Assembly: GCA_003249035.1 (NCBI GenBank) | Contig: QBMK01000034.1 | Span: 1 to 41,758 of the forward strand | DNA length: 41,758 bases | Direction: 5' to 3' | Origin: Pseudanabaena sp. | GTDB taxonomy: Bacteria; Cyanobacteriota; Cyanobacteriia; Pseudanabaenales; Pseudanabaenaceae | Part shown: positions 1 to 41,758 of the stretch, in pieces | How the letters are laid out: every line of letters starts with the position of its first letter | How positions within the stretch are numbered: the first letter of the stretch is position 1 | Translations under genes and position numbers: made by a program | The notes under the pieces: model-generated | Database searches by the model: none | Seen by the model: the letters and a program-made list of their open reading frames with translations, nothing else | Told to the model about the DNA's origin: nothing

Positions 1-18
1 TGGTACAACAAGAATATT

Positions 19-559
19 TTAAAGTCTTGGGTAAGTTCTTTGCCAGAAATCTCCTAAAGTTTTTGATATCTGCTCTAAGTTGATCAAAATATGAACATCC
101 TTTAGCTTCGCCTCAATTTCAGTAATAGATGTATTTGAAGATAAGTGATGTAACTTCTCTAACCGTAGAAGATGTATTTCATACTCGGCAAGATTAAGTG
201 AGGGCGAGTAAGCTGGGGTATGGATGAATTCAATGAGGATTTTATCGTCATTTTCTGCGGCTTTTAGGTTCTCAGCCAATAATCTTTTTTTGCTCCTTGC
301 TTAAGCTCTGTGTTTTTTCCCGTTTTACCAATTTTGTCAATCCCTTCAAACCTTCCTCATCAAACATATCTAGCTATGTCGATATACTCTCTCTGTCACA
401 AACCACTTTGGCGATCACTTCTTTTCGGGATTTCCCTTCATACAGATATGTGATTGCTTGTAGCCTTTTTCTGATGTATTGCTGTTGATACTTATTCCAT
501 GACTTTTGCCACTCTTCTTCATCTAATCCTTTATTTTTCAGTCTTTCTAGTCGATCCAT
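19..559 (-). pseudogene. IS630-family transposase remnant, internally deleted
   Basis: The part from 559 to 374 encodes the N-terminal helix-turn-helix half of an IS630-type transposase (RKRLQAITYLYEGKSRKEV and so on). An in-frame TAG at 374-376 interrupts it. Reading through gives LDMFDEEGLKGLTKLVKRE, the usual continuation in this family. From 279 down to 19 a different frame encodes the C-terminal end with the family hallmark HTPAYSPSLNLAEYEIHLLR. The central segment holding the first catalytic aspartates is missing, so the gene has suffered an internal deletion, a nonsense mutation and a frame change. It is certainly inactive. Element ends were not identified, and the right part may continue past the window edge. 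Confidence 0.8.
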
Positions 560-678
560 TTTTTTCTTTTGCTCTCTGCCTATTCTTACACTGGGAAGGG
601 AGTAGGTGATTGCAATCCGCGTTAAGCACTACTTTCTGGATGATAAATAAAACCCACGCTTAGGGCGGGCTTTAGAGG

Positions 679-1878
679 TTAACAAGACTTTGTCAATATC
701 TGCGCGATCGCATCAGCTAATCTCTCAGAACCACCTTTTGCTCCAACCCGTTCCACTCCATTTTGTTTGCAACGTTCCAAATAATCCTGATCGCTAAGAG
801 TTCGCTTTACACATTGAGCCGCTTCCTGCAAAATTTTGGGAGTAGCTGGTTCCTTCCCAATTGTTTGTACTGACAAACCTAGCAAACGTTCCTGTGCATT
901 GGCAAAGCGATAGGAAAATTGAGGACCATTTCCCATGATTTGAATTACAGGTTTTCCCAAGCCGACCATCTGCTCGACAGCAGTTCCTGCCATACCTATC
1001 GCCAAATCACAATGATGCAAAATATCCGCAAAAGCATCACTAAAGCAAAGAACATATATATTTGATTTTGATTGATACATTTTGCCGTCGGCATATTCCC
1101 AGCCAGCTTGAGCAGCTAATTCAGGCAATTGAGGTGTCAAACTCGGTACGATCGCTGCTCGGAATTGCACAGGATTGGGAGAAAATTCTCGGGCGATTTT
1201 TTCACATAAATGCAATTGCAATACTAAATTTTCAGCAGCTTCAGGCAACCGACTTCCTGACAGTAAGGCGATCGCAGGCACATCAGGGCTTAAAGCTAAA
1301 TCTTTGCCTGTCGGTTCCAATACATCCATAATTGGATAACCGACAAAGTTCGTATTTGGATAGCCTCTTTTTCTAATTAGTTCCGCACTATAGGCATCAC
1401 GGGTCAAAATCTGGCAACATCGGCGAGATCGCATCATTAAGGCTTGCAACCAGCGAGGTTCATAACGATTTTCGTAAAATGCTGATGATGAAACTAAAAA
1501 CAAGGCATAAGGCAATCCTGTTATATAGGCAAACAGCGCAGGCACTACATCACCTGTCGCAAACACAAAATCACAGGTTTTGCCACATTCTCTCGCTGCT
1601 TTAATTTGTTGCCAAGTCAGGTTAATCAATCCCGATTGAAAATCTGCTATCTGTTTCTGCACACTCATATAAGCAAATCCCCCCGAAGGTAAGATTTTGG
1701 TCCGAGTTGCGATCGCCACACCAGCCCGACGATAAGAATTTCCTTCACCAACAATCGGTAATGCGATCGTCTCTATCTCAGGATATTTCTGTCTTAAAGC
1801 TTTGAGAACTTCGCAAGCATTTAGGTCTTCACCGTGACCGTTACTAATGAATAAAACTTGTTTTGGTCTTGAAGTCAC
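679..1878 (-). CDS. Lipid-A-disaccharide synthase-related glycosyltransferase
   Basis: This 399-residue protein matches the cyanobacterial family distantly related to LpxB, annotated as lipid-A-disaccharide synthase-related (TIGR03492 type). The N-terminus has the GT-B-like opening VLFISNGHGEDLNACEVLKA, followed by LPIVGEGNSYRRAG. The C-terminal half carries the nucleotide-sugar-binding-like segment DLAIGMAGTAVEQMVGLGKP and then IQIMGNGPQF. The start is GTG at 1878, directly upstream of the conserved beta strand. It is the only intact chromosomal gene among several IS remnants and has no operon partner here. Many cyanobacteria lack a canonical lipid A, so the true acceptor is unknown and a role in another glycolipid is possible. 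Family assignment is firm, substrate is not. Confidence 0.85.
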   Translation of the reverse strand: MTSRPKQVLFISNGHGEDLNACEVLKALRQKYPEIETIALPIVGEGNSYRRAGVAIATRTKILPSGGFAYMSVQKQIADFQSGLINLTWQQIKAARECGKTCDFVFATGDVVPALFAYITGLPYALFLVSSSAFYENRYEPRWLQALMMRSRRCCQILTRDAYSAELIRKRGYPNTNFVGYPIMDVLEPTGKDLALSPDVPAIALLSGSRLPEAAENLVLQLHLCEKIAREFSPNPVQFRAAIVPSLTPQLPELAAQAGWEYADGKMYQSKSNIYVLCFSDAFADILHHCDLAIGMAGTAVEQMVGLGKPVIQIMGNGPQFSYRFANAQERLLGLSVQTIGKEPATPKILQEAAQCVKRTLSDQDYLERCKQNGVERVGAKGGSERLADAIAQILTKSC

Positions 1879-1995
1879 GATGTTATAAGGCTAATAACTG
1901 ATAGCAAAGAATTATCGCATTGTCTTTAACAAAGTAACTATACATAAGTAAACTTATGGCGAGTATCTTGATTTTTTACTGAGCAAAAATACTTA

Positions 1996-2202
1996 GGGCT
2001 CCCTGAAAAAGTCCGCGGAGCGAATTTAAAGGCAATACAGCTTTAAAAATAGTATTTTGTCGCGTATTCCCAAAATTTACCCAGCGATTTCCGTCGGAAG
2101 TGCATGGGTTTTGAGCCTTTAAACGCTATAATCTTACACTTGTTATGACAAAAAAGCTTAAAATCCTTATATAGCAAGCTTTTGCACTTTTTCAGGAAGC
2201 CC
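1996..2202. mobile_element. MITE-like 207-bp element with 6-bp target duplication
   Basis: The ends are inverted copies of GGGCTTCCTGAAAAAGT (17 bp, one mismatch; left 1996-2012, right 2186-2202). The perfect hexamer TACTTA directly repeats on both sides (1990-1995 and 2203-2208), as expected for a target-site duplication. A second, internal inverted pair TTTAAAGGC/GCCTTTAAA lies at 2025-2033 and 2115-2123. No open reading frame of useful size is inside, so it is a non-autonomous element. The parent IS family was not identified. It sits upstream of the GTG start of the lipid-A-synthase-like gene, about 120 bp away. Confidence 0.75.
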
Positions 2203-2280
2203 TACTTAGGTCTTGCTTCTTCAGTAATCCCTAAGGATTGAAAAATAAATAACCTATGCATTTTGTTCTTAGGAGAAACG

Positions 2281-2338
2281 GGGGAATTGTCAAACTAAGT
2301 GGCTCTCGTGAGAGAGTCACTTAGTTTAACAATTCTCC
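2281..2338. repeat. Long near-perfect hairpin
   Basis: Two 27-nt arms (2281-2307 and 2312-2338) match in 24 of 27 positions around a GTGA loop. Two of the three differences would be G-U wobbles in RNA. With a one-base bulge the similarity extends several bases further out on both sides. The right arm runs straight into the truncated IS4-type transposase fragment. It may be an inverted duplication made during element rearrangement, or the remaining end of another element. Confidence 0.7.
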
Positions 2339-2341
2339 GTT

Positions 2342-2609
2342 TGCCCCTATTAGTAAGAGCAGCCCATGACCGTAGCTTAGACCAAAATAGTGAACGTCTA
2401 TGGCAAAAACTGGAGTCGCAACCCGTAAGATTTGAACAGGAAATCAAAGTACCAGAGACTGGTAAACGTAAAGCCCGTATCGCCAAAATAGCTGTACGAT
2501 TTTCTAAGGTTCATCTACGGATTCCCTATCGTTTTGACAATCGTGACCCATTACCAGTTTATGCTGTCTATGCAACGGAAATCGACTGCCCTGAAGGTGA
2601 AACTATAAT
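2342..2609 (+). pseudogene. IS4-family transposase, 5' piece (truncated)
   Basis: The translation contains LLVRAAHDRSLDQNSERLW, then QEIKVPETGKRKAR, then VYAVYATEIDCPEGE, the well-known central block of cyanobacterial IS4-type transposases. The N-terminal region with the first catalytic Asp is absent: the reading frame before LLVRAAHDR belongs to the adjacent hairpin. The right end is cut at CPEGE by the IS3-type element. The continuation of the same protein resumes at 3890. Both pieces are dead. Confidence 0.8.
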
Positions 2610-2752
2610 GCTCCCCATAAATCGGACAGAAGATTAAGATAGAAAAGCTGCCAGAAATCACCAAGAAAGTATGAAGAGAAAAAAAACAATGCAACGAAAA
2701 AAAACACAGTGCAGAATTCAAAGCCAAAATAGCGCTGGAAGCAGCGAAGGGA

Positions 2753-2977
2753 TTGAAAACAATCAATGAAATAGCAGGAGAAGCCGAGGTACACCCAACC
2801 CAAGTGACTCCATGGAAGAAACAACTGCTAGATGAAATGCCGAGCCTATTTGCCAGTGGTCGAGGACAGCAAGAAAAAAAGGAAGAAGATTTGACAGCAG
2901 TACTGTATCAACAAATCGGTCAGCTCAAGGTAGAACTGGACTGGATGAAAAAAGAATCTGGTCTTAGCCGTAGCTAA
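2753..2977 (+). CDS. IS3-family transposase OrfA (probably frame-damaged at its start)
   Basis: This encodes the helix-turn-helix protein that binds IS ends, including TINEIAGEAEVHPTQVTPWK and a C-terminal coiled region with GQLKVELDWMKK. The reading frame is open back to 2675 and contains the expected N-terminal HSAEFKAKIALEAAKGLK, but no ATG lies in that frame before 2753. The natural starts at 2671 and 2689 are one frame off, each followed by a run of eight A. Loss of one A in the second run would restore MQRKKHSAEF. Either a recent indel or transcript slippage on the A run is possible. The protein ends with SGLSRS just before OrfB. Confidence 0.7.
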   Translation: MKTINEIAGEAEVHPTQVTPWKKQLLDEMPSLFASGRGQQEKKEEDLTAVLYQQIGQLKVELDWMKKESGLSRS

Positions 2978-2987
2978 GAAGAAAGAA

Positions 2988-3815
2988 TTGATTGAGCCAA
3001 CGCATCGATCAATCTCGATTGCTCGACAGTGCGAACTATTGGGACTAGCAAGATCTAGTTTTTACTATGAACCGAAACCCGAAAGCGAGCAAAACCTAAA
3101 GCTGATGCAGATGTTAGACAAACAGTTCACGGCAACACCATTCTACGGTGTCCGCAGAATGACGGCTTGGCTTGCCACACAAGGTGAAACTGTCAACCCT
3201 AAACGAGTCAGGCGGTTGATGAGAGAGATGGGCTTAGAATCGATCTATCCCAAACCAAATCTCAGCAAAGCTAAAGACAACGTAAGGAAGTACCCGTATC
3301 TTTTAAAGGAGGAGGAAATAACAGTCCCCAACCAAGTCTGGAGTACAGATATTACCTACATTTCACTACCGCAAGGACATATTTATTTGGTTGCCGTAAT
3401 CGATTGGTACAGCAGGTATGTACTATCTTGGGAGTTATCTAACACCATGGATGTTACCTTTTGCCTCAGTGCTTTGGATCGGGCTTTGACTCAGAATACA
3501 CCCAAGATCTTTAACACCGATCAGGGTAGTCAATTTACCAGCGTGGCTTTCACCAGCAGATTAGAGCAGAAAGGAATAGCAATCAGCCAAGATAGTCGAG
3601 GTCGAGCTTTAGACAATATCTTTGTAGAGCGGTTGCGGAGATCGGTGAAGTATGAGGAGGTGTACCCCAAAGCTTACACATCGGTCAAAGAGGCGATGCA
3701 GGAGTTGGATAAATATTTCCACTTCTACAACGATGTAAGACTGCATCAGTCTTTGGACTATCAAACTCCTGCAACAATTCATTTTAAACAGCCTAACACG
3801 GAGGTTAATATGTAG
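2988..3815 (+). CDS. IS3-family transposase OrfB (DDE integrase core)
   Basis: This is a complete 275-residue retroviral-integrase-like catalytic protein. The N-terminal HTH_21-type part reads SIARQCELLGLARSSFYYEP. Then comes YGVRRMTAWLATQG, and the DDE triad is visible in VWSTDITYISLPQG, FNTDQGSQFTS and DNIFVERLRRSVKYEEVY, ending with the usual YNDVRLHQSLDYQTPA. The TTG at 2988 is only the first recognised start: the frame is open from 2949, overlapping the end of OrfA. OrfB lies in the +1 frame relative to OrfA, and an A6G stretch (2948-2954) sits at the overlap. All catalytic residues are present, so the protein itself could be active if expressed. Confidence 0.9.
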   Translation: MIEPTHRSISIARQCELLGLARSSFYYEPKPESEQNLKLMQMLDKQFTATPFYGVRRMTAWLATQGETVNPKRVRRLMREMGLESIYPKPNLSKAKDNVRKYPYLLKEEEITVPNQVWSTDITYISLPQGHIYLVAVIDWYSRYVLSWELSNTMDVTFCLSALDRALTQNTPKIFNTDQGSQFTSVAFTSRLEQKGIAISQDSRGRALDNIFVERLRRSVKYEEVYPKAYTSVKEAMQELDKYFHFYNDVRLHQSLDYQTPATIHFKQPNTEVNM

Positions 3816-3889
3816 TTATATTGCTTGCCTTTTGTCGATGCAGCTTTTTATCTTAACTTTTATACTTTTTTGTCTTGACAATGGGGAGC

Positions 3890-4293
3890 GCTTTAATACT
3901 TACCGTTGGCGTGTGGAAGATTTCCATAAAATCTTTAAGTCTGGCTGTCAGTGTGAGCGCTATAGACATGCTGCTGAAGGGATGAAGACATTGTTAGGCT
4001 TTTTAAGTGTCTGTGCGGTCGAACTTTTACTGGTTACTTATCTCCATCGCAATCAACCTGATGCTCCTGCCGTTGAGATTCTTTCTCCTCTCCAAATTCA
4101 GGTTTTAAAGGCTCGATTCCCTAAATTTCCTCCTGTCTTAACTGTTGCTTGGGCTATCGAGTCGATTGCTTTCCTTGGCGGTTATCTTGAGCATTGTCGC
4201 AAATCTCCCATTGGTATTCAAGTCCTCTGGCGTGGTTGGTCTAATTTACGTGAACTTTGCCAAGGCTGGCTTCTTGCTCAATTCCATACTTAA
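3890..4293 (+). pseudogene. IS4-family transposase, 3' piece
   Basis: This encodes TYRWRVEDFHKIFKSGCQ, GMKTLLGFLSVCAVELLL, TVAWAIESIAFLGGYLEH and SPIGIQVLWRGWSNLRELC. That is the conserved C-terminus of the same IS4-type transposase whose central part lies at 2342-2609. The YRWRVEDFHK block carries the catalytic Glu region. A short palindrome TAAGCT/AGCTTA at 4303-4320 follows the stop and may mark the right end of the former IS4 element. It is separated from its 5' half by the IS3 element and is non-functional. Confidence 0.8.
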
Positions 4294-4320
4294 AGGGAAA
4301 AGTAAGCTACTGACAGCTTA

Positions 4321-4662
4321 GTGATTGAAGGATTTAGCACGCTCTATCAAGCCTCGATAACAGGCGAATCTATGTCTGTTGAAAAAACAGTGGGTGATGA
4401 AGTTTTCGCAGGAACAATCAATGGCTACGGAGCTATAAGGATTGAAATCCATCAGCCACCAGAAAGTAGTTTAATTCAGCGAGTAATTCGCTTAGAAGAA
4501 CAAGCTCAGACTGAAAGACCTCCATCTCAGCAACTAATCGAAAAGTTTGAGCGGAGCTATGCCAAAGCGATCGCAATGAAAGGACCAATAGTTCCAGTAC
4601 CAAAAACTTCCAGCCCTGAAATAAAGAGAAATGTAAAAAACATCGCAATGAGCGATTTATGA
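4321..4662 (+). pseudogene. Heavy-metal P-type ATPase fragment
   Basis: This opens with VIEGFSTLYQASITGESMSV and EKTVGDEVFAGTINGYGAIR, the actuator domain of P1B-type metal ATPases (the TGES dephosphorylation motif is intact). It continues to IQRVIRLEEQAQTERPPSQQ and FERSYAK, which normally leads into the next transmembrane pair. After that the sequence diverges into unrelated residues and stops. The N-terminal metal-binding and membrane segments, the DKTG phosphorylation site and the nucleotide-binding domain are all missing. The fragment begins immediately after the IS4 remnant, so an IS4 insertion probably destroyed a metal pump gene here. Confidence 0.8.
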
Positions 4663-4953
4663 TGCCCTTTGGTTAGATAGAAAAGCTTAGATGCAAATTG
4701 ACGCATAAATCAAGCACAGTAAATTACAATCAACTAGAATTTATTTTATTAAAATTATAGATCAAGATTTCAATTAAAGCTAAGTATAAATCACATACAT
4801 TTAGAGCTTTGAAAATACAAATAGCCCCAGAAGCCTCTTCAGCCAAAGGTCTAACCATTTTAATAAAATATTCGCATTTCTTGATCTTTTAAAACATATA
4901 TTATTGAATCATTACTCACTTAAGGAATATTGCTTAAGCATTAAGTGAGAATA

Positions 4954-7344
4954 TCAATTAACCGCCTTGAAAATTGCGTACCCTCCACGTAATCTAGGAT
5001 TCTGCGATTCCAAGATATAGCTAGGATTTTCAGATAGATAATGATATTCCTTATATCCCTGCAAAGTATTGATGTTATCTAGCACTAAGAACATAGAGCC
5101 AACAAGGATGCTACTAATAAGTTCTATATCAGCAATTACGGCAGAAAAATCAATTATCACTAGGTCAAAATAATCTACTTTATGCTCTAGCTTAATCTTA
5201 CCTACGCAGTCCTTAATGCCAATCCCAGAAATATCAATATTATCTGGTGAATTTGTCGATAATAATTGATAAAATTTAAGCTTAGGATTATTTTTGTAGT
5301 GCCTTTGTAATTTGGTCGATATAGGAGTTGATTCACTTACACAAAATACCGTGAGATTTTGAACTAGCTTTTGAGAGATATTTAAAACCAACTTACTTAC
5401 TCTTCCACTCAAGTCTCCTCCAATTAGTAAAATATTTTTGGTATCCTCAGCTACTATCATCTTTCCAAGAGTACCAAAGAATTCATCATTTTTTATATCT
5501 GATATAGAGAAAGGTAGGAAGTATCCAAATCTAGTCTCTAGATGGTTGAGAGGAAACAATACTTTGCTTCCCACTTGTTTAATTCTGTTGATGAACTTTT
5601 TGCTAAATTCCGAGCGAAGAAAAATTTTACTACTTTTCGCTTTTAATCCCTCATAGGTTACTACTATATCAGCTTTTACAACAGCCTCAATAGAATTGGA
5701 TATTTCCACTGTAGCCGCAACTGATTTGCCGAAGTTCTGCTCACTTAGATCTAGGAAATCGCGATCTAACAAAATTAATTCTAATTTTTTCGCAAGGTTT
5801 AATTGTCCACAGGCTCTAAGCATCGTTGCGATGTTTTTAGTCCACTTACTTAAATTTTGCTTTGGGAAACAATGAACACTAGCTCGGGATAACTTTCCAG
5901 AAGACGGATAAGTATACTGGTAAGTTGGTTGTGTTAATAGCTTAACAACCCAACGTACTCGATCAAGTTCAATATGACTTAGGCTAGGAAATTCATCACA
6001 TCGTTTTTTCGCTTCTTCTAATTTTCCTAAACAGAGTAGAGTAACAATAAAGTATGCCCACTCGACAGGGTCAGGATCAAATGCTTTGTATACTTCGAGA
6101 ATGACTTTGACTAACGGAGCAATCAATTCGAGTGACTTGTCAGCATTGCCTTTGTAAAGATTACAAATTCCCAATCTTAATTTCGGTTCATGCATTATCC
6201 CCACATGATAACTACATTGAAGATATAAAGACTCCGCTTTATCATATTGATTTAATTGGAGTTCTCTGTCACCTTGCTGAATCAGCATTAAACTCAAACC
6301 ATTACACTTGATGTGATCATTGATCAATCCAGATGATTTCTCTACAACAGCCAGTGGTTCAAAAGGATTAGTTTGAATAATTTTTTGATGAGATTTAAGA
6401 TGCTTATGCAAGTTAAACCACTGGAGAATCTGGTCTCTTTGCTTTAAGGTATGCCGAGCGTGAACAAGATCGTAGCCAGCATCAATAATTCTCTCAAGTT
6501 CATCTTGATTCTGAAATAAATAATCCAATTTATCCAATACATTGTGTTCATCAACAAAAACACAATTCTGCATATTAATAAAGCCTGCGGCTTCAAGAGC
6601 TGGAGATTGTTCTGTAATTAAGCAGGATCTGCAAGCTGGAATTTCAAAATGTTTCCGAACAACTTCTTTGGCGATCGTGCCACAGGTTGGGACAAACCAA
6701 GAAGCATTAATAGTACGGGAATATTTTTCACCAATAACCTCCCTTCCAATTGAGCGATTGGCATTATAGCCTAAATGTGGGCATATAAGAGAAGGATAAT
6801 ATTGAGAAATAGATTTTAATATTTTTTGTCGCCAAGGATAAAGAGCATAGTTTGCTCCAGTGAAAAGCACTGGCACGATTTTTGACTCATTATAATCCTT
6901 ACATATTTCAGGATCTATACAATTCGGCCAAACAAACAGATTTTCAGCAATTTCTGGTGTATGTTCAGCAGAAACAACACTCATAGTAAAAAAGGTTTTT
7001 ACTCCCCAATGCTCCATTTCAGACAAAAAAACTGCACGGCTATTGCACCAAGCATCTGCATTAAGAAAGCCTAGTTTTGGTATTTGTGGATGAGTATGAA
7101 TGTTTGTTATTGTTAGTCTATGGCATTCTAAGATATTGCCAGCATTTTCAAAAAGAGTTAAATCTGGCTGATACTTGTCACAAATTTGCCGATAATCACA
7201 ATCCTCAGAAATTACAATTACCTCAAAAAACTCTGACAAGCATTTGAAATGCTGCTGTCTTTGTAAAAGAATAAAACTAGCTATATTTTGGCTTGAAATG
7301 GGTCGAAAGAATATAAGCTTAGGCTTAATTATACTGTTTCTCAT
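4954..7344 (-). CDS. Large multidomain glycosyltransferase (CgeB-like N-terminus)
   Basis: This is a 796-residue protein. Residues about 1-340 look like a GT-B glycosyltransferase of the CgeB/Glyco_trans_1_2 group: RPISSQNIASFILLQRQQHF near the start, VLFTGANYALYPWRQKIL in the middle, and SCLITEQSPALEAAGFINMQ then LVHARHTLKQRDQILQWF near the domain end. Residues about 370-480 are helical, tetratricopeptide-like (GDRELQLNQYDKAESLYLQC). The C-terminal part from about 560 includes a Rossmann-like strand and loop, NILLIGGDLSGRVSKLVLNI, then YFDLVIIDFSAVIADIE. The gene is last in the minus-strand polysaccharide locus, and it and its flanks are visibly more AT-rich than the neighbours, suggesting transfer. 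Donor and acceptor sugars cannot be told from sequence. Confidence 0.7.
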   Translation of the reverse strand: MRNSIIKPKLIFFRPISSQNIASFILLQRQQHFKCLSEFFEVIVISEDCDYRQICDKYQPDLTLFENAGNILECHRLTITNIHTHPQIPKLGFLNADAWCNSRAVFLSEMEHWGVKTFFTMSVVSAEHTPEIAENLFVWPNCIDPEICKDYNESKIVPVLFTGANYALYPWRQKILKSISQYYPSLICPHLGYNANRSIGREVIGEKYSRTINASWFVPTCGTIAKEVVRKHFEIPACRSCLITEQSPALEAAGFINMQNCVFVDEHNVLDKLDYLFQNQDELERIIDAGYDLVHARHTLKQRDQILQWFNLHKHLKSHQKIIQTNPFEPLAVVEKSSGLINDHIKCNGLSLMLIQQGDRELQLNQYDKAESLYLQCSYHVGIMHEPKLRLGICNLYKGNADKSLELIAPLVKVILEVYKAFDPDPVEWAYFIVTLLCLGKLEEAKKRCDEFPSLSHIELDRVRWVVKLLTQPTYQYTYPSSGKLSRASVHCFPKQNLSKWTKNIATMLRACGQLNLAKKLELILLDRDFLDLSEQNFGKSVAATVEISNSIEAVVKADIVVTYEGLKAKSSKIFLRSEFSKKFINRIKQVGSKVLFPLNHLETRFGYFLPFSISDIKNDEFFGTLGKMIVAEDTKNILLIGGDLSGRVSKLVLNISQKLVQNLTVFCVSESTPISTKLQRHYKNNPKLKFYQLLSTNSPDNIDISGIGIKDCVGKIKLEHKVDYFDLVIIDFSAVIADIELISSILVGSMFLVLDNINTLQGYKEYHYLSENPSYILESQNPRLRGGYAIFKAVN

Positions 7345-7661
7345 TTAATCAATTCAAATTCTATATAAAATTATATAACCAAATTATGTAAAATGCTATT
7401 CACTTTATTTATTAGCAACAAATACGCTTTATTTTTTAAAGCCTCACAGCAAAAGTCTTGTAAAATTACATCTTGCAAGTGGCTAATAAATAAAGACACT
7501 AACGGAAATTTCGCAAAAATCTCCCAAATATTTTTTGACCCTGCCCAACTAAATTGTGATCGAAGTATTAGGTCTTTTCCCTCGGAATAGAATATGGAAT
7601 TGAAGCTTCATAGCCTATCCCACATTAACTGACCAGTACTAATTTCTAATAGTGTTTTTAG
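7345..7661. other. Gene-less AT-rich spacer
   Basis: These 317 bases lie between the large glycosyltransferase start and the broken glycosyltransferase end. No conserved reading frame, RNA or repeat was recognised. A 65-codon plus-strand frame here has no family resemblance. Confidence 0.6.
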
Positions 7662-8626
7662 TTAGTCAAGCAAGGGTTGATAAAAATTATATCTGAGTTG
7701 AGCAATCGTTTTTTGAGAGTATTGCGTACGCATTATATTTTGAGCTTGAATGCACATTTCAAATGTCCGTTGTAAGTCCTCTAAATAATACTGAACTGCT
7801 TTACAAAATGAATCTTTATCTACGGCTAACATTACACTCTCAAGGTGTTTAACATTAACTCCTGTAGCTGCAAACTTTGTGCAGATAACTGGAATACCCT
7901 GAGCCATAGCGACGAGGATTTTAGTTTTGATACCACCACCTATGCGTATTGGCGCTATGCTAATGCTATTCCTAAGAATCTTGGACAAATCATCAACATA
8001 ACCTGCAAAGTAGACATTACTGGGATGATTTTGAAATTTTGAAACAGTTTTTTACTCCAATTTCCGACAACACAAAGGCGCAAACCATATCTTAAACGAA
8101 TTTCTTCTGCTACCTCATCAATAAACCATTCTATTGCATCCTGATTAGGGTAATGCTCATCACCTCCGATAAAAACCAACTTTTCGATTGGACTAATATG
8201 ATTAATATCTAATTGCGAAAATTCTTGATCAAGAATGGCAAAAGGAATAGTAGCAAGCTTAGGTTTATTTTTTTCTTCTCCAATTGCCTCATTTATTTCT
8301 AACTTGTCATACTCAGTAAAACTTATAATGGCATCAAACATCTTAAGAAATGACAGCTCGATAATTTTGTTAAAATCAAGTACATAATCAGTAAATGAAG
8401 AACCAATTTTTTTTGTTTCTATATGAGTCTGAATCCTAGCAAATCTAGATTCATGACACACAAAGATTTTCTTGATTGATAAAGGGATAGATGCTACTAG
8501 GTTTAAGTTTTCAAAAAAATGCATCTGCACAATATCAATTTGATCTTCTTCAATTATCCAATTAATTGTTTCAATTACTTTTTTGCTATGAGTATAGAAC
8601 TGAATAGGAGCAAAAAAAATTTTCAA
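7662..8626 (-). pseudogene. Glycosyltransferase family 4-like, frameshifted and N-terminally truncated
   Basis: The first part (8626 down to about 8030) encodes IVQMHFFENLNLVASIPLSI, VFIGGDEHYPNQDAIEWFID and LCVVGNWSKKLFQNFK. The second part, in the next frame, continues with LSKILRNSISIAPIRIGGGI and KTKILVAMAQGIPVICTKFA, the classical donor-binding half of GT4 enzymes. Adding one A to the four-base A run (TTTT at 8029-8032 on the plus strand) joins them smoothly as FKNHPSNVYFAGYVDDLSKI. The start is only a TTG, and the frame is open only to a stop at 8657-8659. A normal GT4 would have about 80 or more extra N-terminal residues. This is probably a decayed gene, although the single indel could also be a sequencing error. 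Confidence 0.75.
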
Positions 8627-8858
8627 ATTGCGATTCCAACGAAATTTCCTTAGTAACTAAATAAAGTATTAGTTACTTTATCTTTTAATTTATTCTTTAA
8701 TTTTTTTAATTGTTTCAAAAAATCTAAAAAGACTAATTTATAGCTAATATTTCTTGTTTTTGTTTTTTGCTTGTAACTTAAATTACTTGAATCACCTACA
8801 TTGTAAATTTTAACTTTTGGAAATTGAGATCCACAAATTCAATTATGTAATGCAACGT

Positions 8859-10055
8859 CTATAGATTTAGGGCTATAAAGCTATTGAGAGATATAGCTTT
8901 ACCTATTTCAAGGGAAGAAGTGGCTGCTGGAGATGGAGCATTACAGACATGGACTGAATTTGGGGTTCTAATGATTAAAAAATCATCAACTAGACTGCCA
9001 TCATTCATTAGTGCCTGCGCTCTTACACCAGCATGGCTAGGTACTAGATCATCAGCTTTAACTTCGGGAATGAGTTTTTGTAAGCTTCGCACAAATGCTG
9101 CTTTACTAAAGGAGCGAATCATTTCTTGAATGCCTTCATCGGCATGTTTGAATGCTAGTTTCCAAAAGCCAGGGTAGGTCATTACTTCGGCAAAGTCTTT
9201 GAAATCAAAATCTGTTTTTTTATAACCTTCACGTTTTAAGCTCAGAACTGCATTCGGTCCTGCATGGATATTGCCATCGATCATGCGCGTGAAATGAACA
9301 CCAAGAAAGGGGAAGTTGGGATTGGGAACTGGGTAAATAAGATGATTAACTAAGTATCTTTTTTCGGGCTTCAGTTCGTAATATTCACCTCGGAATGGTA
9401 CTATTTGCGCTTGAGGATCAACTTGATTAAGCTTGGCAATGCGATCACTATGTAATCCAGCACAATTGATTAAAATGCGAGTCTCAAAGATACCATCATT
9501 AGTTTCAATTCTTTGAAAATTGGTTGATTCTACAATTTTTTCAACCTTTGTATTGAGATAAAGATCACCTCCCCAAAGTTCGATTAATTCTGCATATTTA
9601 CGACAGACTTGTTTGTAATCAGCAATTCCTGTGGAAAAGACGCGAATTCCTGCAATACAATTAACGTGAGGTTCGATTTCTTTAACTTCTTCGGCTGTAA
9701 GTTTTGCGACCTCAATGCCATTAGCTAGACCTCGCTGATAGATATTTTCTAGAAATGGTAATTCTTTTGGCTCAGTAGCCACGATAACCTTGCCACAGAC
9801 TTCATGAGCGATCCCATTCTCCTGACAAAACTGCACCATCGACTGAGAACCTGAACGGCAAAGCTTGGCTTTTAGGCTTCCAGGTTTGTAATAAATCCCA
9901 GAGTGAATGACTCCACTGTTATGTCCTGTTTGGTGCTGGCTCCAAGTACTTTCTTTCTCCAGAACTGCGATCCGCAGATCTGGATTGGATTGCAGTAACG
10001 CCATTGCTGTGGAGAGTCCAACAATGCCTCCACCAATTACTATTGAGTCATACAT
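8859..10055 (-). CDS. lhgO: L-2-hydroxyglutarate oxidase
   Basis: This FAD-dependent oxidase converts L-2-hydroxyglutarate to 2-oxoglutarate. The N-terminus YDSIVIGGGIVGLSTAMALL is the dinucleotide-binding fold, and HQTGHNSGVIHSGIYYKPGS is the highly specific LhgO/L2HGDH signature. LVNHLIYPVPNPNFPFLGVH and GPNAVLSL are further family blocks. About 398 residues is the normal length. ATG at 10055 is preferred over an upstream GTG because AGGTGG precedes it by about six bases. The gene is embedded in the nucleotide-sugar locus, 79 bp downstream of a DegT aminotransferase. That context suggests it cleans up 2-hydroxyglutarate made by a locus enzyme rather than serving general metabolism. Confidence 0.9.
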   Translation of the reverse strand: MYDSIVIGGGIVGLSTAMALLQSNPDLRIAVLEKESTWSQHQTGHNSGVIHSGIYYKPGSLKAKLCRSGSQSMVQFCQENGIAHEVCGKVIVATEPKELPFLENIYQRGLANGIEVAKLTAEEVKEIEPHVNCIAGIRVFSTGIADYKQVCRKYAELIELWGGDLYLNTKVEKIVESTNFQRIETNDGIFETRILINCAGLHSDRIAKLNQVDPQAQIVPFRGEYYELKPEKRYLVNHLIYPVPNPNFPFLGVHFTRMIDGNIHAGPNAVLSLKREGYKKTDFDFKDFAEVMTYPGFWKLAFKHADEGIQEMIRSFSKAAFVRSLQKLIPEVKADDLVPSHAGVRAQALMNDGSLVDDFLIIRTPNSVHVCNAPSPAATSSLEIGKAISLNSFIALNL

Positions 10056-10100
10056 AAAAGCCACCTTCTCGGATCTAAAAATTTTACCATTCTAGGAAAT

Positions 10101-10121
10101 GGGTGATGCTTTGCACCACCC
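10101..10121. repeat. Short intergenic hairpin
   Basis: GGGTGATGC and GCACCACCC pair (one mismatch) around TTT in the gap between the DegT aminotransferase stop and the oxidase start. No U-run follows on either strand, so it is not a clear terminator. It may stabilise or separate the two messages. Confidence 0.4.
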
Positions 10122-10134
10122 CCATTCAGGATAT

Positions 10135-11337
10135 TTATTTCACTACCAGATTTTGCAAGGCTTGAACAATCCGATCTTGATCCTGTTCAGTCATTTGATG
10201 GAAAAGTGGCAACAAGATCACAGTGTCTTGGGCTTTTTCACTTTCAACTAGGCGATCGCATGTTCCCGCTTCACAGTTACAGTTTTTTGGGGCAATTCCA
10301 CAAGACCAAGCTTCCTTTTGATAGGCTGGCTCGCGATGGGTATTCATAATGCCACGCCTTGTAGCCAGCCCTTGATCTAGCATTTCCTGCATTACTTGCA
10401 CCTGATCGTACTTGTCTGTCAGCTTTACCGCATAACTTTGCCAATTGCTTCTAGCCAAATCTGGCTCAGTGGGTACTTTCAATCCATCGATATTGGCTAA
10501 GAATTCATTATATCTTTGCGCTAAGTAACGACGACGCTCAATAATTGCAGGTAGACGTTTTAGTTGTTCACGTCCTACGGCAGCTTGGATGTCTGTAATC
10601 CGATAGTTGTAACCCAAGATGGGATAGGATTCAAAGATCACTTGCTTAGAGCCGTGGCGTACTGTGTCCGCTACGCTCATTCCATGTTGGCGCAACAGCC
10701 GAAACTGCCGATCCCATTCTGGATTAGAGGTCGTTAACATGCCTCCATCTCCAGTGGACATGACTTTGCGAGGATGGAAGGAAAAGCAAGCGATATCACC
10801 GTGAGGCTTACCAATTTTTTCCCATATTCCATTCCAATGAATTTCGCTACCGATCGCACAAGCCGCATCTTCCACTACAGGCAAATTGTGTTGACGGGCT
10901 ATTTCTAAAATTGCTTTGAGGTCGCAAGGCATCCCAATTTGATGAACGACAAGAATGGCACGAGTACGATCGCTGATTGCTTCGGCTATTAATTTTGGAT
11001 TGATGTTATAGGTTTGTGGTTCGATGTCTACAAATACTGGGACTGCGCCACAATAACGAATACTGTTAGCAGTAGCAATATAAGAATGGCTAACCGTAAT
11101 TACTTCATCCTCTGGCTTGACTCCAACTGCTAGCAGTGCTAAATGCAAAGCTGTGGTGCAATTAGAGACAGCACAAGCATGTTTTGCACCGACATAATCA
11201 GCAAACTCTTTTTCAAATGCCGCAACTTCGGGACCTTGGGTAATCCAGCCAGAGAGAATTGCCCTGCTAGCTGCTTCAGCTTCCGCTTCACCCATCCAAG
11301 GTTTGGAGATCGGAATATTTGGGAGTTTCTCAGACAT
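10135..11337 (-). CDS. DegT/DnrJ/EryC1/StrS aminotransferase (second copy)
   Basis: This is a PLP enzyme of the sugar-aminotransferase family, about 400 residues. Visible are ISKPWMGEAEAEAASRAIL at the start, the glycine/threonine-rich phosphate-binding block [15 protein letters not shown], the aspartate of VVEDAACAIGSE (about Asp157), and the Schiff-base lysine in CFSFHPRKVMSTGDGGM (about Lys191). An unusual Cys-rich stretch CGIAPKNCNCEAGTC lies near residue 350. ATG at 11337 is chosen because it overlaps the TAA of the preceding epimerase gene by one base (TAATG), which implies translational coupling. With the epimerase it likely makes a 4-amino or 3-amino sugar nucleotide. The precise sugar is unknown. 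Confidence 0.87.
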   Translation of the reverse strand: MSEKLPNIPISKPWMGEAEAEAASRAILSGWITQGPEVAAFEKEFADYVGAKHACAVSNCTTALHLALLAVGVKPEDEVITVSHSYIATANSIRYCGAVPVFVDIEPQTYNINPKLIAEAISDRTRAILVVHQIGMPCDLKAILEIARQHNLPVVEDAACAIGSEIHWNGIWEKIGKPHGDIACFSFHPRKVMSTGDGGMLTTSNPEWDRQFRLLRQHGMSVADTVRHGSKQVIFESYPILGYNYRITDIQAAVGREQLKRLPAIIERRRYLAQRYNEFLANIDGLKVPTEPDLARSNWQSYAVKLTDKYDQVQVMQEMLDQGLATRRGIMNTHREPAYQKEAWSCGIAPKNCNCEAGTCDRLVESEKAQDTVILLPLFHQMTEQDQDRIVQALQNLVVK

Positions 11338-12302
11338 TACTTGTCTCCTTTGGTTTTTTGTTCTTTCCACCAAGTTACGAGTCTACTCAATCCTTCTTCT
11401 AAAGAGATTTCAGCTTCAAAACCCAATAGCTCCTTCGCTTTAGTTACATCTGCTAGTCTGCGAGCAACAGGATTGACTTTACGCTCTTCTCCATATTCGG
11501 GTTGCAAATCCGATCCCATGACCTTCGCCAAAATGTAAGCCAAGTCATTCAAGCTAGTTTCTACATGGCTCGCCACGTTAAATATCTCGTCAGTCACATT
11601 GGCTTTGGCAGCAAGGATATTGGCTCTGGCAATGTCTTCAATATATACAAAGTCCATAGTTTGCTTGCCATTTCCAAAAATCAATGGAGGCTGCCCTGCG
11701 ATGATTCGTTCCATCCATCGAATTAGGACTTCAGTGTAGACACCATAAATATCCATGCGTGGACCATAGACATTGAAGTAACGCAGCGCCACATAATCTA
11801 GTCCATACATGTCATAGAAACTGCGTAATAGCGCTTCATTGAATACTTTAGTAGCCCCGTAAAGAGTACGGTTGTTGTAAGGATGATGTTGCTCAGTAGT
11901 AGGGAATTCATCAGCCATGCCATAGATTGAGGCTGATGAAGCAGCCACAACTTTTTTGACCTTGGCATTGACTGCTGCTTCCAATACGTTATAAGTACCG
12001 TCAGCCATTACTTCTAAAGCTAAACGAGGCTCAGCAGCACATTGGGTAATGCGAATTGCCGCCTGATGAAAAATGATGTCCACGCCTTCGGTAACTTGCT
12101 CAAGAATTTGGCAATCGCGAATATCGCCTTCCACAACTTTGACATTGCCATGCTCCTTTGCCCAAGCCAGGTTAGATATCTGTCCGCGTGTAAAGTTGTC
12201 TAGGACAATAATTTCCGCAACTTCTTCCTTAACAAGGAGGTCGGCAATATGGGAACCAACTAAACCAGCGCCACCTGTAACCAATACTCGACTATTTTTC
12301 AT
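11337..12302 (-). CDS. NAD-dependent epimerase/dehydratase (extended SDR)
   Basis: This is a 321-residue extended short-chain dehydrogenase of the GalE/WbpP type acting on nucleotide sugars. The NAD-binding motif is in VLVTGGAGLVGSHIADLL at residues 6-24, the substrate block is ASSASIYG near 121-128, and the catalytic YxxxK is Tyr148/Lys152 in TLYGATK. RYFNVYGPRMDIYG and FVYIEDIARANILA are typical downstream motifs. Its start lies inside the end of the degraded acyltransferase, and its stop overlaps the next aminotransferase start, so it belongs to one transcription unit. It may act as epimerase, 4,6-dehydratase or decarboxylase: sequence alone does not decide. Confidence 0.85.
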   Translation of the reverse strand: MKNSRVLVTGGAGLVGSHIADLLVKEEVAEIIVLDNFTRGQISNLAWAKEHGNVKVVEGDIRDCQILEQVTEGVDIIFHQAAIRITQCAAEPRLALEVMADGTYNVLEAAVNAKVKKVVAASSASIYGMADEFPTTEQHHPYNNRTLYGATKVFNEALLRSFYDMYGLDYVALRYFNVYGPRMDIYGVYTEVLIRWMERIIAGQPPLIFGNGKQTMDFVYIEDIARANILAAKANVTDEIFNVASHVETSLNDLAYILAKVMGSDLQPEYGEERKVNPVARRLADVTKAKELLGFEAEISLEEGLSRLVTWWKEQKTKGDK

Positions 12303-12670
12303 CTTCTGTTTTTGTAATGTTTTCTATGGGTTGATATCCTTCACGCCAGCGTAAAAACTTAGATGTTACACCAGCAACGATCGCATAGGCAGGTAGTCTT
12401 TAGTAACCACCGCTCCAGCAACAATAATGATACCTTTGCCAACAGTTATACTAGGAAGTATAACTACATTCATACCTATAGTAGCTCCTACTTTAATTCT
12501 GACTGACTTGATTTCTAGTTTTGTTTTGACAATGGGTAGATCGATTGGCAAAACAGCGTAAACTGATTGCGGAGATATTCCGCAAATTGAACTTCAAAAT
12601 CAGGATCGAGCTTATCTTCTTGTAAGCCATGAACGGCAGCGACTACTTTGGCTTTTCCTAAATCAGACAT
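12292..12670 (-). pseudogene. Hexapeptide-repeat sugar acyltransferase, degraded
   Basis: From ATG 12670 the frame reads MSDLGKAKVVAAVHGLQEDK and EVQFAEYLRNQFT, a recognisable N-terminus of a cyanobacterial left-handed beta-helix acyltransferase, then stops out of phase. A second frame (12551-12366) has the C-terminal coil PIDLPIVKTKLEIKSVRIK, IGMNVVILPSITVGKG and GAVVTKDYLP. A third frame finishes with AYAIVAGVTSKFLRWREGY and stops at 12292. So more than 100 central residues have been deleted and there is a further single-base shift. The gene once overlapped the epimerase start by 11 bases, as an intact operon member would. It is inactive now. Confidence 0.75.
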
Positions 12671-12679
12671 GAAATTCAT

Positions 12680-13780
12680 CTATCTAATAGAGCTAATTAC
12701 GGCTTTAGCGACCTGAGTTTGTGACTCAAGGGGTAGTTCGGGATACATAGGAAGAGATAGGACTTCTTTTGCTACTGCCTCTGACTGGGGGAAATCGCCA
12801 ATTTTGTGACCTAGATCGGCATAGGACTTTTGAAGATGCACAGGGATTGGATAATGAATACCAGTCTGGACTTCCTGAGCCTGTAAGCTTTGTTGTAAAG
12901 CATCTCTCTGGGGCGTTCGCACAGCATATACATGATATACATGGCGGTTATGCGGTAGTGTTATGGGTAGTTCTAAACCAGATTCTGCTAAAAGCTTATT
13001 ATAGTTAGCAGCGTGGGCAATTCGCGCTTCTGTCCAAGCTTCAATGTAGCGCATTTTTACCCGTAAAATTGCCCCTTGGATACCATCCATGCGATAGTTA
13101 TAGCCTTTGAGAACATGGTGATATCTTTTCTCTTGCCCCCAATCGCGCAGCATCCGCATGGTCTGGTTATACTCAGGATTATTAGTTACTGCCATTCCGC
13201 CTTCACCATAGGCTCCTAAGTTTTTGCCTGGATAAAAGCTAAAACAACCAATATCACCAATACTACCAACTCTACGACCTTTGTACTCGGCTCCATGAGC
13301 TTGAGCTGCATCTTCGATGACAATCAAGTTATGACGGCGGGCAATTTCTAAAATCGGATCCATATCAGCCGCTTGCCCATATAGATGGACGGGTAGAATT
13401 GCTTTAGTCCGTGCCGTAATCGCTTTTTCAATTTGCGTGACATCAATGGTATAAGTTACAGGATCGATATCCACAAAAACAGGCTTAGCTCCTGTATAAC
13501 AAATTGCGGCGGTAGTAGCTACAAATGTCATGGGGATAGTAATTACTTCATCACCTGCTCCGATCCCTGCGGCTAGTAATGCCAGATGCAGAGCGCTAGT
13601 TCCAGTGTTTAATGCAATTCCAAAACGAGCTTGACTATAGTTAGCAAATTCTTCCTCTAGTGCAGCAACTTCACTTCCAAGAATAAATTGCGTACTATCT
13701 AAAACCTTTAATACTGCAGTATCAATTTCATCTTTGATACTAAGATACTGAGCTTTCAGATCGACAAATGGAACTACCAT
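12680..13780 (-). CDS. DegT/DnrJ/EryC1/StrS aminotransferase, WbpE/WlbC-like
   Basis: This is a 366-residue PLP sugar aminotransferase. Landmarks are [20 protein letters not shown] at the N-terminus, [18 protein letters not shown] for phosphate binding, [18 protein letters not shown] with about Asp157, and the Schiff-base lysine about Lys186 in [19 protein letters not shown] 13780 has GAGGTG just upstream and overlaps the dehydrogenase stop by 7 bp, so the two are translationally coupled. Proteins of this type transaminate the 3-keto sugar made by a WbpB-like dehydrogenase, usually from glutamate. Together with the acetyltransferase at 14945-15439 this suggests a UDP-3-acetamido sugar pathway. 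A GnnB-like role is an alternative. Confidence 0.87.
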
Positions 13781-14820
13781 GACACCTCTGTTAAATTCAA
13801 TTCAACTAATTGTCCTTGCTTTTTTACTGACTGATTAGCAGCTTCAAGAATTTTGACAATCCTCAATCCTGCCTCACCATCGCTAATTGGGCGCTCACCA
13901 GTACGGATACAATGCAGAAAATGCAAACCTTCAGTACGCAAAGCCTCTGTAGAATCGAGTTTAGGACACCACATATCGCCAGTTCGATAACCAACTAGTT
14001 TCTGATAAATGCTTTCAGCATCATTATCGTTGAATATAATGCCTTTGTCATACACTTTAATCTTTTCACTGGGAACTAAATCATCAAATACAATCATTTT
14101 CTGACTACCACCAATTAGAGTTTGGCGAATTTTGACAGGTGCTAACCAGTTGACATGTAAATGAGCAATCAGATTCTTTTCAAAAAACAGAGTCAAGTAG
14201 GCAATGTTTTCTGTACCACCGGGAATATGGCTAATCCCGTTAGCAGAAACGGCATAGGGCTTTTCTGGCAAAACATAATCCATGATCGAGAGGTCATGAA
14301 CAGCCAGATCCCAAATAACATTGACATCATGTTGAAACAGCCCTAAGTTAACGCGAACCGAGTCGTAATAATAGATAGCACCAAGCTGATTAGTTAAGAC
14401 TAACTCAGCCATTTTACGAACGGCTCCTGTATAGACGAAAGTGTAATCGACCATCAACACAAGTTTTTGGCGTTTGGCTTCGGCTATTAGTTCGATTGAT
14501 TCCTCGGAAGTGGTAGTCATGGGCTTTTCTACCATGACGTGTTTACCAGCTTTCAAGGCAGCTAAAGCCAGCTTAAAGTGAGTAGATACTGGAGTAGCGA
14601 TCGCCACTGCGTCAATTTCGGAATCGTTAAAAATATCATTACAGTCTGTTGTGATCTGAATCGCAGGATAACGAGCCTTGGCTTTCGCCAAAAGTTCGGG
14701 ACTAAAATCGCTCACAGTCTTGACATTAGCACCTGGAAGCTCCGAAAAATTTCTGACTAGGTTTGGTCCCCAATACCCATAGCCAATGACACCAATATTT
14801 ATGCTATTAAAGCTTTGCAT
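13774..14820 (-). CDS. Gfo/Idh/MocA oxidoreductase, WbpB/WlbA-like
   Basis: This is a 348-residue NAD-dependent sugar dehydrogenase. The NAD-binding turn is [17 protein letters not shown] (residues 9-25), the conserved EKP is at 98-100 in [11 protein letters not shown], and the catalytic-site block is [16 protein letters not shown] at 170-185 with His175. Enzymes of this group oxidise C3 of a UDP-HexNAc or its uronic acid so that the neighbouring aminotransferase can act. The 7-bp overlap with that aminotransferase supports the pairing. Bacterial WbpB-type enzymes are known to recycle NADH internally by reducing 2-oxoglutarate to 2-hydroxyglutarate, which fits the nearby oxidase. Substrate is inferred. 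Confidence 0.85.
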
Positions 14821-14944
14821 ATATATTTATTAAGAATGTATTTATAAAGATATTATTTATTAAGAGTATTCATAAAATTATTTACAAAAAGATTCTTATA
14901 AAAAAATTAAACTGTAAGGCTAAACGATAAAAACTGCTAAATAA

Positions 14945-15439
14945 TCATGGTGAAGTAGATTTATCGCGATCACGCACATCTCCCACAACTCTCGCAGGAA
15001 CGCCAACTACAACGGTGTAGTCTAAAACATCTTGGGTAACCACAGCACCTGCACCAACAAGAGCATTTTCACCAATAGTTATGCCTGCCAAAATTGTGGC
15101 GTTACTACCAATGGAGGCTCCACGTTTTACATGGGTTTTGACAACAGTCCAATCAGCCTCAGTTTGTAAGCTTCCATCAGCATTTGTAGATCGCGGATAA
15201 AGATCGTTAGTAAATATTACCCCATGCCCAATAAAGACTTCATCCTCAATCACCACACCCTCACAAAGAAAGCTATGTGATGATATTTTGCACCGCTTGC
15301 CCACCGTCACATTCTTCTGAATCTCTACAAACGTTCCAATCTTTGTATCATCATCTATACGGCAACCATAAAGGTTAACGAGTTGGGGATGAAAAATTTT
15401 AACGCTTTCACTCAACTGTACATCTTCATTGACTGGCAT
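14945..15439 (-). CDS. Hexapeptide N-acetyltransferase, WbpD/WlbB-like
   Basis: This is a 164-residue left-handed beta-helix acetyltransferase. Repeating isoleucine-patch hexapeptides run through the whole chain, with the family block FIGHGVIFTNDLYPRS in the middle and SIGSNATILAGITIGENAL then VGAGAVVTQDV near the end. FTND and YPRS are typical of sugar N-acetyltransferases that act on UDP-3-amino sugars. It is the first gene of the minus-strand locus, followed 124 bp later by the dehydrogenase. The order acetyltransferase, dehydrogenase, aminotransferase matches known 2,3-diacetamido sugar pathways. A WbpA-type 6-dehydrogenase is not in the window. Confidence 0.85.
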   Translation of the reverse strand: MPVNEDVQLSESVKIFHPQLVNLYGCRIDDDTKIGTFVEIQKNVTVGKRCKISSHSFLCEGVVIEDEVFIGHGVIFTNDLYPRSTNADGSLQTEADWTVVKTHVKRGASIGSNATILAGITIGENALVGAGAVVTQDVLDYTVVVGVPARVVGDVRDRDKSTSP

Positions 15440-15507
15440 TATTTAATCTAACCATTAGAATGAAATTCAATTTGCTTTTGCGATCGCCTAAATAAATTTT
15501 GGCTCAA

Positions 15508-15652
15508 TAGGTGTTTCGGGGAGGTGCTTTAGCTTAAATGACTGAAATGCCTGATGTGCAATAGTTTTAGCCTCAGAGATCTTTAATGTCTGAAACACCC
15601 AGTATTAAAAGCATTGAGCCTTTTATTATGTTTGACCTCCCCGAAACACCTA
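15508..15652. mobile_element. MITE-like element with TA flanks
   Basis: GGTGTTTCGGGGAGGT at 15510-15525 and its exact complement at 15635-15650 bound a 141-bp segment with no reading frame. The dinucleotide TA abuts both ends, which is the signature of IS630/Tc1-mariner insertion. It sits about 70 bp upstream of the first gene of the polysaccharide locus. The IS630 remnant at the left end is a candidate relative, but the ends could not be compared. Confidence 0.7.
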
Positions 15653-15860
15653 TAGAGTCAACATCTAATCACAGACAATCATTCAGATGGCTTTTATGTT
15701 TTTCATACTTTACACTAATATTTAGTCTTTTGGATAGACCCAATAAAAATCTTTAAAATTACAGTTGTGCAAATAATTACGTGCTCATTTGCACAACAAA
15801 AAACGATCATGGTAAAGGTTTTGAATTTTCCTTTTGCCTATGATAAAAGGAAAATTGCTA

Positions 15861-16704
15861 GGTAGTGTATCACATTTGTTGAAAAGTTCAATGGGATTGA
15901 AAGGAAAACTCATATTTGTTGATAAACAGACCGATGACAATATCATGCATCACAATGGATTTAGAGTAGCAAATCGTCTTTCTGGCTAATCGCTTAATCC
16001 TAGTTCGTAAAGTTAGATGCTTACGTTCAATCTTCTGAGTGTTTTGCTTGCCAATCAGGTGGGCGTTAGGCTCCAGAATCCTTTCGTATGCACCCCAAGC
16101 ATCGGTAAAAAAACGCTTAATGCCAAATGGTTTTAGCAGATTTACTAGCTTAACTAAGGCTTGATCTTTATGTGGTGCTAATACATAAGCTAAAACCCTC
16201 CCAGTCGCATGATCAATAGAGGGCACATAACCATCGTTGCTGTTTTTTGCTACCAACAAAACTCCACGTCTCATCCATCTCTGCTTCTTCGACCTCATAA
16301 AGATCAACATCTAGAGTGTCTAGCTCAAGTTGTTCTAGCAGAGGATAGTTAACCAATTCTATTTCTTCCTCTTTTTTTAACTCTTTGATTACCGTGTTAG
16401 GACTAATCCCCAATACTCGACTTGTATCTCTGATCCCACTACCATTGATTGCCATCTCTGCGATTTGTTGTTTTACTTCTGGACGATATCCTTGATATGT
16501 GTAATCACGAATAAATGTCTTGCGTGTACAGTTAGAATTGCGGCAAACGTACCGCTTTTTGCCCGTACTACTTTGTCCAGTCGTTGGATATCTACTCCTC
16601 TACAAGTTGGGCATTCCACAGTTTCAAATACCATCTTTTCTCTCTTGCATTAACTACTTTTGCCTATACTTTGTTGATTCTGTCAACAAATATGATACAC
16701 TACC
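15861..16704 (-). mobile_element. IS1-family insertion sequence, inactivated
   Basis: This is an 844-bp element. The terminal inverted repeats are GGTAGTGTATCACATTTGTT (left, from 15861) and its complement ending at 16704, with 21 of 22 positions matching including the next two bases. The interior holds a single IS1-type transposase gene broken by two frameshifts. No 8-9 bp target duplication was found, so one flank may have been rearranged. Confidence 0.8.
15888..16634 (-). pseudogene. IS1-family transposase with two frameshifts
   Basis: From ATG 16634 the frame begins MVFETVECPTCRGVDIQR, the InsA zinc-ribbon start, then shifts. The correct continuation GQSSTGKKRYVCRNSNCTRK and QGYRPEVKQQIAEMAINGSG lies in another frame, so one base is missing near residue 18. 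The InsB part AEMDETWSFVGSKKQQRW is cut by a second shift near 16226-16232. Removing four extra bases would join it to IDHATGRVLAYVLAPHKDQA. The rest, FFTDAWGAYERILEPNAHLI and RKHLTLRTRIKRLARKTICY, is intact. It is non-functional as read. Confidence 0.8.
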
Positions 16705-17091
16705 TACTTAACTACAATTACAACTCAGTTCTCTTAATATTGTACTTTTCGACCGTTTCATCATTGCGGCGATCACTGATTGCGACAATTTGTCTGTAAC
16801 CCTTGATTTGTATAGCTGAGATCTTTCTGATGCAGTAAAATGGGTGTAGCTTATGGGGATATCTTGATGATTGTGATGAATATCAAAATATACTTATGAG
16901 TCTCTTATGCCAAGATATATAGGTGTTGCGCTTCAGATTTGAATTGGCAATTTTATCTTATACCAAGAAAATAGGCAGAGAGTCAATATGTAGAAGTTAT
17001 AAGTAAGTTATATTATATTTGCCCTAAGCTGGTCTATTCTGAAGGAAATACCAAGAACTCTTCATCTATAATTTGCGAGCCTCAACATTCA
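16705..17091. other. Gene-less spacer
   Basis: These 387 bases between the IS1 element and the methyltransferase stop are AT-rich. No gene, RNA structure or repeat was recognised in them. Confidence 0.5.
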
Positions 17092-17763
17092 TCAATTTGA
17101 CTTTTTTGCTGTTTTCTTACTTGAATCTTGACAGTTTATTAATTTGCTCGATCGCAAAACTTGTAAACTACCACCTGCATAAAGTTGGCAAGACTCAACT
17201 TTAAAGCCAGAATTAATTAAAAGCTGTGGCAGATCAGTTTTAATTAATTGCCATGCAGTTTCTGTCTCAAATAGCCAGAGGAAAGTCGCAATAGGTAACC
17301 AAAATAAGGGATTAATAGGACGATGAAAATCAATAATGATAAATTGTCCTTCAGGTGTCAAAATCCGATGCACTTCTTGAATGATTTGCTGCAACTGCTC
17401 TGAGTCCATCTCATGCATAGCTGTATTCGTGAGTACCAGATCAAAAGTGCGATCGCTAAAAGGCATTTTCTCAGCAAAAGATTCTACATACTCCGCTTGG
17501 GGCACATTTTGCTTGGCACGTTTAATGGCGATCGGTGACGCATCTAAACCCGTCACATCATGGAAATGGTCAACTAGTTCCCTTGTCGCCTGTCCTGCTC
17601 CACAACAAAGGTCAAGAACTTTGGCTTCAGGATTAATGGATAAATCTTTTAAAAATAAACGGTGAAAACGCTTCTCTCCGCCGACACTGATTGCTGCCAG
17701 TGCAGATACAGTGTCATAAAACCATTGATAGCGATAACTCCAGTCACGTAAAATTGTTGTCAT
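17092..17763 (-). CDS. Class I SAM methyltransferase, UbiE/MenG-like
   Basis: This is a 223-residue methyltransferase. The SAM-binding motif I is VLDLCCGAGQATRELVDHF, the acidic loop is VTGLDASPIAIKRAKQN, and motif IV/V reads DLVLTNTAMHEMD. The segment FIIIDFHRPINPLFWLP resembles the DFHRP element of the MenG-type protein encoded at 26442-27158. Its ATG overlaps the TGA of the DHNA-CoA hydrolase gene by 4 bp, so the two are translationally coupled. This context suggests a quinone or isoprenoid-quinone substrate, but small unrelated methyl acceptors are equally possible. The C-terminus is basic and Ser-rich (SSKKTAKKSN). Confidence 0.75.
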   Translation of the reverse strand: MTTILRDWSYRYQWFYDTVSALAAISVGGEKRFHRLFLKDLSINPEAKVLDLCCGAGQATRELVDHFHDVTGLDASPIAIKRAKQNVPQAEYVESFAEKMPFSDRTFDLVLTNTAMHEMDSEQLQQIIQEVHRILTPEGQFIIIDFHRPINPLFWLPIATFLWLFETETAWQLIKTDLPQLLINSGFKVESCQLYAGGSLQVLRSSKLINCQDSSKKTAKKSN

Positions 17764-18176
17764 TGAGTAAATTCAATCCATTTTATGAGTTCTTGGGATA
17801 GATTACACCGCTTTCGAGTGATGGAATCAATACAAACATGTTTAGTTAATGCTTTTGCGATCGCATTTTTCTCAACACCTTCTATGAATAATTGATATTC
17901 AATTTGAAAAGACTCAGGGCTTAGCAAGGTTTTTATTAGCGAAACCACAATGCGATCGCCGCAGAACATTGGTTTAAAAAAATCAATACTTGCATGGGTA
18001 ATCGGCACTGCAATCGCACCTCCTCGAAAAAAAGATTGAAGTTCAATTCCCGATGCTGCTAACGAAGCTTCGTAGGATTCATGACAAATAGATAATCCAT
18101 TGGCAAAATAGACTACTCCTGCCGCATCAGTGTCGCGAAAATGAATTGTTCGATCGTAAATAAATGCTTGATTCAT
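17760..18176 (-). CDS. 1,4-dihydroxy-2-naphthoyl-CoA hydrolase (hotdog thioesterase)
   Basis: This is a 138-residue single hotdog-fold thioesterase of the 4-hydroxybenzoyl-CoA thioesterase type. The active-site block HFRDTDAAGVVYFANGLSIC includes Asp17, followed by HESYEASL. Cyanobacterial members with this block hydrolyse DHNA-CoA in phylloquinone (vitamin K1) synthesis for photosystem I. The cytosolic location follows from the absence of a signal peptide. It lies downstream of aroF, separated by a strong hairpin, and is coupled to a methyltransferase gene. A broader acyl-CoA role cannot be excluded. Confidence 0.8.
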   Translation of the reverse strand: MNQAFIYDRTIHFRDTDAAGVVYFANGLSICHESYEASLAASGIELQSFFRGGAIAVPITHASIDFFKPMFCGDRIVVSLIKTLLSPESFQIEYQLFIEGVEKNAIAKALTKHVCIDSITRKRCNLSQELIKWIEFTQ

Positions 18177-18185
18177 AGTTCTCTT

Positions 18186-18216
18186 AATAAAGAAGGCGCT
18201 TTGCGCCTTCTTTATT
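18186..18216 (-). terminator. Rho-independent terminator after aroF
   Basis: AATAAAGAAGGCGC and GCGCCTTCTTTATT form a perfect 14-bp stem with a 3-nt loop, starting right at the aroF stop codon. Read on the minus strand the stem ends in a U-rich tail. It separates aroF from the thioesterase, though read-through is possible. Confidence 0.7.
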
Positions 18217-19250
18217 TATGCACGCTCCATTACTTCTGCCATACGATTGATTTTAATCATGAGCTTATCGAAATCATCGAAAGTGAGTGACTGTGGCCCA
18301 TCAGACAAAGCTCTCTTAGGATTGGGATGAACTTCGATCATTAGGGAGTCAACTCCAGCTGCGATCGCCGCTAAACTCATGGATGGCACATACTCTGACC
18401 AACCTGTACCATGACTAGGATCGATCATGATTGGTAAATGTGTTAACTTTCGCAATACAGGAATTGCGGATAAGTCGAGAGTGTTACGGGTATATTCGCG
18501 ATCGAAAGTTCTAATCCCACGTTCACAAAGAATTACATTAGGATTTCCCTCTGCGAGAATATATTCAGCTGCCATCAACCAATCATCAATGGTAGCCGCT
18601 AGACCCCGCTTGAGAAGAATTGGCTTATTCTGTTTACCTACTTGCTTAAGCAATGAGAAGTTCTGCATATTTCTTGCGCCAATTTGCAACACATCTGCAA
18701 CTTCGGCAATTTTGTCAATATCGGCAGTATCCATTACTTCTGTAATAATTCCCAATCCACTTGCTTTACGAGCTGCTGCTAATAGAGATAAAGCGCTCTC
18801 ACCATGCCCCTGAAAAGCATAGGGCGATGTACGTGGCTTATAAGCCCCGCCTCTTAGAAATTGTGCTCCTGCAGCTTTCACGCGCATTGCTGTTTCCACA
18901 ATCATTTCTTCATTTTCAACAGAGCAGGGACCTGCTACTGTCACTAAAGGAAGATTTTCGCCGATCGCAATATCACCATTAGGCGTAGGTACAATCACCA
19001 CGCTCGATTCATTTTGGCGATATTCACGACTAGCGCGTTTAAATGGACGTTCTACCCGCAAAACTGTCTCAATCCAAGGGCTTAATTCTTCGATACGATG
19101 CAGGTCAAGATTGGCTGTCTCACCAACTAGTCCCAACACAACTTTATGTTTTCCCACAATTTTCTCTGGCGATAATCCCCAACTAGATAGTTCTTCGCAG
19201 ATCCGCCCAACTTCTTCTGCGGGTGTACCAATCTTGGTTACTACGATCAC
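18216..19250 (-). CDS. aroF: 3-deoxy-7-phosphoheptulonate synthase (DAHP synthase)
   Basis: This is the first enzyme of the shikimate pathway, condensing phosphoenolpyruvate and erythrose-4-phosphate. Residues about 1-70 form the ferredoxin-like regulatory domain of the AroA-I-beta type. The TIM barrel follows with [12 protein letters not shown] (metal-binding Cys109), [59 protein letters not shown] and [17 protein letters not shown]. The length of 344 is normal. The start is GTG 19250, with a GGAG Shine-Dalgarno seven or so bases upstream. A perfect hairpin sits in the leader (19280-19309). It probably also supplies chorismate for phylloquinone. Confidence 0.93.
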
Positions 19251-19279
19251 GGCTAGTCTCCTTTAGTTGTTTTCCTTGA

Positions 19280-19309
19280 ATACAGCCTTTTTCAATAAAA
19301 AGGCTGTAT
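19280..19309 (-). promoter_or_regulatory. Leader hairpin upstream of aroF
   Basis: ATACAGCCTTTTT (19280-19292) and AAAAAGGCTGTAT (19297-19309) are a perfect 13-bp inverted repeat with a 4-nt loop, about 30 nt before the aroF start. No U-run follows in the aroF direction, so it is not a plain terminator. It may be an mRNA-stabilising or regulatory structure. Confidence 0.5.
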
Positions 19310-19758
19310 AGCAACTCTAAATGATATGAGAGGCAAATCCGCAGGGTGCGCTTCTCATAAATCATCACAATCTTACAGCGCTTTGCACTCAAACCCAAAC
19401 CAAGAAACTTCTTGAAAGTATTGCAAATCAATACTCTCAAAAAATTTCTTGTAGTTCGTTTGATGGATAATTGCTTTAATAAATGATTGAGGATTGCTAT
19501 ACATTTTAATTATAAAACTTTAGGCGGATGAGGTAGCGGTCTGATATGAATCGTAGGCTTAAGAAGCAAAGGAAATACTCTGTTCCATAAGCTTCTTAGT
19601 GACATTTGGTGTCCAACGATAGGGTTAATACACCAATCGTGTGATCGTGATCGCATAGCAAACAAAATCCTCGTTAATCCGAATCTTTGATGATATTTAT
19701 AAACACAACCATCTTTTCTTCTCAATACATCAAGATAGTGTCGCGCCAATAAATTGGC
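19310..19758. other. Spacer without a convincing gene
   Basis: This stretch lies between the aroF leader and the small Cys-rich gene. An open frame of 79 codons (19749-19510, minus strand, TTG start 10 nt after the Cys-rich gene stop) could be a small coupled gene. It shows no recognised domain, so it is left uncalled. Confidence 0.4.
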
Positions 19759-20049
19759 TTACAAATCATCTTCCCAGCCGCAGCACTTACAAAGCCATTG
19801 TTCAGGGGGAATCCGCATCCGCGAAAAAGGAGTGCGACATTCAGGACATTTACCAGTAAAGATCGGATGCCACCCAAACTCTGTTTCCATGTCGGGATCG
19901 TAGCTTTTAGGATCTTCGGGTCCCCATAGCTCTGCCGAAACAAAATCGGAGCAAATTCCCCACTCTGGCCCATCAGGATGCACTGCACAGACCAAAAATT
20001 GGGTGTGGGCATAAAAATTACACCGATCGCACAGAGATATTTTTGCCAT
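19759..20049 (-). CDS. Small cysteine-rich (zinc-ribbon-like) protein, function unknown
   Basis: This is a 96-residue protein with nine cysteines. N-terminal CDRC (Cys7, Cys10) with Cys21 and Cys33 form one likely metal site around FLVCAVHPDGPEWGICSDF. C-terminal CPEC (Cys68, Cys71) with CKCC (Cys87-90) form a second. The layout of two zinc-binding knots fits a conserved cyanobacterial hypothetical family, but I cannot name a function. No signal peptide or membrane segment is visible. It follows the DUF3084 gene on the same strand after 58 bp. Confidence 0.75.
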   Translation of the reverse strand: MAKISLCDRCNFYAHTQFLVCAVHPDGPEWGICSDFVSAELWGPEDPKSYDPDMETEFGWHPIFTGKCPECRTPFSRMRIPPEQWLCKCCGWEDDL

Positions 20050-20107
20050 GGGAGTTTTTTTCTCAAAAAATTAGAGGTTACGCTCCATACCATCTCAAGC
20101 TTTTTGG

Positions 20108-21472
20108 TTAGCTAAAGCGAGCGATTTCAATACCATTTTGACGAATTATTAGTTCTAGGATAAGCGAACTAGCAGGAAAAATTGCTTCCTTGGCTACAGC
20201 TTTAATCTCATAGGGAGACTTAAGTTCATTCACTAATTTGAAAAGCTCAGTCAATGCTTCAGGTCGGAAATTGCCAACTTTACCTGTAAGTGGATCAGCT
20301 AAAACTCCCTCACGACGAGCGCGAAAACTAACTAACAAAAATAGCTGTTCAATTCTTGAGGCAAGAGCCTGGGGCGATAGATCGGGGGTAAATTGTAAGG
20401 ACGCGATTTCAGCCCCTGGGGGAAATATTTGACGATTGAGAGTGACATCGGCAGCGATCGCAACTCTTGTTTCGCGCTTTAAAAAATTACCTGCGGAGAG
20501 GATACGAATCACATAGCTTTGTCCATCTTTGATGCGATTTAGTAATCCTTCGATCTGTGCTTCCGTAATTTTAATGACTGGTTCTTGCGGGGCTTGATCT
20601 GGCAGGAAATCTAACAGTTCACGGGCGTTACGCTCGGCTTGTTGAAGTAGTTGCTTACTAGCTTGACGCAATTCAGCCTGATTCAGATCGGGGCGCACAA
20701 CTCCCATAGCTAAAATTTGGTCGGCAAAAATAGCCACGTTGCCCTTACGTAATGCTTCGAGGCTGATCAGCAATTGCTCTCGAGCCGATTCGAGGGAGGA
20801 AACTTCTGCCCCAAGAGCGACTCGTTGTTTTTCAATATCTACCAAGCGCTGCTCTGATTCATCGACCCTTTGTTTTAGGGTTTCGCGATCTCGGGAAATA
20901 CTTGCTAATTCAGTGGAAATTCGTTCTTTTTCATCCCGAAGCTGCTTACTTTCAGCTTGTAGGCTTTCTTGCTCTGCGCTCAAATTTTGGATGCGATCGC
21001 GGAGATCGGCTTCCTGTTTCGATGCCTTTTGAAGATCTTCGTCAGCTTGTTTAAATTTGCTCTCAACGGACTGTAATAAGGTTTGAGTTTCTGATTGTTT
21101 ACGCAAAGCTTGGACTAAAGACTTATTAATTTCCCCTAAACGTTGTTGCGCTTTTTCCTGCTCAGTTTTAGCGGCATTTAGCTCAGTTTCAATTTTTTTC
21201 TTTTGCTCTTGGCTACTGGATAATTCTGAGCGAATACTTTCGAGACGAAATAATCCATCCCTTAGCTGTCCACTTAGTAATAACAAAATCCCTAAGGTCG
21301 AGGCGGAGATCATCCCGCCTGTCGCGATCGTGACGACTGTGGCGGTGTCACGCGGCCTTAATTTGAATATGCTAAGACGCGCTTTTCCAACCTTAGTGCC
21401 AATGCGATCGCCAAGCGTCGCTATGATGCCTCCTAAGATCAAAATCGCTAAAATCAGCGTATATCCAGCCAT
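20108..21472 (-). CDS. DUF3084 membrane-anchored coiled-coil protein
   Basis: This is a 454-residue cyanobacterial protein. Two membrane spans lie at the N-terminus (about residues 3-20, TLILAILILGGIIATLGDRI, and 45-67, VVTIATGGMISASTLGILLL). A long charged coiled coil follows, about residues 75-245, rich in Glu, Lys, Gln and Arg heptads. The C-terminal globular part includes ILAMGVVRPDLNQAELRQAS and GQSYVIRILSAGNFLKRETR, both typical of the DUF3084 family. The domain order suggests a cytoplasmic-membrane scaffold. No biochemical role is established. Its promoter region is shared divergently with the MoxR gene and contains a long palindrome. Confidence 0.87.
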   Translation of the reverse strand: MAGYTLILAILILGGIIATLGDRIGTKVGKARLSIFKLRPRDTATVVTIATGGMISASTLGILLLLSGQLRDGLFRLESIRSELSSSQEQKKKIETELNAAKTEQEKAQQRLGEINKSLVQALRKQSETQTLLQSVESKFKQADEDLQKASKQEADLRDRIQNLSAEQESLQAESKQLRDEKERISTELASISRDRETLKQRVDESEQRLVDIEKQRVALGAEVSSLESAREQLLISLEALRKGNVAIFADQILAMGVVRPDLNQAELRQASKQLLQQAERNARELLDFLPDQAPQEPVIKITEAQIEGLLNRIKDGQSYVIRILSAGNFLKRETRVAIAADVTLNRQIFPPGAEIASLQFTPDLSPQALASRIEQLFLLVSFRARREGVLADPLTGKVGNFRPEALTELFKLVNELKSPYEIKAVAKEAIFPASSLILELIIRQNGIEIARFS

Positions 21473-21617
21473 GTAACTCCTATGTCCTCACGCTGATGAT
21501 CTTAGCAGATTCCAACCCACGACATCAGTATGGGGTAATTCACATAGAGATCGCCAGTTATAAACCCCAAAAAAGAGTTGATTTATTTGGCAATGTAAGA
21601 GATAGCTAGGATAAATC

Positions 21618-21672
21618 AAAACCCAAATAAGTGAAGGCGGCACGAAGTGCCGCCTTCACTTATTTGGGTTTT
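21618..21672. repeat. Interspersed palindrome, copy 1
   Basis: This is a perfect 26-bp inverted repeat (21618-21643 and 21647-21672) with a GAA loop. The outer arm is AAAACCCAAATAAGTGAAGG and the inner stem is GC-rich. It lies in the 387-bp gap between the divergent DUF3084 and MoxR genes, so it is not simply a terminator. The flank ATAGCTAGGATAAATC just outside recurs at the copy near 35.6 kb. GCAATGTAAG occurs inverted further out (21590-21599 and 21680-21689). Confidence 0.85.
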
Positions 21673-21859
21673 AGCAAACCTTACATTGCTATAGCTATAT
21701 TTAGAGAGGATATCTATATCAAAATCAACTATGTGTGTCGTGTTTTAGGCTATGAAAACCCTATAGTTGCTTAAAATATTGCTTTATGGGTAAGCGAACC
21801 GCGATAGGCTAGTATGACAAGTATTGCAAAATTCGATCTTCACAAGCTTGATGGGGAAC

Positions 21860-22798
21860 ATGGAAAAGCAAATCAAAGTACAACAATTAGTTGACAATCT
21901 GGCGAAGGCGATCGTTGGCAAAGATGAAGCCATTCAACTGGTCTTAGTAGCGTTATTTTCAGGTGGTCATGCATTGCTTGAAGATGTCCCTGGAGTGGGC
22001 AAGACTTTGCTCGCTAAGTCCCTTGCTGCATCTATCTCTGGCAAATTTCAACGCGTGCAATGTACACCGGATTTGCTGCCAACCGATATCACTGGTACAA
22101 ATATATGGAATCCTCAAAAAGGTGAATTTCAGTTTTTGCCAGGCCCTGTATTTGCCAATGTTTTGCTGGCTGATGAAATCAATCGGGCGACACCACGTAC
22201 CCAGTCAGCATTACTAGAAGTAATGGAAGAGAGCCAAGTCACAGTTGATGGCATCTCACGGAAAGTACCCTCACCATTTTTTGCGATCGCGACTCAAAAC
22301 CCCATTGAATATCAAGGGACTTTCCCATTACCTGAAGCTCAATTAGATCGTTTTGCGCTCTCCTTTAGCATTGGCTATCCTAACGAAGCAGAAGAGTTGG
22401 AAATGCTGAAACGGATGCAAGTTGGGAAAATTGGTTCCGCTCAGTTAGAACCATGTATCACCCCCGAAGAGGTACTAGACATTCGCGAACTTTGCGCCAA
22501 AGTTCCTGTTAGTGATGCGACTAGCCAATATATCGTTAATGTTGTCCGTGCTACACGTAATGATGAAGAAATAACCCTTGGCGTGAGTCCTAGAGGTACG
22601 ACAGCGTTGTTGCGATCGGTTCAGAGTTATACCTTTATTCAGCAAATGCTCGATCGCGATCGCAAGTCGGATTATGTTTTGCCTGATGATGTAAAGTTCC
22701 TTGCGCCATACGTTTTAGGGCATCGAATTATGGCGGCGGGAAGGCGATCTCCGAAGAAGATCATTCAGCGTTTACTGGATGTTGTGCCAGTTCCTTAA
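21860..22798 (+). CDS. MoxR-family AAA ATPase
   Basis: This AAA_3-type ATPase has about 312 residues from ATG 21860. The Walker A is LEDVPGVGKTLLAKSLAAS, the Walker B is VLLADEINRATPRTQSALLE, followed by MEESQVTVDG and the sensor block FFAIATQNPIEYQGTFPLPE, then AQLDRFALSF. MoxR proteins act as chaperones, usually with VWA-domain partners encoded next door. None is present here: the next gene, purE, is convergent. The start is chosen because an upstream TTG at 21824 lacks family similarity, and GGGGA lies just before this ATG. Alternative ATG 21851 is possible. Confidence 0.9.
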   Translation: MEKQIKVQQLVDNLAKAIVGKDEAIQLVLVALFSGGHALLEDVPGVGKTLLAKSLAASISGKFQRVQCTPDLLPTDITGTNIWNPQKGEFQFLPGPVFANVLLADEINRATPRTQSALLEVMEESQVTVDGISRKVPSPFFAIATQNPIEYQGTFPLPEAQLDRFALSFSIGYPNEAEELEMLKRMQVGKIGSAQLEPCITPEEVLDIRELCAKVPVSDATSQYIVNVVRATRNDEEITLGVSPRGTTALLRSVQSYTFIQQMLDRDRKSDYVLPDDVKFLAPYVLGHRIMAAGRRSPKKIIQRLLDVVPVP

Positions 22799-22914
22799 TT
22801 GCAACCTATTGAGTCAATTTACAATTAGATTGCAATTAAGGAAGCCTTGTAAATATAGCAATGTCAGCTTTGATTTGTTCTAGAGAAACCTTGTGTTGCA
22901 ACACAGCCAATGGA

Positions 22915-23436
22915 TCACATTTGCTGTATGTATTTCTTGCTTCCCAATTTATCTATTTTATCTTGCTTTTCCATTACCATATCTTTTAAAGATTCACGAT
23001 AGGCAATTACTTTTTCTAGAAGTTCAGGATTATGGCTGGCAAGCATCTGCACTGCTAGCAGACCAGCATTATCTGCATTACCGATCGCTACGGTTGCAAC
23101 AGGAATTCCTTTGGGCATTTGCACAATTGAATAGAGTGAATCGATACCGCTAAGATGCTTTGTGGAAACTGGCACACCGATTACTGGCAGAGGAGAAAGG
23201 GCAGCCACCATACCTGGTAAATGAGCAGCACCTCCTGCTCCCGCAATAATTACTCTGATACCGCGAGTATGAGCTGATTTAGCAAATTCCACCATTCTCT
23301 CAGGTGTGCGGTGTGCGGAGATAATCGCGACTTCATGGGGAATATCAAATTGCTGGCAAATAGCGATCGCGCCTTGCATAGTGGGCAGGTCAGAGTCGCT
23401 ACCCATGATGATGCTGACTTGTGGTTGATTTTGCAT
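22915..23436 (-). CDS. purE: N5-carboxyaminoimidazole ribonucleotide mutase
   Basis: This is the class I PurE of purine biosynthesis, which moves the carboxyl group of N5-CAIR to give CAIR. The 173-residue chain shows the N-terminal [10 protein letters not shown] (residues 11-20), the catalytic loop SAHRTPERM with His42, and the glycine-rich [40 protein letters not shown] and [20 protein letters not shown] complete the family pattern. It is monocistronic, convergent with the MoxR gene and upstream of the urate operon on the same strand, with no sign of coupling to it. PurK is not in the window. Confidence 0.95.
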
Positions 23437-23590
23437 ATTCTCGGTTTTTTATGTTGAGAAGTAATTATCAGGGATTTTTACCACTAGGACGCTAAAAATC
23501 TCATGATTTGTGATCCTTTTGCCTCATCGTTGGTTTATACCAATTCTTAAGTACAGGACAAAAAATCAAAAATAGAACTCCAAAATTCCC

Positions 23591-23612
23591 TCAACAAATA
23601 TGACACACTACC
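23591..23612. repeat. Solo IS1-type terminal repeat
   Basis: TCAACAAATATGACACACTA then CC matches the right terminal repeat of the IS1 element at 15861-16704 in 21 of 22 positions. No partner end or transposase lies nearby. It is a scar of a lost or deleted copy, lying 8 bp from the puuE stop. Confidence 0.65.
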
Positions 23613-23619
23613 CTTATTC

Positions 23620-24522
23620 TTATTCTGGTTTGTGGTGCTTGTGCCAATGGTGGGCAATGTCAACACGGCGACAAATCCAGACACGATCTCGACTCTGCAC
23701 ATAATCTAGAAATCTAGCTAGCGCCGCTGCCCTCCCTGGCCGTCCGACTAAACGACAATGCAAACCGATGCTCATCATTTTTGGTGATATTTCGCCTTCA
23801 TCATAAAGAACATCAAAAGCATCACGTAAATAGGCAAAAAACTGATCCCCAGAATTAAAACCTTGAGGAGTGGCAAAGCGCATATCATTATTATCGAGTG
23901 TATAGGGAATGATTAAATGCGGCTTGCCATATTCATAATTCCAATAGGGAAGATCATCGGCGTAGCTATCGGAATCATAGAGAAATCCCCCTTCTTCCAC
24001 CACTAAACGGCGAGTATGCTCGCTAGTGCGTCCTGTATACCAGCCAAAAGGTCGTTCTCCTGTAACTTGTGTATGAATAGCGATCGCCTTTTGCAAATGT
24101 TCACGTTCTTGCTCAGGCGAAAAATATTTGTAATCGATCCAGCGATAGCCATGACTAGCAATTTCCCAATCCGCTTCAAGCATGGCTGCGATAGCTTCGG
24201 GATTGCGTGCTAGCGCCATGGCAATACCATAGATAGTTACGGGAATATTGCGATCGCAAAACATCCGATATAAGCGCCAAAATCCTGCTCTACTTCCATA
24301 TTCATAGCAAGATTCCATATTCATATGTCGTAGTCCATGAAATGGAGCCGCACCGACGATCTCAGACAGGAATGTCTCCGAACTACTGTCACCATGCAGA
24401 ATACAGGTTTCACCGCCTTCTTCATAATTAATTACAAACTGGACAGAAACACGCGCGTTATCTTTCCATTTTGCATTGGGAGCAAATCTCCCATAGCCAA
24501 TCATATCTCTTGGGTATGTCAT
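23620..24522 (-). CDS. puuE: Allantoinase, PuuE type (polysaccharide-deacetylase fold)
   Basis: This metal-dependent enzyme opens the allantoin ring to allantoate. The 300-residue chain starts with YPRDMIGYGRFAPNAKW, then VQFVINYEEGGETCILHGD, the PuuE-specific block. The NodB-like core shows WEIASHGYRWIDYKYFSPEQ with metal-ligand His, and GWYTGRTSEHTRRLVVEEGG. The C-terminus has SIGLHCRLVGRPGRAAALAR. It is the last gene of a minus-strand urate-breakdown set, 52 bp after uraD. Length and motifs are normal for the family, and it is unrelated to the amidohydrolase allantoinase. Confidence 0.93.
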   Translation of the reverse strand: MTYPRDMIGYGRFAPNAKWKDNARVSVQFVINYEEGGETCILHGDSSSETFLSEIVGAAPFHGLRHMNMESCYEYGSRAGFWRLYRMFCDRNIPVTIYGIAMALARNPEAIAAMLEADWEIASHGYRWIDYKYFSPEQEREHLQKAIAIHTQVTGERPFGWYTGRTSEHTRRLVVEEGGFLYDSDSYADDLPYWNYEYGKPHLIIPYTLDNNDMRFATPQGFNSGDQFFAYLRDAFDVLYDEGEISPKMMSIGLHCRLVGRPGRAAALARFLDYVQSRDRVWICRRVDIAHHWHKHHKPE

Positions 24523-24574
24523 AGGAGTTAGATATTAAGGGGATTAAGTTAGGCTTTTGACTGCTGGCTGTATG

Positions 24575-25087
24575 TTAATTGGGAACAGCCAAAATTAACC
24601 GCAATCTGGCAATTTCGATAATTTCAGCGATCGCTTGTTTTTTCTCTACTTCCAGATTGTTTTGCAGTCTTTGTTCAAAGGCGGCGAGAATACTCTCTTT
24701 CGTATGGTTACGAACAGCGATAATGAAAGGAAATGCAAACTTATCTTTATAGGCTTGATTGAGATATTGGAAGCGATCGTATTCAATTGCTGAGAGTCGA
24801 TCTAGTCCGATGGTAGATTGCTCCTGTACAGAAGCTTCCGCCATTTTGAATTTGCTACCAAGATCAGGATGAGCGCAAATTAGTTTTATTTGCTCAGGAT
24901 CGCTCATTTTTAAAACAATCGCAGCCATAACTTGATGTAGGCTTTGGACATCAGTAAAGGGACGCGATCGCCATGCTTCAAAGGCTATTTCTGGTGTATG
25001 TTCAAAGATAGAACCGATCGATTCTGTGAATTCTACTTTGCTCATCTGGTTGAGCATATCGATCGTATAAGTCAATGGCAAACTCAA
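24575..25087 (-). CDS. uraD: 2-oxo-4-hydroxy-4-carboxy-5-ureidoimidazoline decarboxylase
   Basis: This OHCU decarboxylase performs the last step giving (S)-allantoin from urate. It is a 170-residue all-helical protein. The catalytic His73 lies in LICAHPDLGSK and the second conserved block SVQEQSTIGLDRL includes Glu90. FPFIIAVRNHTKESILAAFE is the substrate-binding helix region. Its ATG overlaps the TAA/TGA end of the urate hydroxylase gene by 4 bp, so the two are coupled. A 5-hydroxyisourate hydrolase, needed between the two reactions, is not adjacent. Confidence 0.93.
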   Translation of the reverse strand: MSLPLTYTIDMLNQMSKVEFTESIGSIFEHTPEIAFEAWRSRPFTDVQSLHQVMAAIVLKMSDPEQIKLICAHPDLGSKFKMAEASVQEQSTIGLDRLSAIEYDRFQYLNQAYKDKFAFPFIIAVRNHTKESILAAFEQRLQNNLEVEKKQAIAEIIEIARLRLILAVPN

Positions 25088-26253
25088 TGTAATGGCCCTC
25101 CACTAATAATTTTGGCGATGGCTTTGGTGACATCCAAGGGATTCTCTTGCGAGAGTTGGTCATACCACTTTTGGGTAACTTCAGGCTCTTTTCCGTGGAT
25201 TGTTTCCGCGCGATTTCGCGCTTTGTTGACAATTTCAGCGGTGCGGACTTTACGTTCAGTTTCATAACGCCTTAAGGCATCGGGGACACTCAAATTTGTG
25301 GATGTCAAATAATTTGCTAGTACCCAACCATCTTCAATTGCTTGGCATCCACCCTGTCCGAGGTCTGGACAAGTAGCATGGGCAGCATCCCCGAGAAGCG
25401 CCACCCTACCTTTGACCATTTTGTTGATGGGCCCAACATCATGAATCTCCAAACGGGCAACGGATTCAGGGTCAAGGCGATCGATTAATAATTGCACAGG
25501 TTCAGCCCAACCTTGGAAATGTTGTTTCAATTCGTTTTTATAGTTAGAGTGATCGTTAGCTGTTCCTTTAGGTAACGGCACATCAAAAAAGAAATAGAAG
25601 CGATCGCCCGATAAGGGCATTAGCGATGCACGCTTATGTTCTCCCACATAAATTGACCAAGTATCTGCTGCGGCAAGATCTGAACTAATGGGAACTAGAC
25701 CATTCCAATTAACATAGCCAGCGTATTTAGGCTCTACAGATTCGTTGAGAATATATTGACGTAAAATTGAACGAACTCCGTCCGCTGCTACCATTAGATC
25801 GCCAGTGGCAGTGCTGCCATCTTCAAACTTTGCCGTAACATCTCGAAAGCCATCTAGAATACCGATACATTTGGCTCCAAGAGTCAACTTGCCACCCACA
25901 GATTCAAAAGCTTCTAGTAGCACATTTTGTAAATCTCGCCTTGCCACTGGATAAGGACGTTGACCAACTTCCTCGACTAACGGTTGCAATGAAATATGAT
26001 TAAGGAGATTCCCGGAAAGATAGCGGTATTCCATATAGTTCATTTGCCCGCCGATCGCAGCTAGCTTTTGCTCTAAACCAAGATTGTTGAGGACTTTCAC
26101 TCCATTAGACCAAAGTGATATACCTGCACCAATCGGACGCAGATCCCTCACCCGATCGTAAATTTCTACTTCATAACCAGCTTGTCGTAAGGCGATGCCT
26201 GTGGTGAGTCCGCCAATACCTGCACCGATGACAATTGCTTTTAAGCCATACAT
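25084..26253 (-). CDS. hpxO: FAD-dependent urate hydroxylase
   Basis: This is a flavin monooxygenase turning urate into 5-hydroxyisourate. The FAD/NADH-type fold starts with LKAIVIGAGIGGLTTGIALR. FAD contacts appear at YPVARRDLQNVLLEAF and VALLGDAAHATCPDLGQGGC, followed by QAIEDGWVL. The 389-residue length fits HpxO proteins. ATG 26253 is chosen over a far upstream ATG at 26307, because the extra 18 residues precede the conserved beta strand and have no family similarity. It is the first gene of the hpxO-uraD-puuE unit. The pathway would let the cell recover nitrogen from purines. Confidence 0.9.
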   Translation of the reverse strand: MYGLKAIVIGAGIGGLTTGIALRQAGYEVEIYDRVRDLRPIGAGISLWSNGVKVLNNLGLEQKLAAIGGQMNYMEYRYLSGNLLNHISLQPLVEEVGQRPYPVARRDLQNVLLEAFESVGGKLTLGAKCIGILDGFRDVTAKFEDGSTATGDLMVAADGVRSILRQYILNESVEPKYAGYVNWNGLVPISSDLAAADTWSIYVGEHKRASLMPLSGDRFYFFFDVPLPKGTANDHSNYKNELKQHFQGWAEPVQLLIDRLDPESVARLEIHDVGPINKMVKGRVALLGDAAHATCPDLGQGGCQAIEDGWVLANYLTSTNLSVPDALRRYETERKVRTAEIVNKARNRAETIHGKEPEVTQKWYDQLSQENPLDVTKAIAKIISGGPLH

Positions 26254-26350
26254 CGCAACAAACCCATATATTATGTATACAGTATACATGCACATTTTTT
26301 GATGCACATCATAATTTTAAATATAGCTTTCGCCAAGCTGGCTAGAACAT

Positions 26351-26403
26351 AAACCCAAGAATTGATTGGCGGCGCGGTGCGCCGCCAATCAATTCTTGGG
26401 TTT
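26351..26403. repeat. Interspersed palindrome, copy 2
   Basis: This is a perfect 25-bp inverted repeat (26351-26375 and 26379-26403) with loop GGT. The outer arm begins AAACCCAAGAATTGATTGGC and the inner stem is GGCGGCGC. It lies between the menG stop and the hpxO start, where it could also act as a terminator for menG. Confidence 0.85.
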
Positions 26404-26441
26404 TGAAGTGAATGAACTAGTGCAAAGATGAAAACAGGCTT

Positions 26442-27158
26442 CTAGTTTAATTGCTTTTGCAAAACCAATATTCCCATCATGCCATTGGCGATCGCGTAGT
26501 GCTTTGCTTGATTAAAACCTGCGGTTTTAGCTAATTTTACCTGCTCTGCGCCAATCGGAAATCTTGCCAGACTTGGTGCAATATAGGCATACTCCTCAGT
26601 CATCGCAAAGCGATCGGCTAGGGGTACAACCACACGTTCTAAATAAAAAGCTTGAAAAGTTCGTATCAAGGGATCGCTAGGACGATGGAAATCTAAAATC
26701 GCGGCAGTTGCGCCATTTTTTAAGACACGATGTAACTCGGACAAGCATAGAGGGATATTTGCTACATTTCGCAACCCGTAGGCTAAAGTCGCACCATCAA
26801 AAGTATTGTTTGCAAAAGGAAGACTCAAAACATTGCCCTCTTGCCATGTCAGACATTTCTGGATTTTAGGCAAATAGTTTGCGGATTTATCGGCAGCGAT
26901 CGCTAATAGTTCTTTAGAGAAATCAACGCCGATCGCTTGACCAGTGGGTGCAACTTTTTGAGCAACTAAAGCCGTCATATCTCCCGAACCGCAACAGAGA
27001 TCAAGCCATTTTTCCCCTTGTTGAGGTTCACACCAACGCAATGCCATTTTCTTCCAAATCCTATGCTGACCTAAGCTCAGGAGATCGTTGAAGCGATCGT
27101 AGACTGGAGCAATGCGATCGAAAATCTGTTGAATATCAGTTTCCGAAGGTTGAGCCAT
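26442..27158 (-). CDS. menG: Demethyl(phyllo/mena)quinone methyltransferase, UbiE/MenG
   Basis: This is the SAM-dependent C-methylation step that finishes phylloquinone (2-phytyl-1,4-naphthoquinone methylation in cyanobacteria). The 238-residue chain has IFDRIAPVYDRFNDLLSLGQ near the start, the UbiE signature before motif I. Then come KWLDLCCGSGDMTALVAQKV, ATLAYGLRNVANIPLCLSEL (UbiE signature 2), and AAILDFHRPSDPLIRTFQAF. All are diagnostic. It is monocistronic, flanked by two palindromic repeats. The substrate is chosen from cyanobacterial biology, since sequence alone does not separate menaquinone from phylloquinone. Confidence 0.92.
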   Translation of the reverse strand: MAQPSETDIQQIFDRIAPVYDRFNDLLSLGQHRIWKKMALRWCEPQQGEKWLDLCCGSGDMTALVAQKVAPTGQAIGVDFSKELLAIAADKSANYLPKIQKCLTWQEGNVLSLPFANNTFDGATLAYGLRNVANIPLCLSELHRVLKNGATAAILDFHRPSDPLIRTFQAFYLERVVVPLADRFAMTEEYAYIAPSLARFPIGAEQVKLAKTAGFNQAKHYAIANGMMGILVLQKQLN

Positions 27159-27179
27159 GATAGTACCTAAAATCTAAAA

Positions 27180-27230
27180 CTTAGCAATGATGGATGTGGG
27201 CGCAACGCACTCACATCCATCATTGCTAAG
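27180..27230. repeat. Long intergenic palindrome, possibly related family
   Basis: CTTAGCAATGATGGATGTG at 27180-27198 is complemented exactly at 27212-27230. The central 13 bases pair imperfectly. It lacks the AAACCCAA arms of the other copies and lies between the divergent menG and 27330 genes. Confidence 0.7.
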
Positions 27231-27329
27231 CATAATCGCTTAGCGGATCAATATGCACGATTTATATCATCATGCGACAATGTAATTCTAGTAATACTAG
27301 ATGTTGGCAGTAAAATATTTGCCTTAATT

Positions 27330-27929
27330 ATGCAAAAACTTTGGTCTAGTAAAAGTAAGCGATCGCAGCCATTGCTAACAGAATCTGAAGATACATCTTC
27401 AGCAGCAGATGTCTTTGAGCAGGAAGTCAGTGCTCCTTCGGATGGCAAGTTAAAGTATTTCTCAAAATTACTGAAGAAACCTACTATTAAATCCCAAGGC
27501 TCTCTTTCATGGTTGTTTTTGTCTGTGGGCATAGGCGGCGTCGCTATTGTGACAATATTTGGATTGAAGTACTTAACAGCCCCCGATGCAACGACCGATA
27601 GCAACCTTACCTGTAAATCAAAAATTAATGGAGATTGGCAAACGCCCTTTGGTAAGGTGACTTTGCAAGAGCAGGGCGAAGATTTAGTTTCTGGGAAATA
27701 CGAATATGCAAATTTTGAGCGTGGCAAAATTTCGGGTGAGCTAACAGGTAAATTGAGTAACAATGTGATTACCTTTGACTGGAAAGAAACTCCCAAACAG
27801 CAACCACTGCAACAGGGGAAAGGGATTCTAGTTTTTGGAGAGGGCTGCAAGGAGTTTTATGGCAGTTACGGGACTGGGGAAAACACCAACAACTTTGGTA
27901 ACTGGCAAGGATCTCGATTGGCGAAATAA
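27330..27929 (+). CDS. Membrane-anchored beta-rich protein, function unknown
   Basis: This is a 199-residue protein. Residues 1-56 are charged and Ser-rich (cytoplasmic side likely), a single membrane span follows at about 58-82 (WLFLSVGIGGVAIVTIFGLK), and then there is a beta-strand-rich region containing INGDWQTPFGKVTLQEQGED, ELTGKLSNNVITFDWKETP and GCKEFYGSYGTGENTNNFG. Alternating turns and a Trp-Gly rhythm are reminiscent of a small barrel. I do not recognise a named family. It is followed by a hairpin and a PIN-like membrane protein on the same strand. The start ATG 27330 is the only good one. Confidence 0.7.
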   Translation: MQKLWSSKSKRSQPLLTESEDTSSAADVFEQEVSAPSDGKLKYFSKLLKKPTIKSQGSLSWLFLSVGIGGVAIVTIFGLKYLTAPDATTDSNLTCKSKINGDWQTPFGKVTLQEQGEDLVSGKYEYANFERGKISGELTGKLSNNVITFDWKETPKQQPLQQGKGILVFGEGCKEFYGSYGTGENTNNFGNWQGSRLAK

Positions 27930-27943
27930 ATTTTTCATGACCC

Positions 27944-27973
27944 GTTTGATGGCTCAAAGATAAGCCATCAAAC
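27944..27973 (+). terminator. Terminator-like hairpin
   Basis: GTTTGATGGCT and AGCCATCAAAC form an 11-bp stem with an 8-nt loop, 15 bp after the preceding stop. The downstream tract AGATATTTTG is only weakly U-rich, so termination may be partial. Confidence 0.5.
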
Positions 27974-27995
27974 AGATATTTTGTATGTTTTTTCT

Positions 27996-28793
27996 ATGTC
28001 TAATTCTCCTTACCTATTACTAATAGAAACTAGCGTCATCGTCTCCAGCGATCCAAATACTTGGCAGGCAATCGCCAAATTAGGTGAATGTCTTTTGCCA
28101 GAAGTAGTGGCGAACGAAATTAAAAACATTGCTAATGGTAAAGCTGAAGGTAACGAGTCTGCAGCAAAACAATTTCAAAATTCGACTGAATTAAATTGGC
28201 AAATTACGCCCCTGACTGGCAAACATTCGGACTTAGTGATTAAGGCTACTCAAAATCTCAGCCGCAAGGCAAGACTGATGATCAATGTTGCTCAAAGCGC
28301 CGTTGGAGTTGCAAATGCTTATCCAAAACAATGTGTAGTTTTAATCTCTGATGAAATATCCTTACGCGATCGCATTGCCACACTAGGCTCCAAAAACCTA
28401 TGTGCTATTCCCTCCGCAGTTGCCCGACAATGGTCTAGAACCGATCAAGCACCACCGATTGTGTATCAAGCAATCAAATATTTACAAGAACAAATATCTG
28501 AGCCAACTAATCAATTTTTGCGTCAAACCGATACTATATATCTAAGCAATGCTATCTCAAGAGCTAAAGCTGAGCAAAAAACAAAAGACAAGCAAAAAAA
28601 CAAACCAAACTATAGACAAATTGCGATAAGTCTTGTGAAATTTGGTTTGACATCAGTATTTTTAGTTACGATCTTATTATTTGGATGGCGGCTAGCTCAG
28701 CCTCAACAATTTCAACAGTTCTGGAAAAAGAATGGTTTGCCACCTTTACCAAAAGTTTTGGTTCAACCCAATCAAACCAACAAAAATCAATAA
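27996..28793 (+). CDS. PIN-like domain protein with C-terminal membrane anchor
   Basis: This is about 265 residues from ATG 27996. The first 160 residues follow a PIN (nuclease) fold pattern: the strand LLLIETSVIVSSDPNTWQA, LGECLLPEVVANEIKNIANG, and the late strand CVVLISDEISLRDRIATLGS. In typical PIN domains the first acidic residue is Asp (DTN/DTS), here it is Glu in IETS, and Asp/Glu pairs occur in SDEISLRDR. The linker is basic (KAEQKTKDKQKNK), then one membrane span about 210-233 (FGLTSVFLVTILLFGWRLA), then a Gln/Pro-rich tail. It is not next to an antitoxin. RNase activity is uncertain. Confidence 0.65.
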   Translation: MSNSPYLLLIETSVIVSSDPNTWQAIAKLGECLLPEVVANEIKNIANGKAEGNESAAKQFQNSTELNWQITPLTGKHSDLVIKATQNLSRKARLMINVAQSAVGVANAYPKQCVVLISDEISLRDRIATLGSKNLCAIPSAVARQWSRTDQAPPIVYQAIKYLQEQISEPTNQFLRQTDTIYLSNAISRAKAEQKTKDKQKNKPNYRQIAISLVKFGLTSVFLVTILLFGWRLAQPQQFQQFWKKNGLPPLPKVLVQPNQTNKNQ

Positions 28794-28845
28794 ACTTATT
28801 CCCTCATAACATTTCCAAAAAAAAAGACGCTGTTGACAAATAGGG

Positions 28846-30510
28846 ATGCAAAAAATGGACATGGGCGATACTAAATCAGAATCCTTTGAATTAATCGAAA
28901 AGCTAAATGAGATCGGCATTGCCCTCTCTGCCGAAAAAAATACGCCCAAATTACTAGAGATGATTTTAAGAGGGGCAAAAACCATCTTAAATGCTGATGG
29001 TGGGACACTATATCTAGCAACTGAAGATAAAAGATATCTCCAATTTGAAATCATCATGAATGACTCACTGGGGATCATGATGGGGGCAAAACTAGGTGAG
29101 CCAATTCCTTTTCCAGCTTTACCTCTCTATGATGACGCGGGCAACCCTAACAATACGATGGTGGCAGCCCATGCTGCTTTATACAAAAAAACGATTAATA
29201 TTCCTGATGCCTATGTAGCTGAAGGTTTTGACTTTGCGGGGACAAGAGCTTTTGATACCAAAATGGGCTATCGTTCAAAGTCTTTTTTGACCCTGCCCAT
29301 GCTCAATCATGAGAATGAATTGATTGGAGTGCTGCAACTAATCAATGCCAAAGGAGTTGGAGACAATCAAATCATCGAATTTTCCAAAGTTTCTCAGCGC
29401 ATCGGCGAATCTTTAGCATCCCAAGCCGCGATCGCCTTAACGAATAACAAACTAATTGGTCAGTTTCGCGAATTGTTTGAGTCATTTATTAACCTCATGT
29501 CAGAAGCGATCGACAAAAAATCGCCCTACAATGGCGCTCACTGCCGTCGTGTACCAACCTTAACGATGATGATCGCCGATGCCGCCTGCAAAGCTGATTA
29601 CGGTATTTTTAAGGATTTTGAATTGGATGAGGACGAACGATACGAACTGAAAATAGCGGGATTGCTCCATGATTGCGGAAAAGTCACCACACCTGTGCAT
29701 GTGATCGATAAAGCTACTAAGCTAGAAACAATTTTTGATCGCATTCACTTAATAAATACTCGCTTTGAAGTACTGAAACGGGATGCCGAAATTAGTTTTC
29801 TCAATCAAAAAATAGCAGCGATCGAGTCTGGTAATCTCAGCATTATTCCTGAACTAGAGGCATCCTTTGATCAAAAACTTACTCAATATTCTAGCGATCA
29901 AGATTTTCTTCGCATTTGTAATATTGGCGGAGAATTTATGCGCGATGAATATAAAGAACGTTTGCAAATAATTGCGACCTATCGCTGGATTGATCCCAAA
30001 GGAGTCGAAACAAATTTCTTGACTGAGAATGAAGTATACAACCTGAATATTTCTAGAGGAACACTTACTGCTGAAGAGCGAAAAATTATCAACGATCACA
30101 TCGTTGTCACAATTGAAATGTTGGAGCAATTACCCTATCCACGCAATCTCCGTCGCGTCCCAGAGTATGCTGGAGGTCACCATGAACGCATGGATGGCAA
30201 AGGCTATCCTAAGGGGCTAACCCGAGAACAAATGTCTTTACCTGCAAGAATGATGGGAATAGCTGATATTTTTGAAGCCCTCAGTGCAAAGGATCGCCCG
30301 TATAAGAAAGGCAAAACCTTGACTGAATGCCTTCAAATTCTCGGTAATATGAAGAAGAGTGGTCATATCGATCCTGACCTCTTTGATCTATTTGTTAGTG
30401 AAAAAGTCTATATGCGTTATGCCAATGAATACCTTGATCCCGATCAGATTGATGATGTAGATGAGAATCAGATTCCTGGATACCAAGCCACCCTCAACTT
30501 AATTGTTTGA
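28846..30510 (+). CDS. GAF + HD-GYP domain protein (putative cyclic-di-GMP phosphodiesterase)
   Basis: This is a 554-residue soluble signalling protein. A GAF domain spans about residues 15-205 (ILNADGGTLYLATEDKRYLQ, MGYRSKSFLTLPMLNHENEL, GVLQLINAKG). The HD-GYP domain follows from about 215: metal ligand HDCGK near 276-280, and HHERMDGKGYPKGLTREQMS near 444, then PARMMGIADIFEALSAKDRP. Between HDCGK and HHER there are about 168 residues, roughly 90 more than in short HD-GYP domains, so it carries an insert. Such proteins hydrolyse cyclic di-GMP. ATG 28846 has AGGG just before it. No partner gene is fused or overlapping. Confidence 0.85.
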   Translation: MQKMDMGDTKSESFELIEKLNEIGIALSAEKNTPKLLEMILRGAKTILNADGGTLYLATEDKRYLQFEIIMNDSLGIMMGAKLGEPIPFPALPLYDDAGNPNNTMVAAHAALYKKTINIPDAYVAEGFDFAGTRAFDTKMGYRSKSFLTLPMLNHENELIGVLQLINAKGVGDNQIIEFSKVSQRIGESLASQAAIALTNNKLIGQFRELFESFINLMSEAIDKKSPYNGAHCRRVPTLTMMIADAACKADYGIFKDFELDEDERYELKIAGLLHDCGKVTTPVHVIDKATKLETIFDRIHLINTRFEVLKRDAEISFLNQKIAAIESGNLSIIPELEASFDQKLTQYSSDQDFLRICNIGGEFMRDEYKERLQIIATYRWIDPKGVETNFLTENEVYNLNISRGTLTAEERKIINDHIVVTIEMLEQLPYPRNLRRVPEYAGGHHERMDGKGYPKGLTREQMSLPARMMGIADIFEALSAKDRPYKKGKTLTECLQILGNMKKSGHIDPDLFDLFVSEKVYMRYANEYLDPDQIDDVDENQIPGYQATLNLIV

Positions 30511-30696
30511 TGCATACATATTTGATGCAGAGAAAACTTTTATAGTGGTTTTCATCATGTTAGCGGGAAAATGAAACCTCAAAAACATTACTGAGATTGA
30601 TTTTTCGCAAATAAACATATACTTGTTGGAAATTCGCTATAAGATGTTCTCCGTTTTGCAGATTATTTCCACAAAAAATTGATTTTGTACCTATTT

Positions 30697-31440
30697 ATGT
30701 TTGCCCAGTTTCGCTCTCAATATCCTCAAGGTCGTATCCAGACAGAGATGCTACCTAAAATAGATGGGCTTCATGCTTTTAGAGCGATCGTATCTGAAGG
30801 AGATGCGATCATGGGTACGGCTACGGCTGTCGATAGCGATCTTGAAATAGCTGAAGATCGTGCTGTAAAACGTGCCCTTGCGATCGCAGGGCTTGCCTTT
30901 GACAATGGTTTTGATAATACCTACGGCAATTATGGAGGGCGATCGCCGATGCTAACACAAGTATCTCGGGAGTCAGCGATCAACTCCCTTCCATCTGCTA
31001 ACTTGAATGCTTTAGGGGCTATGGGGTCGGGGCAAATAGCTGAGCATAACGATTCACGTCCCTTAACACATACGATGCAGACTATTCAAGCTGAATCAGC
31101 CATAGACTATACCAATGAATATGGAGGGAATGAGTTTCTCCCCGAAGCTGATGAAGCATTATCTTCTCCAGCCCGTTCGACAGAACTCCCTACACCGAGT
31201 AAGTCGTCGGCACCCCAAATTTCGCCTGAGCCTGTTGATCTATCAGACGCGATTTCTAAAATCGATGTGGAGATGGAACGACTGAGCTGGACAAAAACTC
31301 AGGGTCGCGATTATTTGGTGAGGACTTTTGATAAAAAGTCACGTCAGCAATTAACCAATGACGAGTTGCTACAATTTCTTAGTCATTTAAAATCTCTACC
31401 AACTCCACATCGACAATCAGCAAACGACGATTTCTTCTAG
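30697..31440 (+). CDS. Conserved cyanobacterial hypothetical protein
   Basis: This is about 247 residues from ATG 30697 (MFAQFRSQYPQGRIQTEML). The N-terminal 70 residues look folded, with AFRAIVSEGDAIMGTATAVD and IAEDRAVKRALAIAGLAF. This pattern resembles proteins in which one strand is followed by a conserved EDRA helix. A low-complexity Pro/Ser/Glu linker follows, about residues 80-175. The C-terminal block WTKTQGRDYLVRTFDKKSRQ and QLTNDELLQFLSHL is a conserved small domain seen in cyanobacterial hypotheticals. No function is established. It is followed by a terminator and then the first Ycf46-type gene. Confidence 0.75.
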   Translation: MFAQFRSQYPQGRIQTEMLPKIDGLHAFRAIVSEGDAIMGTATAVDSDLEIAEDRAVKRALAIAGLAFDNGFDNTYGNYGGRSPMLTQVSRESAINSLPSANLNALGAMGSGQIAEHNDSRPLTHTMQTIQAESAIDYTNEYGGNEFLPEADEALSSPARSTELPTPSKSSAPQISPEPVDLSDAISKIDVEMERLSWTKTQGRDYLVRTFDKKSRQQLTNDELLQFLSHLKSLPTPHRQSANDDFF

Positions 31441-31451
31441 AATTGTCATTG

Positions 31452-31484
31452 AAAACTCGCTATAAAAACTCTTAGCGAGTTTTT
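31452..31484 (+). terminator. Rho-independent terminator
   Basis: AAAACTCGCTA and TAGCGAGTTTT pair over 11 bp with a short T run following, starting 12 bp after the preceding stop. It separates the hypothetical gene from the Ycf46-type gene. Confidence 0.7.
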
Positions 31485-31505
31485 GAAAATCCAAGGCATC
31501 TGTGC

Positions 31506-33155
31506 ATGAAATCTCTCAATTTTAAAGAAGAACTTAGTCTGCTGATCCGCTCTAAATGTCCGATTATTTACGTCGTGACATGGGAAGAAGAACGAGCAGA
31601 AAAGGCGATCGCGCAAGTTGCAAATATATGTTCCCCCCCACGTCAGATGCACTATTACGACCTAGTGCGCGGTTTTGAGCATAATCAAGAAGGCAAAAAC
31701 AATTTATTGCAAGCCCTGCAAATTGTTGAGAATAGCGATCGGCAAACGGCGACTATTTATGTATTTCGTGATTTACATCGGCGCTTAGCCTCTCCACGAC
31801 TAGATGAAATCTTAGTCCGCCAACTTCGCAATCTCTATCGAAGTTTTCACAATTCGCGTAAGACTTTAATTTTGTTGAGTCCATTGCTAGAGATGCCATC
31901 GGAACTCGAAGAACAGGTTGCGGTGCTCTATTTCCCCTTACCTGAAACTACAGAAATCCGCAATATTATCGAACAGATGATTCCGCCTGATCAATTGCGA
32001 ATGGAAGGGAATAGCCTTGAACAATTGATTAAAGCTTGTATGGGTATGACTCGCGATCGCATTTGTCATACTCTTTCTAAATCAATAGTGCAAAAGCATT
32101 TTCTTAATGAATCAGATATTGATCGTGTTTTATTTGAGAAGCAAAAACGGATTCGCCAAACGGAGTTTTTAGAGTTTTTTACACCAAATGAAACTTTAGA
32201 TAGTATTGGTGGATTAGATAATTTTAAGCTATGGCTCATGCAGCGTCAGCGAGCTTTTTCCGACGAAGCAAGGGCGTTTGGTTTACCGAACCCTCGCGGC
32301 GTTTTGTTGCTAGGTATTCAAGGAACGGGGAAGAGTCTTTGCGCGAAGGCGATCGCCAATCTTTGGCGGTTACCACTATTAAGATTGGATGTCGGACGCT
32401 TATTTGGGAGCCTAGTCGGACAGTCGGAAAGTCGCACGCGCCAAACGATTCAGCTAGCGGAAGCCCTTGCGCCTTGCATCCTCTGGATTGATGAAATTGA
32501 TAAGGCTTTTGGTGGTGTTTCAAATAGTATGGGCGATTCGGGGACAAGTCAGCGTGTGCTGGGAACTCTACTAACATGGATGCAGGAGAAATCCAGTCCA
32601 GTATTTGTGGTGGCAACTGCCAATAATATCCATGCGCTACCACCAGAGTTACTGCGAAAAGGACGATTTGATGAATTATTCTTCATCAACTTGCCTACCT
32701 ATGAAGAACGCCAAGAAATCTTCTTACTCCATTTGAAACGTTTTCGCCCAGTGGAATTACGCAATTTTGATATTGATCAAATGGCGGCAATTTCTAAAGA
32801 GTTTAGCGGTGCAGAAATCGAACAGGCAATCGTCGAAGGTATGTATCGAGCTTTCCATGAACAGCGCGATGTTAGTACCGAAGATATCTTGGGCGCGATC
32901 GCAGAAACCTATCCTTTAGCTAGTACAGCTAGGGAGCAGATTAGTTTTATGCAAGCATGGGCAACTCAAGGAAGAGCGCGGAGTGCTTCGCGGGGAGAAG
33001 TAATTGATATACCAAGTGATAAATTAGGCGTAAAATCAGGCGATATTACTTTGATTGATAATGCAACTAAAGCCTTAAATGAGAAGTCAAGAAGCAAACA
33101 TCGTCCTTTACCTTTACCACCGTTACCTCAAATTAAATCCAGTTCTGACTCATGA
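31506..33155 (+). CDS. Ycf46-type AAA ATPase (paralogue 1)
   Basis: This is a 549-residue AAA protein of the Ycf46 family. The N-terminal 220 residues (LSLLIRSKCPIIYVVTWEEE, then LLSPLLEMPSELEEQVAVLY) form the family-specific domain. The ATPase core has Walker A LLGIQGTGKSLCAKAIANLW, Walker B CILWIDEIDKAFGGV, sensor VVATANNIHALPPELLRKGR with the Arg finger, and AAA lid LHLKRFRPVELRNFDIDQMA. The C-terminal tail is disordered and Pro/Leu-rich. Its stop overlaps the DUF3038 start by 4 bp. Ycf46 proteins have been linked in cyanobacteria to inorganic-carbon use, but the mechanism is unknown. Confidence 0.87.
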   Translation: MKSLNFKEELSLLIRSKCPIIYVVTWEEERAEKAIAQVANICSPPRQMHYYDLVRGFEHNQEGKNNLLQALQIVENSDRQTATIYVFRDLHRRLASPRLDEILVRQLRNLYRSFHNSRKTLILLSPLLEMPSELEEQVAVLYFPLPETTEIRNIIEQMIPPDQLRMEGNSLEQLIKACMGMTRDRICHTLSKSIVQKHFLNESDIDRVLFEKQKRIRQTEFLEFFTPNETLDSIGGLDNFKLWLMQRQRAFSDEARAFGLPNPRGVLLLGIQGTGKSLCAKAIANLWRLPLLRLDVGRLFGSLVGQSESRTRQTIQLAEALAPCILWIDEIDKAFGGVSNSMGDSGTSQRVLGTLLTWMQEKSSPVFVVATANNIHALPPELLRKGRFDELFFINLPTYEERQEIFLLHLKRFRPVELRNFDIDQMAAISKEFSGAEIEQAIVEGMYRAFHEQRDVSTEDILGAIAETYPLASTAREQISFMQAWATQGRARSASRGEVIDIPSDKLGVKSGDITLIDNATKALNEKSRSKHRPLPLPPLPQIKSSSDS

Positions 33156-33706
33156 CCTCCAATTCTGCGCCTTCCTTTGAAAATCCAGATTTGCCTCAGT
33201 TGCAGGCTATCAAGGCGCATTTGGATTTAGTGCTGCTTGCTATCGAGTCATTAACGGGAATTGGTTCCGATGAAATGCTTGCGGTTGCTGAAAAGTTAGG
33301 ATTTGAAGAGATTTTAAGCGATCGCATCACACTGTGGCGCTTACGGCAGGCTAGTCCCTTACGCAAGGGCAAGGGGCGCAAAAAGCTGGATGTTGATGAG
33401 GCTAGGGCAATGACTTTAATCAGTTGTACGTTGGCAGCACAACAACAATTTGCGATCCGCAATGGGGTTGCTCAGTTAGAGAAATGCACGGCTCTAAAGC
33501 GTACGCCCCACCGCGAACCAATTTTGGGTGATTACCTCGATCGCTTTAATAGTCTGTATCAAGAGCGGATGGCTGAGGAGGAGCAAGCTAAACCTGAAGA
33601 GATTCAACGTTTAGCTTTAAAACTATTAATAGATTTATTATTTTATAGCTCCCAAATTGGCTCACGTCGTTTGTGGGTAGCTTTATTTGAGCGATCATCG
33701 CACTAA
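33152..33706 (+). CDS. DUF3038 domain protein
   Basis: This is a 184-residue, all-helical, cyanobacteria-specific protein. Recognisable blocks are KAHLDLVLLAIESLTGIGSD, RITLWRLRQASPLRKGKGRK and ILGDYLDRFNSLYQERMAEE, then LALKLLIDLLFYSSQIGSRR. No catalytic motif is evident. The 4-bp ATGA overlap with the Ycf46-type ATPase gene indicates one transcript and possibly a physical partnership. It is followed by a hairpin. DUF3038 genes in other cyanobacteria are often paired with another small conserved protein, which is not evident here. Confidence 0.85.
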   Translation: MTSNSAPSFENPDLPQLQAIKAHLDLVLLAIESLTGIGSDEMLAVAEKLGFEEILSDRITLWRLRQASPLRKGKGRKKLDVDEARAMTLISCTLAAQQQFAIRNGVAQLEKCTALKRTPHREPILGDYLDRFNSLYQERMAEEEQAKPEEIQRLALKLLIDLLFYSSQIGSRRLWVALFERSSH

Positions 33707-33707
33707 G

Positions 33708-33746
33708 AGTTTTTTGTATCGAGGCTTCGCTGCTCTACAAAAAACT
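33708..33746 (+). terminator. Terminator-like hairpin after DUF3038
   Basis: AGTTTTTTGTA and TACAAAAAACT pair over 11 bp around a 17-nt loop, starting two bases after the stop codon. It is AT-rich and lacks a 3' U-run, so its strength is uncertain. Confidence 0.45.
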
Positions 33747-33846
33747 TGAGATCGCAGAGCCTCAAGGCGGGTGTAAAAAAGTTGCGATCGGTTATAGTGA
33801 TAGTCAAGTAACAAAGATTAATTTTTTAAGAGTCTGGAAAGCATTT

Positions 33847-34356
33847 ATGACCATTTCTATGTATCAGGTTGCAGTTCCTTCCCTAGTGCGATCGCTAAAT
33901 AATTTAGTCGCCATTTTAGAAAAGGGATCGGCTCATGCTGAAGCAAAAAAAATCGATCCCTCTGTACTCATAGCGAGTCGTTTGTATCCCAATATGTTAC
34001 CGCTCAACCGTCAAGTGCATATTGCTTCGGATATTGCTAGACGTGGTGTTGCTAGATTGGCTGGCGCAGAAGCACCTGCGTTAGAAGATAAGGAAACTAC
34101 TTTTGCAGAACTTTGCGATTGGCTACGGAATGTGGTCGCCTTCATCGAGTCGTTCACTCCCGAACAGATTGATGGTTCTGAAGAGAGAGTAATTACTCTA
34201 CCTATGGGTAAGGAGACGATGACTTTTGCTGGACAAGCCTATTTGCTTTTCTTCATTTTGCCAAATGTCTATTTCCATGTGGCAACAGCCTATGACATTC
34301 TGAGACATTGCGGTGTTGAGCTAGGCAAGCGCGATTTCTTGGGCGCTCCTCAATAG
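33847..34356 (+). CDS. DUF1993 family protein
   Basis: This is a 169-residue helical protein similar to DUF1993 (DinB-like fold). It opens with MTISMYQVAVPSLVRSLNNL, then LPLNRQVHIASDIARRGVA, AELCDWLRNVVAFIESF and YFHVATAYDILRHCGVELGK. DUF1993 members are thought to be four-helix-bundle proteins with possible metal binding through His and Asp/Glu, seen here at His55, Asp59 and His141-like positions. No role is established. It stands alone between a hairpin and a 300-bp gap. ATG 33847 follows an A/G-rich leader (GAAAGCATTT). Confidence 0.8.
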   Translation: MTISMYQVAVPSLVRSLNNLVAILEKGSAHAEAKKIDPSVLIASRLYPNMLPLNRQVHIASDIARRGVARLAGAEAPALEDKETTFAELCDWLRNVVAFIESFTPEQIDGSEERVITLPMGKETMTFAGQAYLLFFILPNVYFHVATAYDILRHCGVELGKRDFLGAPQ

Positions 34357-34652
34357 TAATTGAAGCCAAAAGCTCTTGATGGATAGAATTTCTTTCATTA
34401 CTGAAAATCTAGATACAAAATGCTGGAATGCATTTTTAAATATATTTTGCTATCCATCAAGCAAGTTTACACAGCATTTTCTAAAAGCAAGGAACGTGAT
34501 ATTCTTGCCGCCGCTTCGACTTCAGTTTGTATTAGATAACTGTATCTATAGCTTTATTGAGCGACATCTTATCAAGATATTAATTTATTCATCAGCATCT
34601 CTTAAGCAATAAGTGAGTGTGACAAAGTCAATTTGATTGAGCAGAATTAATT

Positions 34653-35333
34653 CTAATTCTCAATCGCAACTTCGCCCCTATCGAGATTTGAGGTAATTCT
34701 GGAAACTGGAATAGGTATGTGATCGCTACACATTGATCTTAGCTTATCAACAAACATTGAATTTTCAGCTAATAAAGTCATATTTTCATAAGCAGAGCGA
34801 TAGACGTCAGAATATTCCCTAGTTGAAGTGGCGTAAACCTTCGCGGGTGCAGTTGTTCCAGAAGGAGTAGTAAGACGGCTAGGATATCTTTGCTGCTTAT
34901 GCTCTATGGCTTGATTAGTTTGACGAGTAACTTGAGGAATTTTAGCGGCTCCTTGCACTGGGCGACGAGGAAACAGAAGCGGCGAATTTGATTCTACTGT
35001 TGAGAATGGAGAAATTTCCGTTACCGCAGCTTCGCGGGTAGAAGTACGAGGCGGTGTGTAAAAAATTCGATCTTCATAAATCACGGCAACATCGCCACAG
35101 ACCAACCGCTCAAATTCGTGATTGTAGCGGCAATTCGGTTCGCCTTTGCGTTCCCATAACTGCAATATCTGATTAACCGAAACTGCTTTATATCTTCCTT
35201 GAAACAGTGATTCTATTACGGCTTGGCGCACCCATTCAGGTTTAAAACTACTCCATGCACGAGTCAAATCTTTGATGGAATAGCCACCAAGATCAAAACT
35301 GTAATGTTGCAAGAGGGCGATCGCAATTTCCAT
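34653..35333 (-). CDS. Conserved cyanobacterial hypothetical protein
   Basis: This is a 226-residue protein. Residues 1-95 are a conserved helical block: AIALLQHYSFDLGGYSIKDL, WVRQAVIESLFQGRYKAVSV, LQLWERKGEPNCRYNHEFER. From about 100 to 175 it is Pro/Thr/Arg-rich low complexity. The last 40 residues include YRSAYENMTLLAENSMFVDK. It has been seen across cyanobacteria, but I know no function. It resembles a DNA- or protein-binding adaptor only in having a folded N-terminus and a flexible tail. The palindrome at 35573 lies in its upstream region, about 240 bp from the start. Confidence 0.7.
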   Translation of the reverse strand: MEIAIALLQHYSFDLGGYSIKDLTRAWSSFKPEWVRQAVIESLFQGRYKAVSVNQILQLWERKGEPNCRYNHEFERLVCGDVAVIYEDRIFYTPPRTSTREAAVTEISPFSTVESNSPLLFPRRPVQGAAKIPQVTRQTNQAIEHKQQRYPSRLTTPSGTTAPAKVYATSTREYSDVYRSAYENMTLLAENSMFVDKLRSMCSDHIPIPVSRITSNLDRGEVAIEN

Positions 35334-35572
35334 TGGGGCGACATTTATCTCGGATTATGTATCAAGATCTTACATTTAAAATCGTGAAATGAAAATAGTA
35401 TTAGACAGAATTTATATTTATTAGGAAAACCAGATTGTGGCTTCAGTATTTTTTTCGCAGCTAACTTTTCTATTGCTTTCTTTAACAATGCGATTTTTAA
35501 GTTTGGCAAGATACAAAAAACATCACAATGTTCACTAACTCATGATTTATCAATACATAGCTAGGGCAAATC

Positions 35573-35627
35573 AAAACCCAAATAAATGAAGGTGGCGCGA
35601 AGCGCCACCTTCATTTATTTGGGTTTT
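35573..35627. repeat. Interspersed palindrome, copy 3
   Basis: This is a perfect 26-bp inverted repeat (35573-35598 and 35602-35627) with loop GAA. It differs from copy 1 at three positions per arm, and each change is matched in the opposite arm. The flank ATAGCTAGGGCAAATC at 35557-35572 is nearly identical to that of copy 1. It lies in a 460-bp gene-less gap whose other notable content is the terminator at 35731-35760. Confidence 0.85.
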
Positions 35628-35730
35628 TTGTCCTAAGCAAAACTTTCATTGCTATATATATTGATTGTCAAATTTTTTTCAGGGATTTCACCAACAGGTT
35701 TAGGCGATCGCCTATTTTTTTGAATTAAAA

Positions 35731-35760
35731 AACAGGCTAGTCAAGGATGACTAGCCTGTT
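35731..35760 (-). terminator. Terminator of the Ycf35 gene
   Basis: AACAGGCTAGTCA and its exact complement (13 bp, 4-nt loop) are followed on the minus strand by TTTTTT. This is the textbook layout of a Rho-independent terminator, 34 bp after the Ycf35 stop. Confidence 0.85.
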
Positions 35761-35793
35761 AATTTGCATAATTAGCTCGCAAGATTAGGCACC

Positions 35794-36144
35794 TTACTGC
35801 AAAACAAGTTTGACATTGGCATTGCTTAAACCAGGACGCTTCACTTCAGTCAGAGCCTTGTTCACCGCATATTTCTGATTGATCGAATTGATCAGCTCAG
35901 TCTGATTGTGCTTCTTAGCAACACCCCATAGATCAGCGATCAGATCAAATGAACCGTCGGCATTACGCGACCAGCCCAAATCATAATCACCTTCTAGAGT
36001 TGCCACGATGTCGGCACGAATGCGTTGGCTATTGTAGCCACGAACATCAGCTTCAGTGTTAACACTGATACCCAGATCGCGCAAAGACGACTTTAGGACT
36101 TCGGCATCAGTAATTTTTGTGCGAAGAGTGCTGAAATGAGACAT
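35794..36144 (-). CDS. ycf35: Ycf35 / DUF1257 family protein
   Basis: This is a 116-residue protein. The start MSHFSTLRTKITDAEVLKSS and then LRDLGISVNTEADVRGYNSQ are characteristic of DUF1257 (Ycf35). DIVATLEGDYDLGWSRNADG and LIADLWGVAKKHNQTELINS complete the conserved body. It is an alpha/beta protein with no known catalytic motif, conserved in cyanobacteria and red-algal plastids. AGGAG precedes the ATG by about 10 bases. It sits downstream of the second Ycf46-type ATPase on the same strand with a 174-bp gap, so co-transcription is plausible. Confidence 0.88.
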   Translation of the reverse strand: MSHFSTLRTKITDAEVLKSSLRDLGISVNTEADVRGYNSQRIRADIVATLEGDYDLGWSRNADGSFDLIADLWGVAKKHNQTELINSINQKYAVNKALTEVKRPGLSNANVKLVLQ

Positions 36145-36318
36145 AATAGTTTTGCTCCTGTGAATAATTGTGAACGCAATTGTTAACTAGAACGTGAGAC
36201 GTAAGAGTATTGGTGGTTCTTACTCCTATGTTAGCTGCAAGCCTAAAGTTCTTTTAATAAGAAATCTTTAGAATCTAGCCTTACCTCTGCTGCTTGCAAA
36301 AACAGCAGAATAAGCTTT

Positions 36319-37842
36319 TTAAAACTCCATACGCTGATATTCAGCGACAGAAGTTGCGGCGGGTCTAGCCCGCATCCTTGCCCAGTCACGCAAAGCAGCA
36401 ACCTGCTCAGTCATCGTGCGTGAGAGGGGAGTTGTCGATTTCACAGCAGATATGATGTCAAGCTGTGTAAACTCCCGATCTTGGGCAAAAGCTTCATACA
36501 TGGCGGCAATTACCGCCTGCTCGATTTCCGCCCCCGAAAAACCATCACTTACTTTTGATAGTTGTTCAAAATCGAATCTTTCTAATTTTTCAACATCTGG
36601 ACGACGCTTGCACAGATGGATTTTAAAGATGTCCCTACGTTCTTCACCATTAGGTAAATCAACAAAGAACAGCTCATCAAAACGCCCCTTACGGAGAAAC
36701 TCACTTGGTAGCTTCTCAATACGATTCGCCGTAGCCATAACGAATACAGGTGATTTTTTCTCCTGCATCCATGTGAGAAACGTACCGAAGATCCGAGACG
36801 ATGTGCCACCATCGGAATCAGCCGAACCTGCACCACCAGCAAAAGCCTTATCAAGCTCATCAATAAATAGGATCATCGGTGAAATTGATTCAGCAACCTT
36901 GAGCGCATTGCGTAAATTTGCTTCCGACTTTCCCACAGTGGAGCCATCGTAGACACGCCCCATATCGAGACGGATCAATGGCAATGACCAAAGCCTTGCA
37001 GTTGTCTTGGCTATTAGAGATTTTCCGCAACCAGGAACACCCAAAATCAGCATTCCTTTTGGTTGAGGTAACCCATAATTTCTAGCTCTTTGACTAAAGG
37101 CATTTGAGCGCTGTTGCAACCAATGCTTTAATTCTTCTAGCCCGCCCACATCATTAATGTCTTCTTCATCCTCCATATATTCGAGAATGCCATTGCGGCG
37201 GATTAGCTGTTGCTTTTCTGAAAGCACAATATCGACTTCTTCTTCAGTCAGCTTGCCATTGGTGACCTGTGCTTTCCGATAAACCTTTTCGGCTTCATCT
37301 TGGGTTAATCCCAGCGTTGCTCTGACTAATTTTTCACGAGTCTCAGCCGATACTTTTCTGGTGCGAACCTGACCAAGTTGTTGATCGAGCACTTCTTCGA
37401 TAGCTTGCATATCTGGCAGAGGAAAATCAAGGACGACTATTTCTTTTTCTAACTCGACAGGAATTACCTGAATTGGAGACATCAAAATAATTGTTTTCTG
37501 AGTGCCTTTAAAGTTAGCAACTGCATCACGCAGACAACGGACAATAACTGGATGATCGAAGAAAGGATGTGCGTCTTTAAAAATATATATAGCGGGTTCT
37601 TTTTGATCAGCTCGCGTAATCCATTTCAGAGCCGCTTCAGCAGATTCAGTATTGTGTTGCGCTGCACCCGTAGTTTGACCATACTCAACTATTCCATGAG
37701 TCACAGTCCAAGTGAACATGCGTCGGACTGGCTTGAGTTGAGATATAGTTGCGATCGCCCTTTCTGCTCTTTCTTCCTCTGGAGTGTTGAGGTAGATCAA
37801 GGGATATTGGGCTTGAATTAAAATGCTAAGTTGCTCTTGCAT
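36319..37842 (-). CDS. ycf46: Ycf46-type AAA ATPase (paralogue 2)
   Basis: This is a 507-residue AAA protein. N-terminal LSILIQAQYPLIYLNTPEEE and VDIVLSEKQQLIRRNGILEY belong to the Ycf46-specific region. The ATPase domain contains Walker A LILGVPGCGKSLIAKTTARL, Walker B MILFIDELDKAFAGG, sensor VFVMATANRIEKLPSEFLRK and the GRFDELFFVDLPNGEERRDI lid region, then GFSGAEIEQAVIAAMYEAF. Compared with paralogue 1 it lacks the Pro-rich tail and has a classical GxxGxGKS loop. This copy is the closer match to plastid Ycf46, and its neighbour is Ycf35. The molecular role is unknown. Confidence 0.9.
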   Translation of the reverse strand: MQEQLSILIQAQYPLIYLNTPEEERAERAIATISQLKPVRRMFTWTVTHGIVEYGQTTGAAQHNTESAEAALKWITRADQKEPAIYIFKDAHPFFDHPVIVRCLRDAVANFKGTQKTIILMSPIQVIPVELEKEIVVLDFPLPDMQAIEEVLDQQLGQVRTRKVSAETREKLVRATLGLTQDEAEKVYRKAQVTNGKLTEEEVDIVLSEKQQLIRRNGILEYMEDEEDINDVGGLEELKHWLQQRSNAFSQRARNYGLPQPKGMLILGVPGCGKSLIAKTTARLWSLPLIRLDMGRVYDGSTVGKSEANLRNALKVAESISPMILFIDELDKAFAGGAGSADSDGGTSSRIFGTFLTWMQEKKSPVFVMATANRIEKLPSEFLRKGRFDELFFVDLPNGEERRDIFKIHLCKRRPDVEKLERFDFEQLSKVSDGFSGAEIEQAVIAAMYEAFAQDREFTQLDIISAVKSTTPLSRTMTEQVAALRDWARMRARPAATSVAEYQRMEF

Positions 37843-37916
37843 ATTGTAATACCGAGGTTTGCGCCTCTGTCCTCACCTTGTCTACAGAAAAAATCTAGAA
37901 ATTGCAGATGATTGAT

Positions 37917-38234
37917 TTAACTAATTGAAACTAGCTCTTCATCTGGACTATCAGCTTTGCTAACAGTGACAGGTAAAGTCTGAGAACGATTGCCCCCGAT
38001 CGCTAACAATTCACCCTCACGGATAACAACTGTTTGAGAACAACTTGGACAGTTATAGGTCTGATGGGTATGTCCGACACCTGAAGATTCAACAATATCA
38101 GCATGAGCAAGATAGAAGCTGATGGCTTTGTCTGCTAAATCTGACATCGAATCACCATCAATAGCTGAACGAATCTTTAGCTGTTGATGTAGTCGTTCGT
38201 GGAGATAAAAAGTTACCTTTTGCTTGTCTTGCAT
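37917..38234 (-). CDS. Ribbon-helix-helix-type protein with CxxC knuckle
   Basis: This is a 105-residue protein. The N-terminus QKVTFYLHERLHQQLKIRSA and DGDSMSDLADKAISFYLAHA has the strand-helix-helix spacing of ribbon-helix-helix DNA-binding proteins. A single CPSC pair follows in HTHQTYNCPSCSQTVVIREG, with nearby His residues that could complete a metal site. The tail is acidic. It lies 75 bp upstream of the Ycf46 paralogue 2 start on the same strand, and could regulate it. Similar proteins occur in cyanobacteria, but no target is known. Confidence 0.7.
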   Translation of the reverse strand: MQDKQKVTFYLHERLHQQLKIRSAIDGDSMSDLADKAISFYLAHADIVESSGVGHTHQTYNCPSCSQTVVIREGELLAIGGNRSQTLPVTVSKADSPDEELVSIS

Positions 38235-38564
38235 AATGGTTAAGAGCGGTGAATACCCGGATATGTGATTAACCTACAGGTAAAATCTTAAACTGTCAAG
38301 ACATCATGCAGTCATGACAGCAATAACTTAACTTTTCTTTACATTTAATATATTTACCGTTAGAGGTGATGAATGTCGTAATTAGATCATTGTGGTTATG
38401 ACCAAAAGGACTGCATAGCCTTTGTCTTATCTAGCAAGATTCATCATGTATGGCTATGAAATTGTTTCAGGAACAAAATCATGAACATTTCAGTCATGAT
38501 GTCTAAGCAAATATAAAATCCTAAATAATGCATCAAAGTTAATGCATCTCACATGGAGTCAGGT
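38235..38564. other. Divergent intergenic region with short repeats
   Basis: This is 330 bases between the ribbon-helix-helix gene and the first secreted protein. CAGTCATGA occurs twice directly (38309-38317 and 38491-38499), and AGACATCATG (38299-38308) is complemented by CATGATGTCT (38495-38504). These could be operator sites for a regulator such as the adjacent ribbon-helix-helix protein. No gene was recognised. Confidence 0.35.
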
Positions 38565-39056
38565 ATGAATGTTTCTAAAATTAGCCATTCCAATGTACTT
38601 AAGCTAGGCTGGGGAACCTTTGCAACTATTGTGGCTTTAGCGATCGCTGTTCCTAGTTTTGCTCAAAGTGCGATTTCACTGGGGAGGAATTTTAGACCAG
38701 ATCCAGCAAATTTAACTGGAAAAGGAGGTGGCAATATCAGTATTGCTAGTATTGCGGGGATAGCTGATAATTGTCGCGGTTTTGCTAATGTTGAGCCTAA
38801 TCATAAAATTACTTTGACCGAAACTTTTCCTCTATTGGATCTTTTGGTTTACACAAGTAATATTAATGATGATCCGACAATGTTGATTAAAGGACCAAAT
38901 GGCATCGTCATCTGTGCTGATGATGAGTCTGGTGGGCGCAATCCTCAAGCTAATCGCCGTATGCCTAAAGGTGAATACCTAGTTTGGGTTGGTTCTAAAA
39001 ATATTAATCAAGCTTTTTCCTATACGCTGTCTTTGAGTGAAATACTTCAAAAATGA
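38565..39056 (+). CDS. Secreted protein, tandem paralogue A
   Basis: This is about 163 residues from ATG 38565 (an in-frame ATG at 38553 is possible, but GGAG precedes this one). A signal peptide is clear: basic start, LGWGTFATIVALAIAVPSFA, cleavage near AQS. The mature part has GRNFRPDPANLTGKGGGNIS, a Cys in NCRGFANVEPNHKITL and another in IVICADDESGG, then GEYLVWVGSKNINQAFSYTL. The same pattern recurs in the next gene, showing a duplication. It is likely periplasmic or extracellular with one disulfide. The beta-rich C-terminal motif resembles pre-peptidase (PPC-like) domains, but I claim no function. Confidence 0.75.
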   Translation: MNVSKISHSNVLKLGWGTFATIVALAIAVPSFAQSAISLGRNFRPDPANLTGKGGGNISIASIAGIADNCRGFANVEPNHKITLTETFPLLDLLVYTSNINDDPTMLIKGPNGIVICADDESGGRNPQANRRMPKGEYLVWVGSKNINQAFSYTLSLSEILQK

Positions 39057-39502
39057 AATTCTTGAAACTGTCGATCGCTTTACTGGGATGTGGTCTAGCA
39101 CCGATGTTGCTGGCGGTATCTCCGATAATGAGCCAAGAGGTACTAAAGCCGATTTCTCCTAAATTCACCCCTGATCCTCAGGTCTATTCTGGCACTGCGG
39201 GCGGAGATGTTCCCTTGGCATCTATTGCAAGTAAGGCTAATGGACAATGCCAAGGATTTACCCAAAAAGCAGCAAACCATAGTTTGAAAGTGCAGAAAAG
39301 CTTTGGCTTTTTAGCATTGAAGGTTTCAGGCGATCAGAATTTGTCTCTACTCGTTAAGGGGCCTGATGGGAATTATTGTCGGAGTGGGAAGAGTGCTGAA
39401 GTCTCAGGGGCTTGGGGTGAGGGAGACTATAGTATATGGGTCGGTTCAACTGACGGAACTCGCACATCATATCGCCTAACAATTAGTGAAACTAGCCAAT
39501 GA
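39053..39502 (+). CDS. Secreted protein, tandem paralogue B
   Basis: This is a 149-residue paralogue of the preceding protein. Its ATG overlaps the upstream TGA (ATGA), so the two are translated together. The signal peptide is KLSIALLGCGLAPMLLAVSP, with cleavage probably after IMSQ. LLGC is a weak lipobox-like match, but the hydrophobic stretch continues past it. The mature part has FTPDPQVYSGTAGGDVPLAS, CQGFTQKAANHSLKVQ, LLVKGPDGNYC and GDYSIWVGSTDGTRTSYRLT, aligning block by block with paralogue A including both cysteines. The shared KGPxG and WVGS blocks suggest a common fold. Function is unknown. Confidence 0.75.
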   Translation: MKFLKLSIALLGCGLAPMLLAVSPIMSQEVLKPISPKFTPDPQVYSGTAGGDVPLASIASKANGQCQGFTQKAANHSLKVQKSFGFLALKVSGDQNLSLLVKGPDGNYCRSGKSAEVSGAWGEGDYSIWVGSTDGTRTSYRLTISETSQ

Positions 39503-39613
39503 AAAATTAGGACAAATCAATAGAGAATCGTATTGCTAATTTCGCAATATGGTCTTTACACTTGCCAGTTTCTGGAATTTTGATTTCTGTTTCCTAAGGA
39601 ATGATAATTTCTT

Positions 39614-39666
39614 AAAACCCAAAATTGTTTCGGCGGGGGAAGCCCGCCGAAACAATTTTGGGTTTT
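39614..39666. repeat. Interspersed palindrome, copy 4
   Basis: Arms AAAACCCAAAATTGTTTCGG... (39614-39638) and its complement (39642-39666) pair over 25 bp with one G-G mismatch next to a GAA loop. It lies in the 408-bp gap between the secreted-protein genes and the TerB-like gene. Nothing else was recognised in that gap. Confidence 0.82.
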
Positions 39667-39910
39667 ATATGCACATGTTATTTAATTTCTATTCCTAACT
39701 GGTTTATTTGCATATACAGAGACTAAACCTGCCTTTAGATTTTCTCTTCAAAGGCTTGTTTACTATACTTTCTGATTGCTTTTAGTTCGCCGAACTCACG
39801 TTGAATTAGGATTGCTTTAGTTAATCTCTTGTGTGGACTAGCTTTATACAAACTTGGATCGCGATCGCTGTTACCATCGTTTGTAATTTCTGGAAAGGAG
39901 AAAGCATCCG

Positions 39911-40873
39911 ATGTCCGTAGTCAATCAGCAAGAAGTGTTGGCAAGCTTTAAGGTTTTGGTGAGTATGGCAAAAGCTGACGGCAAACTGCTCGATGAAGAG
40001 TTTGCCAGCCTTGCAGATACATTTGAAGAAATTCATCTACCTGAAGGCGTTACCGTTGATCGCTTATTAAATGAAGAAGATGAGCCAATCGATGCATTGC
40101 TTACCCAAATTACCAGCGAAATTGCGCAGGAAATGGTCTATCAGTCTGCCTATGCGATGGCTAATATCGATGGTGAGTGTAGTTCTGAAGAAAAAGAACT
40201 TTTAGATAAAATTGGTGCAACTTTTACCAGTTCTAAGCTATGGGGTAAACAAGAATGGCTGGAGACTCTAGAGCGCCGCTCTACCAAATCTTCTATCTCG
40301 GAGCAAGTTCGTCAAATCGATGATCCCGACAAACGGGCAGATGAGGTTGAGAGTGCCACTACCGATGCCTGTTTTCTGAATGCAGTTTTAGGTGCTTTCC
40401 CGATCCCTGGGGTCGCGATCGCCTTTGATATGCTTATCTACTGGAACCAACTCGATCTTGCACAAGCGATCGGACAAAGCTGGGGCTACGATCGCGCCAA
40501 CGAAAATCTTCGCAAAGCCCTATTCGGTAGTTTAGGTATTACAGGTACGAGGATCGCTGTTAGTAATCTCGCTAAACTTGTTCCTGTTTTTGGGATGGTG
40601 GTTGGCGCAACCACCGCCTATGCAAGTACATGGGCATTGGGCAAAGTCGCCAACGAATACTATGCATCGGGCGGGGAAATGGACACCTTTAGCCTCCGAC
40701 AAGCTTTTAAACAAGCAAAGAAAGAGGGTGAAGCTGTTTACAAAACCAAAGCTGATGAAATTACTGCGAAAAAACAAGCGATCGAGCCTCAAGTTCAGCT
40801 GCTAAATGAAGAGCTTAAAGCGGGAAGTATTACTCCTGAAGAATATCAAGAGAAGCTGAAAGCTCTGCTCTAA
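39911..40873 (+). CDS. TerB-like / DUF697 membrane-associated protein
   Basis: This is a 320-residue protein. Residues about 5-105 resemble a TerB fold (FKVLVSMAKADGKLLDEEFA and AYAMANIDGECSSEEKELLD, two acidic helix-loop repeats that may bind metal). Residues about 145-265 match DUF697 (TDACFLNAVLGAFPIPGVAI, AFDMLIYWNQLDLAQAIGQS, LFGSLGITGTRIAVSNLAKL, VPVFGMVVGATTAYASTWAL) with two hydrophobic hairpins that probably touch the membrane. The C-terminal 40 residues are a charged helix ending in GSITPEEYQEKLKALL, an SHOCT-like oligomerisation motif. GGAAAGGAGAAAG provides a strong ribosome site. The role is unknown, with a link to stress or tellurite genes only by family name. Confidence 0.8.
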   Translation: MSVVNQQEVLASFKVLVSMAKADGKLLDEEFASLADTFEEIHLPEGVTVDRLLNEEDEPIDALLTQITSEIAQEMVYQSAYAMANIDGECSSEEKELLDKIGATFTSSKLWGKQEWLETLERRSTKSSISEQVRQIDDPDKRADEVESATTDACFLNAVLGAFPIPGVAIAFDMLIYWNQLDLAQAIGQSWGYDRANENLRKALFGSLGITGTRIAVSNLAKLVPVFGMVVGATTAYASTWALGKVANEYYASGGEMDTFSLRQAFKQAKKEGEAVYKTKADEITAKKQAIEPQVQLLNEELKAGSITPEEYQEKLKALL

Positions 40874-40876
40874 GAG

Positions 40877-40905
40877 AAAAGGGGGCTCTATGTGCCCCTT
40901 TTTTT
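40877..40905 (+). terminator. Rho-independent terminator after TerB/DUF697 gene
   Basis: AAAAGGGGGC and GCCCCTTTT pair (one bulged G) and run into TTTTTTT, starting 4 bp after the stop codon. Confidence 0.85.
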
Positions 40906-41062
40906 ACAATACTGAGAAATGATCTGGAAATATTTATTGATTCGTACTTGAGCGCAATGATATTGGATCGCGCAGACGCGAAGTCACCAAAAAATGAAAT
41001 AATGCTCACTGTAAACTTCTTTACAATTGCTTAACACTTTTAGGAATATTTTCACAGAAATC

Positions 41063-41512
41063 ATGGAACGTACTTTTTTGGCAGTCAAGCCCGATGGCGT
41101 ACAACGTCACCTAGTCGGAGAAATTATTCGTCGTTACGAAACCAAAGGCTTTAAGCTCGTCGGACTCAAATTGATCCACCCAACCCGCGAACTAGCCGAA
41201 AATCATTATGCAGTTCACAAAGAAAGACCTTTCTTTGCCGGACTAGTTGACTTTATTACCTCTGGTCCAGTTGTTGCCATGGTGTGGGAAGGCGATGGTG
41301 TAGTCGCTTCAGCGCGTAAAATCATCGGCGCAACCAATCCTCTTACCGCTGAGCCAGGGACAATCCGTGGCGATTTTGGTGCAAATATTGGGCGCAATAT
41401 TATTCATGGATCTGATGCGATCGAAACTGCTCAAACGGAGATTGCGCTCTGGTTTAACCCAGAAGAACTAGTTTCATGGACTCCAAGCCTTACTTCTTGG
41501 GTTTACGAATAG
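41063..41512 (+). CDS. ndk: Nucleoside diphosphate kinase
   Basis: This 149-residue cytosolic kinase equilibrates nucleoside di- and triphosphates through a phospho-histidine. The start [20 protein letters not shown], then [20 protein letters not shown], then the active-site stretch [20 protein letters not shown] with His115, are all intact. ATG 41063 is used because the extra residues from an upstream TTG at 41027 lack family similarity. A perfect bidirectional terminator follows immediately. It is monocistronic, upstream of psbA on the same strand. Confidence 0.96.
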
Positions 41513-41520
41513 TCAAAATT

Positions 41521-41555
41521 CACAAAAAAAGAGCGCTAGGCGCTCTTTTTTTGTG
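41521..41555. terminator. Bidirectional Rho-independent terminator
   Basis: CACAAAAAAAGAGCG and CGCTCTTTTTTTGTG form a perfect 15-bp stem with a 5-nt loop, 9 bp after the ndk stop. The T and A runs suit termination on both strands. Confidence 0.9.
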
Positions 41556-41602
41556 TCAAGGATGGGTTGTGGGCGGTAACCTCGACTCTACACAAAGGTA
41601 CA

Positions 41603-41630
41603 TTGACAAAACTTTACAATTTGATATATT
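41603..41630 (+). promoter_or_regulatory. psbA promoter (sigma70 type)
   Basis: A consensus -35 TTGACA at 41603-41608 is followed after 16 bp by TATATT at 41625-41630. This would give a leader of about 50 nt before the psbA ATG at 41689. No Shine-Dalgarno is obvious in that A-rich leader. Confidence 0.7.
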
Positions 41631-41688
41631 TATTTACGTAGGCAGCAAATGCTTATAAAACAAAAAATCTTAAAACTAAAATACAAAA

Positions 41689-41758
41689 ATGACCATAGCA
41701 GTACAAAGACGCGAAAGCGCTTCAATCTGGGATCAGTTTTGCAATTGGATCACCAGCA
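41689..41758 (+). CDS. psbA: Photosystem II D1 protein, 5' end only
   Basis: The first 23 codons read MTIAVQRRESASIWDQFCNW then ITS, the conserved cytoplasmic N-terminus of D1 that precedes the first membrane helix. The gene runs out of the window. D1 binds the reaction-centre chlorophylls, the quinone QB and the manganese cluster. Which psbA isoform this is cannot be judged from so short a piece. Confidence 0.93.
   Translation, partial: MTIAVQRRESASIWDQFCNWITS

Follow-up and report, generated by a model that had tools for sequence, protein, structure and literature searches.

The window, i.e., the whole 41,758-nucleotide stretch of Pseudanabaena DNA that was analysed, contains two unrelated operons that adjoin in this strain, each encoding a Ycf46-type AAA ATPase, and their face-to-face arrangement is not conserved as a unit. 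The minus-strand cluster is the known cyanobacterial stress operon slr0373-slr0374(ycf46)-slr0376, in which Ycf46 is paired with a DUF1257 protein related to Ycf35. Both ycf35 and ycf46 are kept in many red-lineage plastid genomes and, to our knowledge, neither has an agreed function. The pairing hints at joint action of two plastid genes that have long lacked an explanation, and a single ATPase-partner system would turn two orphan genes into one testable question. The features of the interval are as follows.

30697..31440, plus strand: slr1353-family protein, opening the Ycf46A operon of Pseudanabaena (NF058667, 120.9 bits)
31506..33155, plus strand: Ycf46 ATPase of clade A, Ycf46A (Pfam AAA, 112.4 bits)
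33152..33706, plus strand: DUF3038 protein (Pfam, 202.6 bits), sharing a 4-base ATGA overlap with Ycf46A
33847..34356: DUF1993 gene (200.6 bits)
34653..35333, minus strand: 226-residue gene with no family assigned, between both clusters
35731..35760, minus strand: terminator-like hairpin and T-run, 3′ of DUF1257 and also between the two clusters
35794..36144, minus strand: short DUF1257 protein of the slr0376 type, putative partner of Ycf46B (Pfam, 78.3 bits)
36225..36321 (lower end approximate), minus strand: ycf46B stop codon, together with a tandem pair of RNA hairpins lying in the ycf46B-DUF1257 spacer
36319..37842, minus strand: Ycf46 of clade B, slr0374 type, Ycf46B (Pfam AAA, 99.9 bits)
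37917..38234, minus strand: slr0373-family ribbon-helix-helix-like protein, gene 1 of the stress operon (NF052617, 122.9 bits)
38254..38265, minus strand: candidate operator CATATCCGGGTA, one mismatch to CATACCCGGGTA
38271..38299, minus strand: promoter-like TTGACA-17-TAGGTT upstream of slr0373, seen by eye in the sequence

Much of what the sequence-only reading had named in this interval was recovered at these scores, namely two Ycf46-type ATPases on opposite strands, a DUF3038 gene overlapping one of them, a DUF1993 gene and a ribbon-helix-helix protein. The start codon of the slr1353-family gene is uncertain; its open frame begins at 30679. The scanned region holds 14 terminator-like sites, several of them overlapping, where 7.3 would be expected.

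The clustering of both ATPases had also been taken to suggest a shared process, and this was not supported by comparison with other strains. The distance between the two operons is 3.3 kb in the window, 59 kb in one congener and 966 kb in another, and 15 other Pseudanabaena carry them on separate contigs (17 congeners in all); on this synteny, a single two-ATPase island was rejected. A recent inverted duplication was likewise rejected, because the two proteins are old paralogues that share 46% identity and sit in separate clades of the tree. The genome encodes two more Ycf46 besides this pair. A functional island, with both clusters serving one process and their proximity under selection, might find support in the D-type and B-type Ycf46 genes that also face each other, approximately 5 kb apart, in genome G008 and in Roseofilum halophilum. 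However, the neighbour of clade B is then clade D and not clade A as in the window, no Ycf46B was found in the flanks of 19 A-type loci (L074-L092, some flanks being short), and, among the matches listed for 60 genomes, a non-B Ycf46 lies within 20 kb of clade B only in the window's genome and G008. Together with the separation in the 17 congeners, this makes a functional island highly improbable.

The slr0373-family, Ycf46 and DUF1257 genes are ordered on one strand in the window, with the gene families and order of the Synechocystis operon, where slr0374 is Ycf46 (the Synechocystis genome itself was outside the searched set). The ribbon-helix-helix gene, Ycf46 and DUF1257 keep this order and strand in 60/60 genomes with a clade B Ycf46, a count that overstates independence since the genomes are related, and the median gaps between matched stretches are 92 and 203 bp. 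The conservation of the Ycf46-DUF1257 neighbourhood, proposed earlier as a check, was thereby confirmed. In excerpts of published work, blue light and numerous stresses induce the Synechocystis operon (PMC7496141), and slr0376 encodes 116 residues (PMC2823733), the same length as the window's DUF1257. The suggested link to carbon or stress acclimation is supported for this operon by its ties to stress and CO2 use in excerpts of two reports (PMC7496141, PMC7283877). The excerpts of these accounts call slr0376 "hypothetical" and do not describe its DUF1257 kinship, the palindrome or the plasmid module presented below.

The gene first read as Ycf35 does belong to the DUF1257 family (78.3 bits against a curated Pfam cut-off of 22.2) but is not the canonical Ycf35, which is encoded on another contig of this genome (G000:C5:30846-31154, 141.6 bits) and falls into a separate clade of the tree. 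It is a divergent DUF1257 paralogue, a small relative of chloroplast Ycf35. Ycf35 (sll0661) forms cluster g with DUF2997 and Fed7, according to an excerpt of PMC4284462. Cluster g has the DUF1257 family in common with the window, and on plasmids the neighbourhood of DUF1257 or the ATPase repeatedly includes DUF2997 and a 4Fe-4S protein, whereas the window's DUF1257 belongs to a separate DUF1257 clade and has no DUF2997-like or ferredoxin gene beside it among frames of at least 60 residues. Sequence searches returned no solved relatives at E up to 1, and the model gave no convincing fold in the PDB (best VIA-align Z of 6.3, no Foldseek match at 0.001). Foldseek did return one viral protein at 7.3e-6, probably a viral DUF1257. 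Two long open frames were checked as DUF1257-AAA fusions and rejected: the frame in G032 resembles, by eye, an open-frame artefact of GC-rich DNA, and in G091 DUF1257 ends a 580-residue frame whose remainder has no Pfam name.

In a tree of 152 rows, the window's 36319-37842 Ycf46 lies within clade B (branch support of 98). Its sequence and model show a predicted tandem-AAA machine. The C-terminal AAA domain is intact in alignment A1, with GVPGCGKS, FIDELDKAF and RKGRFDE, which we take to be the Walker A, Walker B and arginine-finger regions, and the N-terminal AAA-like domain is, by eye, degenerate and without a Walker A motif. Residues 1-495 of the model aligned with p97 D1-D2 with a Z of 26.3 and an rmsd of 13.2 over 457 residues; for p97 D2 alone, the values were 24.9 and 3.3 over 264 residues. 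Ycf46B shares two AAA-fold domains in tandem with p97/Cdc48 but differs in its Walker A-less first domain, and at 106.4 bits it stays below the NCBIfam CDC48 cut-off of 802.65. A Ycf46-type ATPase probably remodels proteins.

From linkage and copy number, we infer that DUF1257 is the partner of the tandem-AAA ATPase. DUF1257 lies 3′ of two Ycf46 clades, B (60/60 genomes) and C (33/57 loci), its subfamilies group by ATPase clade in the tree, where a B-linked clade is seen, and 8 clade C loci carry two DUF1257 copies. Another 16 of the 57 clade C loci have enough flank and no DUF1257 neighbour, and 8 are undecidable. In 30/30 loci, DUF1257 was closer than Ycf46B to the respective window copy. 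Of 67 Cyanobacteriia genomes, 52 have as many copies of Ycf46 as of DUF1257 (mean of 27.3 and maximum of 41 in 10,000 shuffles), and G141 lacks both; the 15 genomes with unequal numbers count against a partnership. Outside Cyanobacteriia, Ycf46 occurs in 26 of 79 genomes and DUF1257 in 8 (7 with both, 1 with DUF1257 alone), so that many basal genomes carry the ATPase alone. The ATPase, DUF1257 and DUF2997 also occur together on Pseudanabaena, Geminocystis, Planktothrix, Trichormus, Paenibacillus and Bacillus plasmids and in a Rhizobium phage; the Trichormus plasmid and Rhizobium phage ATPases share 33% and 36% identity with Ycf46B over nearly the whole length. The association with two Ycf46 clades, the matched copy numbers and this link on plasmids and phage beyond cyanobacteria are new observations. 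PHROG 8638 matches Ycf46 across nearly its whole length, and a phage Ycf46 was therefore expected beside cyanophage DUF1257; this pairing was not found, and searches up to an E of 1e-40 matched no Ycf46 in cyanophages with DUF1257. Two neighbours tested in Mycobacterium phage Catdawg were neither DUF1257 nor DUF2997. In red algal plastids, the presence of ycf35 and that of ycf46 each track habitat (excerpt of PMC5940233).

Could DUF1257 instead serve as a substrate, or be an abundant stress protein that acts independently and is co-regulated with the ATPase? Excerpts of published work describe slr0376 as mostly monocistronic (PMC7283877) and group it with psbA, psaA and cpcA among strongly expressed Synechocystis genes (PMC3516471), and both cyanophages and G090 have DUF1257 but no Ycf46 match. 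We nevertheless consider this unlikely, because the copy numbers track each other and DUF1257 is linked to the ATPase repeatedly, in two Ycf46 clades as well as on plasmids from other phyla. A different role, in which Ycf46 works with YidC in membrane-protein biogenesis and its stress paralogues perform a modified form of this task, is suggested by clade D, where Ycf46 is preceded by rnpA, a PH-domain gene, yidC, an R3H gene and yceD (names tested on loci L145 and L161). Each of these families was found within 6 kb in 7 or 8 of 16 D loci, and rnpA, the PH gene and yidC were near the ATPase in 5/5 picocyanobacterial loci. Since the recurrent neighbours listed for clades A and C include none of these families, and linkage by itself shows no function, a YidC-related role appears unlikely.

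The first protein of the stress operon belongs to the slr0373 family (NCBIfam cut-off of 100 bits), and its N terminus matches an Arc-like PHROG (E of 2.5e-6), i.e., a ribbon-helix-helix. The tail carries CPxC in 44/45 rows; the remaining row is a plasmid frame that lacks the tail. Upstream of the gene we observed a new palindrome, CATACCCGGGTA, usually present once per genome; the search pattern was picked from 43 upstream stretches, a set that is not independent of the genomes searched because the two overlap. Of 36 sites in Cyanobacteriia, 34 lie directly before slr0373 (positions compared by eye), and in 33 of the 35 Cyanobacteriia genomes having an exact site it is the sole copy and precedes slr0373; G046 has one extra site elsewhere and G087 has its sole site elsewhere. 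No match within 2 mismatches was found in 15/60 slr0373 promoters. The window palindrome alone is at chance level (25 of 100 shuffles reach it), and the case for a candidate operator comes from conservation, not from the window sequence. TTGAC occurs within 120 bases of the slr0373 start in 43/43 loci; a consensus promoter scan did not list TTGACA-17-TAGGTT. The sequence features suggest that the Slr0373 protein regulates its own operon, although slr0373 ranks among the top expressed genes in an excerpt of PMC3564720, a poor fit with tight autorepression. The palindrome might also be the site of another regulator or a transcription-start feature, as some lineages seem by eye to hold only split half-sites of variable spacing, and a TGTAAC-type box further upstream hints, again by eye, at a global regulator. 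In contrast, a single exact site before slr0373 is expected of a dedicated local regulator, and the loopless CCCGGG cannot by itself form an RNA hairpin; we therefore regard such an origin of the palindrome as somewhat unlikely.

Covarying RNA hairpins, also new, lie in the ycf46B-DUF1257 spacer. Paired cells amount to 96.1%, with 30 double-change cells against 11.2 in shuffles; on two weaker measures, 7 and 30 of 500 shuffles attained the observed value, and an Rfam search gave no match above gathering.

Our best explanation of the whole, held with moderate confidence, is two operons, i.e., a stress operon of ATPase, DUF1257 partner, ribbon-helix-helix regulator and hairpins, and a plus-strand DUF3038 variant. 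DUF1257 would be the dedicated partner of Ycf46B, most likely as an adaptor that brings a client to the ATPase ring or caps the ring, although the choice of adaptor over cofactor or substrate is a guess. The ribbon-helix-helix protein would bind the palindrome, which lies between the promoter and the start codon, and so set the level of the operon, with its CPxC site perhaps serving as a metal or thiol switch. The hairpins 3′ of ycf46 may allow DUF1257 to be made in excess over the ATPase, as could the separate slr0376 promoter that is described for Synechocystis in an excerpt of published work. More tentatively, and at slightly under even confidence, Ycf46 and Ycf35-type proteins may form one ancient, partly mobile remodelling system (a tandem AAA whose first ring is dead, together with DUF1257, DUF2997 and often a 4Fe-4S protein), domesticated by cyanobacteria and red-lineage plastids as several paralogous pairs, one of which is the stress operon under its own single-target ribbon-helix-helix regulator. 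A cyanobacterial stress operon would thereby be connected with modules that plasmids and phages carry in other phyla; matched and mismatched ATPase-DUF1257 pairs are usable for structure prediction, and the single-site slr0373 promoter suits a clean binding test.

The plus-strand operon is best read as the Pseudanabaena counterpart, where DUF3038 takes the place of DUF1257 as the protein coupled to the ATPase, itself sister to the DUF1257-linked clade C. Clade A Ycf46 was found only in Pseudanabaena and close relatives among the genomes examined. The idea that DUF3038 is an ATPase partner stands within Pseudanabaena, where it follows Ycf46A in 18/18 genomes, but not elsewhere, with DUF3038 within 6 kb of 0/82 other non-B Ycf46 among those listed. 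A sequence search for solved relatives of DUF3038 returned only one meaningless match, at an E of 0.9. DUF1993 is no steady member, being present in 3/19 A-type loci (some flanks are short), and the slr1353-family gene precedes Ycf46A in 15/16 loci.

The two Ycf46 ATPases of the window, assigned to clades A and B, lie on opposite strands in separate gene clusters.

Genes of the two Ycf46 clusters in the window
30697-31440, plus strand: slr1353-family gene, first of the plus-strand cluster
31506-33155, plus strand: Ycf46 ATPase A
33152-33706, plus strand: DUF3038 gene, overlapping Ycf46 A by 4 bases
33847-34356, plus strand: DUF1993 gene, after DUF3038
between the plus- and minus-strand clusters: 226-aa gene, no family named
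35794-36144, minus strand: short DUF1257 gene, followed by a terminator-like hairpin
36319-37842, minus strand: Ycf46 B
37917-38234, minus strand: slr0373-family RHH gene, first of the minus-strand cluster

The window corresponds to contig C27 of its genome; two further Ycf46 genes of this genome, C and D, are located on contigs C21 and C57, and its canonical ycf35 on contig C5. The 226-aa gene also adjoins DUF1257 in 6 of 11 congener loci (L194-L204; flanks of about 1.5 kb or less). At 35577-35623 a hairpin of 20 pairs, T-rich in its tails on either strand and possibly a repeat element, resembles long hairpins seen by eye upstream of slr0373 in other Pseudanabaena.

The sequence-only reading had suggested from the clustering that these genes share a process; comparison of 18 Pseudanabaena genomes does not support the two Ycf46 clusters as one unit. 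The distance of 3.3 kb between A and B is peculiar to the genome of the window: among the 17 congeners they are separated by 966 kb (G147) or 59 kb (G148), and in the other 15 they lie on different contigs. We conclude that two operons are adjacent by chance and that one is a known stress operon. A tree of 152 Ycf46 proteins, built by a quick method and with long branches flagged, has four groups (A, B, C and D), those of A and C adjoining; a single row with the label C and another with the label D were placed outside their groups. Clade A is restricted in this tree to Pseudanabaena and its close relatives, and the best relatives of Ycf46A are Pseudanabaena records plus one labelled Phormidium tenue (94-96% identity). 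In 15 of the 16 named loci examined, A is preceded by an slr1353-family gene. The suggested ycf46-DUF3038 neighbourhood holds within Pseudanabaena, where DUF3038 follows A in 18/18 genomes; among the other matches listed, a set without picocyanobacterial and other-class matches, none of 82 other non-B Ycf46 has DUF3038 within 6 kb. The literature search returned no paper on DUF3038. L173 (G008) and L153 (Roseofilum halophilum) show a layout like that of the window, but with clade D as the first ATPase; it and a clade B Ycf46 are oriented towards each other at a distance of about 5 kb. Upstream of clade D Ycf46 (16 loci: L145, L154-L165, L186-L188), the genes rnpA, yidC and yceD, a PH-domain gene and an R3H gene are each present 7 or 8 times; rnpA and yidC both occur in 5/5 picocyanobacterial loci.

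The minus-strand cluster has the gene order of Synechocystis slr0373-slr0374-slr0376, an operon that, according to passages of PMC7496141, responds to blue light, iron, sulfur or nitrogen deficiency, salt, high light and oxidative stress; the same passages link Ycf46 loss to lower activity of the carbonic anhydrase EcaB. Within a single sample of 146 genomes of the phylum, B-type Ycf46 is present in 60; in every one, slr0373 precedes it and DUF1257 follows it on its own strand, so the ycf46-DUF1257 neighbourhood is conserved. From synteny and length we infer that slr0376 encodes a DUF1257 protein: the window's DUF1257 has 116 aa, the length given for Slr0376 in a passage of PMC2823733.

Four lines, namely linkage, subfamily clustering, copy number and mobile elements, agree on Ycf46 and DUF1257 as a pair. 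Linkage occurs in two clades, B (60/60) and C (33 of 57 loci, with 16 lacking a DUF1257 neighbour and 8 undecidable; two DUF1257 genes in 8 loci). DUF1257 subfamilies group by ATPase clade, in a short alignment with weak deep forks, and the C-linked copies fall in more than one DUF1257 clade. Copy numbers of the two families are equal in 52 of 67 Cyanobacteriia genomes versus 27.3 in shuffles, which ignore kinship. Counting against the pairing, outside this class Ycf46 is present in 26 of 79 genomes and DUF1257 in only 8. No title on a Ycf46-Ycf35 partnership appeared in the literature searched (titles and some passages). The operon's parts and relatives yield a specific and testable claim about the orphan genes ycf46 and ycf35 of plastids. 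In L054 (G091:C71, 4533-6272) an open frame of 580 aa has as its C-terminus a short-type DUF1257 with 72% identity to that of the window; the remainder of the frame has no Pfam match and looks NACHT-like by eye.

Among mobile elements, 28 plasmid records carry a Ycf46-type ATPase (E up to 1e-60), and 11 of these neighbourhoods were read. DUF1257 and DUF2997 are both near the ATPase in five (H71, H74, H80, H89, H91) and DUF2997 in two more (H76, H98); in H72 it is sub-threshold (19.0 bits versus 24.1, Pfam). Annotation or a few Pfam tests gave neither in H73, H84 and H97; the plasmid of H73 carries DUF1257 about 54 kb from the ATPase. A 4Fe-4S protein, named by Pfam or the record, is near the ATPase of H72, H73, H76, H89 and H91. 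A Trichormus plasmid and a Rhizobium phage hold DUF1257 and DUF2997 with ATPases whose alignment to Ycf46B spans almost the full length. The run on Pseudanabaena galeata plasmid pPg_01 (L207) comprises genes for GrpE, Hsp70, DUF1257, an ATP-binding protein, DUF2997 and a Ycf46-type ATPase; the Hsp70 and GrpE genes hint at protein remodelling. Prochlorococcus phages P-SSM2 and P-SSM7 (L205, L206) also carry a DUF1257 gene, adjoining psbA and hli genes in P-SSM7, and gave no match to Ycf46 (E up to 1e-40); their DUF1257 may work on the ATPase of the host itself.

By eye, an alignment of 34 Ycf46 rows (A1) retains an intact C-terminal AAA domain and has no Walker A motif in the N-terminal region. 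The Ycf46B model (mean pLDDT 78) matched p97 D1-D2 with Z 26.3 and, for 457 residues within 1-495, a large rmsd of 13.2 that is probably due to domain placement; the match to p97 D2 alone gave Z 24.9 and rmsd 3.3 over 264 residues. Based on this alignment and the predicted fold, Ycf46 resembles a machine of two rings, one of them dead. The DUF1257 model, although confident (pLDDT 88), had no clear relative in the PDB; residues 1-4, MSHF, are invariant in 41 rows.

The spacer 3' of ycf46B is predicted to fold into two tandem hairpins, at a locus (slr0374-x-slr0376) where a passage of PMC2662882 describes an earlier predicted conserved element; Rfam gave no match over gathering. We examined 27 of 40 distinct spacers, leaving out 10 Pseudanabaena and three others, against a structure derived from the same alignment. 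Paired cells made up 96.1%, both sides change in 7 of 16 pairs, and the 30 double-change cells were more than in any of 500 shuffles or any slid version; two weaker measures were reached by 7 and 30 of the 500 shuffles. With all 40 spacers, both sides change in 10 of 15 predicted pairs. As passages of PMC7283877 describe a separate slr0376 promoter, and of PMC3516471 group slr0376 with psbA, psaA and cpcA as strongly expressed, these features together likely leave DUF1257 in excess over the ATPase.

The CPxC motif of Slr0373 is conserved in 44 of 45 rows, the exception (L210) being a plasmid RHH frame without that tail. A candidate operator, CATACCCGGGTA, sits between promoter and start codon of slr0373. 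The pattern was chosen from 43 upstream stretches, 38 of which contain ACCCGGGT. Exact CATACCCGGGTA copies occur in 35/67 class genomes and 3/79 others, and 34 of 36 exact class sites immediately precede slr0373 (the remaining two are G087:C83 and G046:C1:1355024); a reversed control pattern gave 4 matches in the class. Among 25 other class genomes with slr0373, excluding the window's, seven have one mismatch (two of these sites lacking placement relative to the start codon) and three have two; in several of the remainder, split half-sites were seen by eye. In the window the copy carries one mismatch and, taken alone, is no more than chance. As the site mostly has a single target and adjoins an RHH gene, slr0373 may be autoregulated, although its high expression, reported in a passage of PMC3564720, argues against simple tight repression. 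Farther upstream than the slr0373 promoter, a second conserved block of TGTAAC type was seen by eye (L001-L037, L194-L204), possibly the site of a global light or redox regulator.
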